Position numbers and translations under genes: made by a program
In this document: piece by piece, positions 1 through 64,000 of the stretch
Numbering within the stretch: position 1 is the first letter of the stretch
Layout of the letters: the number at the start of each line of letters is the position of its first letter
Origin: Thiomicrorhabdus arctica DSM 13458
GTDB lineage: Bacteria; Pseudomonadota; Gammaproteobacteria; Thiomicrospirales; Thiomicrospiraceae
Assembly (NCBI RefSeq): GCF_000381085.1
Contig: NZ_KB905899.1
Coordinates: 620,001 to 684,000 of the forward strand
Length of the DNA: 64,000 bases
Reading direction: 5' to 3'
The notes under the pieces: model-generated
Told to the model about the DNA's origin: nothing
Databases searched by the model: none
What the model saw: only the letters and a program-made list of their open reading frames with translations

Positions 1-192
1 TTAGAGCAGTGGCGAGATCGCATGATTGATGGTGATGATGATGTCTTGAGTGAGTTTATGACACATTATCATAATGCAGATAGGCAGCAGTTGCGTCAAT
101 GGATTCGCAATTCACAAAAGGAGCAAGAGCAGGGGAAACCTTCTAAGTCAGCTAAAGAGTTGTTTAAGTATTTGAAAGCTTTAGAGTGGTAG
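1..192 (+). CDS. darP: Ribosome biogenesis factor DarP (YjgA, DUF615), 3' end
   Basis: The window opens inside this gene; 63 C-terminal residues and the TAG stop are visible. The piece contains WRDRMIDGDDD, then a DRQQLRQWIRNSQKE segment and the ending LFKYLKALEW. This arrangement (W-R-D-R-L/I, then aDrQqLRqliR-x-x-kE, then LF-x-YL-x-x-L) is that of the YjgA/DarP family, which acts in late assembly of the 50S ribosomal subunit in the cytoplasm. Neither the start nor the upstream neighbour can be seen. A palindromic terminator follows about 60 bases after the stop and is shared with the convergent transporter gene. Confidence 0.8.
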   Translation, partial: LEQWRDRMIDGDDDVLSEFMTHYHNADRQQLRQWIRNSQKEQEQGKPSKSAKELFKYLKALEW

Positions 193-253
193 AGTAAGGC
201 GCATTGATAAGTTTTAATGCAGCCTTTCACGACAAACTTATTACCTGTATCAG

Positions 254-276
254 AATGACCAGGCCTGGTCATTTTT
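254..276. terminator. Palindromic terminator between darP and the DMT transporter
   Basis: A 20-bp perfect palindrome (AATGACCAGG and its reverse complement, 254-273) is followed by a run of T on the plus strand. It lies between two convergent genes and can terminate darP. The centre is the CCAGGCCTGG core that recurs through the window. Confidence 0.7.
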
Positions 277-279
277 TAT

Positions 280-1164
280 TTAGATCTCTTTTCCAGTTTT
301 AAATCGCCATTCAAATAAAACTAAACCTAAAATAACGATTCCTGTTCCAAACCAAAGGCTTAGGGTAAGAATTTCATTATTTAAATAATGTCCAATCAGT
401 AACGCGAATACAGGTGTTATCACTGGAATTAAGGCGACTTTCATCGCATCGACATGGCGAAGCAAGTAAAAATACAGCAAAAACCCAATCACCGAACCTA
501 CGCTAGCGGCATAAAGTATGGCCGCACTTTCGCGTGCCTGTAGTTCGGGCCAATTGAATAGTGCTGTAGGGTCTATAATCAGATGTCCAATGACCGTCAT
601 CCATAAAGCACCAATTACGAGATGTAGGGCAGGTAAGTTTGTGCCACAGCGCTTGACTAACACTGAACCTAACGAGTGGAGCGTGACCGATATTAAAGCG
701 ACCAAGATTGCGATAAGTTGCAGTCCAACTAACTTAGATTCTAAGTTCGGGGCAAAAATAATCCATAATCCAAATAGGCTTAAGCCTATGGCGCTGATTT
801 TACGGAGTGTTAACTTTTTGTCTGGCAATAAATAATGGGCCATCACTCCCGTCATAACAGGCGTCATAGCGAAGATAATCGCAATCCAGCCAGAAGGTAG
901 GTATTGAGCTGACCAGTACATTAACGTCATACCACCAAAAATTGGTAGGGCAGCCATCGCATAAATTTTGATTGCATCAAAATCCAATCTAAAAGAAACT
1001 TGTTTTGATTTTTGCCACCACAACAAGGGCAGAATGATCAAGGCACCTAATAATGTACGGGCAGCTACCGCAAAAAACCAATCGGTTTCTCCACTCCAGA
1101 CAATAGCCAAAGGGGTTGTTGTCCAGATCAGTACAACAAAAATATATGCAAATATGACAGCCAT
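280..1164 (-). CDS. DMT-family (EamA) inner-membrane transporter
   Basis: This 294-residue, very hydrophobic protein has about ten predicted membrane segments in two repeats (roughly 5-135 and 150-285), the layout of EamA/RhaT drug/metabolite transporters. Family members export amino acids, metabolites or toxic compounds across the inner membrane; the substrate cannot be read from sequence. The second repeat contains the conserved pattern of small residues followed by a P-V-x-x-P/A-type segment (ALIPVITPVFALLIG). The length is normal for the family. It stands alone on the minus strand and ends beside the palindromic terminator. The ATG start gives a proper first membrane helix. Confidence 0.85.
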   Translation of the reverse strand: MAVIFAYIFVVLIWTTTPLAIVWSGETDWFFAVAARTLLGALIILPLLWWQKSKQVSFRLDFDAIKIYAMAALPIFGGMTLMYWSAQYLPSGWIAIIFAMTPVMTGVMAHYLLPDKKLTLRKISAIGLSLFGLWIIFAPNLESKLVGLQLIAILVALISVTLHSLGSVLVKRCGTNLPALHLVIGALWMTVIGHLIIDPTALFNWPELQARESAAILYAASVGSVIGFLLYFYLLRHVDAMKVALIPVITPVFALLIGHYLNNEILTLSLWFGTGIVILGLVLFEWRFKTGKEI

Positions 1165-1251
1165 TGAATTCCTGGTTGAAAAAAAGAGGGGGTCGAACGA
1201 TTGGCCTTAAAAACTGTCGATTGGTGCTAGCGGACTATGAATACATTCCAA

Positions 1252-1764
1252 CTATAGGGGTGTAAATATACCTTGCAGCCTATCTTTTTTAACCTCTGCG
1301 GCATTGAAGAGTTGGCCGTTCATACAGATATAAACGCCAGCAGGTGCGAGCTGCGCCGCCATTAGGGAGGCACCCATATTAAAGCTCGCATCTGAGTGTT
1401 GTAACATGAAAGGGCGCATCGCACCGGTTAAAACGATGGTTTTTACCGCTAAATGTTCATCTGTAAGCTGCGTTAATAATAGTCGTGCGGTTTCGACCAT
1501 GGTATCCGTGCCGTGAGTGATGACGATGTTTTGGTATTCTGAATCTGAACAAGCTTGGCTGATAAGCTTTCTATCCAAATCTGTCATTTCTAGACTGTCT
1601 TTTTGCATTAAGAGTTGCGTCTTAATATCTAGGGTACTATGGGCCTCTTGTAACAGTTGAGGTAGATGCGTCATGGGGAAGACGAGATCCCCCGTAGTCT
1701 CTTGGTATTGCTTATCAAGAGTCCCACCGGTGATGAAGAGTTGAAGTGGTTGATTGGTTAACAT
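1252..1764 (-). CDS. Half-size (single-domain) asparaginase-like protein
   Basis: The 170 residues match only the N-terminal domain of L-asparaginases. The TGGTLD motif with the nucleophilic Thr is at 12-17, and the second catalytic motif HGTDTM is at 84-89. Full asparaginases are about 330 residues and carry a second domain that completes the active site of the neighbouring subunit; that domain is absent here. Short asparaginase-domain proteins of this size are known in gammaproteobacteria, so this may be a real compact form rather than a truncation: the reading frame is intact and ends cleanly. Activity on asparagine is unproven. It is followed on the same strand by the DMT gene about 90 bases away. 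Confidence 0.7.
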   Translation of the reverse strand: MLTNQPLQLFITGGTLDKQYQETTGDLVFPMTHLPQLLQEAHSTLDIKTQLLMQKDSLEMTDLDRKLISQACSDSEYQNIVITHGTDTMVETARLLLTQLTDEHLAVKTIVLTGAMRPFMLQHSDASFNMGASLMAAQLAPAGVYICMNGQLFNAAEVKKDRLQGIFTPL

Positions 1765-1831
1765 AGCGTGTTTAAAATCCGAGTGATTATCGTAAGGTTG
1801 CTAACGCTGACTAAAAAGCGCTAAGCTTTCA

Positions 1832-2293
1832 TTAAGGTTGTCTTAAAATACCCGTTACAATTCCTAGGATTTCAATATCGGCATTGTTTAGAATGATTGG
1901 TTGCATATCGGGATTTGCAGGTTGGAGACGAACTCCCGTTTTTTCAATGTAGAGTTTTTTCATGGTGACCTCTTCATTATTGATTCGTACCACAACAGAC
2001 TCACCATTCTCAGCGGAAGAACGGCGTTCAATAATAACGATATCACCATCTTCAATATTTTCGTCAATCATCGAATTACCCTTAACGCGTAAAGCAAAGG
2101 TCTCTTTTTTAACCATGCAAGAGGGGACAGAAATCGTGTCATAATCCATCTCAATCTGGATAGGCTCACCGGCTGAGGTCCAACCTAGTATAGGTATTTC
2201 CACGAACTCGGCATTGACCATTTCTAACGGATCGGCCGTTTGAAGTTGCATTTTTTGATTACGTTTCGGGATTAAATAAGCAATATTGGACAT
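1832..2293 (-). CDS. LexA/UmuD-like S24 autopeptidase without DNA-binding domain
   Basis: This 153-residue protein carries the LexA-type self-cleaving domain. The Ala-Gly cleavage site lies in TSAGEP (A41-G42), the nucleophilic Ser in KGNSM (S74) and the general-base Lys in EVTMKKL (K112). In LexA the same fold sits behind an N-terminal winged helix; here only about 30 residues precede it and no helix-turn-helix is visible. It is therefore closer in layout to UmuD, but no umuC/DNA polymerase V gene is next to it. Self-cleavage on RecA filaments is a family property; the target or partner here is unknown. I see no clear SOS operator upstream. Confidence 0.75.
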   Translation of the reverse strand: MSNIAYLIPKRNQKMQLQTADPLEMVNAEFVEIPILGWTSAGEPIQIEMDYDTISVPSCMVKKETFALRVKGNSMIDENIEDGDIVIIERRSSAENGESVVVRINNEEVTMKKLYIEKTGVRLQPANPDMQPIILNNADIEILGIVTGILRQP

Positions 2294-2324
2294 GATTTAG
2301 GCCTTCTTGAAGAGCGCTATACGA

Positions 2325-2642
2325 TTAAAATTGATTCACGGGAATAGGTAAAACTTGTTTAAAAGGTTTGACTTCAACTCTTTCATAAACACCGGCTTTC
2401 ACGTACGGATCAGCTGCAGCCCATTGTTGCGCACATTCAAGAGACTTAAACTCAGCGACAATCAAGCTACCGCTAAAACCAGCGTCCCCAGGAGCCGTGC
2501 TATCCGTCACTGGATTAGGCCCCGCTAAAATTAAACGGTGACTTTCATTAAGTTCTTTTAAACGCGCCACATGTTCAGGGCGCACTTTATCTCTTAAAGA
2601 AAGACTGTTAGGTACATCATAAGCAAAAATTGAATATAACAT
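2325..2642 (-). CDS. yciI: YciI family protein
   Basis: This 105-residue protein has the compact YciI ferredoxin-like fold. It starts [11 protein letters not shown], carries the conserved [11 protein letters not shown] helix with the family's His, and then LILAGP. It ends with the [15 protein letters not shown] segment typical of YciI. The biochemical role of the family is not settled. It lies 18 bases downstream of yciB on the same strand, the usual yciB-yciI pairing in gammaproteobacteria, which supports the call. The length is normal. Confidence 0.88.
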
Positions 2643-2660
2643 TATGTTTTTCCTTTTCTT

Positions 2661-3302
2661 TTAAAGCTCTTTTGACTCTTTAGTGTCCGGAGTAACGGGA
2701 GGTTGTACTTTTATGTTATCAACAATGTCCATGTCATTGCCGTCTAAAAGTAATTCGCCTTCCGCTTCGGAATCGGACTCTTGCATATACTTATTGATGT
2801 AAATTCCTTGAATGATAATAAAGACCAAGGTCATACCCATTAAACCAAACAGTTTGAAATTCACCCAGGTATCCGTTTCAAAATTAAAGGCGACATATAG
2901 ATTGGTCGCTCCCGAAAGAATAAAGAAGGCAATCCATAACCAACTCAAACGTCCCCAAACTAGCTCAGGCAATTGAATCATCTGGTCCATCATGCGTTGA
3001 ATAATAGGTTTTTTACCAATATAGTGACTGCCCAGGAACGCTAAGGCAAAGCCCCAGTTGACAATCGTTGGTTTCCACTTAATAAAATCTTCGTCTTGTA
3101 AGTAAAGTGTCAGGCCACCCAACACGAGAATCAGAACTAAGGTGATAATATGCATTTTCTCAACACGTTTATTTTTAATATAAAAATAAAGTACTTGAGT
3201 AATTGAAGCCACGATGATAACCGCCGTGGCGGTGTAGATATCATACATTTTGTAGGCGATAAAAAAGAGTACGACAGGAAATAGGTCAAATAGTAATTTC
3301 AT
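2661..3302 (-). CDS. yciB: Septation/inner-membrane protein YciB (IspZ family)
   Basis: This 213-residue protein has about five membrane helices. It begins MKLLFDLFPVVLFFIAYKMY, the family signature, and carries the KWKPTIVNWGFALAF, FLGSHYIGKKP and ESxxLVWGRLSWLWI-like blocks. YciB is an inner-membrane protein linked to envelope integrity, cell length and septum formation. The usual length is about 180 residues; here the extra 30 or so are an acidic, probably cytoplasmic tail (ESDSEAEGELLLDGND). It heads the small minus-strand yciB-yciI run and is divergent from rnm. Confidence 0.9.
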   Translation of the reverse strand: MKLLFDLFPVVLFFIAYKMYDIYTATAVIIVASITQVLYFYIKNKRVEKMHIITLVLILVLGGLTLYLQDEDFIKWKPTIVNWGFALAFLGSHYIGKKPIIQRMMDQMIQLPELVWGRLSWLWIAFFILSGATNLYVAFNFETDTWVNFKLFGLMGMTLVFIIIQGIYINKYMQESDSEAEGELLLDGNDMDIVDNIKVQPPVTPDTKESKEL

Positions 3303-3392
3303 TAGGATTCTTATAATTGGTTTTTTATGGTAATTTATACGATTCTATATGGGTTTACACTCGATTAAAAGCAATGGATACATAAATAAAAC

Positions 3393-4259
3393 ATGAAAGT
3401 AGATTTCCACTGCCATACCACGGCATCAGATGGTGCATTAACACCTTCAGAAATCATTGATTTAGCCGTGCAGTACAATGTTGAGTGTCTTTCAATCACG
3501 GATCATGATACAACGGCAGGATACGAGTCAGCATTAGAGTATGCCAAACAACAAGGGGTGCAACTAATTGCAGGCGTTGAGGCTTCCTGTAGTTGGCGAG
3601 GTCAGACAATTCATATCGTTGGTTTGGATTTTGATGTAAAGCACAAGGTTTTCCAAGCGGGTCTTGCTGAAATTCGTGCTATGCGTTGGGATAGGGCCAA
3701 TCAAATGATCGATAAACTCAATCAGCGTCCTAACTTTAATTTAACCAATCTCGGTGACAAAATTAGACAACGAGTCGGTCCTGGTATTGTGGGTCGAAGT
3801 CATTTTGCCCAATTATTTATCGAAGAAGGTTTGGTCAGCAATACTCCACAAGCTTTTGATAAATACCTTAAAAGAGGTCGTGTCGGCTACGTTAATAGTG
3901 ACTGGCCAGCCCTCGAAGCCGTTGTCGGTTGGATTACCGCTGCAGGCGGTGTTGCCGTCATAGCACATCCAAAAGTCTATAAGTTTACCAGTCGAAAGCT
4001 GAATATGCTGATTGCTGATTTTAAATTGGCGGGAGGTCAGGGGATTGAAGTCGTGAATCAATCACGACCTTCTTCCGACATTATTGGGATGGCGGATAGA
4101 GCAAATGCACATGGTTTGTACGCCTCTCTAGGATCGGACTTTCATCGACCAGAGCACACATGGCGTGGATTAGGATGGTTAGCCCCGTTACCTGAAAAAA
4201 CCACTCCTATTTGGGCGTTATTTAAAACGCCAATCAAAGGACTTGAAAAGCAGAAATGA
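3393..4259 (+). CDS. rnm: RNase AM / PHP-domain 5'-3' exonuclease (YciV)
   Basis: This 288-residue PHP-domain protein shows metal-binding motifs DFHCHTTASDG near the N-terminus, SITDHDTT about residue 38, GVEAS about 60, and AHPKVYK and GSDFHRP toward the C-terminus. These match YciV/TrpH, the RNase AM of Escherichia coli that trims 5' ends of 5S and other rRNAs and degrades short oligonucleotides. It is the first plus-strand gene of the yci cluster (rnm, yciO, M50 protease, rluB). The ATG lacks a strong ribosome-binding site. The length is as expected. Confidence 0.9.
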   Translation: MKVDFHCHTTASDGALTPSEIIDLAVQYNVECLSITDHDTTAGYESALEYAKQQGVQLIAGVEASCSWRGQTIHIVGLDFDVKHKVFQAGLAEIRAMRWDRANQMIDKLNQRPNFNLTNLGDKIRQRVGPGIVGRSHFAQLFIEEGLVSNTPQAFDKYLKRGRVGYVNSDWPALEAVVGWITAAGGVAVIAHPKVYKFTSRKLNMLIADFKLAGGQGIEVVNQSRPSSDIIGMADRANAHGLYASLGSDFHRPEHTWRGLGWLAPLPEKTTPIWALFKTPIKGLEKQK

Positions 4260-4474
4260 ATACTTCCATTAAGCTTAGTCATGGCGGCCAGTTAACCACT
4301 TGTAAACTCTGAAATTATGTCTAATAAACCAGGTATAATTCCCAAATATTAGAAGTTACATTTAAAATCTAAATTGACAGGCTAATCACATATTAATTAA
4401 TGGTTATTCGTTTGGTGTGATTTTTCGTATCAATGATTACCTGTTGAATACAGTAAAGACATTTAGGAATATCC

Positions 4475-5110
4475 GTGGCAAAAATTTTACCCAAAAATTG
4501 TTTTTACATCAGCGTACATGCAGAAAATCCACAAGATCGTTTATTAAAGCAAGTCGTGGACATTCTTAATCAAGGTGGCGTTATCGCCTATCCTACCGAG
4601 TCGGGGTATGCATTAGGCTGTCTATTGGATAGTAAAAAAGGGATTGATGTCATTCGGGAAATCCGCCGCTTAGATGAACAACATGAGTTGACACTCATGT
4701 GTCGTGATTTAAGTAATTTATCTGCCTATGCGACGGTTGGAAATGTCCAATTTCGTTATCTGAAAAGCCATCTTCCCGGCCCGTATACCTTTATTTTGCC
4801 TGCCAGTAAAGAAGTTCCGAAACGCTTGCAAACGCCGAAACGAAAGACCATTGGATTGCGTGTAACTTCAAATATAGTCACTAATGCCTTGTTGGCTTAT
4901 TTTGACAAACCTCTAATTACCGCTTCGTTGATTCTACCCGGCGATGAGCACCCTATGACGGATGGTTGGTCTATTCAGGAGGCATTAGCGCATACTTTAG
5001 ACGCCGTCTTAGATGGTGGGTTTAGTGGTTTTGAGCCCACTACCATAATTGATTTTACCGAAGACGAACCAGTATTGGTTCGCCAAGGTCAGGGAGAGTT
5101 TTTAACATGA
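4475..5110 (+). CDS. yciO: Sua5/YciO-family L-threonylcarbamoyladenylate synthase-like protein
   Basis: The 211 residues form a single YrdC/Sua5-type domain. GGVIAYPTESGYALGC near residue 35 and the IREIRRLDEQHELTLMCRDLS block are the hallmarks of the YciO branch. The related TsaC makes threonylcarbamoyl-AMP for tRNA t6A modification; YciO itself is a paralogue of uncertain main role. I chose the GTG at 4475 because AGGA lies six bases upstream. The TGA stop overlaps the ATG of the next gene by four bases (ATGA), so the two are probably translationally coupled. Confidence 0.88.
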   Translation: MAKILPKNCFYISVHAENPQDRLLKQVVDILNQGGVIAYPTESGYALGCLLDSKKGIDVIREIRRLDEQHELTLMCRDLSNLSAYATVGNVQFRYLKSHLPGPYTFILPASKEVPKRLQTPKRKTIGLRVTSNIVTNALLAYFDKPLITASLILPGDEHPMTDGWSIQEALAHTLDAVLDGGFSGFEPTTIIDFTEDEPVLVRQGQGEFLT

Positions 5111-5769
5111 TGGGATTTGATGAATTAACCTTAATCCAGAAGATCGCGGTTTGGGCAATGCCGGTTATTTTTGCGATTACTTTGCATGAAGTCGCACATG
5201 GTTGGGCGGCCTCAAAATTTGGTGATCAAACAGCCCGTATGCTAGGACGCTTAACATTAAACCCAATCAAACACATTGATCCTCTTGGTACAATTGTAGT
5301 GCCGGTTGCTTTACTGGTGATGGGTGGTTTTGTATTTGGTTGGGCGAAAGCGGTACCGGTCGATACTCGTAACTTTAAAAATCCAAGTCGTGATATGGCA
5401 TGGGTTGCTGTCGCGGGCCCAACAGCAAACTTGATCATGGCGATTGCCTGGGCTGTGATTGCCAAAATTGGCCTGATGCTTCAAGTCAGCACGCCTGATG
5501 TAGGCCAGTTTATGGTTTATACCGGTATCGCGGGTGTCAGTATTAATCTGATTCTCTTGGTCTTGAACCTGCTGCCAATCCCTCCGCTGGATGGCAGCCG
5601 CGTTGTATCGGCTTTTCTCCCTAAAAAATTGGCTTGGCAATATAATCGCATTGAATCATTTGGTTTTATTATCCTTGTCGGTTTGATGATAATGGGCATG
5701 TTAAGCCCGCTATTAATTGGTCCTTATACTTTTTTTAAAACGGCTATCTTTGCGTTAGTCGGCATTTAA
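5107..5769 (+). CDS. Site-2-type intramembrane zinc protease (M50B)
   Basis: This 220-residue protein with about five or six membrane helices carries the metallopeptidase motif HEVAHGW (His27, Glu28, His31) in its first helix. The second zinc-ligand motif NLLPIPPLDGSRV is near residue 160. This is the short M50 form found beside yciO and rluB in many proteobacteria. Its natural substrate is not known. It overlaps yciO by four bases. In many relatives trpS and scpA/scpB stand between this gene and rluB; here rluB follows directly. Confidence 0.88.
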   Translation: MMGFDELTLIQKIAVWAMPVIFAITLHEVAHGWAASKFGDQTARMLGRLTLNPIKHIDPLGTIVVPVALLVMGGFVFGWAKAVPVDTRNFKNPSRDMAWVAVAGPTANLIMAIAWAVIAKIGLMLQVSTPDVGQFMVYTGIAGVSINLILLVLNLLPIPPLDGSRVVSAFLPKKLAWQYNRIESFGFIILVGLMIMGMLSPLLIGPYTFFKTAIFALVGI

Positions 5770-5820
5770 CATTTAATTAATCACGATGTGACATCGTTAC
5801 CTACCCTAAAAGAGAAGCAC

Positions 5821-6762
5821 ATGACAACTCCCGAGCAAACCGAAAAGCGTACTGCAAAACCAACTCCACAACCAGGCGAGAAGCTACAGAAAATCTTAGC
5901 TCGAGCTGGCTTTGGTTCTCGACGCTCCGTAGAACCTTTGATTGAAGAAGGTTCGGTGAAAGTGAACGGACGTGTTGCTAAATTAGGTGATCGAGCGGAT
6001 GCTACAAACGATCGTATTCAAGTGAAAGATCAATTGATCAAAGAGTCTCGTTTAGAAAAACAACCGACTCAAGTCATCCTCTATAACAAACCAGAAGGTC
6101 GTGTATGCAGTCGTGAAGACGATAAAGGTAGAGAAACCATCTATACACAACTGCCACGTATTTTTAATGGGCGTTGGATAAGTATTGGACGTTTGGATTT
6201 GAACACCAGTGGACTGCTTATTCTGACCAATAACGGTGAATTAGCCAATCGTATGATGCACCCATCCTATGAGTTGGAACGTGAGTATACGGTACGCGTA
6301 TTTGGTGAGGTCAAAGAAGAGACCATAAAATTAATGATGAAAGGTGTGGAATTAGAACCAGGTCTAGTGGCTAAATTCACGCATATTCACAAAATGCAAA
6401 CTCAGGATGAAGGTCAAAATAACTGGTATCGTGTCACTTTAAAGCAAGGTCGGTACCGTGAAGTTCGTCGTTTATGGGAATCTCAAGGCCATCCTGTCAG
6501 TCGTCTTCACCGTGTTCGTTACGGCACTTTCACCATCCCAAAAAGCTTGCGTAAGGGTAAAACAGAAGAGCTTAGTTGGAAGCAAATTAATCAGCTTTTA
6601 AAGTCGGTTGATATGCCTGAAGAGGCGCGCCCAGATATGCGTTACAACCAAGGTAGTGTGCGTACAACAGTAAGACAAGCATCGGCGATCAATAAACAGC
6701 TAAACCGTAAACAAAAAACAATTCATGATCTTAGTGATGGCACGTTCAAAAAAAGACGCTAA
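5821..6762 (+). CDS. rluB: 23S rRNA pseudouridine(2605) synthase RluB
   Basis: An S4 RNA-binding domain (EKLQKILARAGFGSRRSVE, about residues 20-65) is followed by an RsuA-type synthase domain with the catalytic Asp in GRLDLNTSGLLILTN. The REVRRLWES and VSRLHRVRYG blocks and a basic tail complete the protein. It isomerises a uridine of helix 89-93 of 23S rRNA. I start at the ATG at 5821, which has AGAGAAG just upstream; a GTG at 5788 is in frame and would add 11 residues with no ribosome-binding site. It is the last gene of the plus-strand yci cluster and runs to a palindromic terminator. Confidence 0.92.
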   Translation: MTTPEQTEKRTAKPTPQPGEKLQKILARAGFGSRRSVEPLIEEGSVKVNGRVAKLGDRADATNDRIQVKDQLIKESRLEKQPTQVILYNKPEGRVCSREDDKGRETIYTQLPRIFNGRWISIGRLDLNTSGLLILTNNGELANRMMHPSYELEREYTVRVFGEVKEETIKLMMKGVELEPGLVAKFTHIHKMQTQDEGQNNWYRVTLKQGRYREVRRLWESQGHPVSRLHRVRYGTFTIPKSLRKGKTEELSWKQINQLLKSVDMPEEARPDMRYNQGSVRTTVRQASAINKQLNRKQKTIHDLSDGTFKKRR

Positions 6763-6867
6763 GGTTCTCTTGAGCCCTCTTTATCACATTTAAACGCTCG
6801 TTTTTTAGCCTTTTTTGAATGCTAACGATATTTAAACCAGGCTTTGCACTCGACTTTAAAAGCAATT

Positions 6868-6887
6868 TGACCAGGCCTGGTCATTTT
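6868..6887. terminator. CCAGGCCTGG palindrome, probable terminator after rluB
   Basis: A 16-bp perfect palindrome (TGACCAGG plus its complement, 6868-6883) followed by TTTT lies between rluB and the convergent hypothetical gene. Same core as at 254, 19593, 53757 and 54453. Confidence 0.65.
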
Positions 6888-6915
6888 CAACAACCATTCA
6901 TTTCTAAAATCCCGT

Positions 6916-7509
6916 CTAGTAAACTGGATCGATCCTCTTTATCGACTTAATAAAGACGATCTCACCAGTAGATCCCGTGTCTGAACGGCTTGTGGATGTC
7001 TTCCACTTCCAGCTGCTCCCACTCTTAACATCCACTAATATTCCAGATATAGAGACTAAATCGCCATTTCGAACTCTTTTTAACGCTTCTGCAATGGCAT
7101 CGTTTTCAGGGATCATATGCATATTACTGCTGTTCTGCATGATCTCTTCTTTGGTAATCGGCATACTGTCCGACGTCCATTTATACCAACGGCCATCTTG
7201 TGAAATGTCAATCTGTTCTAGGATACTTTCATCTGACATAGGCCCCCATCCCAACACAAAATCAACAGGTGAAACCCTGGCTTCGTAATCAAAATAATAG
7301 CGTTCAACTGAAATGACTTTTGCGATGACATCGAAACTTGCACGGGGGGTCAGTGTGTAACCATTAAACCTAAAAGGATCAATTGAAATATTCTCTTGAG
7401 AAGGCGAGCCACTCGCAAAAGCTCCCGGTCCCATTTTAGGGGCATCGGGAATATAATAGAAGTGCCGCCAAGCCAACAGTAAAACGATAAGGAGTACGAT
7501 TTTTTTCAT
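6916..7509 (-). CDS. Conserved hypothetical protein with N-terminal membrane anchor
   Basis: This 197-residue protein begins with a hydrophobic segment (MKKIVLLIVLLLAW), probably a signal anchor, followed by a soluble, likely periplasmic domain. The blocks YTLTPRASFDVIAKV, SPVDFVLGWGPMSDE, ISQDGRWYKW, SNMHMIPEND and VSISGILVDV are familiar from an uncharacterised family seen in many proteobacteria, but I cannot attach a function. The last part (SGSSWKWKTSTSRSDTGSTG) resembles a nucleic-acid-binding or OB-like strand region only superficially. It stands alone, convergent with rluB. Confidence 0.75.
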   Translation of the reverse strand: MKKIVLLIVLLLAWRHFYYIPDAPKMGPGAFASGSPSQENISIDPFRFNGYTLTPRASFDVIAKVISVERYYFDYEARVSPVDFVLGWGPMSDESILEQIDISQDGRWYKWTSDSMPITKEEIMQNSSNMHMIPENDAIAEALKRVRNGDLVSISGILVDVKSGSSWKWKTSTSRSDTGSTGEIVFIKSIKRIDPVY

Positions 7510-7608
7510 GGTATTGACTCCATCAATAAGTAAGTTCTTTTAACAAAGATAAAGTCCTTAATCGGCATGCTAATAGCCTTCTAAACTGCATCTTTAGTTT
7601 GGCAGTCT

Positions 7609-7878
7609 TTAATAATGCGGAGGCGGAACTTCATCTTCAGGACTTTTGATGCCACCTTGTCCAGCCTCTTGTCTTAACGCTTTGAGATAATCAGATAGCA
7701 GCGTCATTTTGTTTTGAAGATTTTGAATCTCCATATGTTGTTGCATAATGGTTTTTTCCATGGCCTCCAAGCTATCTTCTTGAAAGGCCTGGTTCATTTC
7801 AAGCGTTTGAATCCTGTCGATTAAATCTTGTCGTGGTTCTTGATGACTTGAGGCTGTTATTGTCTTATTTGAATTCAT
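7609..7878 (-). CDS. slyX: SlyX family protein
   Basis: An 89-residue, almost wholly coiled-coil protein (about 20-75) ending in the family's characteristic PPPHY. SlyX proteins are short coiled coils of unknown function, named for a neighbour of slyD in enteric bacteria. The gene begins two bases after the stop of the M61 peptidase gene on the same strand, so the two are probably co-transcribed. The length is slightly above the usual 70-75. Confidence 0.85.
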   Translation of the reverse strand: MNSNKTITASSHQEPRQDLIDRIQTLEMNQAFQEDSLEAMEKTIMQQHMEIQNLQNKMTLLSDYLKALRQEAGQGGIKSPEDEVPPPHY

Positions 7879-7879
7879 G

Positions 7880-9712
7880 TTACGTTAACCATTTAGTACT
7901 GTTCGTAGGGTTGCTTGGCATTTCCATAAGGGTGACACGATCTGCTGTCGCAGACGTTAAATGCACAAGACAGCTTCTTAACTCGTCTCTTCTAAAGAAA
8001 TGGCACTTCCAAGGCTCTTTTGCTTGGCTTCGTTTCAGACGTTGTTGAAGCTGTGATTGAGAGCTTACTTTAACGCCATTAATGGAGATTAACTCATCAC
8101 CTGCTGACAAACCGGCTTGGTGTGCAGGTCGGTCATGCCAAACATGGGTTATTTTCACCGTTTTTTGTATGGTATCAGATACATTTGCACCGAATTGTAG
8201 CTCGACAGAATCATCTTCAGGAGGAATACGTCCGCCAAAATCTGTTAATGAGGTAGGTTGGCGTAAATTAAATTCAATACCGACACCTTTAAATAAGGTC
8301 TCAAAGGGCAGATCTTCTGTGCCGTGTAAGTAACGGTCGAAGAAGTCTGTCAAGTCCACTCCTGAAACCTCCGAACAGAGTGCTTCAATTTGACCTTCTT
8401 GCAAACCAATAGCCGTTTTACCAAAGTGTTGCCATAAATGCAGTAGAACATCATCCAGTGACTTCTGTCCTTGGGTCTGTTGACGAATCGTTAAGTCTAA
8501 ACCTAAAGCAATCAGGCTGCCTTTGGTGTAGTAACTGATGATCGCATTTGGCGCATTTTCATCCTGCTGGTAGAATTTCGTCCAAGTTAATAGACTCGAT
8601 TCAGCCACTGACTGTAGAAAACGCCCAGGCATGCGGTAGACACGTGTCATTTGTTTGCCTAACACATTTAGGTAGGTCTCATTATCGATGAGCCCTGCAC
8701 GTTTTAAGATTAAGCCATCATAGTAAGAGGTAATGCCTTCAAACCACCATAATTGATTGGTGTAAACGGGTTCACTTAAATCTGCTTTTTGGTAAATTTC
8801 AGGTTGAATTCGTTTAACGTTCCAAGTATGAAAATACTCATGGCTGCATAACTCCAAAAACTGCAGATAACCATCTGTTGCCTTTTTCATACCTTTATAG
8901 GGTAGGTCATCACGACTGCACATCAAAGCGGTTGAATTTCGATGCTCTAGACCACCATAATCACTGCCGGTCACCATGACTTGAAAAAGGTAACTTTCCA
9001 TCGGTGCAGGTTCACCGAATAGTTTGATTTCATATTCGCATATCTTAATAAGATCAGTCTTGAGGCGATCTTCGTCCAAGTCAAAAAGTCCAGTTAGTAC
9101 GACTTTATGTGGGACGCCACAAGCTTTAAAATCAATTTCAGTGTAGGTGCCCAATTCAAAAGGGTGGTCTATTAACGAATCGTAGTTCGGCGCAGAGTAA
9201 GTTCCAAAACCGAATTTGTTAACATTCTGAGAGGGTAACCCTGTGGCTATTTTCCAGTGGCTGGCTTTAGTGAATGCCGTGCCAAGCAACTCTAATGAAC
9301 ACGATTTTTGTCGTTGTCCATCGACGGCTAAAAAAACTGAGGTGCCATTAAAGAAGGCATGACTTTCATCAAAATGTGCTCCTCTTACAGATAGATCCCA
9401 AGCATAGACTTGATAACGAATGGTGACAGGCTTGCCATTACTCGCAAACTGCCATGTGGACTTTTCAATTAAAAACAGCTCGATTTGCTCTTTTTTGGCA
9501 TTCATGGCCTTTACATCAATCAGGTGTTTTGAAAAGTCCCTAATCAAATAACTACCTGGAATCCAGTTAGGTAGACGGACTTGTTGCAAAGGCTGAAGTG
9601 GCGCCTCAATAGTCAAAGTGACTTCAAATAAGTGTCCCTTGGGATCGATGGGCGTAATGCTGTATTGAATCGCATGATTTTGATTTTCTGGCGGAGAAAG
9701 AGTCATGGTCAC
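7880..9712 (-). CDS. M61 family glycyl-aminopeptidase-like protease with PDZ domain
   Basis: This 610-residue protein has an N-terminal beta-sandwich (about 10-180), then a thermolysin-like catalytic domain with HEYFHTWNVKRI (zinc ligands and catalytic Glu, near residue 292). The third ligand Glu is in LWWFEGITSYYDGL. A C-terminal PDZ domain holds the peptide-binding strand in HQAGLSAGDELISINGVKV. This is the layout of M61 peptidases related to glycyl aminopeptidase. No signal peptide is evident, so it is probably cytoplasmic. Substrates are unknown. slyX follows two bases after its stop. Confidence 0.9.
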   Translation of the reverse strand: MTMTLSPPENQNHAIQYSITPIDPKGHLFEVTLTIEAPLQPLQQVRLPNWIPGSYLIRDFSKHLIDVKAMNAKKEQIELFLIEKSTWQFASNGKPVTIRYQVYAWDLSVRGAHFDESHAFFNGTSVFLAVDGQRQKSCSLELLGTAFTKASHWKIATGLPSQNVNKFGFGTYSAPNYDSLIDHPFELGTYTEIDFKACGVPHKVVLTGLFDLDEDRLKTDLIKICEYEIKLFGEPAPMESYLFQVMVTGSDYGGLEHRNSTALMCSRDDLPYKGMKKATDGYLQFLELCSHEYFHTWNVKRIQPEIYQKADLSEPVYTNQLWWFEGITSYYDGLILKRAGLIDNETYLNVLGKQMTRVYRMPGRFLQSVAESSLLTWTKFYQQDENAPNAIISYYTKGSLIALGLDLTIRQQTQGQKSLDDVLLHLWQHFGKTAIGLQEGQIEALCSEVSGVDLTDFFDRYLHGTEDLPFETLFKGVGIEFNLRQPTSLTDFGGRIPPEDDSVELQFGANVSDTIQKTVKITHVWHDRPAHQAGLSAGDELISINGVKVSSQSQLQQRLKRSQAKEPWKCHFFRRDELRSCLVHLTSATADRVTLMEMPSNPTNSTKWLT

Positions 9713-10226
9713 CTAATTTGTCTATTGGAGTGGTTGAATTATAGTGTGTTTGCTCTTTAAACACAGAATACTTTTGACTTGATTATACAGGGGTTAGCAC
9801 TGAAAAATACCAGCTTAAAGGGCTTTGAAGTGAGAGGTAATCATTACAAATAACAAGACTGTTTTTCTGAAATAGACTCTGCTAGAGCTCGCGATTGTAA
9901 TTATGCCTAATGGGAAGGTGTAGACCCATCATGATAGGGATAAAGGCACGCGTAAAATCAGGTAGGGATGTTTTATAAAGCATGCTGAGTATGGCCGATT
10001 ATGGATTAACGCTCAATATGGCGGTGCAATAAACAGCGCATTACTGCTGGACTGGCCGTGTGCCCATCTTTATCTTGGTTTTGATATTAACCGTTTTATT
10101 GACGGCTTGCTTAATCAAGCAAAGTTTGCAAAAAGTGGTTGATTCATCCTGTTAATCTTCAGTAAAATTCACCTAAAAAACCACGACACCGTTTATAATA
10201 CGGCCTTTATCCTACTTATTAATTAA
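9713..10226. other. Intergenic region before gltX, no firm gene
   Basis: About 510 bases separate the divergent M61 and gltX genes. I see only fragments. At 10060-10155 a GTG-started frame of 31 residues contains a hydrophobic stretch ending LLTAC, which looks like a small lipoprotein signal. An overlapping start-less frame (roughly 9980-10141) also stays open. Neither has a convincing ribosome-binding site, so they may be remnants or chance. A -10-like box for gltX lies at the right end. Confidence 0.4.
10194..10199 (+). promoter_or_regulatory. Possible -10 box of gltX
   Basis: A perfect TATAAT lies 27 bases before the gltX start. No good -35 box is visible at 16-18 bases spacing, so this is a weak call based on one hexamer and its position. 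Confidence 0.3.
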
Positions 10227-11651
10227 ATGGTGTTCCCTGTGATTCGTACTCGCTTTGCTCCTAGCCCAACGGGCTATCTCCATATTGGTGGTGTTAGAAC
10301 CGCACTTTATTCTTGGTTACATGCCAAAAAACTAGGTGGGGAGTTCACGTTACGTATTGAAGACACCGATTTAGAACGTTCAACTGAAGAGTCTGTCAAT
10401 GCCATTCTTGAAGGCATGAGTTGGCTAGGTTTAGATTACGACCAAGGACCTATTTATCAGACGCATCGTTTTGAACGTTATAACGAAGTCATTCAAGATC
10501 TATTCAAAAAGAATTTGGCCTATTACTGCTACGCGACACCAGAAGAGTTGGATATCATGCGTGAAGCACAAAAAGCCGCAGGCGAAAAACCTCGTTATGA
10601 TGGTCGTTACCGTGATTTTACGGGTGAACCACCGGCAGGTGTTAACCCGGTGGTCCGTTTTAAAAACCCGATTGACGGTGTTGTCGTGATTGATGACTTG
10701 GTAAAAGGGCAAGTGACCGTTGCTAATAAAGAATTGGATGATTTGGTCCTTGCCCGTTCTGATGGTACGCCAACCTATAATTTAACGGTCGTTGTCGATG
10801 ATTGGGATATGGGAATGACTCAAGTCATTCGTGGAGACGACCACCTAAATAATACGCCACGCCAAATTAACCTTTATAAAGCGATTGGAGCAGAGGTCCC
10901 AGTATTTGCGCATATTCCAATGGTGTTAGGAGAAGATGGCAGTCGATTATCAAAACGTCATGGTGCTGTCAGCGTCTTGCAGTATAAAGAAGAGGGCTTT
11001 CTGCCCGAGGCATTATTGAACTATCTAGTTCGATTGGGCTGGTCACATGGCGATCAAGAAATTTTTACTATAGACGAGATGATTGAGTATTTTGACTTGA
11101 ATAATGTCAATAGCTCGCCTTCTACTTTTGACCACACCAAACTAACCTGGGTGAATGAACAACATATTAAAGTTGCCAGTCCAGAGCATCTTGCACGTTA
11201 TGTAGCACCTTTTATAGCTCAGCTGGGTTGTGATTTATCACAGGGTCCTGAGTTAGTTGACGTAACTCATTTATTAAGAGATCGCGCTAAAACCTTAATT
11301 GAGATGGCCGCTGGGGCAGTATATTTCTATCAGGACTTTGAAGTCTTTGAAGCAGGAGCCGCAAAAAAACATCTTCGTCCTGTAACGGAAGAAGCACTGA
11401 GAATGCTTTTGGAGAAATTTGAAGGCCTCACGGACTGGAAAACAGAATCAATTCATGCCGCAATTGATGCAACAGCAGAAACGCTTGAGTTGGGAATGGG
11501 AAAGGTAGGGATGCCATTGCGTGTTGCAGTAACGGGTGGAGGGCAATCTCCTGCGATTGACGCCACGGCTGAATTAATTGGTAAACCACGTTGTATTGCC
11601 CGTATCAACCTAGCCTTAGACTATATTCAAACAAGAAAAGCTGCGCAATAA
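10227..11651 (+). CDS. gltX: Glutamyl-tRNA synthetase
   Basis: This 474-residue class I synthetase charges tRNA-Glu with glutamate. The HIGH-type motif is [12 protein letters not shown] (residues 11-22) and the KMSKS-type motif is LSKRHG near residue 241. [11 protein letters not shown] and the C-terminal anticodon-binding helical domain are present. The size and the [12 protein letters not shown] block agree with bacterial GluRS. A later in-frame GTG (10239) directly before [11 protein letters not shown] is an alternative start; neither has a clear Shine-Dalgarno. Two tRNA-Glu genes, its substrates, lie 0.5-1 kb downstream. Confidence 0.95.
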
Positions 11652-11664
11652 GAAAAATCGTCCA

Positions 11665-11696
11665 AAGTTTGTCAAAGCTTAATATTTGACAAACTT
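11665..11696 (+). terminator. Stem-loop after gltX
   Basis: A 12-bp perfect inverted repeat (AAGTTTGTCAAA, 8-base loop, TTTGACAAACTT) starts 13 bases after the gltX stop. There is no U tract directly behind it, so it may be a weak or Rho-assisted terminator or an mRNA-stabilising hairpin. Confidence 0.5.
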
Positions 11697-11892
11697 CTTA
11701 GTGGAAAATAGAGGGAGCCAGTTTTTTAATGGACTTCCTTTTTTTATTCTTTTTTTTCGAAAGACTAGAAGGTTGAATGGTTATTTTAGGTGTGAGCAGG
11801 GGTTTTATGAATGCTCTTAAAGTAAAATTCAATCGCTTAGCGATGTTTTGGGAAGTTTTACAAAAAAGTCACTTCTTTTTGTAAATTAAGGC

Positions 11893-11920
11893 TTGACGAT
11901 AAGAGCCAACTCTATATAAT
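11893..11920 (+). promoter_or_regulatory. Sigma-70 promoter of the tRNA cluster
   Basis: TTGACG (11893-11898) and a perfect TATAAT (11915-11920) are separated by 16 bases and lie 17 bases before the tRNA-Ala gene. This is a strong stable-RNA-type promoter. Confidence 0.85.
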
Positions 11921-11937
11921 ACGCCACATCAGCTCGA

Positions 11938-12013
11938 GGGGCTATAGCTCAGCTGGGAGAGCGCAACACTGGCAGTGTTGAGGTCAGCGGTTCGATCCCG
12001 CTTAGCTCCACCA
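11938..12013 (+). tRNA. tRNA-Ala (GGC)
   Basis: The 76-base cloverleaf has acceptor arms GGGGCTA and TAGCTCC (one G-U pair), the D arm AGCTCAGCTGGGAGAGC and a T arm with GGTTCGATCCC. The anticodon loop CTGGCAG has the anticodon GGC. The CCA end is encoded. First gene of the tRNA cluster, directly behind a strong promoter. Confidence 0.97.
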
Positions 12014-12125
12014 AGTTTGATAACTGTAGTCTCAGCGAAGACCCTCTAGGCCGGGTTGCTAAGTAGCTGATACAACTATTGATTTTTAAGATATGTTTAC
12101 ATAAATTTAAAATCACATTATGTGT

Positions 12126-12201
12126 GTCCTGTTCGTCTAGTGGCCTAGGACACCGCCCTTTCACGGCGGTAACAGGGGTTCGACTCCCCTACGGGACGCC
12201 A
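12126..12201 (+). tRNA. tRNA-Glu (TTC), copy 1
   Basis: The 76-base cloverleaf has acceptor GTCCTGT paired with ACGGGAC, anticodon loop CTTTCAC (anticodon TTC), T arm GGGGTTCGACTCCCC and an encoded CCA. It is identical over its full length to the copy at 12555-12630. Confidence 0.97.
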
Positions 12202-12207
12202 CAATTT

Positions 12208-12282
12208 GCGGGAATAGCTCAGCGGTAGAGCACAACCTTGCCAAGGTTGGGGTCGCGAGTTCGATCCTCGTTTCCCGCTCCA
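12208..12282 (+). tRNA. tRNA-Gly (GCC)
   Basis: The 75-base cloverleaf has acceptor GCGGGAA paired with TTCCCGC, D arm AGCTCAGCGGTAGAGC, anticodon loop TTGCCAA (anticodon GCC) and an encoded CCA. It starts six bases after tRNA-Glu copy 1, so the two are on one transcript. Confidence 0.97.
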
Positions 12283-12358
12283 TATTTAAGTGGGTTGAAA
12301 AGAGTACACTAGGCCGTACGTTGACTTTCAATCGACTGTTTGTTGAGATACAAACACA

Positions 12359-12390
12359 GTAAAACGAGTTGTTTATTCAACCCGTTTTAC
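12359..12390 (+). repeat. Hairpin 1 in the tRNA spacer
   Basis: An inverted repeat of GTAAAACG-a-GTTG with CAAC-c-CGTTTTAC: 12 paired bases, one mismatch and a 6-base loop. No T tract follows. It lies 77 bases after tRNA-Gly. Confidence 0.6.
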
Positions 12391-12400
12391 ACATCAGCAA

Positions 12401-12436
12401 GCTAAAATCCAGCTTAGAGATAAGCTGAATTTTAGC
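12401..12436 (+). repeat. Hairpin 2 in the tRNA spacer
   Basis: An inverted repeat GCTAAAAT-c-CAGCTTA, loop GAGA, TAAGCTG-a-ATTTTAGC: 15 paired bases with one mismatch and a GNRA-type tetraloop. It follows hairpin 1 by ten bases and lies between tRNA-Gly and the second tRNA-Glu. Confidence 0.65.
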
Positions 12437-12554
12437 AGCTAGCTTAGTCTTATTTGTTTCTAGTTCAAGTCGGAAGTAGGGCGCATTCGAAAGTATGTGA
12501 CCGACAACCAATGCCGAAATAGAGTCAAAATGACCAAGAAAGTGCTACCAAAAC

Positions 12555-12630
12555 GTCCTGTTCGTCTAGTGGCCTAGGACACCGCCCTTTCACGGCGGTA
12601 ACAGGGGTTCGACTCCCCTACGGGACGCCA
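12555..12630 (+). tRNA. tRNA-Glu (TTC), copy 2
   Basis: The 76 bases are identical to the gene at 12126-12201, with anticodon TTC and encoded CCA. The spacer to tRNA-Gly is 272 bases and holds two hairpins. A strong terminator follows ten bases later. Confidence 0.97.
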
Positions 12631-12640
12631 CATTCTAAAA

Positions 12641-12673
12641 CCCGCAACAAGTTTTCTTGTTGCGGGTTTTTTT
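12641..12673. terminator. Rho-independent terminator of the tRNA cluster
   Basis: An 11-bp perfect stem (CCCGCAACAAG, TTTT loop, CTTGTTGCGGG) is followed by seven T. On the other strand it is followed by TTTTAG, so it may also help terminate relA, which converges on it. Confidence 0.95.
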
Positions 12674-12782
12674 ATGTCCATTGCAAAATGAAAGTTCCTT
12701 TTCATCCAGCCTAGTTAAGCTGATGATAAAGATGCTTTAGGATTTAGATACTTAAAAAGTGTGGGTTACTCAAGTCTCTACT

Positions 12783-14942
12783 CTATACAGTCTCAATAGA
12801 GACGGACTCAATATTTTGAATTCTTTCTAACTGATCTAGCAAATCGCCTAATTTTATTTTTAGGTCGAGCTCCAGTGTTAAATCCATTTCCACTGAGCGT
12901 TCTTCACTCTCTGTTTTGGTCTGCGAAGAAATTACATTAATATCTAGTTCAGTTAAAACGGCCATGACATCACGTAATAACCCTTTTCTGTCAAAAGCAA
13001 CAATATGTAAATCGGCTTCGTAAATTGGAGATTCGGCACTTTGTTTGCTCCAAGAAACTTCAATCAAGCGTTGCAACTCTTCATGTGACATATTGAGAAT
13101 GTTTGCACAGTCACTTTTATGGATGGTGATACCACGGCCTCTGGTGACATAACCAACAATATCCTCTCCAGGTTGTGGCTCACAACAGGGCGCTAAATTC
13201 GTTTTAAGGTGCACGGCACCAACAACATATGCAACACTCTCATTGGTTACGTTATGCTCTTCATCACCATTAAAGCCAAAAGATTTCTGGCCGCCATGAG
13301 ACTGTTGTTTAGGTTTGAGAAAACGCTGTAGCGCATTGGCAATTTGGCGTTCATTTAACCGTCCCTTACCAATGTCTTCATAAAATAGTTCGCTGTCGTC
13401 ATATTTAAAGCGTGAAATAACCTCAGATACGTTGATAGAATGGGCATGTAACCGTTTGATTTCACGGTTAAAAACTAACTCACCAGCAATAATGTTTTCG
13501 GTTCGGTTCTGTTTGTTGAGCCAAGCTCTAACCTTATTGCGTGCACTGCTACTGGTCAAATAACCTAAGTTTGGATTTAACCAGTTACGGCTAGGATGCC
13601 CATTTTTAATGGTTAATACTTCAACCTTATCACCGGTCTTTAACGCGGTGCTGAGTGTTTTAATACGTCCGTTTATTTTCGCGCCTCGGCAACGGTGGCC
13701 TAATTCAGTATGAATGTTATAAGCGAAATCAAGAGGAGTCGCACCTTGCGCTAAGGTAATGATGTCATTAGTAGGGGTCATAACAAAAATATGCCTACTT
13801 TGAAGTTCAGTACTGATCTCTTTAAATATCTCTGGATCATCAGTATTTTCAAGCAGTTGGCGAACATTGGAAATGCTACGTTCTAGCTTTTCATCAAAGC
13901 TTTTTCCACCTTCTTTATAGCGCCAATGCGCAGCAACACCATATTCAGAGTTATAGTGCATTTCAGGCGTTCTAATTTGAATCTCAACCGTTCTACCTTC
14001 CGGGCCAATAATAACCGTGTGTATTGATTGGTACCCATTATCTTTAGGGGAGGCAATATAGTCATCAAACTCTTTTTTGACATAGCTCCACTGACTATGG
14101 ATTGCTCCGAGCGCCTCATAACAATCTTTAATTGAATCAACATAAATCCTTACGGCTCTTAAATCATAGAGCTCTTCAATAGGAAGTTCTTTACGCTGCA
14201 TTTTCTTCCAAATGCTATAGATATGCTTGGGTCTTCCTGAGATATTTGCCTTAACACCGTGCTTCTTGAGTAAATTATTCAAAGTCTCCAGCACTTTTTC
14301 AATGTAATTTTCACGTTCATTACGCTTCATTTTCAATTGAGAGGCAATTTCTTTATAGGCCACTGGATGCAAGAATCGAAAGGAAAGGTCTTCTAGCTCC
14401 CACTTTAATTGGGCAATGCCTAAACGGTTAGCAAGCGGAGAAAAGATCAACTGCGTTTCTGCAGCAATTTGGTGGCGTACCTGTTCCTCTTCAAACTTCA
14501 AGTGGCGTAAACGGGCAACGCGATAAGCAAGCTTGACAATCATAATGCGAATATCAGAAGTCATGGCGAGCAACATTTGACGTAGTCGTTCATTCTGAAC
14601 GTCATCCGATTGCCTCACAATATCAAATTCTTTGAACTGATTGAGTTTACGGATACCAGAGACCAAGTCCGCTGTCGCTCGACCAAAACGCTCTTCAATC
14701 ATCTCATCGGTATAAATGTTCTCCAGATTTCCATCACTCACCAGGGTTGCTATTAAGGTCTCTACATCCATATTTATCTTGGCTAGGATTTCCGCTACAT
14801 CGGCACTGCGAACCACGGTAAGCTCAGGTAAGCTTTGCGCCTCAAGGGCAATCGCGCAGGCGAGTTCGCACCGGTGCAGTTGCTCCGGTGTTAAGCGCTC
14901 TGTTTTAAAGAGGCGTAAAAATAGTTCTCTTGCTTGATTCAT
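12783..14942 (-). CDS. relA: (p)ppGpp synthetase RelA
   Basis: This 719-residue protein has an N-terminal pseudo-hydrolase domain (about 20-190), a synthetase domain with SPKDNGYQSIHTVI and EIQIRTPEMH (about 300-370), a TGS domain (about 405-470), helical and zinc-finger-like regions (APCCEPQPGEDI) and a C-terminal ACT/RRM domain (about 640-719). The HD metal motif of SpoT/Rel hydrolases is missing (VSDGNLENIY stands in its place). The protein is therefore the synthesis-only RelA that makes (p)ppGpp on stalled ribosomes. The length is close to E. coli RelA (744). Confidence 0.93.
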   Translation of the reverse strand: MNQARELFLRLFKTERLTPEQLHRCELACAIALEAQSLPELTVVRSADVAEILAKINMDVETLIATLVSDGNLENIYTDEMIEERFGRATADLVSGIRKLNQFKEFDIVRQSDDVQNERLRQMLLAMTSDIRIMIVKLAYRVARLRHLKFEEEQVRHQIAAETQLIFSPLANRLGIAQLKWELEDLSFRFLHPVAYKEIASQLKMKRNERENYIEKVLETLNNLLKKHGVKANISGRPKHIYSIWKKMQRKELPIEELYDLRAVRIYVDSIKDCYEALGAIHSQWSYVKKEFDDYIASPKDNGYQSIHTVIIGPEGRTVEIQIRTPEMHYNSEYGVAAHWRYKEGGKSFDEKLERSISNVRQLLENTDDPEIFKEISTELQSRHIFVMTPTNDIITLAQGATPLDFAYNIHTELGHRCRGAKINGRIKTLSTALKTGDKVEVLTIKNGHPSRNWLNPNLGYLTSSSARNKVRAWLNKQNRTENIIAGELVFNREIKRLHAHSINVSEVISRFKYDDSELFYEDIGKGRLNERQIANALQRFLKPKQQSHGGQKSFGFNGDEEHNVTNESVAYVVGAVHLKTNLAPCCEPQPGEDIVGYVTRGRGITIHKSDCANILNMSHEELQRLIEVSWSKQSAESPIYEADLHIVAFDRKGLLRDVMAVLTELDINVISSQTKTESEERSVEMDLTLELDLKIKLGDLLDQLERIQNIESVSIETV

Positions 14943-15303
14943 AGTGCTTTAGTGTTCATATCTAGAGTGATGACGTTATTTAAAATTTTGTTTTTTGATG
15001 GGCTATTCTAGCTATTTTTCCGTAGCAAGCCTATTTATTTCAGCCTTACTCTTTACTATCAGGGTATAGATTGTTTGCAAAATAAGCATTAACAGCCCGG
15101 TAAGTTGCATAATTCAGGCATAATTAATGTCAAAAGAGGGAGGTGTTTGATTCATTTATTTTAGACATAAAAACCGATTTTAATCGGCTACTTTGTTTAC
15201 TAATTTGCTTTAGTCGTTGAGTTTAATTGCTCGTAGCATAGGTGGTGTTCTAGTATTAATACGGTTTGACGGAGAGAAGTTGATGTAAGCTCCTCTAGAG
15301 AGC
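14943..15303. other. Intergenic region between relA and the arm-domain gene
   Basis: These 360 bases hold the relA upstream region at the left. In the middle is a small terminator on the minus strand (15168-15187), and at the right one arm of a long inverted repeat. I find no supported gene. Confidence 0.6.
15168..15187 (-). terminator. Terminator of the arm-domain/DUF3310 gene
   Basis: Read on the minus strand, CCGATT, loop AA, AATCGG is followed by TTTTTA. It lies about 120 bases after the stop of the gene at 15304-15735. Confidence 0.6.
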
Positions 15304-15319
15304 TTACATCAACTTCTCT
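15273..15319. repeat. 20-bp perfect inverted repeat overlapping a gene end
   Basis: The arms AGAGAAGTTGATGTAAGCTC (15273-15292) and its exact reverse complement (15300-15319) are separated by seven bases (CTCTAGA). The right arm contains the last five codons and the stop codon of the DUF3310 gene; the left arm lies in non-coding DNA. No T tract follows on either strand. Confidence 0.85.
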
Positions 15320-15735
15320 AAGCGCTCAATCTCAGCCTGCACGTAGAACTTGATCTTCTTTGCCTCTTTCAGCATATCACGGTTTGATAGCATACTGTAA
15401 CGATAGCAAGCGCGGAACACTTCCCCAATTTGGCTATTCATATTACGATGGCTAATAAGGTGTTGTAGCTCAGTTGATCCGTTAGGAAGTTTGTAGTGGT
15501 TCGCGGTACAGCTATCTAAGGGAACTTTTTTACGATTAACTTCCATATCAGGCGCAGTAATCACTTGCTCCTCTTTGATTTCTTTTTCACGCTTCATTGC
15601 CCAAGTCTTCGCAGCAGACTCCTTTGAAAAGGTTTTACTTTCCGAATGAACTAATACACCTTGTTTGCTTATCCTAATCTTAGCCATATATGAGGACGAG
15701 CCATCTAGATTTTTTCTTTCGACTATTGTTGCCAT
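15304..15735 (-). CDS. Integrase-type arm-binding domain fused to DUF3310-like domain
   Basis: This is a 143-residue protein. Residues 1-56 (MATIVERKN...SYMAKIRI...SKTFSKESAAKTWAMKREKEI) look like the N-terminal arm-site-binding domain of phage tyrosine integrases. The catalytic part of an integrase (R..HxxR..Y) is absent. Residues about 78-143 (ANHYKLPNG..., IGEVFRACYRY..., EAKKIKFYVQAEIERLE) resemble DUF3310, a small phage domain of unknown function. AAGGAAG five bases before the ATG supports the start. The gene is flanked by a 20-bp inverted repeat at its 3' end and by many GTGACA repeats upstream. I infer a phage-derived regulator or the scar of a deleted prophage; the function is unknown. 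Confidence 0.6.
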   Translation of the reverse strand: MATIVERKNLDGSSSYMAKIRISKQGVLVHSESKTFSKESAAKTWAMKREKEIKEEQVITAPDMEVNRKKVPLDSCTANHYKLPNGSTELQHLISHRNMNSQIGEVFRACYRYSMLSNRDMLKEAKKIKFYVQAEIERLEKLM

Positions 15736-16090
15736 AGCACTTCCTTTTACGTTGTCACAACCATTCTAAGTGACATCTTTTGTTGGATTTAAAGTGACAC
15801 TTAATGTGACAACTATGACTCACTGATGTGACAAACTTTACAAGCCATGTGACAAGAAAGTGACAGTCCAATATTCCTGAATAGTAATGCATAGTGACAA
15901 AACAGTAAAGAACAATATATTGCTGAATGTACATGGAAGTATCAAACTAGCGGCCAATAAAAACCTCAAATCTAACCTTAGAAAACCACTGGTGCTTGAT
16001 TGTTATGCCATCATATTGGAACCAAGTGACAAAAAAGACTTAAATGGCTTAAAATAGTCGAAAATAACTGAAAAAAGTAAAACTAAACGA
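15736..16090. other. Intergenic region carrying the GTGACA array
   Basis: These 355 bases separate the divergent arm-domain gene and dusA. They hold eight direct GTGACA words and one inverted copy (described separately) and are AT-rich. No open frame of note. The promoters of both flanking genes must be here, but I cannot place them. Confidence 0.6.
15752..16032. repeat. Array of GTGACA(A) heptamers
   Basis: GTGACA begins at 15770, 15794, 15806, 15828, 15849, 15860, 15894 and 16026 on the plus strand; an inverted copy TTGTCAC is at 15752-15758. Five copies are GTGACAA. Steps between the copies are 24, 12, 22, 21, 11, 34 and 132 bases, close to multiples of one helical turn. The array lies directly upstream of the arm-domain gene. 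Confidence 0.75.
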
Positions 16091-17164
16091 ATGATAAAAT
16101 CACCAATAGCCCTTGAATCTTATGGTAAATCCAGTGATAACAGTCACTTAAATAGTGCTAATCAATTCAGCGTAGCGCCCATGCTGGATTGGACCAACCG
16201 TCATTGTCGCTACTTTCACCGTCAGCTCAGTCAGAATGCTTGGCTCTATTCTGAAATGGTCACGACCGGTGCCATTATTTATGGCAATAATTTAGAGCGC
16301 TTTTTAGGGCATGACGAATCTGAAATCCCCGTTGTCTTACAACTAGGCGGCAGTGGGACTAAAGATATGGCCATCTGCGCTAAGCTTGGTGAGGAGTGGG
16401 GCTATTCTGAAATAAATTTGAATATCGGCTGTCCTAGCGACCGTGTGCAAAATAATATGATTGGTGCCTGTTTAATGGCGCATCCTGAATTGGTTGCTGA
16501 AAATGTGGCGGCGATGAAAGCGGTCGTAGACATACCTGTTACGGTAAAGACTCGTATCGGTATTGATGACCAGGAAGAGTTCGAAACACTTTATCAGTTT
16601 ATCAATGGCTTAGTGGAGGCAGGGGTGGATGGTGTTATTATTCATGCTCGTAAAGCCTGGCTACAAGGGCTTTCTCCTAAGCAGAATCGTGATGTACCTC
16701 CGTTGAACTATGCTTGGGTTCATCAAATTAAGGCCGAATTCCCTCAACTCTCAGTAGCTATTAATGGGGGGATTAAAACCCTTGAACAAGGTCTGGTACA
16801 TCTAGAGGATTATGAAGGTTTACCCGCAGTTGATGGCTTAATGTTAGGCCGTTCGGCTTATGAACAGTCCTATTTATTAGCGCAAGTGGATCAGCAACTC
16901 TATGGCAGTAAGCGGACTATTATTTCACGTGAGCAAGTTTTAGAGAACATGAAACCTTACATAGAAAACCATCTTTCTAATGATGGTAAATTAAACCAGG
17001 TCACTCGTCATATGCTAGGCCTGTTCCACGGACTACCAGGTGGTCGAATTTGGCGACGTCACCTTTCTGAACACGCTTTTAAAGCAGGTGCAGGTATCGA
17101 GGTCGTTGAGCAGGCTTATCGTTTAGTCGCGGATGAAATCCAAAGAATGGAGGATCAAAAGTGA
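16091..17164 (+). CDS. dusA: tRNA-dihydrouridine(20/20a) synthase DusA
   Basis: This 357-residue flavoprotein reduces uridine 20/20a in the tRNA D loop. FSVAPMLDWTNRHCRYFHR, EMVTTGAIIYGN, LNIGCPSDRVQNNMIGACLM (catalytic Cys) and the IHARKAWLQGLSPKQNR block are diagnostic of the DusA subgroup. An N-terminal extension of about 28 residues precedes the barrel; a later start would be possible but the ATG at 16091 is the first available. Its stop overlaps the GTG start of xseA by four bases (GTGA), so the two are coupled. Confidence 0.93.
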   Translation: MIKSPIALESYGKSSDNSHLNSANQFSVAPMLDWTNRHCRYFHRQLSQNAWLYSEMVTTGAIIYGNNLERFLGHDESEIPVVLQLGGSGTKDMAICAKLGEEWGYSEINLNIGCPSDRVQNNMIGACLMAHPELVAENVAAMKAVVDIPVTVKTRIGIDDQEEFETLYQFINGLVEAGVDGVIIHARKAWLQGLSPKQNRDVPPLNYAWVHQIKAEFPQLSVAINGGIKTLEQGLVHLEDYEGLPAVDGLMLGRSAYEQSYLLAQVDQQLYGSKRTIISREQVLENMKPYIENHLSNDGKLNQVTRHMLGLFHGLPGGRIWRRHLSEHAFKAGAGIEVVEQAYRLVADEIQRMEDQK

Positions 17165-18828
17165 TTTTTTTAGACGTACCATTTCGAGAGAAAGACGAAG
17201 CTAAAGCGCTAGGAGCGCGCTGGGATGGTGTGAGTAAAAAATGGTATATTCCGCAAGAACTTTCTGAGCAACCAGAACCCTTTCAGAGATGGCTAACGAA
17301 CGTAAATACAATCAATACAAATCAGGTTTTAAATCATGATCTTCAGCAAACCCTGACACAAACACAGCACCATATTTATAGTGAAAACAGTCCTTTACAA
17401 ACGGGTGCACAAGATAATTCGAACCCCAAAAAGACTGAAAAGGGCGCTTTGCTTTCTACGGTATTACGCAAAGTTCAACAAGCCCTTCGCCAAAGCTTCC
17501 CAGGTGCGACTTGGGTGGTTGCTGAAATTGCTAATCTGAATAATAGTCGTGGACACCTCTATCTTGAGTTGACTGAAAATAATGAGCAAGGACAATCTAT
17601 TGCCAGTTGCCGTGCCATGATCTGGCAAAGCCAGGCACAAAGATTGTTACAACGCTTTGAAACGGAGACCGGCAGTCCATTTAGCATCGGCCAAAAAGTA
17701 TTGCTCTTAACGGAAATTAGTTTTCACGAAAAGTACGGTTTTTCGATGGTGGTGCAGGATATTGATCCAAGCTATACTCTTGGAGAGCTGGAACTGAATC
17801 TAAGTAATATTCGAAAACAGCTTATTACTGATGGAATCTATCAGCAAAATAAACAGTTTACGCTTCCTAGTGACTTCTTTAGAGTGGCGGTTATCGCACC
17901 GCCTAAAGCCGCAGGCTTGGGTGATTTCCGGGCTGATGCTGATAATCTTCAAGCCGCAGGACTTTGTGATTTCAAATATTTTTACAGTACTTTTCAAGGG
18001 GATTCAGTTGAAAATGAAATGCTTTCAGCGATTGAAGCAATTCACGCATTGCATCATAGCCAGGCGTTTGATGCCTTAGTTATTATTCGCGGAGGCGGCG
18101 CTAAACTTGACCTAAACATGCTCAATTTATACTCTGTAGCCAAGCAGTTATGCATGGCTCAGCTTCCCGTATTAACGGGGATAGGTCATGAGCGTGACTC
18201 AACAATACTGGATGAAATATCTAACCATCGTTTTGATACGCCAAGTAAAGTCATCGCATTTATCCGCCATGAAATATTCCAAAGAGCACAGCAAGCTAAA
18301 TCAGATTGGCAAAAAATAGAGCACTCTAGCCGTTTAATGGTTCAATATCTAGAGCAAGATTTATCTCAATTAAATCAAGAGATTACCCATAACAGTCAAG
18401 GGGCTATCTATCGTTGGAAGCAAGCGATGGAGCCGCTTCAGTTTCAGATTCAGCGGTTGAGCGAAAATCGCATTCAGTCTGCTTTGGTCAGTATTAATGA
18501 ACTGAGACAAACCATTGATGTTCAACTTAAAAGCAGCCTTAAGATGATTAAGGCTAATCTTGATTTATACCAACATACGACAGAAAAAGAGTCTAAAAGG
18601 GTGCTCGAAACTAAGCATCAGCAAATCATTCAATGGATTGCACTGGTATTGAGCTCAGGCCCTAAAACACAGTTGAACCGTGGTTTTAATATCGCCAAGA
18701 ATGCCATTACGGGTAAGCCTGTTACAACCGCCAACCAGGCACTGAAGACCAAATCCATTCAATTGGAATTCGTTGATGGTAAAGTATTGGCAGAAATTGA
18801 CCAAGCAACCGGTATTCTAATAGAATGA
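17161..18828 (+). CDS. xseA: Exodeoxyribonuclease VII large subunit with N-terminal DUF5710 domain
   Basis: This 555-residue protein is about 100 longer than usual. Residues 1-47 (MIFLDVPFREKDEAKALGAR, W..KKWYIP) form a DUF5710 module seen in plasmid and phage DNA-processing proteins. A Gln/Asn/Thr-rich linker (about 50-93) leads to the normal OB-fold (about 97-200) and the ExoVII catalytic/coiled-coil domain (VIAPPKAAGLGDFRAD, IIRGGGAKLDLNMLN, GIGHERDSTILDE). ExoVII degrades single-stranded DNA from both ends in the cytoplasm. The GTG start overlaps the dusA stop, so the extension is in the natural frame. xseB follows after about 110 bases. Confidence 0.92.
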   Translation: MIFLDVPFREKDEAKALGARWDGVSKKWYIPQELSEQPEPFQRWLTNVNTINTNQVLNHDLQQTLTQTQHHIYSENSPLQTGAQDNSNPKKTEKGALLSTVLRKVQQALRQSFPGATWVVAEIANLNNSRGHLYLELTENNEQGQSIASCRAMIWQSQAQRLLQRFETETGSPFSIGQKVLLLTEISFHEKYGFSMVVQDIDPSYTLGELELNLSNIRKQLITDGIYQQNKQFTLPSDFFRVAVIAPPKAAGLGDFRADADNLQAAGLCDFKYFYSTFQGDSVENEMLSAIEAIHALHHSQAFDALVIIRGGGAKLDLNMLNLYSVAKQLCMAQLPVLTGIGHERDSTILDEISNHRFDTPSKVIAFIRHEIFQRAQQAKSDWQKIEHSSRLMVQYLEQDLSQLNQEITHNSQGAIYRWKQAMEPLQFQIQRLSENRIQSALVSINELRQTIDVQLKSSLKMIKANLDLYQHTTEKESKRVLETKHQQIIQWIALVLSSGPKTQLNRGFNIAKNAITGKPVTTANQALKTKSIQLEFVDGKVLAEIDQATGILIE

Positions 18829-18939
18829 AAGATTATTCCAGTATTGAGTTTTTATTGTTTAATCAGTCATTATTAGCCGGATAGATGAAGCTAAAATACA
18901 TAAATAAATTCATAAAAATCGTAGAAAAAGGGCGCCATA

Positions 18940-19167
18940 ATGAGCCAGAAATCCGAAAGCTTTAAAGAGAATTATCAAAAATTACAGAAAATAGCCCAAA
19001 AACTATCCGATACTTCAGAAGTGGATATTGACGAACTTGTGCCAATGGTTGATGAAGCAACCAGAGCTTATCAACTTTGCAAGTCGAGAATAGAAGCGGT
19101 TGAGACGGCTCTAAATAATCGTTTAGATGCTGAAAAGCCTCTTTCAGCGGAGAAAATAGATGGTTAA
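18940..19167 (+). CDS. xseB: Exodeoxyribonuclease VII small subunit
   Basis: A 75-residue helical protein with the family pattern NYQKLQKIAQKLSD...VDIDELVPMVDEATRAYQLCKSRIE. It packs on the coiled coils of XseA to form ExoVII. The usual E...G stretch of many XseB proteins is less obvious, but the gene order xseA-xseB and the size fit. It overlaps the next gene by eight bases. Confidence 0.9.
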   Translation: MSQKSESFKENYQKLQKIAQKLSDTSEVDIDELVPMVDEATRAYQLCKSRIEAVETALNNRLDAEKPLSAEKIDG

Positions 19168-19513
19168 AGCGGTTATTTATCACAATTCGAGATGCTCAAA
19201 AAGCAGGGATAGCCTAGCGATACTGGAAGAAAAGGGCTTAGAAATTGAAGAAATCCATTATTTGGATACGCCGCCTTCTAAGGAAACTCTGGCTGAATTG
19301 TGTCAAATGATGGGCTTGAAGCCACGTGATATTATTCGTAGTGGTGAAACTTTATTCAAAGAGCTTGGATTAAACCAATACGATGTTAAGACAGATGGTG
19401 AGTGGCTTGATCTCTTAGTCAGTCATCCGCAGTTGATTGAACGTCCAATTGTTAGAGTAGGTGATGCAGCCATTATCGGACGACCGCCAGAAAATATTTT
19501 GAAAATCTGTTAG
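19160..19513 (+). CDS. arsC: ArsC/Spx-family glutaredoxin-type arsenate reductase-like protein
   Basis: This 117-residue thioredoxin-fold protein carries the ArsC active site HNSRCSKSR with the catalytic Cys near residue 13. RPIVRVGDAAIIGRPPENIL, near the C-terminus, resembles the substrate-binding Arg segment of glutathione/glutaredoxin-dependent arsenate reductases. No arsB, arsR or arsH gene is nearby, so a general redox role is equally possible. The start lies inside the end of xseB, suggesting translational coupling. A CCAGGCCTGG palindrome follows about 80 bases later. Confidence 0.88.
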   Translation: MVKAVIYHNSRCSKSRDSLAILEEKGLEIEEIHYLDTPPSKETLAELCQMMGLKPRDIIRSGETLFKELGLNQYDVKTDGEWLDLLVSHPQLIERPIVRVGDAAIIGRPPENILKIC

Positions 19514-19592
19514 AAGCTGAAAGTCACAGTTGTGATAAAAATATCATGCCCAATCATGCAGTCACATTTTATTCAATTTGAAGTTTAAAACA

Positions 19593-19614
19593 AAACAACC
19601 AGGCCTGGTTGTTT
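19593..19614. terminator. 22-bp CCAGGCCTGG palindrome after arsC
   Basis: A perfect palindrome with half-site AAACAACCAGG. It lies downstream of arsC; the T-rich end of the right arm (GTTTAT) gives a weak terminator on the plus strand. Confidence 0.55.
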
Positions 19615-20006
19615 ATGGAAATCCAAAAAGTCTACTCATTATTCTTTGGACTGGCTAAAGCAAAAAATAAAATATACAACCTCCAAGGAACATACATTGT
19701 TCTTTTTGGTGCAAACCTTAAAAAGCCTTGTTTAATATCTAGTAAGGCTCATGCGGATTAAATATTCATTTCACTGCATGAAAGTTCAATCCACCGTTCA
19801 GTAGACTTTAATTAATGACGTATATTAAAAAGTGGGGCAATAGTTGCTCATGAATGCCATTCCATACAAATACCAATTTAACATAATATATATTATACGA
19901 ACTTAACATATGGTTTTTTATGAAGAGTTTATTCAATATTACGCCAGATAATCTAGATTTACTTTGAACATGGTTTTATCGTCTTGACGATAACGCTGTT
20001 CTCTAT

Positions 20007-20026
20007 CGTATACAAACGTATACAAA
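20007..20026. repeat. Tandem decamer CGTATACAAA x2
   Basis: Two exact adjacent copies of a 10-base unit, each centred on the palindrome GTATAC. One helical turn apart, they could form an operator for a small dimeric regulator. Confidence 0.5.
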
Positions 20027-20097
20027 GCATTGTCCAAACAGAATATTTAAAAACTGCCTTCTAAGCTTTATTTTTCAAAGACGGAAATTAGATACAA

Positions 20098-20127
20098 AAA
20101 AGGCCGAACCATTCGGTTCAGCCTTTT
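20098..20127 (-). terminator. Terminator of the gene at 20187-20642
   Basis: AAAAGGC-C-GAACC, loop ATTC, GGTTC-A-GCCTTTT; read on the minus strand the stem is followed by a T run. It lies 60 bases after the stop. Confidence 0.85.
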
Positions 20128-20186
20128 AGTGTATAAAGATATTTAAAAAACGTTTTAAACAGGATCAAATATATTATTCATATTTG

Positions 20187-20642
20187 TTAACCTGCAAGCC
20201 CAGCATCACCAATGAGCAAAATCGTCATCATTGGAATGGCTGAGACTAATGATAATAGAATTGGCACCCACGCCTTTTCCTCTTTGTTTTTTAAGCCAAT
20301 AACACCTGAAATAAATGCAACTGGTGCCGCTATCCAGGCAATTGGTGGAAACACAAAGCTGAATAAAATGGCAATCACCCCTGCAACCATCCCCAGTGTA
20401 GATGCATTCCCAGGCTGATAAGTTCGTGTATTTCGCATGTCTGTTGGCTCTGAACTGGAGGATTCTATGCGCCCTAAAATAGAGTTGATATCCGAGTCTG
20501 TTAATTCAGGTTGCGCCACTTCAAGAGCCGTCATTCCAAGAGTTATTCTTTTCTTCTTATAGAGTAACTTAACCAAATCATCCCAATCTGCATCGTTAGG
20601 TAATTGATCAACCAGTGCATGTGCATCTTCTTTAATCGACAT
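20187..20642 (-). CDS. Membrane protein with N-terminal antitoxin-like and C-terminal DUF4190-like parts
   Basis: This 151-residue protein is not recognised as a named gene. Residues 1-62 (ALVDQLPNDADWDDLVKLLY) resemble a short helical domain common in addiction-module antitoxins and related small proteins (lpddaswdDlmyeiYvrkkI pattern). Residues about 80-148 form two membrane helices with GMVAGVIAILFSFVFPPIAW and the FISGVIGLKNK turn, like DUF4190 proteins. It is probably an inner-membrane protein with a cytoplasmic N-terminal domain. It stands alone with its own terminator. Confidence 0.6.
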   Translation of the reverse strand: MSIKEDAHALVDQLPNDADWDDLVKLLYKKKRITLGMTALEVAQPELTDSDINSILGRIESSSSEPTDMRNTRTYQPGNASTLGMVAGVIAILFSFVFPPIAWIAAPVAFISGVIGLKNKEEKAWVPILLSLVSAIPMMTILLIGDAGLAG

Positions 20643-20873
20643 AAACCCCTCTCTTTTGTTAAATGTTGAATATTTTTTACTTAAATGAACTGAATACAGT
20701 GGCGTTACTTAAAAGCCTTGAATATAAAGACGATCAGAGTAATAAATACGCGCTTGCAAGTGCTTTTAAATTACCTTTCCTGCTTTTTTAGATTATTATA
20801 TCTATAATAATTTGTTTTACGAATCCAAATTTCCGTTTAAACAAAATTACCCTTATCAGGAGTCGTTTTTAGT

Positions 20874-22373
20874 ATGGCACTAATGCCCGGTCTACAGTTA
20901 AATATTGGTCAGCAACTTAAATTGACGCCGCAATTACAGCAGTCAATTAAAATATTGCAATATTCCGCTTTAGAGGTTCAACAAACCATTGAAGCGACAC
21001 TCGAAACAAACTTTATGCTTGAAATCGATGAAGAACTCTCCCTAGATGATGAGCTTTCATCTGAGCAAAACTCCGATACGCAGAAGGATGCTAAAGAGAC
21101 AGAGTCCAACTCTACTGAAGAAAAGCCTCTCGATATAAATGAAGCTGACAGCATCTCTGACGAACTTGATATCGATTGTAACTGGGAAGAGGTTTATTCT
21201 GACCATACGGTAAGCTCAAACTCCCAATCCGCTGAGGACTACATCGGTGCTGAAACCTATACAGCTTCGGAAAAAACATTGCATGACCATCTACATTGGC
21301 AGTCAGACATCTACCCTTGGGATGAAGCTGATGAGGTTTTAGCTTCCTATTTAATTGATGACATCAGTGATGAAGGCTATTTATCAACGGAGCTGTATGA
21401 GCTGCTTGAGGAAATCAATCTTAATGAAGAGTCCGACTATAACCTGGACGCATTAACGTCTGTACTCACAATTATTCAGCAATTTGAGCCGACCGGTGTT
21501 GGCGCTAGAAGCATTCAAGAGTCTCTTTTATTACAGTTAGCAAATATGCCAAACAACCCTTTTGTGGTGACGGCTGCTCAGCTGATTACAGATAATTTTG
21601 ACTGGCTCTCTTTTCATGACAGTAAACGCATTAAAAAACTTTACGGCCTAGACGATGAACAACTTAATCAACTGTTTAGATTAATCCAGTCTTTAAACCC
21701 CCGCCCAGGTCGAGACTTTTCATCGACACAATCTGAAATCATCATTCCGGACTTACGCATCAAGCGTTCTAAACAAGGTTGGTTGGTTGAGTTGAATGCA
21801 AAGGCTTTTCCTCGCCTTGCAGTAAACTCTACTTATATTGATTTGGCGAATACTCTGGACAGTAGTGAGCAGTCTAAGAAAATTAAAGAACAGTTGATTG
21901 AGGCTAAAGGTTTGATTAAAAGCATTCATAGTCGAGGTGAAACCCTACTTCGCGTCGGTCGGTTCATCGTTGAAAAGCAGCATCTTTTCTTTGAAGAAGG
22001 TGAGCAAGCCATGCAACCTCTTGTTTTACGCGAAGTGGCTGAAAATCTAGAGCTGCATGAATCCACAATCTCTAGAGCAACGAGTCAAAAATACATGCAA
22101 ACGCCGCGTGGCACTTATGAATTAAAGTACTTTTTTTCGACAGGTGTGAGTCAATATGGCAGTGCAGACCAATCGGCAACGGCAATCAAAGCACATATTA
22201 AAGGTCTCGTAGATCAAGAAAATGCCAAAAAGCCCTTAAGTGATAATAAACTTATGGCACTGTTAGAAGAAAAAGAGATTTCTGTTGCCCGTAGAACCAT
22301 TGCTAAGTATCGGGAGGCACTAAACATCCCCTCTTCCAGTGAACGTAAGAAACGTAACCAATTCAAGATGTAG
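20874..22373 (+). CDS. rpoN: RNA polymerase sigma-54 factor
   Basis: This 499-residue protein starts with the Gln/Leu-rich region I (LQLNIGQQLKLTPQLQQSIK), which contacts bEBP activators. It is followed by a long acidic region II (about 50-125), the core-binding domain and the C-terminal helix-turn-helix. The RpoN box ARRTIAKYREALNIPSS is near residue 473. It directs RNA polymerase to -24/-12 promoters. AGGAG lies 11 bases before the ATG. In many gammaproteobacteria rpoN is followed by hpf and ptsN; here a bicupin gene and a two-component pair follow instead. Confidence 0.95.
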   Translation: MALMPGLQLNIGQQLKLTPQLQQSIKILQYSALEVQQTIEATLETNFMLEIDEELSLDDELSSEQNSDTQKDAKETESNSTEEKPLDINEADSISDELDIDCNWEEVYSDHTVSSNSQSAEDYIGAETYTASEKTLHDHLHWQSDIYPWDEADEVLASYLIDDISDEGYLSTELYELLEEINLNEESDYNLDALTSVLTIIQQFEPTGVGARSIQESLLLQLANMPNNPFVVTAAQLITDNFDWLSFHDSKRIKKLYGLDDEQLNQLFRLIQSLNPRPGRDFSSTQSEIIIPDLRIKRSKQGWLVELNAKAFPRLAVNSTYIDLANTLDSSEQSKKIKEQLIEAKGLIKSIHSRGETLLRVGRFIVEKQHLFFEEGEQAMQPLVLREVAENLELHESTISRATSQKYMQTPRGTYELKYFFSTGVSQYGSADQSATAIKAHIKGLVDQENAKKPLSDNKLMALLEEKEISVARRTIAKYREALNIPSSSERKKRNQFKM

Positions 22374-22439
22374 AATTGCTTGCCCTTCACATTACTCTTA
22401 TAATACGCAGATTAATAAATAAAATTTTAGCGAAGGTTA

Positions 22440-23375
22440 ATGGATATGAATCGAATAAATATTGAACAAATACAAGTTGCCGCTCAGCAAAAATGGGAAC
22501 ATCAAGCGCAAGTAAAAGAATACATGTCGGCTGTTAACCCATCGATGCCTAAAATTGATGTCGTTGACTATCCAAGTAGCTTACACGAAGGTGGCGATAC
22601 CCGCATTATTCCGTTTGATTTGTCTACAACCCTAGAAACACCCTATCCAGCGACCTCTCCTAACTTAATGGCGAATTATCTGCATATTTGCGAAGGTGAT
22701 ACCCTAAAAACAGATGTTTCTGCGACGTCTCAAATGTTTTACATCATTCGTGGCCATGGTCGTACACAGATGGAAAACGGAACCATTGAGTGGAAACAAG
22801 GGGATTTATTCACCTTGCCTGCCATTCCAGATGCACTGCATTCCGCTAGCTCGGATGTCGCTATTTATTGGGTGCATGATGCACCTCTTTTAAAATATTT
22901 AGGGGTTGGACCAACGGTTCAGCGTTTTGAACCCGTTTTATATACCCATGAACGCTTAACGCAGGAATTAAACTCTATTCGTGAGGTTGCTGCTGGCAAA
23001 AATCGTACTGGCTTCTTACTGGCACATCCAAATTTTCCACAGACGCTGACATTAACTCATACTTTATGGGCGCTTTATAATGTATTACCTGCTGGTGTTG
23101 TTCAAAAAGCGCACCGTCATAATTCAATTGCATTGGATTTCTGCGTCTCAGCAGGCCCAGATACTTATACGATGATCGGTAAGGATATTGATGAAAATGG
23201 CAATATAATCAATCCAATTAAAGCGATGTGGACTCCGGGTGCAACTTTCATTACACCACCCGGTTGGTGGCATTCTCACCATAATGATTCTAATGAAGAT
23301 GCCATTGTATTACCGATACAGGATGCTGGCCTTATTATGAATATGCAAGTTTTAGATTTTCAGCTTATTAGTTAA
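22440..23375 (+). CDS. Bicupin protein, gentisate 1,2-dioxygenase-like
   Basis: This 311-residue protein has two cupin barrels. In the first, MFYIIRGHGRTQMENGTIEWKQGDLFTLP is recognisable (about 103-130; the pattern G-x-G-x-x-x-G then G-D). In the second, QKAHRHNSIALDFCV and GATFITPPGWWHSHHN supply likely metal ligands (His). The overall pattern resembles gentisate dioxygenase-type bicupins, but some homologues act on other substrates, so the reaction is left open. A second in-frame ATG lies two codons downstream. It sits between rpoN and a two-component system; functional linkage is unknown. Confidence 0.7.
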   Translation: MDMNRINIEQIQVAAQQKWEHQAQVKEYMSAVNPSMPKIDVVDYPSSLHEGGDTRIIPFDLSTTLETPYPATSPNLMANYLHICEGDTLKTDVSATSQMFYIIRGHGRTQMENGTIEWKQGDLFTLPAIPDALHSASSDVAIYWVHDAPLLKYLGVGPTVQRFEPVLYTHERLTQELNSIREVAAGKNRTGFLLAHPNFPQTLTLTHTLWALYNVLPAGVVQKAHRHNSIALDFCVSAGPDTYTMIGKDIDENGNIINPIKAMWTPGATFITPPGWWHSHHNDSNEDAIVLPIQDAGLIMNMQVLDFQLIS

Positions 23376-23415
23376 CAACTGATCCCTTTTATCTTGTTAC
23401 GGAAAACGGAGTTTT

Positions 23416-24123
23416 ATGCAAAATACAGATTATCGAATCGCCGTTATTGAAGACGATCCAATTCAATTAGAAAACCTTGTCACAGCACTTGAGCAACAAG
23501 GGTTTATGGTCGATTCTTTTGATAATCGCCAAAGTGCAGAAGAGAGCTTTGCTGCAGGCCTGCCTAATTTAGTGATTTCAGATATCATTCTTGGATCTGA
23601 GGTCGATGGTGGGTTTGATTTAGCAAAACACCTTCTCGGTTACAACCAACCTATTCCAATCATCTTTCTCTCTGAAAGACAGTCTGAATTCGATATATAT
23701 ACTGGACATACTCTTGGTGCGATTGATTACCTACCAAAACCAATTAGTTTAAATATGCTGATTGTTAAGGTTAAAAATCTGCTTAGAATTACAGGGAATA
23801 CCAACACAAGCAATGCTGATGAAGAAACTTCAAAAATCCCCAACTTAGCTTTGGTTCAAGATCAATTCAAGGCATATTGGTTTGAAAAACCTTTAGATCT
23901 GACGGCCACTGAATTTGAAATGCTCAAGCAGTTTGCCGTTGCTGGTGAATCGAGTGTTGTTTCGTATGATGCTTTGCAAGCTTCGACACAGGGCGTGGTG
24001 GAACGAAACACCATTAACACACATATTTGTCGTATTCGAAATGCTTTTAAAAAAATTACACCTGAATTTAATTCAATTCATAATGAATATGGTCGTGGTT
24101 ATAGCTGGCAGAAGGATGTTTAG
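23416..24123 (+). CDS. Response regulator (receiver plus winged helix), PdsR-like
   Basis: This 235-residue protein has a receiver domain (about 7-125) with acidic pair ED, phosphoacceptor Asp in VISDIILGSEVDGG, a Ser switch in FLSERQ and the Lys in LPKPIS. A C-terminal DNA-binding domain (about 150-235) with LTATEFEMLKQ and RIRNAFKKI ends in GRGYSW, the typical OmpR-type end. The receiver's long D-I-I-L-G-x-E-x-D-G-G-F-D loop recalls the response regulator of the proteobacterial dedicated sortase system, but no sortase is in view. GGAG five bases before the ATG. It pairs with the kinase gene 100 bases downstream. Confidence 0.8.
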   Translation: MQNTDYRIAVIEDDPIQLENLVTALEQQGFMVDSFDNRQSAEESFAAGLPNLVISDIILGSEVDGGFDLAKHLLGYNQPIPIIFLSERQSEFDIYTGHTLGAIDYLPKPISLNMLIVKVKNLLRITGNTNTSNADEETSKIPNLALVQDQFKAYWFEKPLDLTATEFEMLKQFAVAGESSVVSYDALQASTQGVVERNTINTHICRIRNAFKKITPEFNSIHNEYGRGYSWQKDV

Positions 24124-24224
24124 TATTTTTTAATGGCTTTTGAAGTCAATGCATTAAACCCTTTAAAAAACACTACGACACGTTAACATTCGTCAGTTCA
24201 TTCACCTCAAAGAGAGGTTAACTT

Positions 24225-25784
24225 TTGTCATTCAACATTAAGCTCATCGGCCTAAGACTTTCTATTCGAACAAGATTTTTTGTCTTGTTGCTACTTCTTA
24301 CGATCCTTCCCTTTTTGGCCTATCGATTTGCGATTGATTTACATCGTATTATGCTGAATAACCAGGCAATCGTTCAACAGCAAACCGTTGAAAATTTAGC
24401 GCTTATTTTGGAGAATCGCACCGACTTATGGGCATTACAAATTCAATCAGGAACACCGACTCGACTCTCTCACTTAAATTTAGCTAACTCTGTACTTTGG
24501 GTGGTCAATGAACGAGGCCAAACGACCTATGTCGTGGGTCAGCTTCCACAAGAAAGTAGTCATGAAAAAACGGACCTGTTTACGGCTGTCGGTAAAAGCC
24601 TGATTAAAACGCTGGCTACTTTTCTACCCTACTCGCTCCCCTATCCTTACCCTCAGAGTGAAATGCCTGAACGCAATCTTATCAACCAATCACTTAAAGG
24701 TTCAACCATTCAGCAATATCGGATGGATAAAAGCCAACAACCGGTGTCACTCATGTCGGCGACCCCTTTAATGGTGAAAGAGCAAATTATTGGTGCATTG
24801 ATACTTGAACAGCGTATGGAAACTCTTTTCAGCAAAAGCCTGAATTATTTTTATCGACTCATTGGAATTGGGGCCGCTATTTTCCTCATTGTTATTATTG
24901 GGGCGATTATACATACTGCCTCATTATCCAATAGAATCATGCGCTTAGATAACGATGTAAAAAAGACTTTTAATGCTCAAGGGCGCTTAACAGATTTGGG
25001 TTTTCCTGACAAAATCAACCGATTCTACCAAGATGAACTTTCTGACTTAAGGCATCATATCCATGAAATGCTCAAACAGTTGGGGGCCTATGAGCGTTAC
25101 CTAAAGCAGTTGCCAAAAACATTACGGCATGAATTACACAATCCTTTAAACCGCCTAGCGATGTCGTTAAGCCTCTTAGAGAAAGAGACTCAACACACAC
25201 AATTGGATTATGCTCAGCACGCTGTCGCGCAGTTAAAACAGATTATTGCATCCCTTTCAGAAGCAACAAGTATAGAGGATAGTCTCAATCTTCAAGCACC
25301 AGAAGCATTTCCGATTGGCAAAATGCTTAATCACTATATGAAAAATAATATTGATCTGCACCCTGATTGGAATTTGGCGTTTAAGAATAGTGTTCCTGAA
25401 ACCACCTTGATTTTGGGAGATGGGTTTATGCTCGAACAGATGTTGGATAAATTATTAAGTAATGCCAAAGATTTTTCGGATGGCAATATGCCTATTACCG
25501 TACAAGCTCAAGTTAAATCTCAGAAAGTTAAGATAATGGTTGAGAACTCAGGTCGACATTTGCCTGCTGGTCATGAACAACAAATTTTCGATGGTATGAC
25601 GTCTATCAGGCATCTAAATCAAGATGAACAAACACATCTAGGCCTGGGCTTATACATTGTCAAACTCATAACCGACTTCCATCGAGGAAAGGCTTACGCA
25701 GAAAACTTTGAAGAGTATCAAGGACGAGAATTGCAAGGAGTACGCTTTATTGTTGAACTGCCCATTCTGAAATCAGAAATTTAA
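24225..25784 (+). CDS. Membrane sensor histidine kinase, PdsS-like
   Basis: This 519-residue kinase has a membrane helix at about 18-35, a periplasmic sensor region to about residue 205, a second helix at about 207-230 and a HAMP-like linker. The phosphoacceptor is in LRHELHNPLNRLAMSLSLLE (H box), followed by DKLLSNAKDFS (N box), VENSGRHLP (G1) and GLGLYIVKLI (G2). The TTG at 24225 is chosen because GAGAGG lies about ten bases upstream and it starts the protein just before the basic SIRTRF segment and first helix. It is the partner of the preceding regulator. The signal sensed is unknown. Confidence 0.82.
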   Translation: MSFNIKLIGLRLSIRTRFFVLLLLLTILPFLAYRFAIDLHRIMLNNQAIVQQQTVENLALILENRTDLWALQIQSGTPTRLSHLNLANSVLWVVNERGQTTYVVGQLPQESSHEKTDLFTAVGKSLIKTLATFLPYSLPYPYPQSEMPERNLINQSLKGSTIQQYRMDKSQQPVSLMSATPLMVKEQIIGALILEQRMETLFSKSLNYFYRLIGIGAAIFLIVIIGAIIHTASLSNRIMRLDNDVKKTFNAQGRLTDLGFPDKINRFYQDELSDLRHHIHEMLKQLGAYERYLKQLPKTLRHELHNPLNRLAMSLSLLEKETQHTQLDYAQHAVAQLKQIIASLSEATSIEDSLNLQAPEAFPIGKMLNHYMKNNIDLHPDWNLAFKNSVPETTLILGDGFMLEQMLDKLLSNAKDFSDGNMPITVQAQVKSQKVKIMVENSGRHLPAGHEQQIFDGMTSIRHLNQDEQTHLGLGLYIVKLITDFHRGKAYAENFEEYQGRELQGVRFIVELPILKSEI

Positions 25785-26018
25785 GCACGTTATGTCCAAA
25801 ATCTTAACGCGGCTTATGATATGCATTTTGGTATATTGAGCCATTCAAGCATTTCTTATTAAATATTGATTTTTACTTTAAAGGCGAGGTAAAGGAGGTG
25901 TTGATTTAAAGAGAAAAGGATTGGCAGTGCCATACAATGGTGAGGTTTAAGTTTGTCATCGTTATGCTAGAGTTAATTTCTTGGCATTATGAACATAATG
26001 AGTTCAACCTCCTCCCTT

Positions 26019-27230
26019 TTATTTAACGCGTGCCGTTATATTCTTCACTTTGCGGACCCATGGGGAAATACCAAATTCCATTTTATACTGTTGAGCAAAT
26101 TTATCTGCCGTTTTACGACTCTTAAAAGAGCCTGTCAGCAAAATATAGTTAGTCGTTTGGTTCCTCGTCTGTGGAATAATTCTAACATCGGTCAGATTTT
26201 TTTTGCGGACAACAGCTTCAACGGATGGCTGGTCAGGCATGCTTGCTAACTGTAAAGTATAATTGAGAGCAGGTTCATTCATTAACCACTTTACGTCAGC
26301 AGTATAGTTCTCAATAGGTGCGCTTGCCTCCTGGGGAGCCACCGGTGCTTTAATGGATTGAACAGACTGAACCTGTGGCTGAGTAATAACGGGGGACTGG
26401 GTTTCTATCACACTGGGTTCTGCTATTGTCATGGCTACTGAAGGCTCTTTTTCAGTGGCGGGTTGCATATCTTCGCCCACAGAACTTATCTCTGAAAAGG
26501 GTTCTTTTCCGGATGACAAGAAGTTAATAATCGTTTGTAGCTTTTGATCAATTTTCTGTTCAAGTTGCTTAAGTTTTTCATCTAAAACGGCTTCAGTAAT
26601 GATTTTATTAGAGTCCACCGATACATCAGCTTGTTGAGCGACTTGTGATGTACTGTTGAGTGCCGAGTTTGAACCTATTGTGCTATTTGTTGTTACTGAT
26701 TTTTTGAGCGCTGTCTGTAAAGCAAGAACCTGCGCTTCTAATGCAAAGACTTTATCTTCTAATGAAATGAACAATTCTGGCTTACCACCCGATGAGGTCG
26801 ATTTCTGTAAAGCATCCATATCAATCTGTAGTTGATTCATTTTATTGGTATTGTGCTGATTGGACTCTAAGACACTTTGTAACTCTTTATGCACACTGGT
26901 GTAAGCGATATAGAGCACTCCTAATAAAGTGAGCAGTAAAGAGAGCATAATAATGACACCAAAGAAGGATGCTTTGTTTTTAGCCGGTTTCATCACTTGT
27001 GTTGAGTAACTTGAACGAGTTTCACTATTTTTCATGTCTTGCGTTTCCTTTACGGGTTCTGATGTTGGCATCACCTCTTCGGCCGCCTTTAACCAATCTT
27101 TCAAAGAGTGATTTTCTCCAGCGCTCATTTTACTAGAAGAAATACTTTGAGCTTTGCTCTCAATTTCTTCCAATATTTTGGCTCTTTCTGATTCAAGTTC
27201 CGAAATTGTTAATGACATATTTTTAGACAA
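26019..27230 (-). CDS. SPOR-domain-like membrane protein with coiled coil
   Basis: This 403-residue protein has a cytoplasmic N-terminal part rich in charged residues, one membrane helix (about 88-110, FFGVIIMLSLLLTLLGVLYI), a periplasmic coiled coil with two heptad blocks (about 115-180 and 210-240) and a Pro/Gln/Val-rich linker. The C-terminal domain of about 80 residues (NYTLQLASMPDQPSV, NYILLTGSFKSRKTADKFAQ) is SPOR-like. SPOR domains bind denuded peptidoglycan at division sites. The topology resembles DamX/FtsN-type proteins, but it is not either of these by sequence order. Single gene. Confidence 0.7.
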   Translation of the reverse strand: MSKNMSLTISELESERAKILEEIESKAQSISSSKMSAGENHSLKDWLKAAEEVMPTSEPVKETQDMKNSETRSSYSTQVMKPAKNKASFFGVIIMLSLLLTLLGVLYIAYTSVHKELQSVLESNQHNTNKMNQLQIDMDALQKSTSSGGKPELFISLEDKVFALEAQVLALQTALKKSVTTNSTIGSNSALNSTSQVAQQADVSVDSNKIITEAVLDEKLKQLEQKIDQKLQTIINFLSSGKEPFSEISSVGEDMQPATEKEPSVAMTIAEPSVIETQSPVITQPQVQSVQSIKAPVAPQEASAPIENYTADVKWLMNEPALNYTLQLASMPDQPSVEAVVRKKNLTDVRIIPQTRNQTTNYILLTGSFKSRKTADKFAQQYKMEFGISPWVRKVKNITARVK

Positions 27231-27312
27231 ACCCTAAGTCAAAATTAAAATTTATTGTAAAATGCTTTAGATTAAAAAGATACTGAAAACATAACTCTTT
27301 GGAGAGATAAAT

Positions 27313-27438
27313 ATGCCTGATATGGAAAGCGTTGGATCTGCTCTACTCATTACCTTTGGATTGCTTGCAATATCCATTATTGTTGTCAGCCTATCAATGT
27401 GGTGGCTGTATCGTTTCTTTAAAAATAAAGAAGACTAA
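27313..27438 (+). CDS. Small single-helix membrane protein (41 aa)
   Basis: ATG at 27313 is preceded by GGAGAG with seven bases between, and the frame runs 41 codons to TAA. The protein is MPDMES, then a 25-residue hydrophobic helix (ALLITFGLLAISIIVVSLSM), then WWLYRFFKNKED, a basic/aromatic cytoplasmic end. Size and layout resemble DUF3149-type tiny proteins; similarity is of pattern only. It lies between two minus-strand genes and is transcribed alone. Confidence 0.65.
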   Translation: MPDMESVGSALLITFGLLAISIIVVSLSMWWLYRFFKNKED

Positions 27439-27530
27439 ATTTCTAGCGAATCACTCTTAAGTCGTTAAAAATGACCATTAGAGTCTTCATAAAAATACGA
27501 CCATTTTCTCAAAATTGAGAGTTTGATAAT

Positions 27531-27941
27531 CTAGACATTGAACTCTCCATCCACATAACACCAATGTCCTTGTCCATCCCGTATAAAATAACTTTTTTCT
27601 TGTAATGTTGCACGGTCCAATCCCACTTGATAAGATGCCGTAAAGCTCACCCACCCCTGCTGGTCTTTAAGTCGACCTTTTTTGCAACGACCAATGATTA
27701 ACGACTTCCAAGTCAATCCATTATCAAACTCAAACTCACCAGGCCTGGTTGAAATATCCCATGTTTCCAGCAAGTAGTTTTTTAAGTGCAAAGCGTAAGC
27801 CGTGTAGCGCGACCGCATCAACTGCTCTGCCGTTTCTGGATAGGTTTTTCGGGTATGAAAAGCAAGGCAGCAAGATTCATAGTTTTGACCGGAGCCACAT
27901 AAACAGAGAGCATCATTAGCATTTTTAGACAAAATGGACAT
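27531..27941 (-). CDS. ychJ: YchJ family protein (UPF0225)
   Basis: This 136-residue protein has the N-terminal SEC-C zinc motif (CLCGSGQNYESCC, about 13-25), then TAEQLMRSRYTAYALHLKNYLLETW, the family core, and an NTF2-like C-terminal half ending in GQGHWCYVDGEF. The second SEC-C motif found in E. coli YchJ is absent. The function of the family is not known. Its start overlaps the end of the MATE gene by 17 bases. The gene contains a CAGGCCTG word (27740-27747). Confidence 0.85.
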   Translation of the reverse strand: MSILSKNANDALCLCGSGQNYESCCLAFHTRKTYPETAEQLMRSRYTAYALHLKNYLLETWDISTRPGEFEFDNGLTWKSLIIGRCKKGRLKDQQGWVSFTASYQVGLDRATLQEKSYFIRDGQGHWCYVDGEFNV

Positions 27942-29301
27942 GATAGATCTTCTTCAAACGTAATGATAATAAGATTGCAGCCAGCAATAATCCTAGGATA
28001 ATGCCTAGCCAAAAACCTTGAACCCCCATCGGCTCAACAATCCAATCCTTAAAGGCGAATACATAACCCAGCCCAATACCCACTCCCCAGTAGGTTACAA
28101 ATGTCACAAACATTGTTACCTGAGTATCATGAAAGCCTCTTAAAGCACCAGCAGAGGTGACCTGTATGGCATCAAAAACCTGATAGATGGCCGCAAAAAT
28201 AAGCAATGAACTTGCGATAACAATAACGGAAGTATCATCAGTGTATAGCCCCACAATCTCTAACCGGAAGAAGTAACTTATAAATGCCAATAAGAAACCA
28301 ATCAACAATGCAAACGTAAAACCGATGATTAGGCTGATACGAATCTGGTCACGGTTATTTCTACCGAAACCGTTGCCTACTCTGACCGTTAATGCCATCG
28401 CCAGGCTTAACGGCACCATAAAGGCCATAGATGTGAAACTTAAAGCGATTTGATTGCCCGCAATGACTTCTGCCCCTAATGGAGCGATAAATAGAACAAT
28501 CATACTGAATAGACTGACTTCAAATAATATCGCTAATGTATTAGGAACCCCAAGAGCAAGTATTGGTTTGATGCCTAATGCCCAACTAGGGCGTAATGGA
28601 ATGCGCAAGGCAATGACTGGCCAGCAAAAAGGTCTGGTCAACCTGGCGTTAAAAACATAGAGAATTCCTGCTAAAAGCATTACCCACATAACAATCGTAC
28701 TAGCTATACCACAACCAGCAGCGCCTAAAGGTTCAATAGGCCCCATTCCATAGATAAAAAGGGTATTTAACGGCACATTTAAGAACAGAGCAAAAAAACT
28801 AATCCACATCGTAGGGAGTGTCGTACCTAACCCCTCCCAAAAAAAACGAAGAGCCTGATAGAGTGCGATAGCAGGCAAACCAAATGCAATATAGAATAAA
28901 TAATCTTGAGTCAAATGGTAAATAGAATGGTTTAAATCCAATAAATTTAAGACCCATTCAAGATTCATTAAAACCCATAAGCTAACAAAGCCAAGGGGCA
29001 AAGCCAGCCAGAGACCTTGATATAGGAATCCAGTGATTTTATTGACCTGATTCTGACCATTTGCTTTAGCGACTAAAGGTGTAATCGCGAGCAGTATTCC
29101 TGTCGAAAACATAAAAACAGGCAACATGATGCTTGATCCAAGACCAATGGCAGCCAAATCATTGGTGCCAACCCAACCTGACATCAAGGTATCTATCACC
29201 CCTAAACCAGTGAGCGCCCACTGCGCTAATAGAATAGGCATGGCTAATTTTAATAAAAGCGATGTTTCAGTCTTAAGCTCAGACAATCTATTATTTTTCA
29301 T
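27925..29301 (-). CDS. MATE-family multidrug efflux transporter (NorM-like)
   Basis: This 458-residue protein has twelve predicted membrane helices in two halves. LAMPILLAQWALTGLGVIDT and LAAIGLGSSIMLPVFMFSTGILLAITPLVAKANG are the N-terminal hallmarks of the NorM branch, which exports cationic drugs in exchange for sodium or protons. GNQIALSFTSMAFMVPLSLAMALTVRVGNGFG marks the second half. The length is normal. It overlaps the ychJ-like gene, and the two are probably co-transcribed with the membrane-protein gene upstream (29326-29751). Confidence 0.92.
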   Translation of the reverse strand: MKNNRLSELKTETSLLLKLAMPILLAQWALTGLGVIDTLMSGWVGTNDLAAIGLGSSIMLPVFMFSTGILLAITPLVAKANGQNQVNKITGFLYQGLWLALPLGFVSLWVLMNLEWVLNLLDLNHSIYHLTQDYLFYIAFGLPAIALYQALRFFWEGLGTTLPTMWISFFALFLNVPLNTLFIYGMGPIEPLGAAGCGIASTIVMWVMLLAGILYVFNARLTRPFCWPVIALRIPLRPSWALGIKPILALGVPNTLAILFEVSLFSMIVLFIAPLGAEVIAGNQIALSFTSMAFMVPLSLAMALTVRVGNGFGRNNRDQIRISLIIGFTFALLIGFLLAFISYFFRLEIVGLYTDDTSVIVIASSLLIFAAIYQVFDAIQVTSAGALRGFHDTQVTMFVTFVTYWGVGIGLGYVFAFKDWIVEPMGVQGFWLGIILGLLLAAILLSLRLKKIYHVHFV

Positions 29302-29325
29302 AGAGATACATGAATGGCTTGATTG

Positions 29326-29751
29326 TCACTTGATTTCATCGAGTGCTTTTTTGTTGGCTTTTGAAGGGTCTGATTCTAAAGAAGCCTCATCCTTTGCCCA
29401 ATACTCAGAACCATGCCTCTCTTCCAAAGTTTGGATATGATCTTCTTCAACTTGCTCTTGTAATGCATTTTCCTCTGGTTCTGTGGGCATAATGAATTTT
29501 GGTAAAGCAAAAATAATCAGTATCTTACAGGTCCAGTAAATGGTGGCATAAACAACGACAGCCATCATTAATACTAAAGGTAAGCCGAATACTAAATCAA
29601 CAATTAAAGCATCACCGCTCATGACCATATTGACCAATGATTTCTCAATAATAGTGAAATACAACCACCCTATCACGCCAGAAAGACTTAATAAAATGAC
29701 ATAGCGATTCAAACTAGGGTGAATATGTGAATTTCTAAATAAGCAAAACAT
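29326..29751 (-). CDS. Hypothetical membrane protein with acidic tail
   Basis: A 141-residue protein that I do not recognise. Two hydrophobic segments (about 17-36 and 52-85, the second possibly two helices) are followed by a long charged, mainly acidic C-terminal tail (TEPEENALQEQVEEDHIQTL onward) that should be cytoplasmic. It ends 24 bases before the MATE gene on the same strand, so it may be co-transcribed with it. No motif suggests an activity. Confidence 0.6.
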   Translation of the reverse strand: MFCLFRNSHIHPSLNRYVILLSLSGVIGWLYFTIIEKSLVNMVMSGDALIVDLVFGLPLVLMMAVVVYATIYWTCKILIIFALPKFIMPTEPEENALQEQVEEDHIQTLEERHGSEYWAKDEASLESDPSKANKKALDEIK

Positions 29752-29867
29752 AATTTTTTCTCTAAATAAATTTATTGAGTATGGTGTACTAATATTTTTG
29801 ACGGTTTAATTGAAATCAAATACATTAAATCGTATAAAGAAGTCACCAAAAAAGACAAACCGAGTAG

Positions 29868-30518
29868 TCAAACCACAAGTTTCTGAAAAAATAGCCATTG
29901 CAGTGCAATATAGGTACTGGCCACATTAAATTCCGCATTTAACAACCTGCGCTTCGCTTCTGTAAAAGAGAGCTTGATGACTCGAATATCCTCATGATCA
30001 TTCGCTACCCCAGCAAACTCACTGACTTCACTTGCACAAATATCAGCGGCATATAAGTGCAAAATTTCATCACAGCCTCCTGGACTCGGATAGAATTGGC
30101 AAACATATTCCAATTCTGAAACATCAATGCCGGCCTCTTCACGGGACTCTCGCACGCCTGCATCAATAGCGGTTTCACCTAGATCTATCATGCCCGCCAC
30201 AGGTTCAATTAACCAGGCCTGTTCAGGTTTATTCAACTGTTGGGCGTGTTGTAAAGCACCAGGACGACACTGTTCAACGAATACAATTTGGTTTAACGTT
30301 GAATCATAAAGTAAGACGACTACCGCTTCTCCACGACAAAACAACTCCCGCTTAATTTCTGGTGAGCAACCACCTTGATATAAAGAGTGCTTAAAAAGTA
30401 AAGACTGAACTTTGAAAAACCCCTGAAACTCAGTCGCAATGGATCTGATATCAATCTTTTTTTCGGGTGTCACACGCATTGTCATCTGGCTATTGCTTTG
30501 CTCAACATTTGATGACAT
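29868..30518 (-). CDS. nudF: ADP-ribose pyrophosphatase (Nudix)
   Basis: The 216 residues carry the Nudix box GMIDLGETAIDAGVRESREEAGID, as G(x5)E(x7)REUxEExGU, starting near residue 95. An N-terminal beta domain with LFCRGEAVVVLLYD and the FYPSPGGCDEILHLYAADI segment are typical of NudF. It hydrolyses ADP-ribose to AMP and ribose-5-phosphate. I use the ATG at 30518, which has AGGAG six bases upstream; the frame extends 17 codons farther into the end of alr, but that start has no ribosome-binding site. The stop-to-start gap to alr is then eight bases. Confidence 0.9.
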   Translation of the reverse strand: MSSNVEQSNSQMTMRVTPEKKIDIRSIATEFQGFFKVQSLLFKHSLYQGGCSPEIKRELFCRGEAVVVLLYDSTLNQIVFVEQCRPGALQHAQQLNKPEQAWLIEPVAGMIDLGETAIDAGVRESREEAGIDVSELEYVCQFYPSPGGCDEILHLYAADICASEVSEFAGVANDHEDIRVIKLSFTEAKRRLLNAEFNVASTYIALQWLFFQKLVV

Positions 30519-30526
30519 ACACACTC

Positions 30527-31609
30527 CTACTGTATTTCTATCATCGGAACACGTTGTGTAATCCCGCACAATAGTTCATAACTAATCGTTCCAGCCCATT
30601 GCGCGACTTCATCGACACTTAAAGAGTCGCCCCAAAGTTCAGCCATACTCCCGACTTCGATTAAATCAATATAATCTGTTATATCGACCGTAATCATATC
30701 CATTGAAACTCTCCCAACCAAAGGCACTCGATAGCCATTGACTAAAACAGGAGTGCCTGAAGGGGCATGCCTTGGATACCCATCTCCATACCCAATTGCA
30801 ATCACAGCAATGACTGAATCACGCTGGGCTGTCCAGCTATTACCATAACCAACGGATTCGCCCGCATTGATCTTCTTAATAGCAATGACGTTGGATTCTA
30901 GCTTCATCACCGCTTTAAGTTTTAATGTTGAATTTTGTAATTGTCCTGAACCGTACAACATGATACCGGGACGTATCCAATCGAAACCTTTACTAGAGAA
31001 GTGCTGAACGCCTGAAGAGTTGAGCAAGCTTCTGGGCAAGTTATAATCAGAACTGACTTGTTCAAAAGTCATGACTTGGTGCTGGGTAAAGTTGAGAGCA
31101 GCGAGAGTATCCTCATCCGCGGACGCCAAGTGTGACATTAAATGTAAGTGAAAGTCACTTGAACTCGCCTTTAGTTTGTTAATAATAGAATCAATTTCAT
31201 CAGGATGAAAGCCTAAACGATGCATTCCAGTGTCTATTTTAATCCACACATTAATCCTAAATGGGGCTGAAAATTCAAGCAACCACTCTAGTTGGTAGTG
31301 AGAATGGACAACTAAATCAAGATGATTTTGAATGACTAAAGGTAATTCAACCTTGGAAAAAAGGCCTTCGAGTAATAAGATACGGTGTAAAAAACCCTTT
31401 TGACGTAAAATCAACGCTTCGTCAATGGAAGCAACGCCAAACCCATCCGCATGGCTTAATTGTTGAGCGACTCGACTGATCCCATGCCCATAACCATTCG
31501 CTTTGATGACGGCCAGCACTTTGCTATTGGGAGCAAGCTTTTTAGCGACCGCCAGGTTATGACCTAATGCGGGTAAATTAAGATAAGCCTTCGCAGGACG
31601 GTAAAGCAC
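30527..31609 (-). CDS. alr: Alanine racemase
   Basis: This 360-residue PLP enzyme makes D-alanine for peptidoglycan. The Lys-PLP motif is AVIKANGYGHG near residue 33, the catalytic Tyr lies in the second domain (SVGYGNSWTAQ), and VGRVSMDMITVD is conserved. The GTG start at 31609 follows an AGG box seven bases upstream. It is the downstream neighbour of dnaB, the usual dnaB-alr order in gammaproteobacteria, and is followed by nudF. Confidence 0.95.
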   Translation of the reverse strand: MLYRPAKAYLNLPALGHNLAVAKKLAPNSKVLAVIKANGYGHGISRVAQQLSHADGFGVASIDEALILRQKGFLHRILLLEGLFSKVELPLVIQNHLDLVVHSHYQLEWLLEFSAPFRINVWIKIDTGMHRLGFHPDEIDSIINKLKASSSDFHLHLMSHLASADEDTLAALNFTQHQVMTFEQVSSDYNLPRSLLNSSGVQHFSSKGFDWIRPGIMLYGSGQLQNSTLKLKAVMKLESNVIAIKKINAGESVGYGNSWTAQRDSVIAVIAIGYGDGYPRHAPSGTPVLVNGYRVPLVGRVSMDMITVDITDYIDLIEVGSMAELWGDSLSVDEVAQWAGTISYELLCGITQRVPMIEIQ

Positions 31610-31685
31610 TTATAAACCTGCTTCAGGTGTCAATTTTAAACTAAAAAAGCAGCAAATTATCATAAACGTTTTAACCATTAATACC

Positions 31686-33134
31686 TTAATAATGTCCATC
31701 GGCCACGGCAAAAGCCGCATGATTCTCAAAACGTGTATATTCACCGATAAAGGTAAGTCTGACCGTCCCTAAAGAACCATTACGGTGCTTACCGATAATG
31801 ATTTCCGCAGTGCCTTTGTCTTCAGTTTCTGGGTTGTAAACCTCATCGCGATAAATGAATACGATGATATCTGCATCCTGCTCAATCGCACCTGATTCAC
31901 GTAAATCTGACATAATGGGGCGCTTGTTTGGACGCTGCTCTAAACTTCGGTTTAACTGAGAGAGTGCAATCACTGGAATATTAAGTTCCTTTGCTAGCGC
32001 CTTGAGACCACGTGATATTTCTGAGATCTCATTGACTCGGTTTTCAGCATTCGCCGAGCCACGCATTAACTGTATATAGTCGATTACAATGAGACCCAAG
32101 CCCGTTACCTTCGTTTCAGGCTCAGCATGCCCTGCTTCAAGTGCTTCTTTTAACTGCTGTTCGCGTATGTCTTTATCAATCCTACGGGCACGAGCTCTTA
32201 ATTCTGTAATCATAAGAGCGGGAGTATCATCAATAAAGACTTTAGCTTGAGATAGAAGGTTAATGGCTTTATTAAGCTTAGGCCAATCATCTTGAGCTAA
32301 CTTTCCTGTTCGCATTCTACCCGCATCAATACGACCTATCGAGCTAATCATACGCATTGCAAGAGACTCTCCCGGCATCTCCATACTGAAGACAGCAACG
32401 GGCGTATTATTTTTGGTGGCTATATTCTCTGCAAGGTTCATTGAAAAAGTGGTTTTACCCATTGAAGGTCGACCGGCAACAATAATTAAATCCGCTTTTT
32501 GTAAGCCCGCGGTAATCTCATCAAATTCCGTTAAGTGCGTCTCTTGACCAGTGATCGTGCCTTCAGAGTTAAACAATTCATCTATTTTGTTAATGGCTGC
32601 TTCTAATAAAACATCCATCGATTTGTACTGGCGCTCTTTACCTTCACCATGTTCAGCAATTGAATTAATCTTAGCTTCGGCAATATCGAGAATCTCTCGA
32701 ACATCACGACCCTGTGGAAAATAAGCGGTTTCAGAAACTTCATTACTGGCTTGAATTAAACCTCTTAAAATCCCTTTATCTCTGACTAACTGCGAGTAAT
32801 ATAAAATATTAGCGGACCCTGGCGTGTTTTTAACCAGTTCAGCAAGATACGTTCGTTCACCTGCAAGCTCTAGCTGACCTACTGAGTCGAGATACGCGAC
32901 ACAAGCGACTAAATCAAAAGGTTTGTTATGGCGGCTTAAAGCCGTCAAGGCAGAATAAATTGCTTGGTGTTGTTTAGTATAAAAGTCATTTTCATTGACG
33001 ACAGCACTTACGTCATCATAAGCACTATTAGACAGCATCAAGCCACCCAAGACCGATTGTTCTGCCTCAATGGAGTGCGGAGGGACTTTAAATAACTCTT
33101 CTGATTTAACTAACTTGGCGGATTTGTGATTCAT
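31686..33134 (-). CDS. dnaB: Replicative DNA helicase DnaB
   Basis: This 482-residue protein has an N-terminal primase-interacting domain (IEAEQSVLGGLMLSN), a linker helix and a RecA-type C-terminal helicase domain. The Walker A is VAGRPSMGKTTFSMNLAEN, the Walker B is LIVIDYIQLM, and SQLNRSLEQRPNKRPIMSDLRESG is also present. It is the hexameric 5'-3' helicase at replication forks. A 15-20-residue charged insertion (KEALEAGHAEPETKVTG) before Walker B is slightly longer than in E. coli. No intein is seen. It follows rplI, as in many relatives. Confidence 0.96.
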   Translation of the reverse strand: MNHKSAKLVKSEELFKVPPHSIEAEQSVLGGLMLSNSAYDDVSAVVNENDFYTKQHQAIYSALTALSRHNKPFDLVACVAYLDSVGQLELAGERTYLAELVKNTPGSANILYYSQLVRDKGILRGLIQASNEVSETAYFPQGRDVREILDIAEAKINSIAEHGEGKERQYKSMDVLLEAAINKIDELFNSEGTITGQETHLTEFDEITAGLQKADLIIVAGRPSMGKTTFSMNLAENIATKNNTPVAVFSMEMPGESLAMRMISSIGRIDAGRMRTGKLAQDDWPKLNKAINLLSQAKVFIDDTPALMITELRARARRIDKDIREQQLKEALEAGHAEPETKVTGLGLIVIDYIQLMRGSANAENRVNEISEISRGLKALAKELNIPVIALSQLNRSLEQRPNKRPIMSDLRESGAIEQDADIIVFIYRDEVYNPETEDKGTAEIIIGKHRNGSLGTVRLTFIGEYTRFENHAAFAVADGHY

Positions 33135-33314
33135 AGACTAACAGTATGTTTTTAACTCAAAAATGAAGAGTCATTATACCGTCAAGCATGCTTAGATGAC
33201 TTTAAATATTCAAGTCATTTTCATGAAAATACATCGGGTATTTAAAAGAGGACACAAGAGCCAAGCTCTATGCAATAGAAGTAGTTTTTAGAAACTCAAT
33301 ATTTTATTCTTAAA

Positions 33315-33356
33315 CAAAAAAAGCGAAGCCATTCTAAGAATGAACCTCGCTTTTTT
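33315..33356 (-). terminator. Terminator after rplI
   Basis: Read on the minus strand, AAAAAAGCGA, a broken inner stem with CATTC/GAATG, then TCGCTTTTTTT. It ends the rpsF-rpsR-DUF2232-rplI operon 18 bases after the rplI stop. Confidence 0.85.
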
Positions 33357-33373
33357 AAACAACCGAGAGAACA

Positions 33374-33826
33374 TTACTCTGCGATTGGTTTGATCTCAAC
33401 TGTAATTGAAGCAACCACATCGGAATGTAGTTGAATATCAATTTCATAAGTACCGATATGACGCAGTACACCTTCAGGCATACAGACATCACGGCGCTCA
33501 ACTTCGAAACCAGAAGCCTTAATGGCATCAGTAATATCTTGAGTACCAACAGAACCGAATAACTTACCTTCGTCTCCACAAGTTGCTTCAATCGTGACCA
33601 CTTGACCATTTAAGTTTTCGTAAACACCTTGTGCTACGGCTAATTCAGCAGCTGCCGCTTTTTCAAGCTCAGCGCGGATTTCAGCAAATGCTGCAACGTT
33701 TTCTTTAGTTGCTGCTTTTGCTTTACCTTGTGGAATCAAAAAGTTACGAGCATAACCAGACTTAACTGATACTTCATCGCCTAAAGACCCTAGGTTTTGT
33801 ACTTTTTCAAGCAGAATAACATTCAT
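33374..33826 (-). CDS. rplI: 50S ribosomal protein L9
   Basis: The 150 residues begin MNVILLEKVQNLGSLGDEVSVKSGYARNFLIP, the universal L9 signature. A long connecting helix and the C-terminal RNA-binding domain follow. It binds 23S rRNA at the base of the L1 stalk. It is the last gene of the rpsF operon, with 11 bases to the upstream DUF2232 gene and a strong terminator behind it. Confidence 0.97.
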   Translation of the reverse strand: MNVILLEKVQNLGSLGDEVSVKSGYARNFLIPQGKAKAATKENVAAFAEIRAELEKAAAAELAVAQGVYENLNGQVVTIEATCGDEGKLFGSVGTQDITDAIKASGFEVERRDVCMPEGVLRHIGTYEIDIQLHSDVVASITVEIKPIAE

Positions 33827-33837
33827 AGCTTAAACCT

Positions 33838-34734
33838 CTATAATTCTTCTTTTTCCCAACGGTTTCGAAAGTCTACCCAAGTATCTACTAAACCGATGGT
33901 TGCTAATATCAACATCGTTTGAGGAAATAAAAATAACAGGAGATAAAGCCCCACTAACCAAGCCGTGTGTAACTGCTTAATTGAGACGGTTTGATGTGCA
34001 ATAGCAATGCCTTGAAACATCAAACCGACAATGACAATACCGGATAAATCATAAACCAAGCCAGCTGACTGACCTGATACCAAACCTAAAATAGCTAGTA
34101 AAACTGCTACATAAGCTGTTGATTTAGGAAGTCTTAGTTGATAGAAATCAGCTTTAAACTGCCCTGGATTGTATAACTCACTTTGCCACCAGCGCCCCAC
34201 TGTTAAGATTGAAAACCAAAGTATCACAGCAAAAACTGCTAATAACATGGTGACCATCTTAGTCATTTCAGCGACTATGTCCGATTGATAAACAATCTCT
34301 GCAGTCTCTAAAATTGGAGCGACATGTTGGTTAAATAAAGCTAACCACCATTCCGCTGGATTAGGGATCATTAGATGAAACCCTAGGATACCTAACCCAG
34401 TCATAATCATTGCTGCTTGAAGTGCTGATGCTAATGAATCTGTTTGTCGTAAGACAACACTCATTAACCATACGGGCAACATATACTCTAAAACTGAAAT
34501 AATCGCAGGCCAATAAGCACCAGAAATTACAACCGTCAATAACACATGACTCGTAACACCCCAAACAAGGGTTTTAAAGCCTTCTGCAACCGAAACTCTC
34601 AAGGTCACTAAGGCAATAATTGCACCTACAAATATACCAAGTGGTGCAACCCATACACTGAGTGCGGCGAATAGACAAGTCGCGATGATTGCCTGCGAAG
34701 GGCCTTTCATGGAGTATTTGGCTATTGCTAACAT
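33838..34734 (-). CDS. DUF2232 inner-membrane protein
   Basis: This 298-residue protein has about eight hydrophobic segments, matching the DUF2232 family often encoded between rpsR and rplI in gammaproteobacteria outside the enterics. The family looks like a substrate-binding membrane subunit (S-component-like) but has no proven role. It begins about 35 bases after rpsR and ends 11 bases before rplI, so it must be made from the ribosomal-protein transcript. Confidence 0.85.
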   Translation of the reverse strand: MLAIAKYSMKGPSQAIIATCLFAALSVWVAPLGIFVGAIIALVTLRVSVAEGFKTLVWGVTSHVLLTVVISGAYWPAIISVLEYMLPVWLMSVVLRQTDSLASALQAAMIMTGLGILGFHLMIPNPAEWWLALFNQHVAPILETAEIVYQSDIVAEMTKMVTMLLAVFAVILWFSILTVGRWWQSELYNPGQFKADFYQLRLPKSTAYVAVLLAILGLVSGQSAGLVYDLSGIVIVGLMFQGIAIAHQTVSIKQLHTAWLVGLYLLLFLFPQTMLILATIGLVDTWVDFRNRWEKEEL

Positions 34735-34769
34735 TCAGTACCTGTTAAATTTAACTAATCTTCAAATTT

Positions 34770-34997
34770 CTATTTATGTTGATCAGTGTATGGCAATAAA
34801 GCAATATAACGCGCACGTTTGATTGCAGTCGCCAATTGACGCTGATACCTAGCGCTTGTTCCTGTAATACGGCTAGGAACAATTTTTCCTGTTTCCGTAA
34901 TATAGGCTCTCAAAGTATCTAGGTCTTTATAGTCAATTTGTTTTACGCCATCAGCGGTAAAACGACAAAATTTCTTTCTTCCAAATCCTCTAGACAT
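34770..34997 (-). CDS. rpsR: 30S ribosomal protein S18
   Basis: The 75 residues begin [19 protein letters not shown] and contain [20 protein letters not shown] and [20 protein letters not shown], the full S18 signature. The frame is open far upstream into rpsF, but the ATG at 34997 gives the normal S18 length and follows a purine-rich site. The start overlaps the end of rpsF by eight bases. S18 pairs with S6 on the 30S platform. Confidence 0.97.
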
Positions 34998-35403
34998 TCT
35001 TCTCTCCTTGTCCGCGGGAATCATTTGAGCGAGTGTCTGGGCGTGCATCTTGACGTGTATCACGACGCTTATCAAACTTCTCATCTTTCTTGCTAAGCAC
35101 GACTGAAGGCTCAGTGATAGCTGTTTTTTGCTTAACGATGATGCTACGTAAAACCGCATCATTGTAAAAGAAAGCATTCTCTAATTCATCAAGTGCTGCT
35201 TGGTTACATTCGATATTCATCATAATGTAATGGGCTTTGTGTACCTTATTGATAAGGTACGCAAGTTGACGGCGACCCCAGTCTTCTAAACGGTGAATTG
35301 AACCACCAGACTGTTCGATAAGGGCGCGGTAACGCTCTAGCATTGCAGGAACCTGTTCAGATTGATCAGGGTGCACTAGAAATACGACTTCATAATGACG
35401 CAT
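34990..35403 (-). CDS. rpsF: 30S ribosomal protein S6
   Basis: The 137 residues begin [21 protein letters not shown] and contain the S6 RNA/S18-binding face ([22 protein letters not shown]). A charged C-terminal tail of about 30 residues ([20 protein letters not shown]) follows, similar in position to the Glu-rich tail that RimK modifies in E. coli, but here rich in Arg/Asp. It is the first gene of the operon, behind a strong promoter. The priB gene that stands between rpsF and rpsR in enterics is absent. Confidence 0.97.
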
Positions 35404-35499
35404 TCATTCTCTCCTTATGGATAATAAAAAGTTTCCTGACACTCTCGCAAGAGTACAGTGAAACAAGGAATTTTCAGACACACTGCCTGAAAAGCGCGA

Positions 35500-35528
35500 A
35501 TTATAAACGATATTGATAGTGGTTACAA
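35500..35528 (-). promoter_or_regulatory. Promoter of the rpsF-rplI operon
   Basis: On the minus strand, TTGTAA (35528-35523), a 17-base spacer and TATAAT (35505-35500). The predicted RNA leader before rpsF is about 90 bases, long enough for the S6:S18 feedback site known in this operon; I cannot identify that motif with confidence. Confidence 0.8.
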
Positions 35529-35559
35529 GGCCTTATCTCGGCAACTCCCAACAACAAAT

Positions 35560-36294
35560 CTAGACAAGGCTATCATTCACCTCTTTAAGAACTTGCAGAG
35601 GAAATCTCGATTGTGTAATTGGACGACCGATCACAAGATAACTTGAACCCGCATCTATAGCCTGTCGAGGTGTCATAATGCGTTTTTGATCATTGTTATC
35701 ACTTCCATTTGGGCGTATACCAGGCGTCACTAAGCAGAAATCAGGCCCTAGCCTCCTACGTAACAGCTTTGCTTCTTGTGCTGAGCAGACTACCCCATCC
35801 AGGCCTGAAGACTGAGCGAGTTGAGCTAATCTAAGCACGTTATCCTTAGGTGAGCCTTGTAGACCGATCTCAACCAAGTCCAATTGTTCCATGCTCGTTA
35901 ATACCGTCACGGCAATCAGCAGAGGGCGTTCCTCAAACTCATCTAAGGCCTCCCTAGCCGCTTGCATCATCTTACGCCCCCCTAAAGCGTGCACATTCAC
36001 CATCCAAACGCCCAAACGTGCTGCAGCCTTAACGGCCTTGGCAACTGTATTTGGAATATCATGATATTTCAGGTCTAAAAATACATCGAAGCCTCTGGAT
36101 ATTAAAGTGGCAACAAAACTAGGCCCCGCAACGGCAAACAACTCTTTACCGACTTTTAAGCGACACTCTTTCGGGTTTAAGCCATCCACAAAATTCAATG
36201 CAGATATTTCATCCGCAAAATCTAATGCAACCAAGACCTTAGGATCGACTAAATGAATTAATGATGGGTTATTCTGTAACTTTTCTTGACTCAT
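35560..36294 (-). CDS. pyrF: Orotidine 5'-phosphate decarboxylase
   Basis: This 244-residue TIM barrel contains [18 protein letters not shown] at the N-terminus, the catalytic [14 protein letters not shown] (the D-x-K-x-x-D charge network), and VTPGIRPNG near the C-terminus. It makes UMP from OMP in pyrimidine synthesis. It starts eight bases after the lapA stop. In E. coli lapB lies between lapA and pyrF; here it does not. A CAGGCCTG word lies inside the gene (35800-35807). Confidence 0.96.
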
Positions 36295-36302
36295 GAAAGA
36301 CT

Positions 36303-36638
36303 CTACTTTTCCAATTTTAACAAGGCGTTATCGGACTCTTTTAAAGCCCTATTAACATTTACTTGCTCTTTTTTAAGTTGAATTAATTGACTGGATTGTT
36401 TTTGGTTAACCTTAACCTGCTTACGTAAGCGCCATTTAAGTTGTGCGACCTGCACAAGCATAACGCTAGCCCCCAGAAGGACACCTAAAATAAGCATCGC
36501 AGCCAATACAAGACTCAAAGGTAAGGTAGGCCTAATCAAGAAAAGATCTAGTGTGACGGGTGCTGGATTGAGTACACCTAAAACCATGCCTATCGCAAGA
36601 ATAAATAAGGTTACTGTAAACGAAATGAGTTTAAACAT
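36303..36638 (-). CDS. lapA: LapA family (DUF1049) inner-membrane protein
   Basis: The 111 residues have two membrane helices (about 3-22 and 40-65) with [12 protein letters not shown] between them, followed by a coiled-coil cytoplasmic tail. This is the LapA/YciS layout. LapA, together with LapB, is involved in control of lipopolysaccharide synthesis in E. coli. I take the ATG at 36638 (MFKLISF), which has GGAGAG just upstream, over an ATG five codons earlier. It is placed between ihfB and pyrF as in other gammaproteobacteria. Confidence 0.85.
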
Positions 36639-36681
36639 AATCAATCTCTCCATGATAAGAATAGATGGATTATAGAGGAAT

Positions 36682-36716
36682 AAAAAAAAAGGGGCTACAT
36701 AAGTAGCCCCTTTTTT
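36682..36716. terminator. Terminator after ihfB
   Basis: GGGGCTAC, loop ATAA, GTAGCCCC, flanked by nine A and six T, so it can work in both directions. It lies directly after the ihfB stop and before lapA, and so separates the rpsA-ihfB transcript from lapA-pyrF. Confidence 0.93.
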
Positions 36717-36720
36717 AGGA

Positions 36721-37026
36721 TTAAACTAGAATATCCGTTGTCTCTTTAGAGGAGTCAACGCGTTCTCTTAGAGATTTACCTGGCTTAAAGTGCGGAACGC
36801 GCTTATCAGATAACTCGACCGTTTCCCCCGTTTTGGGGTTACGACCTACTCTAGCTTTTCTATGATGAAGACTAAAACTCCCAAAGCCACGAATTTCAAT
36901 TCGCTCACCTTCGGATAATGTATCAATCATAGAATCCACGATTTGATTCACCGCAATCTCAACATCTTTTTGAGAAAATTGAGTTTGTTTTCTTGCGATG
37001 AACTCGATGATTTCTGACTTAGTCAT
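36721..37026 (-). CDS. ihfB: Integration host factor beta subunit
   Basis: This 101-residue HU/IHF-fold protein contains [39 protein letters not shown] (the DNA-intercalating arm with NP) and [14 protein letters not shown]. The order directly behind rpsA marks it as IhfB rather than HU. It pairs with IhfA to bend DNA. Sigma-54 promoters, for which rpoN lies in this window, commonly depend on IHF. Confidence 0.95.
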
Positions 37027-37164
37027 TTGATCATTCTCTTAATAATCTCTAAAAAAAGAGAGTGTTAATTAAAACTAGCACCGTGGTGCTAATAAGATCA
37101 AAGAGTGACTCATATTTTACTGCATGAGCCACAAGTAAGTAACGGCTTGCTACTTACTCTCAGA

Positions 37165-38829
37165 TTACATCTTATCCTTGAAAAGGTCACCGAATGTGGT
37201 GCCCGCAGTCGCGATAGTTTGTTGCTCAGAATAACCTTTAACAGCTTGAGCTTCTTCATGCGCTTCTTTTGCTTTCATAGAAAGTGAAACTGAACGATTC
37301 TTACGGTCGATATTTGTAATTTTAGCAACGACCTTATCACCTTCTTTAAGAACGCTTGAAGCATCACGAGTGTCTTCGACTAGCTCTGAAGCGCGAAGAT
37401 AACCTTCAACTTCTGGACCTAGATCGATAACCGCACCACGCTCATCAACAGACTTAACGACACCTTCAACATCAGCGCCTTTACCATTGTCAGCAACAAA
37501 CTGACCGAATGGGTCTTGCTCTAACTGCTTAAGACCCAATGAGATACGCTCACGATCAGGATCAATCGATAGAATAACCGTTTCTAACTCATCGCCTTTC
37601 TTGAAGTCGCGAATGGCATCTTCACCCGTTTGCTTCCAAGAAATATCCGTAAGGTGAACAAGACCATCAATTCCACCTTCTAGACCGATAAAGATACCGA
37701 AGTCAGTGATTGATTTAATAACACCAGAGATCTTATCGCCTTTCGCATGAACCGCTGAGAAACCTTCCCAAGGATTGATTGCACATTGCTTAATAGACAA
37801 TGAAATACGACGACGCTCTTGATCAACATCAAGAATCTTAACGTTAACCTCTTGACCAAGGTGAACGACTTTAGATGGATGAATATTACGGTTAGTCCAA
37901 TCCAATTCTGAAGTGTGAACAAGCCCTTCAATCCCTTCTTCGATTTCAATGAAAGCACCGTAGTCAGTAATGTTTGCAACTTTACCAGAAACTTGCGCAC
38001 CCATTGGATAACGAGCAACCATGTCTGCCCAAGGATCTTCTTCAAGCTGCTTAAGACCTAGAGATACACGGCTACGCTCTTTGTCGAACTTAAGAACTTT
38101 AACGTCAATCTCATCGCCAACATTAACGATTTCAGAAGGATGGTTAACACGACGCCAAGCCATATCAGTAATGTGTAGAAGGCCATCAACACCACCAAGG
38201 TCAATAAATGCACCGTAGTCAGTAAGGTTCTTAACGATACCTTTAAGGACAGAACCTTCTTCCATGTTTGCAAGAATAGCTTCACGCTCAGCAGAACTTT
38301 CAATTTCGATAACTGCGCGACGAGATACAACAACATTGTTACGCTTACGATCAAGCTTAACAAGTTTCAACTCTACTTCTTTCCCTTCTAGGAAACCGAA
38401 GTCGCGGATTGGACGAATATCCACAAGTGAACCAGGTAAGAAACCACGAACGCCTTCAACGTCAACAGTAAGACCACCTTTAACTTTACCAGTCACAAGA
38501 CCGATAACAACTTCACCCTCTTCCATCGCTGTCTCAAGACGATCCCAAGTCTTAGCGCGCTTCGCTTTTTCACGTGATAAACGAGTCTCACCCAAACCAT
38601 CTTCTAATGATTCTAGGTAAACTTCTACTTCATCACCGATTGCGACTTCAAGGTCACCGTTAGCGTCTAAGAACTGGCTCTTAGGAATAGTTGACTCAGA
38701 CTTCATGCCTGCATCAACAAGTACGGCTTCTTTATCAATACCGATTACAGTACCGATGATTAAAGCACCAGGGTTAAATTTTTCTTGAAAAGATTCTTCA
38801 AATAGTTCAGCGAAAGATAATTCACTCAT
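37165..38829 (-). CDS. rpsA: 30S ribosomal protein S1
   Basis: The 554 residues form six S1/OB repeats, several with the typical [15 protein letters not shown]..GLLHITD pattern, the first two adapted for ribosome (S2) binding. The ATG at 38829 starts [14 protein letters not shown], the normal S1 start. An in-frame upstream start would add five residues and lacks support. No Shine-Dalgarno is visible before the ATG (GCTATATCC), in line with the known SD-poor, S1-controlled start of rpsA in E. coli. It is preceded by cmk. Confidence 0.96.
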
Positions 38830-39042
38830 GGATATAGCTACCATTTTTTTTCATACCGTTTTCTAATGGCTGATGGGAGTATTAATCAGTCAACGGGTCA
38901 GTTAGTTAAATGTCAGCATCCCAATTGCCAACAAAATACAAATCCCCAGCCTAAAAACAAGACCAGGGATTTAAAAAGCTTTCATAATCAAGAGGTTGAT
39001 ACCTTATAAAGGCGATACAACAACTAAAAAAATTTGACTAAA

Positions 39043-39717
39043 TTATTTAATCAAGCCTCTATCCCACAATAAAGAGTCTATTTTTTTACAGACATCTTCA
39101 ATGTTTAAATACGAGGTATCCACAATGATTGCGTCATCGGCTGGCTTTAATGGCGCAGTCTGACGATTTAAGTCGCGTTCATCACGTTCTTTTATGTCTC
39201 GAGTTATTTTGTGAATGTTAGCACTAACCCCTTGGTTTTTCAACTGATTAACACGTCTTTCTGCTCTAATTTCTGCCGAGGCGGTTAAATAGAGCTTTAA
39301 ATCTGCACTTTGGAAAACGACTGTCCCCATATCACGACCATCTGCGACCAGACCTGGTAACACTGCAAACGCCTTCTGTCTTGCCATTAGAGCGGCACGA
39401 ACCTCAGAAATGACAGCAACTGTTGACGCAACTCCAGCCACCTCTTCAGTGCGAACTTTAGAGGTTACATCTTCTCCTTCATACAAAATACTTGTTGCTA
39501 CAAATTCAACCGGCAAGGATTCTGCCAAAGTCACCAGGCCTGATACATCATCTAAAGCCAGCCGGTTTTTGACTGCACCAAATGCTAAAGCGCGATAGAT
39601 TGCACCGCTGTCCAGTAAATGAAAGTGTGTCTTACCGGTTAGATACTGTGCAAGCGTGCCTTTGCCAACACCACTTGGGCCATCGATAGTAATCACTGGA
39701 ACAGTTAACTGCGTCAT
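39043..39717 (-). CDS. cmk: Cytidylate kinase
   Basis: This 224-residue kinase has the P-loop IDGPSGVGKGTLAQYL and the CMP-binding insert region (SEVRAALMARQKAF, VADGRDMGTVVF), with the RDERDLNRQTAPLKPADDAI lid. It phosphorylates CMP and dCMP. It starts two bases after the aroA stop and precedes rpsA, the usual aroA-cmk-rpsA order. It contains a CAGGCCTG word (39535-39542). Confidence 0.96.
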   Translation of the reverse strand: MTQLTVPVITIDGPSGVGKGTLAQYLTGKTHFHLLDSGAIYRALAFGAVKNRLALDDVSGLVTLAESLPVEFVATSILYEGEDVTSKVRTEEVAGVASTVAVISEVRAALMARQKAFAVLPGLVADGRDMGTVVFQSADLKLYLTASAEIRAERRVNQLKNQGVSANIHKITRDIKERDERDLNRQTAPLKPADDAIIVDTSYLNIEDVCKKIDSLLWDRGLIK

Positions 39718-39719
39718 TC

Positions 39720-41063
39720 TTAAGATTCCTTAACCGCTTCAACCTGCATACCGACTTGATTAATTAACTCAAGAAAGGTTGGGAATGAAGTATTTACATT
39801 AGCGCAATCATCAATCACAATTTCAGAAACTGCATTTAAGCCGGCAATGGTCATTGCCATAGAAATCCTGTGATCATGATGGCTTTGAATGACGGCCGAT
39901 TGCTTTGTTTGGATGCCGCCATTAATCACCATACCATCCTCTGTCGGTAAAGCATCAACCCCTACGGCTTGCAAGGCATCCGCCATCACCTGTATACGAT
40001 CCGACTCCTTAACGCGTAATTCTTCTGCACCCGTTAGAACGGTTTTCCCTGATGCACTTGCGGCCACCACAAACAATACTGGAAACTCATCAATCGCCAA
40101 GGCGACTAATTCTTTAGGAATGTTAATCCCTTTTAAGGGTGCATATCGTACGTGTACATCCGCGACGGGTTCACCGCCGACTTCATGTGCATTTTCGAGT
40201 GTAATATCGGCCCCCATTAACTGCAGGATATTCACAATACCAACACGGGTAGGATTCATCCCAACGTGTTCAATCACTAAATCTGAATCCTTAGAGACGG
40301 CCGCAGCCGCCATAAAAAATGCAGCGGATGAAATATCGGATGGTACATCAATATGACGCCCGGTTAATTTACCGCCACCCATTAAACAAGCCTTCATCTG
40401 CTGGCTATCAATCTTTTCTGAAATGACTTCATAACCAAAGCCATTCAACATACGCTCTGTATGATCTCGCGTGGGTGCAGGTTCTAAGGCACACGTTCTA
40501 CCTTTCGCATACAAGCCCGCTAATAAGACACAAGATTTAACCTGAGCGCTGGCCATGGGTAAAACATAGTCAATTGCAGTCAGTGACCCATCGCCCGTCC
40601 CCGTAATCTTTAGAGGCGGCATACCGCCTTCTGCTGTCTCTATTTGGGCACCCATGGCACGTAAAGGATCTGTAACACGTTTCATAGGACGTTTTGACAA
40701 AGAGGCATCACCGATTAACTCACAATCAAAGTCTTGCCCAGCCAAAATACCAGCCATCAAGCGCATCGCCGTTCCAGAATTCCCCATATCTAAAGGTTTA
40801 TTAGGTTTCTTAAGCCCTTTTAAACCAACACCTTGAATCGTTACATTGCCTTTGTTAGGCCCTTCAATTTGAACACCCATTTCCTGAAAAGCTTTTAAGG
40901 TCGCTAAACTGTCGTCACCTTCTAAAAAGCCAGTAACCGTTGTAGCGCCTTCAGAAATAGCACCCAACATAATACTTCTATGTGAAATAGATTTGTCACC
41001 AGGTACACGAATGCGACCTTTAATAGTGCCACCAGGTTGAACTTTGAATTTTACGTTTGCCAT
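39720..41063 (-). CDS. aroA: 3-Phosphoshikimate 1-carboxyvinyltransferase (EPSP synthase)
   Basis: This 447-residue protein has the two-domain EPSPS fold: VPGDKSISHRSIMLGAISEG binds shikimate-3-phosphate, MGNSGTAMRLMAGIL the PEP loop, and LRVKESDRIQVMADAL is conserved. The segment PTRDHTERML has the R-x-H-x-E pattern I associate with class II enzymes, which tend to be less sensitive to glyphosate; this is a family-level inference. It makes EPSP on the way to chorismate and is placed between tyrA and cmk. Confidence 0.95.
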   Translation of the reverse strand: MANVKFKVQPGGTIKGRIRVPGDKSISHRSIMLGAISEGATTVTGFLEGDDSLATLKAFQEMGVQIEGPNKGNVTIQGVGLKGLKKPNKPLDMGNSGTAMRLMAGILAGQDFDCELIGDASLSKRPMKRVTDPLRAMGAQIETAEGGMPPLKITGTGDGSLTAIDYVLPMASAQVKSCVLLAGLYAKGRTCALEPAPTRDHTERMLNGFGYEVISEKIDSQQMKACLMGGGKLTGRHIDVPSDISSAAFFMAAAAVSKDSDLVIEHVGMNPTRVGIVNILQLMGADITLENAHEVGGEPVADVHVRYAPLKGINIPKELVALAIDEFPVLFVVAASASGKTVLTGAEELRVKESDRIQVMADALQAVGVDALPTEDGMVINGGIQTKQSAVIQSHHDHRISMAMTIAGLNAVSEIVIDDCANVNTSFPTFLELINQVGMQVEAVKES

Positions 41064-41139
41064 AATTTTGATTCTTTTTGTTTTGACTGTTCTTGTGTCA
41101 TTTTTTTAAATATAGATTGGTTAATCATGCATTACGACA

Positions 41140-42006
41140 TCAGTGACCGATATGACGATCACGTGTACTCTTAGCATCTTCAAACAGTTTAAATAACTGC
41201 TCACCTTGTTGGGTTTCAACCAACTCAGTTAAAGCTGCAATTGATGCTTGATAATTCTTTAACCACTTTACAATCGCAGTTGAATTCGTTAAAGCAATAT
41301 CCCGCCACATGGTCGCATCACTCGAAGCAATACGCGTAAAGTCTCTAAAGCCACCGGCCGTATAAGGGAAAACATTGCCAAGTTCAGGATGTTCATTCAA
41401 TAGATCAACCAGCGAAAAAGCTAGTAAATGCGGCAAATGGCTGGTTGCAGCGAAAATATCATCATGCTGCTCAGCGCTCATGACTTCAACATTGGCCCCT
41501 AAAACCTGCCACAATTCCGTAACCAGTTGAACAGCGTCGGCATTGGTATGTTCAGTGGGCGTCAAAATGACACGATGTTTGAGATAAAGCGCTGGATCTG
41601 CAGCCGTTACACCGCTTTTTTCTTTGCCTGCAATCGGGTGACCTGGCACAAAAAACTCTGGTAACTGACCAAAGACTTTTATTGCCGAAGTAATTACACT
41701 GCTCTTAGCACTACCTGCATCTGTAATAATCGTGCCCTGCCTGAGATAAGGCTTCATTTCCTCAAGCACCGCTTCCATAACGCCTAGAGGCACAGCCAAC
41801 AGAATCAAATCACTGTCCACGACCGCCGTTTGCATATCGGTACTGAATTCATCAATAACACCAAGCTCAATGGCTTTACGTAAACTAGATTCATCTTGAC
41901 CAAACCCCATGACGGTCTTGACCAGGCCTGCATCCTTTAATCCCTTCGCAAAAGAGCCGCCGATTAATCCTACGCCAATAATGGTGATTTTATTGAGTGA
42001 CTTCAA
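41140..42006 (-). CDS. tyrA: Prephenate/arogenate dehydrogenase
   Basis: The 288 residues have an NAD-binding Rossmann motif ITIIGVGLIGGSFAKGL at the N-terminus, DAGSAKSSVI, PGHPIAGKEKSGV and a helical C-terminal domain with HDDIFAATSHLPHL and FRDFTRIASSD. I start at the TTG at 42006, one base after the hisC stop, with AAGGAT seven bases upstream. The frame stays open 36 codons farther into hisC, but that part is not TyrA-like. In Pseudomonas TyrA is fused to AroA; here they are separate. Contains a CAGGCCTG word (41923-41930). Confidence 0.93.
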   Translation of the reverse strand: MKSLNKITIIGVGLIGGSFAKGLKDAGLVKTVMGFGQDESSLRKAIELGVIDEFSTDMQTAVVDSDLILLAVPLGVMEAVLEEMKPYLRQGTIITDAGSAKSSVITSAIKVFGQLPEFFVPGHPIAGKEKSGVTAADPALYLKHRVILTPTEHTNADAVQLVTELWQVLGANVEVMSAEQHDDIFAATSHLPHLLAFSLVDLLNEHPELGNVFPYTAGGFRDFTRIASSDATMWRDIALTNSTAIVKWLKNYQASIAALTELVETQQGEQLFKLFEDAKSTRDRHIGH

Positions 42007-42007
42007 T

Positions 42008-43147
42008 TTATAAATCCTTGGACATCGAGAATAAAATGGACTTAAGTGCATCAATAAAATGTTGGTTTTCAACCTGGGTGCCAATTGACACACGCAGAAA
42101 TTGAGACAAACCATAATTACTCAAAGGACGCACAATCACACCTTCTTCCAATAACTTCTGATTCACCTTAAGCGCTTCTTTACCTAAATCAATACACAGA
42201 AAATTTCCAGCAGAAGGAATTGAGTCAACGCCTAATGTTGCCAAAGCATCCTTTATTTGGCGCATGCCTTGTTGGTTCAGTAGCAATACTTTTTCAACAA
42301 ACCCCTGATCATTCAAGGCTGAAATAGCGGCGATTTGAGCATAATTATTAACATTAAATGGCGCTCTTATCTGATTGATATATTGGATTATTTCTTTACA
42401 ACCAGCCATATAACCCACTCGCAAAGATGCCAAGCCATAGGCCTTCGAGAAGGTTCTAGAAACCAATAAATTAGAATGAGTGGTCAGGTAATCAATGCCA
42501 TTAGCATACTCATCATCACTGAGCTGTGCTTGAGCGTACTCAATATAAGCTTCATCCAGCACCACAATCACATTTTTAGGGACTTGGTTAATAAAGTCTT
42601 CCCATTCAAGACGACTGAAAACCGTGCCCGTTGGGTTGTTTGGGTTCGCAAGATAAATCAATTTTGTTTTATCGGTGATGGCGGCTAACATGGCTTGTAA
42701 ATCATGCCCCCAATTTTTCGCAGGCACTTCAATGCCCGTAGCACCGACCACTTGGGCTGAAATAGGATAAACTGCAAAAGCATATTGTGAATAGAGTATC
42801 TCATCACCGGGGCCAGCAAACACGCGCGCAACTAATTCTAACAACTCATTAGAACCGTTCCCCACCGCCAGCTGCTCAGGTTTGATTGACAAAAACTCAG
42901 CAAGCGTCGCTTTTAAAGTATAAGCACTGCCATCGGGGTAACGCGCGATCTCTTTGAGTTCATGTTGAATAGCCGTCAAAACACTTGGGCTTGCCCCTAA
43001 AGGGTTTTCATTGGACGCCAATTTAGAAACATAGGTCAATCCCAATTCACGCTGTAATTCGCTAACAGGCTTGCCAGGAATATAAGGATGAACACCAAGA
43101 ATTTGTGGTTGAACCACATCACAATAGGCTATATTTATTTCATTCAT
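42008..43147 (-). CDS. hisC: Histidinol-phosphate/aromatic aminotransferase
   Basis: This 379-residue fold-type I PLP enzyme contains LASNENPLGASPSVL, LANPNNPTG, VLDEAYIEYA and the Lys-PLP motif SRTFSKAYGLASLRVGY. It is HisC by family. Its place between pheA and tyrA suggests that it also, or mainly, transaminates prephenate, phenylpyruvate or hydroxyphenylpyruvate, as proposed for the hisC copy in this supraoperon in pseudomonads. Whether another hisC exists in a his operon elsewhere cannot be seen here. Confidence 0.92.
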   Translation of the reverse strand: MNEINIAYCDVVQPQILGVHPYIPGKPVSELQRELGLTYVSKLASNENPLGASPSVLTAIQHELKEIARYPDGSAYTLKATLAEFLSIKPEQLAVGNGSNELLELVARVFAGPGDEILYSQYAFAVYPISAQVVGATGIEVPAKNWGHDLQAMLAAITDKTKLIYLANPNNPTGTVFSRLEWEDFINQVPKNVIVVLDEAYIEYAQAQLSDDEYANGIDYLTTHSNLLVSRTFSKAYGLASLRVGYMAGCKEIIQYINQIRAPFNVNNYAQIAAISALNDQGFVEKVLLLNQQGMRQIKDALATLGVDSIPSAGNFLCIDLGKEALKVNQKLLEEGVIVRPLSNYGLSQFLRVSIGTQVENQHFIDALKSILFSMSKDL

Positions 43148-43207
43148 AATTTTGTTAGTTTACCTACCCAAAAGGGAATTCTATTTTCTTTTTAAGTGTC
43201 ATCATGA

Positions 43208-44299
43208 TTAAAGAGGTGAAACGGGAAAAGAACCTAATAATTTGAAGAATGCGGATTTAGACTTAACTTCTGCAAGAGCTTGTTTCAGATTTTCATCTTC
43301 CTGATGCCCCATAACATCAATAAAAAACTGATAATCCCAAGTGGTATCCAGTGATGGACGAGAGATGATACGTGTCATATTAATCCCACGACTGCTAAAA
43401 CAAGACAAAATATCTAACAGTGCGCCCGATTGATTTTTCATGGAAACAATCATAGCCGTTTTATCTTCACCACTCGACTGCGTCGCATCACGCCCTACTA
43501 CCCAAAATTTAGTGCTATTGTCTGACTGATCTTCAATATGAGACTCAAGAATATTCAATTGATAAAGCTGCGCGGCCTGCTCAGAAGCAATTGCTGCAAC
43601 AGCGGAATCGGTTTTCGCCATTTTGGCCGCCAGAGCATTAGATGCAACGGCTTCAATTTCCGCCCATGGCAAGTTATTTTTAATCCACTGTTCACACTGC
43701 CCTAAGGCTTGTTGATGGGCGACAATTTTGTGAATATTTTCAACTGTTTTTGACTTTGATAATAAACAGTGATGAATTTCAAGAGCGACTTCACCAGACA
43801 CCTTCAAATCCGTTGTCACCAAGGCATTTTGTGTACTTTTCACGACCCCTTCAGAAGAGTTTTCGACGGGGACCATGCCATAACTTGCATCGCCCTTCTC
43901 AACCGCTTCAAATACCTCTTCAATGGTCGAAACGGCGATAGAATGCACCGATGAACCAAATTGTTTGATGACACTGGCATGAGAATAACTGCCTTCAGGA
44001 CCTAAATAAGCGACCGTAGTCGGCTGTTCAAGCGCTAAACAGGCAGACATAATCTCTCTAAAGAGCTTCGCCATCTCTTCATCTGGCAATAAACTGGTAT
44101 TGCGGGCTTTAACGGCGCGCAACACTTGTGCTTCTCGTTCAGGTCTATAAAAAACCGCATCGACATTATCGCCTTGGGTTTTAATGTCGGCCACTTTTTG
44201 AGCACATGCCGCTCTTTGACCAATCAAATCTTGGATTTGAGCATCGATTGTATCAATTTGATTTCTAATCTCTGTCAATTGCATCTGTTCTGTCGTCAT
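43208..44299 (-). CDS. pheA: Bifunctional chorismate mutase/prephenate dehydratase (P-protein)
   Basis: This 363-residue protein has an AroQ-type chorismate mutase domain (about 1-90, EIRNQIDTIDAQIQDLIGQR). It is followed by a prephenate dehydratase domain (about 93-270, VAYLGPEGSYSHASV) and a C-terminal ACT domain (about 283-355, GALLDILSCFSSRGINMTRI ESRP-like block ISRPS) that senses phenylalanine. The dehydratase motif usually read as N-x-T-R-F is NSTKF here (Lys for Arg). It converts chorismate to phenylpyruvate. It is placed between serC and hisC. Confidence 0.95.
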   Translation of the reverse strand: MTTEQMQLTEIRNQIDTIDAQIQDLIGQRAACAQKVADIKTQGDNVDAVFYRPEREAQVLRAVKARNTSLLPDEEMAKLFREIMSACLALEQPTTVAYLGPEGSYSHASVIKQFGSSVHSIAVSTIEEVFEAVEKGDASYGMVPVENSSEGVVKSTQNALVTTDLKVSGEVALEIHHCLLSKSKTVENIHKIVAHQQALGQCEQWIKNNLPWAEIEAVASNALAAKMAKTDSAVAAIASEQAAQLYQLNILESHIEDQSDNSTKFWVVGRDATQSSGEDKTAMIVSMKNQSGALLDILSCFSSRGINMTRIISRPSLDTTWDYQFFIDVMGHQEDENLKQALAEVKSKSAFFKLLGSFPVSPL

Positions 44300-44368
44300 T
44301 CAAGTGCCTGTCTGTTATCGATTCTTCATTCTATTCATTAAGCTAGTGCGTAGTCGCCAGGATTAAGA

Positions 44369-45463
44369 TTAAGCGTGTGTTTTTGCAAACTGTTCCATAA
44401 AGGCAATTAAGGTATCAACCCCCTCTTCAGGCATGGCATTATAAATACTTGCACGCATCCCACCAAAAGCCTTATGACCTTTCAAACTTAATAACCCAGC
44501 CGCCTTAGACGCTTGAACAAACTCTGACTCTAACTCGTTATTCGTCAGATAAAAAGTCACATTCATCCATGAACGTTGCGTAGGTTTAATCGTATTATAA
44601 TAAAATGGGGAGTTGTCGATATAATCATAAAGCTTCTGTGCTTTACGTTGATTAACCGATGCAATAGCCTCAACGCCTCCATTGGCTTTAAGCCACTCGA
44701 AGACCAGGCCTGCTAAATACCAAGCATAGGTTGCTGGGGTATTAAACATGGACTCATTATTCGCATAAGTTGCCCAGTTTAATAAAGTCGGCGTGATCTC
44801 ACGTGCATGACCCACTAAATCATCGCGAATAATCATAATCGATAAACCCGCCGGCCCTATATTCTTCTGAGCCCCTGCATAGATGATGGCATAACGACTT
44901 ACATCAATCGGACGACACATAATATTAGATGACATATCTGCAATCACAGGTTTACCTTGAGCAAACACATGCTCCAGCTGGTCTTCTTGAAACTCCAGTC
45001 CCGTAATGGTTTCATTGGTACACAGGTGAATATATTTAGCATCGTCACTAAATGACCACTCTGCTACATCAGGGATTTCAGTTGGGTTATCCGCTTCACC
45101 ACCGGTGACAATATTGACATTAACGTAGCGCGAAGCCTCTTTAATCGCTTTATCAGACCAAACACCGGTATTAAAATAGTCTACCGTATCACCCTCTTGC
45201 GTTAAGTTAAGTGGAATCGCCGAAAACTGCATTGAAGCCCCACCATGCAGAAACAATACTTTGTAGTTGTCTGGAATGGCCATTACTTCTCGTAAATCAG
45301 CTTCGATTTTATGCGCGACGGACATGTATTCTTTACTTCGATGACTCATTTCCATCACCGACATGCCCGCATGATTCCAATCTAGAAACTCTGCTGATGC
45401 TTTGCGCATGACCGCTTCTGGCAACATTGCTGGACCTGCACTAAAGTTAAACGCTCTTGCCAT
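44369..45463 (-). CDS. serC: Phosphoserine aminotransferase
   Basis: The 364 residues begin RAFNFSAGPAMLPEAVM and carry FLHGGASMQF, the PLP-Lys site YAGAQKNIGPAGLS and TPATYAWYLAGLVFEWL, all typical of SerC. It converts 3-phosphohydroxypyruvate to phosphoserine in the serine and vitamin B6 pathways. It is placed between gyrA and pheA as in the pseudomonad supraoperon. The LAGLVFE segment is encoded by a CAGGCCTG-containing stretch (44705-44712). Confidence 0.96.
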   Translation of the reverse strand: MARAFNFSAGPAMLPEAVMRKASAEFLDWNHAGMSVMEMSHRSKEYMSVAHKIEADLREVMAIPDNYKVLFLHGGASMQFSAIPLNLTQEGDTVDYFNTGVWSDKAIKEASRYVNVNIVTGGEADNPTEIPDVAEWSFSDDAKYIHLCTNETITGLEFQEDQLEHVFAQGKPVIADMSSNIMCRPIDVSRYAIIYAGAQKNIGPAGLSIMIIRDDLVGHAREITPTLLNWATYANNESMFNTPATYAWYLAGLVFEWLKANGGVEAIASVNQRKAQKLYDYIDNSPFYYNTIKPTQRSWMNVTFYLTNNELESEFVQASKAAGLLSLKGHKAFGGMRASIYNAMPEEGVDTLIAFMEQFAKTHA

Positions 45464-45587
45464 GCTAATTAAATTCCTTATTCCAAGATAAAAGACGTTC
45501 TAGAATCCGGCTTCAAGCCTGATGCTAAAACGGCTAAAAGACCCAATGCTATAAGCAGTGAGCCTTTGATTCATTATTATTTTATGA

Positions 45588-48263
45588 TTACTCTGAATCG
45601 TTACTTTCAGTGTCTTTCTCTGAGTCATCGCTTTCAACGATGCTACCTTCAACACCCTCTTCAGCATTATTCTCAAGAACCGCTTCAGTTGTAAGACCTT
45701 CAACAACAGACTCTTCATCTTCTAATAAGAGTTCGTCTTCAACATCCACGACCGCTAGGCCAACAACTAATTCGCCCTTACCGACGTTAATCAACTTGAC
45801 CCCTTGCGTATTACGGCCCACGACGGAGACTTCTGAGACACGTGCTCGTACTAAAGTGGCTTTATTGGTAATTAACACCATCTCTTGCTCAGGAACAACG
45901 GAAACCGCTGCCACAACTGAACCGTTACGCTCAGAGGTTTTAATGGAAATAACCCCTTGGCCACCACGATTAATGGTTGAGTAATCCTCTACCGGCGTAC
46001 ATTTTCCATAACCATGTTCAGTCGCCGTCAGAATTAAAGTATTAGGTTTAGCGACTTGCATACTGATGACTTTAACCCCTTCTGCCAGCTTCATTCCACG
46101 AACACCACGAGCCGTACGTCCCATGACACGAACATCAGACTCTTTAAAGCGAATCGCTTTACCGATATTGCTGAACAACATAATTTCTTGCTCACCATCG
46201 GTTAAAGCCGTCCCGACTAACTCATCATCATCCAGTAAATCAACAGCAATAATACCGTTAGCACGTGGGCGAGAGAAATCTTTCAGCGCGACGCGTTTGA
46301 CAACCGAGTTACGGGTTGCCATAAAGACAATGCGTTCATCAAATTCATCGACCGGTAATACTGACGTGATATATTCCCCATCACCTAAGGGCAGAATATT
46401 GACGATTGGCTTACCACGACTACCACGACTGGCGAGCGGTAACTGCCAAGTTTTCTGCCAGTAAAGCTTCCCTTTGTTTGAGAAACACAACAGCATATCA
46501 TGCGTGCTCGCCACAAATAGTTGTCCGACTTCATCTTCTTCTTTCATGGCTGTTGCAGATTTACCGCGGCCACCGCGTTTTTGCGCACGATAGTCACTGA
46601 GTGGCTGCGTTTTAATATAACCATCTTCAGATAAAGTCACGATACGATCTTCAACCGCAATTAAATCTTCTGCATCTAGGTCTTGGTAGCTGTAATCAAT
46701 GACAGTACGACGTGCATCACCGAAGGTTTCAACGACTTCATTCAACTCTTCCCTAACCACTTCCGTCAAACGATCAGGATTTCTCAAAATATTTAAGAAC
46801 TCTGTGATTTTTTCAACAAGACCTTTGTATTCTTCAATAATTTTATCTTGCTCTAAACCTGTTAAACGATGCAAACGCATCTCAAGAATAGATTGCGCCT
46901 GAACGGGTGACAACTTATAAATATCACCACTCTCATCCACACCAAACCCTTCTGGCAAGTTTTCTGGACGAATATCTTTAAGCTCAACGCGCCCTAACAA
47001 TTCGACCACTTTACCCACTGGCCATTGTCTTTCAAGCATGCGTTCTTTCGCAACCGCTGGACTTGGAGAGGCTTTGATCAGTTCAATCATCTCATCGATA
47101 TTATTTAAAGCAATTGCCAACCCTTCTAAGGTATGGGCTTTTTCACGTGCTTTACGCAGTTCGAAAATAGTACGGCGTGTAACCACTTCACGACGATGTT
47201 TAACAAAGGCGGTGATGATTTCTTTTAGATTCAATAATTTTGGCTGACCGTCAATCAAAGCAACCATATTGACACCAAACACCGTCTGCATTGCAGTCTG
47301 CTTGTATAGGTTATTAATCATGATTTCAGGGACTTCACCGCGTCGCAGCTCAATCACAACACGCATACCATCTTTATCGGATTCGTCACGTAAAGCGGTA
47401 ATGCCATCAATTTTCTTTTCTTTTACTAATTCGGCAATACGTTCAATCAGACGTGCCTTATTAACCTGGTATGGCAGCTCATCAATAATGACTTTAGATT
47501 TACCGCTTTTATCCGTCTCAATAGACGTTTTTGCACGAATTTTAACGCGACCGCGGCCGGTTTCGTATGCTTCCCTTATACCGCTCGCGCCATTAATAAT
47601 GCCGTACGTCGGAAAGTCTGGTCCAGGAATGTGCTCCATCAAGCCATCAAGATCGATATCAGGATTATCAATCACCGCTAAACATGCGCTAACGGTTTCA
47701 GTTAAGTTGTGTGGCGGAATATTTGTGGCCATACCGACCGCGATTCCAGAAGAACCGTTGACTAATAGGTTAGGAATTCTGGTTGGCATGACGACCGGCT
47801 CTGATTCAGAACCATCGTAGTTTTCAGCAAAGTTAACGGTTTCTTTATCTAAATCGGCAAGCAAGTGATGAGCAATTTTTGACATTCTAATTTCGGTATA
47901 ACGCATTGCGGCAGGAGAATCACCATCGACCGACCCGAAGTTACCCTGTCCATCTACCAACATATAACGTAACGAGAATGGCTGAGCCATACGAACGATT
48001 GTATCGTAAACTGCCGTGTCACCATGCGGGTGATATTTACCGATTACATCCCCGACAATACGGGCAGACTTTTTGTAAGGTTTGTTAAAATCGTTATTCA
48101 GTACATTCATAGCGTAAAGCACGCGACGGTGAACTGGTTTTAAGCCATCTCTTACATCAGGAAGCGCTCGTCCTACAATTACACTCATGGCATAACTTAA
48201 GTACGATTGTTCCATTTCATCTTCTAACGCAATGGGAATAATTTCACGTGCAAATTCAGACAT
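45588..48263 (-). CDS. gyrA: DNA gyrase subunit A
   Basis: This 891-residue type II topoisomerase subunit has the catalytic Tyr in [10 protein letters not shown] (near residue 123). The quinolone-determining region is [15 protein letters not shown] with Thr at position 83 (Ser in E. coli, Thr in several pseudomonads) and Asp87. The GyrA box is [13 protein letters not shown], and a six-bladed C-terminal wrapping domain follows. It ends in a long acidic tail (about 835-891, ending [10 protein letters not shown]), a feature that tunes supercoiling in E. coli. It heads the minus-strand supercluster. Confidence 0.97.
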
Positions 48264-48302
48264 CGATAATCCAATTATTTAGTTAACTATATTAAAGTCT
48301 GT

Positions 48303-48308
48303 ATTATA
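48303..48308 (-). promoter_or_regulatory. Possible -10 box of gyrA
   Basis: Read on the minus strand, GGGTATAATACAG contains a perfect TATAAT 39 bases before the gyrA start. No convincing -35 hexamer stands 16-18 bases upstream, which is not unusual for supercoiling-sensitive gyrase promoters. Confidence 0.4.
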
Positions 48309-48550
48309 CCCGCATAACCACCCTAAAGCGATAGTTATAATGACCCTTTCCCCGTATCGATAAAAACTTTTTAAGCCGCTAGGGAGCTTTATTTTAGCTT
48401 AGAGGGCTTTAAGTAAATTAAAATCCCGGTAAAGCTGTCAAATTAGGTATAATTTTTGGGCTACGTTTTGCCTTTATATATTTTTTATTGAGGCAATCAA
48501 ACCTCCTTAAGAGGTAGAAGCGAATCCTAGGCGAATAAAAGTGAATCCTA

Positions 48551-49303
48551 ATGAGTGAATCAACTTCCACAGAAAACTCAAAAACCCCCGATAATGCACC
48601 CAAAGAATCTAATGTAGATCAGGCAGAGTTAGATAACTTTAACCGCTTGTCTAATACCTGGTGGGATACCGAAGGTGAATTTGGTGCTTTACATAAAATC
48701 AACCCCTTCAGAATTGAGTTTATTCGACGTTTTCAACCGCTTGAAAACCAATCGGTTGTCGATATTGGATGTGGCGGGGGCATACTCTCCGAGTCTCTAG
48801 CGTCAGCAGGAGCAATGGTGACCGGTATTGATTTAGCTCAAGAAGTGCTGAGCGTTGCAAAACTGCATGGTTTGGATTCGGGTATCAAGGTCGATTACCA
48901 ATTGATTGCCGCAGAAGAGTACGCTGAGTTGCATGCAGAAGAACATGATATTGTGACCTGTATGGAGATGCTAGAGCACGTACCCGATCCACAAGCGATT
49001 ATTAAAGCGGCCGCTTTGTGTGTCAAACCAGGTGGATGGGTTTTCTTCTCAACACTGAATCGTAACTACAAATCCTACTTATTGGCGATCTTTGCGGCTG
49101 AACAGGTTTTGAATTTAGTGCCTAAAGGTACGCACACCCATGAAAAGTTCATTACACCTGCTGAGATGGATGCGATGGCCAGACAAGCAGGGCTCTATTT
49201 AAGAGACAGTGCGGGCATTCAGTTCAACCCATTACTCAACCAATATGGCTTAAATGAGAATGTTGATGTGAACTATCTTTTGGCGTATCAAAAAGCCGTT
49301 TAG
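48551..49303 (+). CDS. ubiG: Ubiquinone biosynthesis O-methyltransferase
   Basis: This 250-residue SAM-dependent methyltransferase contains NTWWDTEGEFGALHKINPFR, VVDIGCGGGILSESLASAGA (SAM motif I), TCMEMLEHVPDP (motif II) and STLNRNYKSYLLAI, which together are diagnostic of UbiG. It performs both O-methylations in ubiquinone synthesis at the inner membrane. The N-terminus has a polar extension of about 20 residues. It starts the plus-strand trio ubiG-mupP-yciK and is divergent from gyrA. Confidence 0.96.
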   Translation: MSESTSTENSKTPDNAPKESNVDQAELDNFNRLSNTWWDTEGEFGALHKINPFRIEFIRRFQPLENQSVVDIGCGGGILSESLASAGAMVTGIDLAQEVLSVAKLHGLDSGIKVDYQLIAAEEYAELHAEEHDIVTCMEMLEHVPDPQAIIKAAALCVKPGGWVFFSTLNRNYKSYLLAIFAAEQVLNLVPKGTHTHEKFITPAEMDAMARQAGLYLRDSAGIQFNPLLNQYGLNENVDVNYLLAYQKAV

Positions 49304-49396
49304 GTTCGCTTAAAGAAGATCCCTTCAAGCAAGTGATCAACATTCCATCACCCAACATCTTTTAGACTTATCTATTTTTAGGAACACTTTATTACC

Positions 49397-50083
49397 ATGC
49401 CAATCTCTTCTCCCATTGAATGCATTCTTTTTGATTTAGACGGTACCCTACTGGACACCTCATATGATTTTGCGTTTGCCCTTAATCAAACCTGCCGTGA
49501 TTTCGACCAAAAACCTTTACGTTACCAAACGATTAGAAAAGTGGTCTCGCAAGGTGGCCTGGCCATGACACAACTGGCCTTTCCTTTATTAGAAGGAGAA
49601 GCGCTTGAAGCACGTAGACAACACTTTTTGAAGATCTATTTTGAAAATATTGACAACCACACTCGGATATTTCCAGGGCTCGAATTAGGTTTGCAAACCT
49701 TGGCACAACAGAATATTCCCTGGGGCATTGTCACCAATAAGCCAGGCTGGTTGACCGAAAAATTATTAGCCAACTTAACGTTCCCAAGTAAGCCTTTAAG
49801 TGTCATTAGTGGCGACACTCTGACCGTTCGAAAGCCAGATCCAGCGCCTTTATTGCTGGCGGCCAAACAGTGTCATGTTGCGCCAGAAAAATGTCTGTAT
49901 ATTGGGGATCATATAAGAGATATAGAAGCGGGTAACAATGCTGGCATGAAAACAGCCTCCGCGCTATTTGGTTATTTGCCAGACCTACCAGAAAGCCACT
50001 GTGAAAAACCTTGGCCTGCTGATTTTCATTTTGAAACCCCTTTTGAAATCAGTCAGTTTTTCAAGACACTCAAAAGCACATAA
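49397..50083 (+). CDS. mupP: HAD phosphatase, MupP/Gph-like
   Basis: This 228-residue HAD-IA hydrolase has LFDLDGTLLDTSYDF (motif I), IVTNKPGWLTEKLL (motif II), RKPDPAPLLLA and LYIGDHIRDIEAGNNAGM (motifs III and IV). KVVSQGGLAMTQLAF resembles the cap of MupP, the N-acetylmuramate-6-phosphate phosphatase of peptidoglycan recycling in Pseudomonas, whose gene also lies between ubiG and a yciK-like gene. Phosphoglycolate phosphatase is the alternative. The genome's amgK and murU genes, its pathway partners, are not in this window. Confidence 0.8.
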   Translation: MPISSPIECILFDLDGTLLDTSYDFAFALNQTCRDFDQKPLRYQTIRKVVSQGGLAMTQLAFPLLEGEALEARRQHFLKIYFENIDNHTRIFPGLELGLQTLAQQNIPWGIVTNKPGWLTEKLLANLTFPSKPLSVISGDTLTVRKPDPAPLLLAAKQCHVAPEKCLYIGDHIRDIEAGNNAGMKTASALFGYLPDLPESHCEKPWPADFHFETPFEISQFFKTLKST

Positions 50084-50154
50084 ACATTGCGCAAACCGTT
50101 ACATGTGTAAAACCGAATTTATTTGAAATAAAGAAAAAAGATAGAGAGACCTGT

Positions 50155-50838
50155 ATGCAAACTTATTTAGTCACCGGTGCCGCCCAAGGGTTAGGTAAAG
50201 CCTTAAGTACACAGTTAGTCGAAAAAGGCCATCAAGTCATTCTACTCGATAAAGAACTCAAAGCCCTTAATGCACTTTATGACGAGCTCAACTCTGATTT
50301 GGTCGCCCTTTATCCTATCGATTTATTGGGTGCAAATATTGATCATTACCAAGCACTTCAGGACACCATCACAGAAGAATATGGGCAATTGGATGGCGTG
50401 ATTCTCAATGCCGCTATCTTGCCCGCCTTTACACCCTTAGAGCAGTTTGATTATATGCAGTGGTATGAGGTATTACACACTAATCTCAACGCCAACTTCC
50501 ATCTGATTCAAAACACTCTTGAACTATTGAAAAAGAGCGATAATGGAAAGCTTCTGGCCGTGTTAGATCAAAACATCAACTTGTACCCTGCTTACTACGG
50601 TGCTTATGGCGTGGCTAAGGCGGGCTTAGAGCAACTCATGATCACGGTCGCGACAGAACATAAAAACACAAATTTAGAGGTCTACAATGCAAAACTGGAG
50701 GCTTTTGCCACAGAATCCAGAGGCCGGTTATTCCCGGGTGAAAACCCATTGAATTTGCCTTCTGCCGAGCGTATCGCAAAGCGAATCTTAGCCCACTTAC
50801 TAGAAGACAAAACGCATCCAACGATCCAATGCCTTTAA
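50155..50838 (+). CDS. yciK: YciK-like short-chain dehydrogenase lacking the catalytic Ser
   Basis: This 227-residue Rossmann protein has TGAAQGLGKAL for the cofactor, DGVILNAAI and the YxxxK pair in YGVAKAG. LDLEG..HYQ-type spacing (IDLLGANIDHYQALQDTI) and TPLEQFDYMQWYEV match YciK. The strand that should carry the catalytic Ser reads KLLAVLDQNINLYPAYYG, with no Ser at the usual place (12-14 residues before Tyr). It may thus be a non-classical or inactive SDR. It stands third in the ubiG-mupP-yciK trio. Confidence 0.78.
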   Translation: MQTYLVTGAAQGLGKALSTQLVEKGHQVILLDKELKALNALYDELNSDLVALYPIDLLGANIDHYQALQDTITEEYGQLDGVILNAAILPAFTPLEQFDYMQWYEVLHTNLNANFHLIQNTLELLKKSDNGKLLAVLDQNINLYPAYYGAYGVAKAGLEQLMITVATEHKNTNLEVYNAKLEAFATESRGRLFPGENPLNLPSAERIAKRILAHLLEDKTHPTIQCL

Positions 50839-51025
50839 AAACACTCAAAGAGGAAACATGTTCACCTGATTTAAACCAAAACGATTAGGTCATAAGCCTC
50901 ATTTTTTGACCTCTATCCACCCTACTCTTCAAAACCTTTTCAGTGAGCGTGCTCTCAAAAAAGGCCTCTTATCGCGTTTTATAATGCCCCTTCCCTGCAA
51001 CAAAATTCACGATTGAGTTGAGCTC

Positions 51026-52003
51026 TTAAAACGACCTATCCAGCTTAACCGGAGATTCAAAACCTTTGGGTTTTACAGCCAATACGGAACAATCTATCTG
51101 CTCAATAATATCCTCGGCCGTATTGCCAATGATCATACCTGAAAGCCCTGTTCTGGCAATCGTACCCATTATCAATAGATCGTTGCCATGGTTCTTTAAT
51201 AACTGTGCAATGGCTATTTCAGGCTTTCCTTTAGGGAGGTACGTTTGCAACGCCAAACCTGACAGCCTATAGGCCTGCACCTCTTTTTCAAGGGCATTTT
51301 GGTGAAACTGTTGCTCACGTTCATTAAATAAAAACAGATCTTTTTCAGTCCATTCAGTATTCCAGTAGTAAATTAAATTTTCACCTTCAGATTGCCACGC
51401 GTGCACCACTTCTAGCGGCGCACTCTGCAGTTGATGCAGTTTCACCGCCCAATCCATAATACGCGTGTTAAGACGGTCTTCTTCCAAGGGTTGTTCATTT
51501 TCACTATCGATATCAATACTGGCGATCATCTTGACAAACGGCAACTCAATTTGAGGATTGTGTAGTAACAGGGTGCAAGGGCATTTACGTAAAAGATGCA
51601 TATCATGGCTGTCAAACAGGGGGCGGTCACTCCTTTCACTAGAATTGTCTACTAACTTAATCAGCAAGTCGGCATGAATTTTGAGCACCTGCTGAATGAT
51701 TTGATAGAAAAATTTACCAAAGACCACTTCCACAGAAAACTTGACGGTTGCCTCTTGAGCTTGCTGTTGCAAAGGTTTTAATTGCACCAGTTGGATTTGT
51801 TTCTGGTGTTCCATAAGAGCCGTTGGCTCGTCGTTGTTTAACCAAGCGGCCAGGCCTGATGATATTTCTGGCAAAACACGTAACACCTTTAGGTGCGCTT
51901 GATGTTGTTTGGCTAGTTGCAAAGTCCAGGAAAACAACTCTTGTTCAGCAAGAGAGTTTTCCTGCGAAACAAAGATAATCGTTTGAATAGATGGCATATT
52001 CAA
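51026..52003 (-). CDS. Tandem-domain universal stress protein
   Basis: The 325 residues hold two UspA folds, about 5-145 and 155-315. The second has GNDLLIMGTIARTGLSGMIIGNTAEDIIEQ, with the G-x-x-G-x(9)-G-N/S-T nucleotide motif, and ends SVLAVKPKGF. The first domain has a degraded motif. It resembles UspE-type proteins. The start overlaps the stop of the antiporter gene by four bases (ATGA), so the two are coupled; a stress protein tied to a K+ or Na+/H+ antiporter suggests a joint response to pH or ion stress (inference). Contains a CAGGCCTG word. Confidence 0.88.
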   Translation of the reverse strand: MNMPSIQTIIFVSQENSLAEQELFSWTLQLAKQHQAHLKVLRVLPEISSGLAAWLNNDEPTALMEHQKQIQLVQLKPLQQQAQEATVKFSVEVVFGKFFYQIIQQVLKIHADLLIKLVDNSSERSDRPLFDSHDMHLLRKCPCTLLLHNPQIELPFVKMIASIDIDSENEQPLEEDRLNTRIMDWAVKLHQLQSAPLEVVHAWQSEGENLIYYWNTEWTEKDLFLFNEREQQFHQNALEKEVQAYRLSGLALQTYLPKGKPEIAIAQLLKNHGNDLLIMGTIARTGLSGMIIGNTAEDIIEQIDCSVLAVKPKGFESPVKLDRSF

Positions 52004-53649
52004 TTCGCCTTTATTGAAGGGGTATTTAAAATGCGCTCAACAGCTTGCAAAGCGGCATCGTGAAAAGGAATCAGAACCAGGTCAGCCCCCAAGCTTTGAA
52101 AATAATCACTATCAGACTGATTGTGCCCAGCTAAAGCGACTTTACCCGGGTAGTGCACTTCTTTAAGGGATTTTAATAAGATCAAGTTAAGATGATAATC
52201 TCTTAAAGTACCAATTACCCATGTAGCCTCCATAAGGGGCAAGCTAGCAATAAACTCGGGATCCCCTGCATCACCATAACGTGTAGGTACACCATGCATG
52301 ACATTATCTTCTACTAATTGAGGGTTGAAATCCACTGCCAGCACATTCAACCCCCGTTTTTGCAGTGTCTGTGCCATCAGCATACCGAATCGTCCGAGGC
52401 CAAAGATAATGACATCGGTCGACTTAGCCAAAGGCTGCTGATCAATGGCTAATTCTCGGTAAGGTTTTAGACGTTCAAATACCGTCAAAAAGGGTGCAAG
52501 TTTTTCGTACAAAGGTTGGGAGTAGAGAATCATATAAGATGAGACTGAAATGGTAATGAGACCGACCAAGGTGATTAAGCCGACGGTATCCTGATTTATA
52601 TGCCCTAAAGTAAAACCTAAGGCCGCCAGAATAAGTGAAAACTCACTAATCTGTGCTACTGTCAAACCCGCTAAAAAGCCAGTGCGTTTACGATAGCCCA
52701 TATACCCCATAATAACCATCACAATAAATGGATTGCCTAACAGTACAAACAGCGAAAGAATTACAGCCGGCTCAACTTGAGAACTTAAAATACTCATATT
52801 TAGACTCGCGCCTAAGCTGATGAAAAAGAACAATAATAAAAAGTCACGCAGGCTTACCAGTCTAGCAGCGATCAACTCACGATAATGCGTAGAGGCCAAA
52901 GATATACCCGCTAAAAAGGCGCCTACCTCTTGACCAAAACCCAAAACGTAACCCACCGATGCACCCATTACAGCCCAAGCAATGGCGAATAAAATCAACA
53001 ATTCAGACGAGTACGCTAAACTCCGCAATAAACCAGGAAGCACGTAACGCATCAACAACGCGACAACAAGCAGCATTAAGATCCCTTTGATCAATACCAT
53101 CAAAGCATCAAAGCCTAAATGGCTTACCTCCTCCGCTTGCCCTAATGCGGTCAGACCAATCATCACCAAAACGACCACAATGTCTTGCACAATCAAAAAA
53201 CCAACGGCAATACGGCCATGCAATGAATCAAGTTCGCCCTTATCGGACAGAAGCTTAACGATAATAATCGTACTGGAAAAAGTAAGCGCCACGGATACAT
53301 AAATAGCTCCAACTACCGAGAGCCCAAGTGCCAAACCGATTAAAAACCCGATTAAGGACGTGAAAATAACCTGACCAAATCCCGTAAAAAGTGCCACGGG
53401 GCCCAACGTACGGATAATATGCAAATCCAACTTAAGACCGACCACAAACAACAAGACGGCAATGCCTAAATGAGACAATAGCTCAATCTGTGCATAATTG
53501 GCAATTAGACTAAAACCTGCAGGCCCTGCTAAAATACCCACAGCAATAAAGGCGACAATTAAGGGTTGGCGTAACTTAACAGCAACAAAGCCAAATACCG
53601 CAGAAATGCCCAGCAGCATGCTAAACTCGAAAAATGCACTCTCAAACAT
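52000..53649 (-). CDS. CPA2 cation:proton antiporter with RCK (TrkA-N) domain
   Basis: This 549-residue protein has about twelve membrane helices (about 5-385) of the Na+/H+ or K+/H+ exchanger type: LSHLGIAVLLFVVGLKLDL, VSVALTFSSTIIIVKLLSDKGELDSLHGRIAVG and GFGQEVGAFLAGISLASTHY. A cytoplasmic RCK-N domain (about 408-525, VIIFGLGRFGMLMAQTLQKRGLNVLAVD) binds NAD(H)/AMP. The layout is that of KefB/YbaL-like proteins, but the C-terminal RCK is short. It lies upstream of, and coupled to, the universal stress protein gene. Confidence 0.9.
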   Translation of the reverse strand: MFESAFFEFSMLLGISAVFGFVAVKLRQPLIVAFIAVGILAGPAGFSLIANYAQIELLSHLGIAVLLFVVGLKLDLHIIRTLGPVALFTGFGQVIFTSLIGFLIGLALGLSVVGAIYVSVALTFSSTIIIVKLLSDKGELDSLHGRIAVGFLIVQDIVVVLVMIGLTALGQAEEVSHLGFDALMVLIKGILMLLVVALLMRYVLPGLLRSLAYSSELLILFAIAWAVMGASVGYVLGFGQEVGAFLAGISLASTHYRELIAARLVSLRDFLLLFFFISLGASLNMSILSSQVEPAVILSLFVLLGNPFIVMVIMGYMGYRKRTGFLAGLTVAQISEFSLILAALGFTLGHINQDTVGLITLVGLITISVSSYMILYSQPLYEKLAPFLTVFERLKPYRELAIDQQPLAKSTDVIIFGLGRFGMLMAQTLQKRGLNVLAVDFNPQLVEDNVMHGVPTRYGDAGDPEFIASLPLMEATWVIGTLRDYHLNLILLKSLKEVHYPGKVALAGHNQSDSDYFQSLGADLVLIPFHDAALQAVERILNTPSIKAN

Positions 53650-53756
53650 GGCCGGCTCCTAGCAAAAATCAACGTCATATGACGGATAACGACAGTCAGA
53701 GTATAATTAAATACTCCTCAAAGCGACAAGTCTATACTTAATATCAAATTAACAAC

Positions 53757-53772
53757 TGACCAGGCCTGGTCA
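53757..53772. repeat. CCAGGCCTGG palindrome
   Basis: A 16-bp perfect palindrome (TGACCAGG half-site) in the gap between the CPA2 gene start and the end of the lipoprotein gene at 53927. It may end the lipoprotein transcript, although no strong T tract is present. Confidence 0.7.
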
Positions 53773-53926
53773 CTTTAGAATGGGTATAAGCTTTATTGTA
53801 TTAATTCTTTTAGTACCCGTATCAAATAATCGGAGAACAGAGCAAACCTTATTTTTACCCTTACTTTCAATTTATTATGAGTTTAACCTTACTCAACGCT
53901 CAATTATTGAGCCGACAGTTGAATTT

Positions 53927-54403
53927 TTATTCCTGGTATAAAATAGCCTGTTTAACATACAGCGTTTCTGGATATACCGTAGGATAAAGCTCACACCAAC
54001 TGTTGTAGCAAGCCTTGATTGGCATCAGCATATTATCGCTAATGGCCCAATGCTGTTTAAATAGTCCAGATGTTGTTTTTATGTAAAAAAACAAATCATC
54101 ATCATCCTGCTTGTAGTCAGGTTTTCCATTATGTTTTACCTGCCACATATGCTCTGTCGGAATTTGCGTGACGCTGGGCTCTCCATTACGTGCCGCAATA
54201 TAATATTTAACAATATAGTGGTGTTTTACCTTTTCTGCCGCGGTACCTTTAGGGGTTTCAAAGTTTTCACTGGGCTCTAAAAACCATCGTTCAACATACA
54301 AGCCACCCACCATACTCCACTTTTGAGCGCCTAAAAACTCGACACTACTGCAGCCACCGACCAGTAAAACAATAAACGTAAGCAGTATGATTTTGGTTTT
54401 CAA
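53927..54403 (-). CDS. Lipoprotein, candidate immunity protein 3
   Basis: This 158-residue protein begins with KTKIILLTFIVLLVGGC, a lipoprotein signal with lipobox VGGC and Ser at +2 (outer-membrane type). The mature part has four Cys and blocks VERWFLEPSENF, HHYIVKYYIA and KACYNSWCELYPTVY; I do not recognise the family. I place the start at the TTG at 54403, with GGAG eight bases upstream. The ATG at 54445 adds 14 residues ending RYCGEHP, which resemble the C-terminal end CGETP of the giant toxin protein and are probably a remnant of a toxin gene rather than part of this protein. Confidence 0.7.
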   Translation of the reverse strand: MKTKIILLTFIVLLVGGCSSVEFLGAQKWSMVGGLYVERWFLEPSENFETPKGTAAEKVKHHYIVKYYIAARNGEPSVTQIPTEHMWQVKHNGKPDYKQDDDDLFFYIKTTSGLFKQHWAISDNMLMPIKACYNSWCELYPTVYPETLYVKQAILYQE

Positions 54404-54452
54404 AGGGTGTTCTCCACAATATCTTTTAAGAAGCTTTATATCCATGAATATT

Positions 54453-54478
54453 AAAAGTAACCAGGCCTGGTTACTTTT
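54453..54478. terminator. 26-bp CCAGGCCTGG palindrome between lipoprotein genes
   Basis: A perfect palindrome with half-site AAAAGTAACCAGG, the longest copy in the window. It has an A run on one side and a T run on the other, giving a bidirectional terminator shape. It lies 35 bases after the stop of the upstream lipoprotein gene. Confidence 0.7.
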
Positions 54479-54512
54479 CTGATGACTTTTTACAGGATGT
54501 TTTACATACGGT

Positions 54513-55325
54513 TCAGCGGCTATTTGAGGGTGAATTCGCTGTATTTTGCTGTGCCTTAAGTTGCTTTAAGACGTATGGCGGTGGGTTGTGTAACAAGCCT
54601 TCTTTTTGCATTCTGACGACATCCATATTCGGTATCTTCAAGGTCGATAATAGATGGCTTAAGGCATCTTGCAGATGCGCGTCCAGTGGCTGTGCGCTTG
54701 GTGGTACGGGCTGTTTAATGGCTTCTTGCCATTGGGCTTCATTATAGTCACCTTTGTTAAACATATAATCATATCGAGTTTGCAATATGCGCTTGCCCTT
54801 ATGGATATCATAATAACCGCAATAGGTTTTCTGGTCTCTAAACGACGTTGAAATTAAAGTAGTTTCTAGACACTTTAAACCATAGATATATACAACTTTG
54901 TTCCAAGATGGATTCAGGACCCACAGGCCACCGTGGTTTTTGGTCATCATTGCTGGAATCCCACGCTCATCTTTAAGCACCTGAGTGTAATCCGCATCCT
55001 GATCAAAAAACATCTCAGAACCCGGTAAAAAGGCTTGACCAGGATGTCTGTCGTCAAAATAGGCTTGGCTTCTTATATTTACATAGGAGGATCTATACTG
55101 CTGATTATAGTTTATATCGGCACTTATGCCGTAAGTGTCCCCTGCCACACCTGGTGATAAACGAACTTTTGACGGATTTTTATCCCGATTCAAGCTCCAA
55201 TCATGACTGTTCCAGTTGATCGAGAAGTAAGGGTTTTCAACCAGAAGTCCTTGCTTAGGTATATGCGCACTGCAACCGCTAAAGAGTACAACAATAAACG
55301 TTAATATTAATAGTTTGAATGTCAA
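54513..55325 (-). CDS. Lipoprotein, candidate immunity protein 2 (paralogue of 57464-58195)
   Basis: This 270-residue lipoprotein has signal TFKLLILTFIVVLFSGC (lipobox FSGC, Ser at +2). The mature part aligns from end to end with the lipoprotein coupled to the giant exoprotein: YFSINWNSHDWSLN, FLPGSEMFFDQDADY, MMTKNHGGLW, GLKCLETTL, YCGYY and LLSTLKIPNMDV. By eye about half the residues are identical. It has an extra C-terminal tail of about 20 residues. The TTG start follows TGTGGAGA by nine bases. I infer an orphan immunity protein. No toxin gene is left in front of it. Confidence 0.75.
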   Translation of the reverse strand: MTFKLLILTFIVVLFSGCSAHIPKQGLLVENPYFSINWNSHDWSLNRDKNPSKVRLSPGVAGDTYGISADINYNQQYRSSYVNIRSQAYFDDRHPGQAFLPGSEMFFDQDADYTQVLKDERGIPAMMTKNHGGLWVLNPSWNKVVYIYGLKCLETTLISTSFRDQKTYCGYYDIHKGKRILQTRYDYMFNKGDYNEAQWQEAIKQPVPPSAQPLDAHLQDALSHLLSTLKIPNMDVVRMQKEGLLHNPPPYVLKQLKAQQNTANSPSNSR

Positions 55326-55357
55326 AATTTAATCTCCACATACATTTTAATGGATTC

Positions 55358-55375
55358 GACCAGGCCAGGCCTAGT
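55358..55375. repeat. Degenerate CCAGGCCTGG-type palindrome
   Basis: GACCAGGCCAGGCCTAGTC keeps the outer GAC/GTC arms but has a duplicated AGGCC in the centre and one changed base. It lies upstream of the lipoprotein gene at 54513-55325. Confidence 0.5.
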
Positions 55376-55483
55376 CAGTTTGGGTATATTTCTTTAATAC
55401 GCTAGATAAGACAGATGCTAATCAAATTCAGACAACATTGGACAATATTATTCGGAACATTGCGCATAAAGAAACTTAGTTTT

Positions 55484-55548
55484 CTAGGCATGCTTTAACA
55501 CTAGCAGGTTCGACATTAAGACATTAAAAGGGTAGCGTCCCCTTTTTT
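55484..55548. repeat. Direct repeat R1 with GGGTAGCGTCCCC hairpin
   Basis: CTAGGCATGCTTTAACACTA, then GCAGGTTCGACATTAA..., ending in AAAAGGGTAGCGTCCCC plus six T (55526-55548). It matches 57321-57377 except for a few changes and an 8-base duplication of the ACATTAAG part. The end can fold as AAAAGGG/CCCCTTTT with a TAGCGT loop. Confidence 0.8.
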
Positions 55549-55673
55549 ACCTTTTTTACCTTTTTTAGGGCATAAAGAAATGTGGTTTTCTAAGCATGGT
55601 TTAAAGCCACAGTTATTTACGTGCTAAAGCAACTTATAGACAGAAATGGGCTTTGACCTATTTAACTTCTGCA

Positions 55674-56312
55674 CTACATAAAAGGATTATAAAGAAGAAA
55701 TAGAACTAAATTAACGACAAAAAACATGAAAATAATCTTAAACACCAATTGATTGTCTTCTACATTTTCACTAATAATTTTCTCTTTGATGAGTTTTTTC
55801 CGGTAAAAATTAGTGACCACAACCATAATCGGATAATAAATGAGCATAGGCAGCCAAATAACAGGAATTGATATCCATACAAAAGAATTCATTATTGCCA
55901 GGGTAAACAACCATGTATTAGCGAACTTTTTACCATGTAAAACAAATGCTAAAGGGGACAATATTAACAATGTAGGCAAAGCCATTGCATACATAAAATA
56001 TAGATAAATATTATCAATATTGTGAGGAAATTCCCCTGGTACTGAATTCAGAAAAAACAGCAAAAAGATACAAAACAAAAAGAACAACAAAATTAAGTTA
56101 GCCTGAACATAGACCATTCTCAATTTCAACTTTTCTAACCAACCGCTCTGAACAAGACCTATATATAGAGGCAATAACAATAAGCTTAGAAGAAATGCCG
56201 ACAGAAATAAAATTAAATTAAAAGAAGGCTCAACAAACCATATAATGCCAATTGCTACTACAGAAGAAAGCAAAGCATACACTAATTGCTGTAATGTTTT
56301 TGATAGCCTCAT
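55674..56312 (-). CDS. Hypothetical polytopic membrane protein
   Basis: This 212-residue protein has about six hydrophobic segments (about 10-28, 32-53, 66-90, 103-122, 130-155, 188-208) with few charged residues outside the Lys-rich loop near 170 (FYRKKLIKEKIISENVED). I recognise no family. Base composition is markedly more AT-rich than the housekeeping genes, suggesting transfer. It lies between two copies of a direct repeat, downstream of the TPR-like gene on the same strand. Some contact-dependent-inhibition immunity proteins are polytopic membrane proteins, so an immunity role is possible but unproven. Confidence 0.55.
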   Translation of the reverse strand: MRLSKTLQQLVYALLSSVVAIGIIWFVEPSFNLILFLSAFLLSLLLLPLYIGLVQSGWLEKLKLRMVYVQANLILLFFLFCIFLLFFLNSVPGEFPHNIDNIYLYFMYAMALPTLLILSPLAFVLHGKKFANTWLFTLAIMNSFVWISIPVIWLPMLIYYPIMVVVTNFYRKKLIKEKIISENVEDNQLVFKIIFMFFVVNLVLFLLYNPFM

Positions 56313-56464
56313 TTTTTTACTCTTTGATATATTTTATACAAAACAACCTCTAACACAAATTAATCCACCTGATAGCCCATCTCAGTTAAAAAAAGGAAAA
56401 AGGGGATTGACTCATTTTTCTAAAGAAACTTAGAAGTAAAAAAGCTCTACCGTCTTTTTGTCCT

Positions 56465-57166
56465 TTATCTTAAATTCACTTTACTTGTACCTTTTCGATT
56501 TTTAAAACGTCGCATCCAACCACTCAAGATGCTTTCATCACCGAGAATTTGATTTCCGTTTAAAAAGCCCTTGTCTAAACGCATATCTTCTTTATCTCTC
56601 CACATCAATATTTGTTTCTTTATTCTTATTCGAAAAGCTAAACAAAGAAGTTTTAATGGATTTATCGGCATAGACTCTAAATCAAACATAATCGCTATAA
56701 AATACATTTCAGAATAGACATGGCCTTGCTTCATGGCTTTTTTAAAATAGACAAGCGCCCTTTTATATTCATTTAAGATGAAGTACAAAAAACCAACATT
56801 AAAATTTGCAGTAACTGAATCTCGCTCATCAGAAAATGTACAATTAGAATATTTCTTTGCCGATTTCAACGATTTTTGTAAATCCTGTTCCTTTTTACCT
56901 TTATGCACGTATTGACTATAATATTCTCTAGATAAAAAATAGAAAATTGCTGGCGAATAATCAATATTATAGCTAATAGCTTTTTTGCTCCAATAAAATA
57001 CTTCACTCCACTCTTGTTTAGAATTATAAAAAACCGCGATTAATATTATAAGGTCATGATCATTTTTATAATTAAGCAATGCGAATTCTAAAGCTGAATT
57101 AATACCTTTATTTTCAGACATCGCTTCAACCTGTGAAAATAATTCACTTGTAACATCATGACTCAT
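56465..57166 (-). CDS. TPR/Sel1-like repeat protein
   Basis: This 233-residue, mostly helical, soluble protein has no signal peptide. The central part has TPR-like helical pairs: YKNDHDLIILIAVFYNSKQEW..VFYWSKKAI and ANFNVGFLYFILNEYKRALVYFKKAMKQGH, with the G/A-x-L/Y-x-x-A-x-x-x-A spacing. A Lys/Arg-rich C-terminal tail follows (MRRFKNRKGTSKVN). The base composition is AT-rich and codon use differs from the flanking genes. It probably shares a transcript with the membrane-protein gene 150 bases downstream. Function unknown. Confidence 0.55.
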   Translation of the reverse strand: MSHDVTSELFSQVEAMSENKGINSALEFALLNYKNDHDLIILIAVFYNSKQEWSEVFYWSKKAISYNIDYSPAIFYFLSREYYSQYVHKGKKEQDLQKSLKSAKKYSNCTFSDERDSVTANFNVGFLYFILNEYKRALVYFKKAMKQGHVYSEMYFIAIMFDLESMPINPLKLLCLAFRIRIKKQILMWRDKEDMRLDKGFLNGNQILGDESILSGWMRRFKNRKGTSKVNLR

Positions 57167-57320
57167 CGGTTAATGACTGCATTTTTGGCATAATATTCTG
57201 CTCAGTATATGTTGGGAAAAAGGGGAAGGAAAAAAGAGTACGCTACCCTTTTATACCCATGTCGAATACTCTCCTTTGGAGAATGTGACAAGAGATATAG
57301 GTAAAACAACTCAGGCTACT

Positions 57321-57377
57321 CTAGGCATACTTCAACACTAGCTGGTTCAACATTAAAAGGGTAGCGTCCCCTTTTTT
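57321..57377. repeat. Direct repeat R2 with GGGTAGCGTCCCC hairpin
   Basis: Near-identical to 55484-55548 (CTAGGCATACTTCAACACTA, then GCTGGTTCAACATTAAAAGG, then GTAGCGTCCCC and six T). The hairpin end is at 57355-57377. A related inverted piece, ACGCTACCCTTTT, lies at about 57241-57253. It begins about 90 bases after the stop of the lipoprotein gene at 57464. Confidence 0.8.
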
Positions 57378-57463
57378 CGTATTTTTAATAATGTTAGTTA
57401 GAAAGCAATAATTGTCTCAGCCATTGGTTCGGGGATATCATGTTTCAAGGGAAAAAACCATAT

Positions 57464-58195
57464 TTAATTATGTAACAATCCCTCTTGCTGCATTCTTTCT
57501 ATATCAAGGTTATTTATCTTTAAAGTACTTAATAGCTTTTTTAGCACATCTTTCAAATGATCATCTATCGGTTGAATACTAGGAGGTACATCTGTTTTGA
57601 TCGCCTCTTCCCAGTCTGCATATAAATAATTATTTTTGTAATCATATTTCAATAAGGTATATAAAATCCGCTTGCCTTTAACTTTGTCGTAATAACCGCA
57701 ATAAGTTCTAACATACTTAACACTTTGGGTTATCAGGGTACTTTCAAAGCATTTAAGACCATTGATATAAGTCACACTGTCCCATTTTGGATTGTAAAAC
57801 CAACGGCCACCATGATTTTTAACCATCATTTCAGGAATACCCTCGGCATTTCTCGGCACCTTTGAATAATCCGCATTTTGGTCAAAAAACATCTCTGAAC
57901 CAGGAAGAAAAACACCTAAAAATCGGCGATAAATAAGAGGTTGACTACTTATGGAAACAGAAGAACCTCTATACTCCTGATTATAATTTACATGAACAGT
58001 AGTACTCCTAACTTCTTCACTTAGACTGGGTGACAAAACCACCCGAGAAGGGTTTTCATCCTTATTCAAGTTCCAAGAATGGCTATTCCAGTTAATCGAA
58101 AAATACTCATTATCAATCAATTGTCCTTGCTTAGCGGGTTGTGTACTACAAGCAGACAATAAAGCGATCAAAATAACGAAAATTAATTTTTTCAA
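57464..58195 (-). CDS. Lipoprotein coupled to the CdiA-like toxin, candidate immunity protein 1
   Basis: This 243-residue lipoprotein has signal KKLIFVILIALLSAC (lipobox LSAC, Ser at +2, so likely outer membrane). The mature part has YFSINWNSHSWNLN, FLPGSEMFFDQNADY, MMVKNHGGRW, GLKCFESTL, YCGYYD and LLSTLKINNLDI. The TTG start at 58195 overlaps the TGA stop of the giant exoprotein (TTGA), with its GGAG ribosome-binding site inside the last toxin codons. An upstream GTG at 58210 is in frame but lies on top of that site. Position, coupling and secretion suggest an immunity protein acting in the periplasm against a lipase-like toxin; this is inferred. Confidence 0.72.
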   Translation of the reverse strand: MKKLIFVILIALLSACSTQPAKQGQLIDNEYFSINWNSHSWNLNKDENPSRVVLSPSLSEEVRSTTVHVNYNQEYRGSSVSISSQPLIYRRFLGVFLPGSEMFFDQNADYSKVPRNAEGIPEMMVKNHGGRWFYNPKWDSVTYINGLKCFESTLITQSVKYVRTYCGYYDKVKGKRILYTLLKYDYKNNYLYADWEEAIKTDVPPSIQPIDDHLKDVLKKLLSTLKINNLDIERMQQEGLLHN

Positions 58196-61100
58196 GGTGT
58201 TTCTCCACACTTATTTCCATTCTCAGTCTTGCACTCATATGAACTATGAGGTGATTTGTCAGTAAATAGTTTAGGAACATTCACAACAGATTTTAAACGA
58301 TCCATTGCCCCAACTTGTTGATCAACCCCTTGGTTTCCACCTAACCCCTCTGCCACAAAGTCACCAGGGTTCGCGGTACTCCCATTATAAATAAAAGGAG
58401 TCTTATTCATTGTAGTTTTCATATCATTGGTATTAACAGGCGAGCCAAAACTAGAAAAAGTAGGAATTCCACGAACCGTTTCACTGTAACTACTGCCATT
58501 TGGATTTATAAAATATTCTCCGCCTTTAAAACCACCATTATCTAATTGGTACTCAATACCAGCCTTTAAAAGCAGATTGGCTTGTGAGTGTCCAGCCATA
58601 TTAAATCCATTTTGGCCTCGTGCAGTCGTTGCCTCATTCACAAATTGCCCTGTTTGTTTCGCAACTCCCGTTGTTACAATTCCTAGTTTATCGACACCTG
58701 ACTCTAGTCCATCGCCAATAAAACCGTGACTAGGATTATAATTAATCGTAACCACCTTTGAGCCTGTTTGAGCTATACCATTTTTAATGGCATCCGCTTC
58801 CGAATTCATCATTCCATTTGTAAAGTTTTGATATGTCGCGTTACTACTATCAATCTGTACTGGCACTATTGATACCAAAAGACCTTGTCCTTTCAATTTA
58901 TCACGCGTTTCACTAGAGGCTTTTTGATAGAGTTCGCTCTCCTCAATAGGAATAAAATTTTCAGGATTGTTTTTTACCTTAATGTAATCCGTTGTAACAA
59001 CCTGTAGCACTTTATGATTGATATCCTTGTCTCCAAGCATGACGGGAATATTGCCTAAAAGCCCACCGTTAGAACCGTTACTAGGAATAATTCCAACAGT
59101 ATAGGACGATAACTCATCCAGAGCCTTCCCTATAGCCGCAACCACAATATTTTTGTTGTCCGCTTCTGGCAAACCTTGAGCAACCTTTTGAATGTTTTGC
59201 CCAAACTCATTCAAATCCTTCGCAATTTGGTTTCTACCTGCATCGGTCAATAAATTGGTATCCAAACTCCCGCTTAAGCCCTTGTGCGACTCTATATTGT
59301 AGATATCGACTTCATTGTCTTGAATATCGCGGTTGAGCAGTTGCGTTTGTGAGTTTTCACTGTCTGCTATTTGAAGATTACCCTGCCCTAAAGTAGCGAG
59401 GGTTTTGGTTTTACGGTTGCTATTGTCGTTGCTGAAATCGATCCCCACACTAGAGATAGAGCTGCTCGTTTCGGCAGTTTGATTACTGGCACCAGCAATA
59501 CTGGCGTTAAGTCCTAATGACTGAGATCGACTGTTAAGGGTGTTATTTAAAGATTTAGCCTCTAACGTTTGGGTACGTAGGTTCAGTTGACCATTGTCAT
59601 GACCATTACTGTCAACCGCCGCAATGGTGGCCCCTTGAATAAGGGTGTGTTGTTGGGTGTTGATATCTACCTGGTTGGCGGTAAGACTGGTCTGTACAGT
59701 CGTTTTTTGTTTACTATTCGCTTTGGCGTTATTGACACCTAATGCGTTCAAACCGCTCGAGCCAAAGCCTGCACTTAAGCCTTGAGACTGCGATTTATTG
59801 GTTGAACTATCTTGTACCGAGGCGACGTTTAAGTTTTTAGTATTGATAATGAGTTGTTCATCGGCATGTACGGTCGCACCTTCAATCGTAGTGGTTTCAG
59901 CGGTATTGATGCGGATATTGCTGGCTAAAAGACGGCTGTTGTTTTGACTGAGTGCTTTTGAACTCTGCTTGGATGAATCCGTACTCACGGAAACACTCGC
60001 AGCGCCACCACCGCCATACAGGTCAACACTGACATTGATATTTTTGTGATCCATACTGCTGTCACTGTTTTTAACATTCGTAGACGCTAAAACATTCAGG
60101 TTTTGACTGTTAATGGAAATATTTTGTTTGGCATTTAGATGAGAGCCTTGTAGGGTGGTTTTTTCACCTGAATTAAGCGTGATGTTGTTGGCGGTGATAT
60201 TAGACGCTAAAGCGCTTTGTTCATAAGCCGCCAACTGTTTTTCAATGGCATCAACATCTAACTCTAAACCGGCATTAAAACCATAGGTTCCCGTTGAGGA
60301 AGCGGCTTTTGCAGTTTGCGCGGCTAAAGCGGTGGTCTTGGTCGCTAAATTGGCGGTGGCTAATGCGATATTGGCTTGATAGAAGCTGGCATCTGACTTT
60401 AAGTCATTTACATATTCTGACAGTTCTTCTACATCCACTTGTTCTATGCCCAATTTACCATTTTTTAGATCACTCTTTAATTGCGCTAAATTCGCTTGTT
60501 GATTTTTCAGGTCGGTTTGATAGTTAGCGTAACTTGATTGGGAATCATCTAACTGCGATTTTGCCGTTTGCAATGCCTCTACAGCCGTTTTGATTAAAAC
60601 ATATTCGTTTTTAACAACCAGCTTTAATTCGGCCTTACCCTCGACTTCACTCTCTTTGGTAACCACACTATTTTTGGCTTCTTTAACGGTTAAATCATTG
60701 GTTGCCGTAAGATTTATATCACCTGTGGCGTTAAGATCACTGCCTGTGATATTAAGGTTACCCAGAGCCGCATTTTCAGTTTGGTCTGTGGTGGCGCTTA
60801 AATTAATATTAGCCGCCCCTAACTTACTGGCAATGGCTGTAGTTGTGGTCATGACCTTATCAGCCGAGTCGTAGGTTGCTTTCGCTAGAGTCAGTGAAAC
60901 CTTCCCGTCTTCATCATCATTAATGAGTTCATCTGGCCGCAATAGAGAGGTCGCTACGTCACCGACACTGACCGTTAACTTGGTGTGTTTGGAGTAAACT
61001 TTTTCTTCTTTCTCGGCATGACTGATGGTGATGTTTTCAGCATTGGCATTTAGGCTATCTTGGGCTTGGATATTGACCCCTGCAAGATTCAGATTCTTGT

Positions 61101-64000
61101 TGGCATTGAATGCAATATTCTTCGCTTGAATATTAGACTGAACATCGGATTTTTTTAATTTACCTTCCAAATCTTCACTTTCTGAAAAAAGCGCGCCACC
61201 AGTAAGCCAACCAGATTCTTTTTTATGAGATTCATTTAGACTGCCTTCATAACCCGCTTGAACATTGATATCTGTGGCGCTGTCTAAGATTAGATTACCC
61301 GTAGCGTCAATATTGGAACCGGTAAGTTGGATGCCCTTCTCTGTTGCGTTAAGACGAATGTCTTTCGCCGCCAAATTTGAGGCAATATTACTCGATGATA
61401 TATTGGTATTTTTGGCACTTTTCGATGCCATAAAATCACTGAATGATGAGTTGGATAGGACTGAATTAGAATCATTGACGGCTGTTATATCAATTGCTTT
61501 TGCGGTTAGATTTAGGGCTTCAGTTGCTTTGATGTCGGTTCCAACCAATGAGATTGTTTCTGCTTGAAGTCCAACGTTTTTAGCTGTCAAGTTAGTGATT
61601 TGCGCAGTGTTTGAAGCTGAGCTATCAAAGGATTTTTCGGTGCTTTGAATCAGGCCGCCATTTTTGTGTTTATGGGCTTCATTTACTTGTTGGGTGTTTT
61701 CACCTGCGGTTAATGAAATATTGCCTCCGGCGATTACATTCAGATCACCTCCAGTACTGGTCACCTGAGCCGCTCTAGCATTCAGGTCCTGACCCGCGGC
61801 CAGATTTAAGTTACCCTTTGTCTGTATTGTGCTACCGGTTTCCGTTTTACGACTATCGCTACGCCAGTTACTGCTGTCCCAAACTATTTTCTCGTCCTGA
61901 GATTCGGTCACCGTGGCCAGGTTTAAATTTTGGCCAGCGGTTAAGCTTGTATCACCAGATGATAGGTTTTGTAACTTAACCGCTTTAAGACTAAGGTCTC
62001 GACCTGCAGAAATATTCAAAGCACCTGTACCGCCTGTTACGCTGATTTCTGCAACACTGGCAATATTGGTTCGACGGCCTTGTGCACCGTTTTGTGTATT
62101 GGTCGTGCTGGCAAGGTTTATATCTCGACCCGCTACCGCCTGTAAACTATTCTGTGCGGTGATCCGTCCGCCTAGATTGTTAAGATCGGTTTGAGCTTGT
62201 AAATTGACATCTTGCCCGCGAATACGTCCGCCCAAATTGCGAAGATTATCGGCACTGATCCACGTATTGGCACTGGCTTGAATGGTCCCGCTATTGATTA
62301 AATCATTGGCCAGGTTTAGGTTCATGCTGTCAGCTGAAATAAGTCCACCCGATGCAGCGAGTTCCGTATTTTGCACGCGTACATATAATTGAGGAACCAG
62401 TGCTTTTTCTACGGAACCATCTGGCTGAGCAATCTCTTTTTCAACCATCCAGACCATGTCATTAGTCAGTTTTGCCATTTGATCTGCGCTTAATGCAACG
62501 CCTGGTGTCACTGCAAATTGTTGTGCATAATCAATTGCGTTATTCATAAGCGACTGATACTGTGCTTCGTCCGTTGCATAACCGGTTAAAAAACGGCGCC
62601 CTGTGAGTTGGGCTACCTGCTCTCTAATGAGCTTTTGTTCGTAGAAACCATCACCCAACCGTTTTTGAGTAATAGTAGGGTCAAAAGCAAGTTGGTCTAG
62701 AATGTAATCTGAACTCAACCAGGCTTGATTATTGGTAAAAGCCGAGTCTGTTTCAATAAAATAATGGGCACTTGGGTTGGGATTTGTTTTATACAAACGG
62801 TTATTTGGAAGCTCAACATTGCCGCCGACGGTACGAATAATGGTGGTGTTGCCCGGCAGAACGACGCTCATTCCATTGTTGGCAGTAGCCGTCTTAGTTT
62901 GGACGCCTGTGGTCAAGCCTGCCACTTGAGTACCTGTTCCATTTGGAGCGGTATTTTGTTTATAGAGCGCGGTACTAAGTGTGATGGCTTCGACTTTAGC
63001 GGCAGGGTTATATGCAGCCGTACTAGATCGAGTAGTATCTCTTCCATCGCGTTTCTTGCGCCATGATGTTGTCACAGTGCCTACATCACGGGTTACCCGT
63101 CGGCCTTGTGTTTGTTGGTTGTTTATCGATCCAACATGGGCTGATAAGTTACCGCCTGCGATGACCTGGCTGTCAGCATTTAATAAGCTGTCGGCTGTAA
63201 TGGTCATATTGCCACCTGATAAAATTTTACCTGGATCTGACGTCAGAATCGTTGTTTGCGTCGGGGTGCGTTGATAATTATACTGCAGCCATGTTAAATA
63301 CTCCCCTTCGGGTGTCATCAAACGTACGGACTCATGCAAACGAAGCCAAACGCCAGGTGTTCCTACCAGATAACGTTTACTTGCGCCACTTCCTTGGTAT
63401 TCCTTAACGGTTTCGGTAGGAAGCACTAACTCAGTCGTTGTGATATGTTTATTGCGATTATTGATTGATTGAGAAGCGAGGTTAAGATGACCCAAGGCTT
63501 CAATAGTTGCACTATTATTATTTACGGTGGTCGCTTGTCCTGTGGCGTTTTTATTAGTATCTAGGGCTCCTCCAATTGAAAGATCCCCTGCACTAAAGAT
63601 AAGTCCATGTTCGGTATTTGTCAGATTTTTTGTGCCGATATCCAACTGGTTGCGAGCGGCGATGACAGGGGCTCCGGCTCCTTCAGCTAAATTATTGATC
63701 GTGGTGGCTTCAATCGCGATATGGTCGCCATATATTCGTCCTGTACCAAGGTTATTGAGAGTGATGGTATCGATGAATGTCTCTTGCCCATTAATGAGCC
63801 CCCTGTTAATCAGGGTATTCGCTGCGGTCGCTTCTAATGTTATCTTATTGGCGCTCACTTGCCCATTTACCTGATTGTCAATCGTTGCCGCTTTGAGATA
63901 CACCTCTGCAATGGACTGAATATTTGACTGGTTTGTTAAAGTAGCAGCCGTTTCAATACGGACTTGACCATTCGTTTTAATTAACCCGGTGTGTAAATAG
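58192..64000 (-). CDS. Filamentous haemagglutinin/CdiA-type exoprotein with lipase-like C-terminus (5' end outside window)
   Basis: At least 1,936 residues are visible and the frame is open to the window edge; a GTG at 63903 is internal. Most of it is haemagglutinin repeat (beta-helix, recurrent GNLNLAAGQDLN, AGGNISLTAG, LNLTAKAIDI). A coiled-coil insert (about 60.3-60.6 kb; AKSQLDDSQSSYANYQTDLK) and serine-rich repeat blocks follow. After LLTDAGRNQIAKDL (about 59.2 kb) comes a distinct C-terminal domain with TINYNPSHGF, the nucleophile elbow AGHSQAN (58.59 kb), FGSPVN, NPGDFVAEGLGGN and SPHSSYEC, which could supply Ser, Asp and His of an alpha/beta hydrolase. No VENN motif is seen. I infer a two-partner-secreted contact-dependent toxin; the TpsB partner should lie to the right. 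Confidence 0.85.
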   Translation of the reverse strand, partial: YLHTGLIKTNGQVRIETAATLTNQSNIQSIAEVYLKAATIDNQVNGQVSANKITLEATAANTLINRGLINGQETFIDTITLNNLGTGRIYGDHIAIEATTINNLAEGAGAPVIAARNQLDIGTKNLTNTEHGLIFSAGDLSIGGALDTNKNATGQATTVNNNSATIEALGHLNLASQSINNRNKHITTTELVLPTETVKEYQGSGASKRYLVGTPGVWLRLHESVRLMTPEGEYLTWLQYNYQRTPTQTTILTSDPGKILSGGNMTITADSLLNADSQVIAGGNLSAHVGSINNQQTQGRRVTRDVGTVTTSWRKKRDGRDTTRSSTAAYNPAAKVEAITLSTALYKQNTAPNGTGTQVAGLTTGVQTKTATANNGMSVVLPGNTTIIRTVGGNVELPNNRLYKTNPNPSAHYFIETDSAFTNNQAWLSSDYILDQLAFDPTITQKRLGDGFYEQKLIREQVAQLTGRRFLTGYATDEAQYQSLMNNAIDYAQQFAVTPGVALSADQMAKLTNDMVWMVEKEIAQPDGSVEKALVPQLYVRVQNTELAASGGLISADSMNLNLANDLINSGTIQASANTWISADNLRNLGGRIRGQDVNLQAQTDLNNLGGRITAQNSLQAVAGRDINLASTTNTQNGAQGRRTNIASVAEISVTGGTGALNISAGRDLSLKAVKLQNLSSGDTSLTAGQNLNLATVTESQDEKIVWDSSNWRSDSRKTETGSTIQTKGNLNLAAGQDLNARAAQVTSTGGDLNVIAGGNISLTAGENTQQVNEAHKHKNGGLIQSTEKSFDSSASNTAQITNLTAKNVGLQAETISLVGTDIKATEALNLTAKAIDITAVNDSNSVLSNSSFSDFMASKSAKNTNISSSNIASNLAAKDIRLNATEKGIQLTGSNIDATGNLILDSATDINVQAGYEGSLNESHKKESGWLTGGALFSESEDLEGKLKKSDVQSNIQAKNIAFNANKNLNLAGVNIQAQDSLNANAENITISHAEKEEKVYSKHTKLTVSVGDVATSLLRPDELINDDEDGKVSLTLAKATYDSADKVMTTTTAIASKLGAANINLSATTDQTENAALGNLNITGSDLNATGDINLTATNDLTVKEAKNSVVTKESEVEGKAELKLVVKNEYVLIKTAVEALQTAKSQLDDSQSSYANYQTDLKNQQANLAQLKSDLKNGKLGIEQVDVEELSEYVNDLKSDASFYQANIALATANLATKTTALAAQTAKAASSTGTYGFNAGLELDVDAIEKQLAAYEQSALASNITANNITLNSGEKTTLQGSHLNAKQNISINSQNLNVLASTNVKNSDSSMDHKNINVSVDLYGGGGAASVSVSTDSSKQSSKALSQNNSRLLASNIRINTAETTTIEGATVHADEQLIINTKNLNVASVQDSSTNKSQSQGLSAGFGSSGLNALGVNNAKANSKQKTTVQTSLTANQVDINTQQHTLIQGATIAAVDSNGHDNGQLNLRTQTLEAKSLNNTLNSRSQSLGLNASIAGASNQTAETSSSISSVGIDFSNDNSNRKTKTLATLGQGNLQIADSENSQTQLLNRDIQDNEVDIYNIESHKGLSGSLDTNLLTDAGRNQIAKDLNEFGQNIQKVAQGLPEADNKNIVVAAIGKALDELSSYTVGIIPSNGSNGGLLGNIPVMLGDKDINHKVLQVVTTDYIKVKNNPENFIPIEESELYQKASSETRDKLKGQGLLVSIVPVQIDSSNATYQNFTNGMMNSEADAIKNGIAQTGSKVVTINYNPSHGFIGDGLESGVDKLGIVTTGVAKQTGQFVNEATTARGQNGFNMAGHSQANLLLKAGIEYQLDNGGFKGGEYFINPNGSSYSETVRGIPTFSSFGSPVNTNDMKTTMNKTPFIYNGSTANPGDFVAEGLGGNQGVDQQVGAMDRLKSVVNVPKLFTDKSPHSSYECKTENGNKCGETP

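Follow-up and report, generated by a model that had tools for sequence, protein, structure and literature searches.

The window analysed here, a stretch of 64,000 nucleotides from the Thiomicrorhabdus arctica DSM 13458 genome (G000), contains, in this order, a RelA/SpoT-family gene (12783-14942, minus strand), a small gene designated gene143, an array of GTGACA sites, dusA, and an open reading frame (17161-18828) which we take to encode exonuclease VII (Table 1). gene143 is divergent from dusA and lies at its 5' end, which is the position of the integrase gene in dusA-specific islands. At the 3' end of gene143, a perfect 20-bp inverted repeat (15273-15319; RNA fold of -37.3 kcal/mol, z -8.3) is possibly a terminator hairpin, though it was not listed by the terminator scan.

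Table 1. Features of the gene143-dusA locus, in window positions.
Feature	Position	Strand	Basis or remark
gene143	15304..15735	-	143 aa; open reading frame, tblastn to phage integrases, PHROG matches
Phage C-terminal domain, residues 74-142, PHROG 4472/4897 type	15310..15516	-	
Arm (AB) domain, residues 1-57	15565..15735	-	aligned with arms of dusA-associated integrases; predicted beta-beta-beta-alpha
Inverted site TTGTCAC	15752..15758	-	nearest the gene143 start
Opposed pair TGTCAC-N11-GTGACA	15753..15775		reads alike on either strand
Seven direct GTGACA sites	15770..15899	+	kept in G007
Distal eighth GTGACA	16026..16031	+	possible -35 of dusA; kept in G007
Candidate dusA promoter, GTGACA-18 nt-TAAAAT	16026..16055	+	promoter scan; stretch kept in G007
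dusA, tRNA dihydrouridine(20/20a) synthase	16091..17164	+	NCBIfam, E 1.1e-148
dusA segment matching the att core of dusA-associated integrases	16173..16193	+	compared with the cores of these integrases

A phased GTGACA array

The gap between gene143 and dusA (15736-16090, 355 bp) contains eight GTGACA copies on the plus strand, at 15770, 15794, 15806, 15828, 15849, 15860, 15894 and 16026, and a single one on the minus strand, at 15753. The direct sites are separated by steps of 24, 12, 22, 21, 11, 34 and 132 bases, and the initial annotation had described both the sites and their steps correctly to the base. Such a density is not expected by chance: 5000 dinucleotide shuffles of the gap contain GTGACA 0.36 times on average and 4 times at most, and the best shuffled hexamer with at least two G/C does not exceed 6 copies. 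Over the whole window, the motif occurs 33 times, including the nine copies of the array, for 25.4 expected, and 6 of 100 shuffles get to 33. Three GTGACA sites separated by gaps of 5-30 are found at the array locus and nowhere else in the genome.

The spacing had also been said to approach multiples of a DNA turn, and this is borne out by random placement of the sites, with a phasing near 11 bp. When the best period is taken within 10-12 bp, the random placements being allowed the same freedom, the observed phasing is equalled by 68 of 4000 placements for the seven dense direct sites and by 31 of 4000 for all eight. In the array of the relative G007 (see below), the corresponding values for the eight dense sites and for all nine are 18 and 111 of 4000, respectively. 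With the period held fixed, the array fits 11.0 well (R 0.86) and 10.5 poorly (R 0.43). Repeats which are phased and precede the gene for an arm-domain protein have the layout of an arm-type array. Iterons of a replication origin were considered as well, and were rejected as there is no replication initiator gene among the neighbours.

The distal GTGACA at 16026 would form the -35 of the candidate dusA promoter, a prediction that is weak when taken alone, since promoter-like sites in 15200-16150 are no commoner than in shuffles (2 found versus 3.1 expected). No promoter of gene143 was found on the minus strand by the same scan of 15200-16150.

An integrase arm domain without a recombinase

gene143 is composed of the arm domain of a dusA-associated integrase (DAI) and a phage domain, and is devoid of a catalytic domain. 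A tblastn search against phage records gives 91 records; most of the 20 listed are those of integrases, whose matches begin at residue 1 and end between residues 53 and 93. The arm is 39-58% identical to those of 23 DAIs, and the full integrase of locus L172, used as a query, is 55% identical to gene143 over residues 1-64 of the latter. Both match PHROG 22184, with E values of 1.7e-6 for gene143 and 1e-38 for L172. The tyrosine recombinase catalytic domain (RHRH/Y; PF00589) is matched by the integrases of L172, L107 and the family genome G034, and not by gene143. No Pfam or NCBIfam family matches gene143 above its cut-off, and a single Pfam match, with an E value of 0.076, falls far below its own.

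The C-terminal domain is found at 31 IMG/VR loci, with 43-66% identity in the matched part. In these loci, the PHROG 4472/4897 domain stands alone or after other N-terminal parts, as if it were a module of DNA-binding proteins. By contrast with gene143, the domain is not preceded by a DAI arm in any of the 31 viral proteins, as judged by eye and with two of them running off the contig start. At these loci (L004-L034), the parts preceding the domain are various, and some look by eye like helix-turn-helix domains.

The AlphaFold model of gene143 (mean pLDDT 74.1, pTM 0.37) predicts a beta-beta-beta-alpha arm, with block-mean pLDDT of 80-92 over residues 1-50, a helical C-terminus and an unsure linker at residues 59-81. 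Fold searches return weak matches (best Z 5.6), including dsRNA-binding domains and an AP2 domain (6sy0, Z 4.4), and there is no tyrosine recombinase among the 50 matches listed of each search. No solved structure matches the gene143 sequence.

Candidate arm-type motifs upstream of dusA-associated integrases

The array was compared with the upstream regions of DAIs from viral contigs, phage records and genomes, in a set made of the best 80 of at least 485 confirmed loci, which is not a census and in which many loci begin at the integrase. Of 40 loci, 35 have a dusA-like core between -150 and -284 relative to the integrase. Of 36 upstream regions, 14 have a 7-base motif which is repeated more often than in shuffles, no more than 2 of 300 of which equal the observed count. 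This sample leaves out L068 and includes near copies (L141/L144 and L095/L161, among the 14 significant regions). In those 14, the copies form two groups on either side of the core, at distances of 7-93 and 235-335 bases ahead of the integrase start, and these two groups look like the two arms of an attP site. The motifs vary between DAIs (GTAGCAA, GGAGCAC, GTATCAC, GTGGTAA, GGTGTAC, AGCACCC and others). The other 22 regions have no significant repeat of exact 7-mers; several further DAIs carry three GTAGCAA at like positions, which are individually not significant. Lineage-specific repeats are seen at like distances on both sides of the core at L161, L162, L165, L169 and L144.

According to the initial annotation, an absence of repeat clusters beside homologues would have told against its proposal, and such clusters are indeed present. 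GTGACA is found at arm-type positions around a dusA-like core at L172 (GTGACA at -12, TGTCAC at -30 and -249) and L107 (GTGACA at -8 and -18, TGTCAC at -36), whose arms are the closest to that of gene143 among the DAIs examined. The proximal counts at these two loci are equalled by 12 and 0, respectively, of 5000 shuffles of 100 bp. At both, TGTCAC-N12-GTGACA adjoins the start codon; an N11 version is present in the window. Two GTGACA copies are found at L155 and at L081/L082, and one at L158; two copies are reached in 25 of 5000 shuffles for L155 and in 34 of 5000 for L082.

In a tree of the arms, based on 57 columns and with a bootstrap that had not settled, gene143 groups with L172 (94/87), and then with L107 and L173 (94/93), while L075 falls inside this group on a long, untrustworthy branch. 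The DAI loci were also ranked by arm similarity to gene143, after reduction from 52 to 34 at 85% arm identity (the twin L176 standing for L172; L114 and L153 being dropped for having less than 100 bp upstream). The 4 of 34 loci with at least two GTGACA within 100 bp have a high arm similarity (one-sided Mann-Whitney p 0.0034), as do the 5 of 34 with at least one (p 0.0017). To judge from these comparisons, the integrases nearest to gene143 among the DAIs examined have GTGACA as their motif, and the array shares it with two of the three nearest full-length ones, L172 and L107. The third, L173, belongs to the same small clade and has another motif instead; the arms in third to sixth place by similarity to gene143 (L147, L074, L173 and L168) are those of loci without GTGACA; and over the whole arm tree the GTGACA label clusters no better than chance (133 of 500 shuffles are as low). 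These three observations point either to a fast turnover of the motif or to a looser link between arm and motif.

Does the array belong to a working attachment site? The distance between gene143 and the dusA core is 456 bp, compared with 150-284 at 35 DAI loci, and the layout is thus not that of a plain attP. Between the relA-like gene and dusA (14943-16090), there is no second att copy or attL remnant: the best ungapped match to the core is 12/21, for a mean of 12.4 and a maximum of 15 in shuffles, and the two flanking att direct repeats that characterize dusA-specific islands are not found in this interval. With the L172 integrase as a query, the only DAI sequence found in the genome is the arm of gene143, one further match being 25% identical (E 1e-3). 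The genome has no PF11112 (RdfN-type) gene either; in Vibrio dusA-specific elements, according to the text available, excision requires the PrtN-domain factor RdfN (PMC8409611). Taken together, the core distance and the lack of a DAI, of a PF11112 gene and of a second att copy make a working attP at the array unlikely.

In G034, a full DAI lies beside dusA (L067, 7949-10629) and is followed by small genes, including a PF11112 gene. Two other small genes there are presumably a helix-turn-helix protein gene and one for a 241-aa RES-type-toxin-like protein. The 59 bp before dusA in the window have their top raw score, 27 over 44 bp, with the dusA leader of this DAI-bearing genome; as z values among 48 loci (three DAIs omitted), G034 reaches 2.76, versus 3.88, 3.07 and 2.80 for L063, L064 and L049, which are loci without gene143.

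Conservation and possible roles of the array

Homologues of gene143 were found in 62 family genomes only in its own genome, in the same-genus relative G007 (76% identity) and, as a full-length DAI at the same place, in G034. dusA is matched in 50 of 58 relatives; among the 30 dusA loci fetched, gene143 is present in G000 and G007 only, and G034 has a related arm instead. The GTGACA triple array occurs at the dusA place in 2 of 32 genus genomes (several of them incomplete), which are precisely the two carriers of gene143, so that the only intact homologue found is accompanied by the same array. The triple pattern is also seen in G026 and G011, away from their dusA loci; by eye, the triples of G026 and one of those of G011 look like coding repeats.

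Conservation could be assessed in a single comparison, that of G000 with G007. Each of the 9 sites of G000 is aligned column for column with a site of G007, in the same order and with 54 of 54 bases identical, compared with 57 of 99 non-site positions within the dense block (Fisher p 2e-9), in an alignment which may favour the sites. From the dense block to dusA, the match of non-site bases is fairly high (120 of 163). The G007 array has a tenth GTGACA site. gene143 is of equal length in G007, with no frame break, and its dN/dS is 0.179 (NG86) or 0.293 (YN00). The values are 0.135 and 0.201 for the arm, 0.097 and 0.185 for the C-terminal domain, 0.560 (NG86) for the linker, and 0.079 and 0.127 for dusA. 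Purifying selection thus acts on the two domains of gene143, the linker being only loosely constrained. On this one comparison, the constraint on the coding sequence and on the sites argues for both protein and sites being functional.

These results bear on the idea that the locus is a neutral leftover, in which a truncated integrase gene and an old attP arm have yet to decay. It is consistent with a genome having neither a DAI nor an RdfN-type gene, with no second att copy being found in 14943-16090, and with gene143 being restricted to 2 of 62 family genomes, the third match being a full DAI. The low dN/dS of the two domains compared with the linker, the unbroken frame in G007 and the retention of every site base within a diverged dense block nevertheless speak against it, and we regard it as unlikely, albeit the least unlikely of the alternatives. 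According to the initial proposal, the protein binds the array, which would be either an operator or what is left of an attP arm. Descent from an attP is supported and a role as operator plausible; the results do not support a decaying relic, as both protein and sites appear constrained.

The explanation which we favour, and consider probable, is that the array derives from the arm-type sites of a lost dusA island, which grew in number and were retained as an operator for a stand-alone arm-domain regulator. A dusA-specific mobile element would have left the arm-type sites of its integrase behind, and the integrase gene would have lost all but its arm-binding domain and been fused to a phage domain, in an order of events that we infer. 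The gene143 protein would then occupy neighbouring GTGACA sites along the same face of the DNA, presumably in a cooperative manner, and the bound protein would cover the start region of gene143 and lead to autoregulation, presumably repression. Through the 16026 site, dusA transcription could also fall. As far as sequence can tell, an operator for gene143 itself is the most likely role of the array; it is possibly an operator for dusA too, the 16026 site being the -35 of the candidate promoter. This suggests that part of a mobile element has been reused as a gene switch.

An alternative, which we hold to be improbable and place behind the neutral leftover, is that gene143 is an anti-integration factor, its arm domain occupying the arm sites of incoming dusA phages or building dead complexes, and thereby keeping dusA free of islands. 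The host would in this case have kept a catalysis-free integrase to guard dusA, in a dominant-negative way, against phage integration, and the enlarged array would set its dose. gene143 does share its arm lineage and motif with full-length DAIs from viral contigs, lacks the catalytic part and sits at the target locus; but a big array beside its own gene would be unnecessary for such a role, and few genomes carry gene143.

Still less probably, the sites could belong to another regulator, such as a PhoB-like reader of TGTCA repeats 11 bp apart, gene143 being a bystander. TGTCAC resembles half a PHO box, one step is of 11 and the period is near 11. However, just one of the seven steps is 11, the triple array at dusA follows exactly the two gene143 carriers among 32 genus genomes, and GTGACA also adjoins full-length DAIs. 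Finally, it is very unlikely that the array is a working arm used in trans by a visiting dusA integrase, with gene143 as a directionality-factor-like helper: motif and orientation agree with the upstream regions of L172 and L107, but the core is too far from the gene start (456 bp, not 150-284), no second att copy was found in 14943-16090, the sites outnumber those at the DAIs examined and the genome has no DAI that could be found.

If the operator reading is true, the arm domain of an integrase and its arm sites have outlived the recombinase and become a regulator and its operator. We found no paper in the open-access literature joining integrase, arm-type sites and dusA, nor, in the text available from this literature, a described case of a domesticated or truncated arm-binding integrase acting as a regulator; the main texts of PMC4482086 and PMC8409611 contain no word starting with 'arm'. 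Candidate arm-type sites for dusA integrases are now available, and as their motifs differ between arm lineages, the specificity of arm domains can be tested by lineage comparison.

dusA-associated integrases and their att repeats were defined by Farrugia et al. (2015), as far as the available text goes (PMC4482086). The gene143 locus resembles the islands described there by its arm family, its divergent position by the dusA 5' end and the att-like segment of dusA. It differs from them in that it has no catalytic domain, no flanking att pair that could be found and a phage domain instead, and also by its 9-10 GTGACA sites (in the window and G007, respectively), versus 2-6 copies of the best exact 7-mer per 450 bp at the DAIs examined. 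A partial precedent for the array as an operator is provided by IntS of KplE1 (PMC2951348, in the text available). The promoter of intS, which overlaps attL and the arm-type sites there, is repressed by IntS itself; in the mutants reported, repression persisted when arm sites were mutated one at a time, and the effect of the site over the -10 box could not be assessed. Unlike gene143, which is no recombinase, IntS is a full integrase whose att site works, but in both cases arm-type sites precede the gene for an arm-binding protein.
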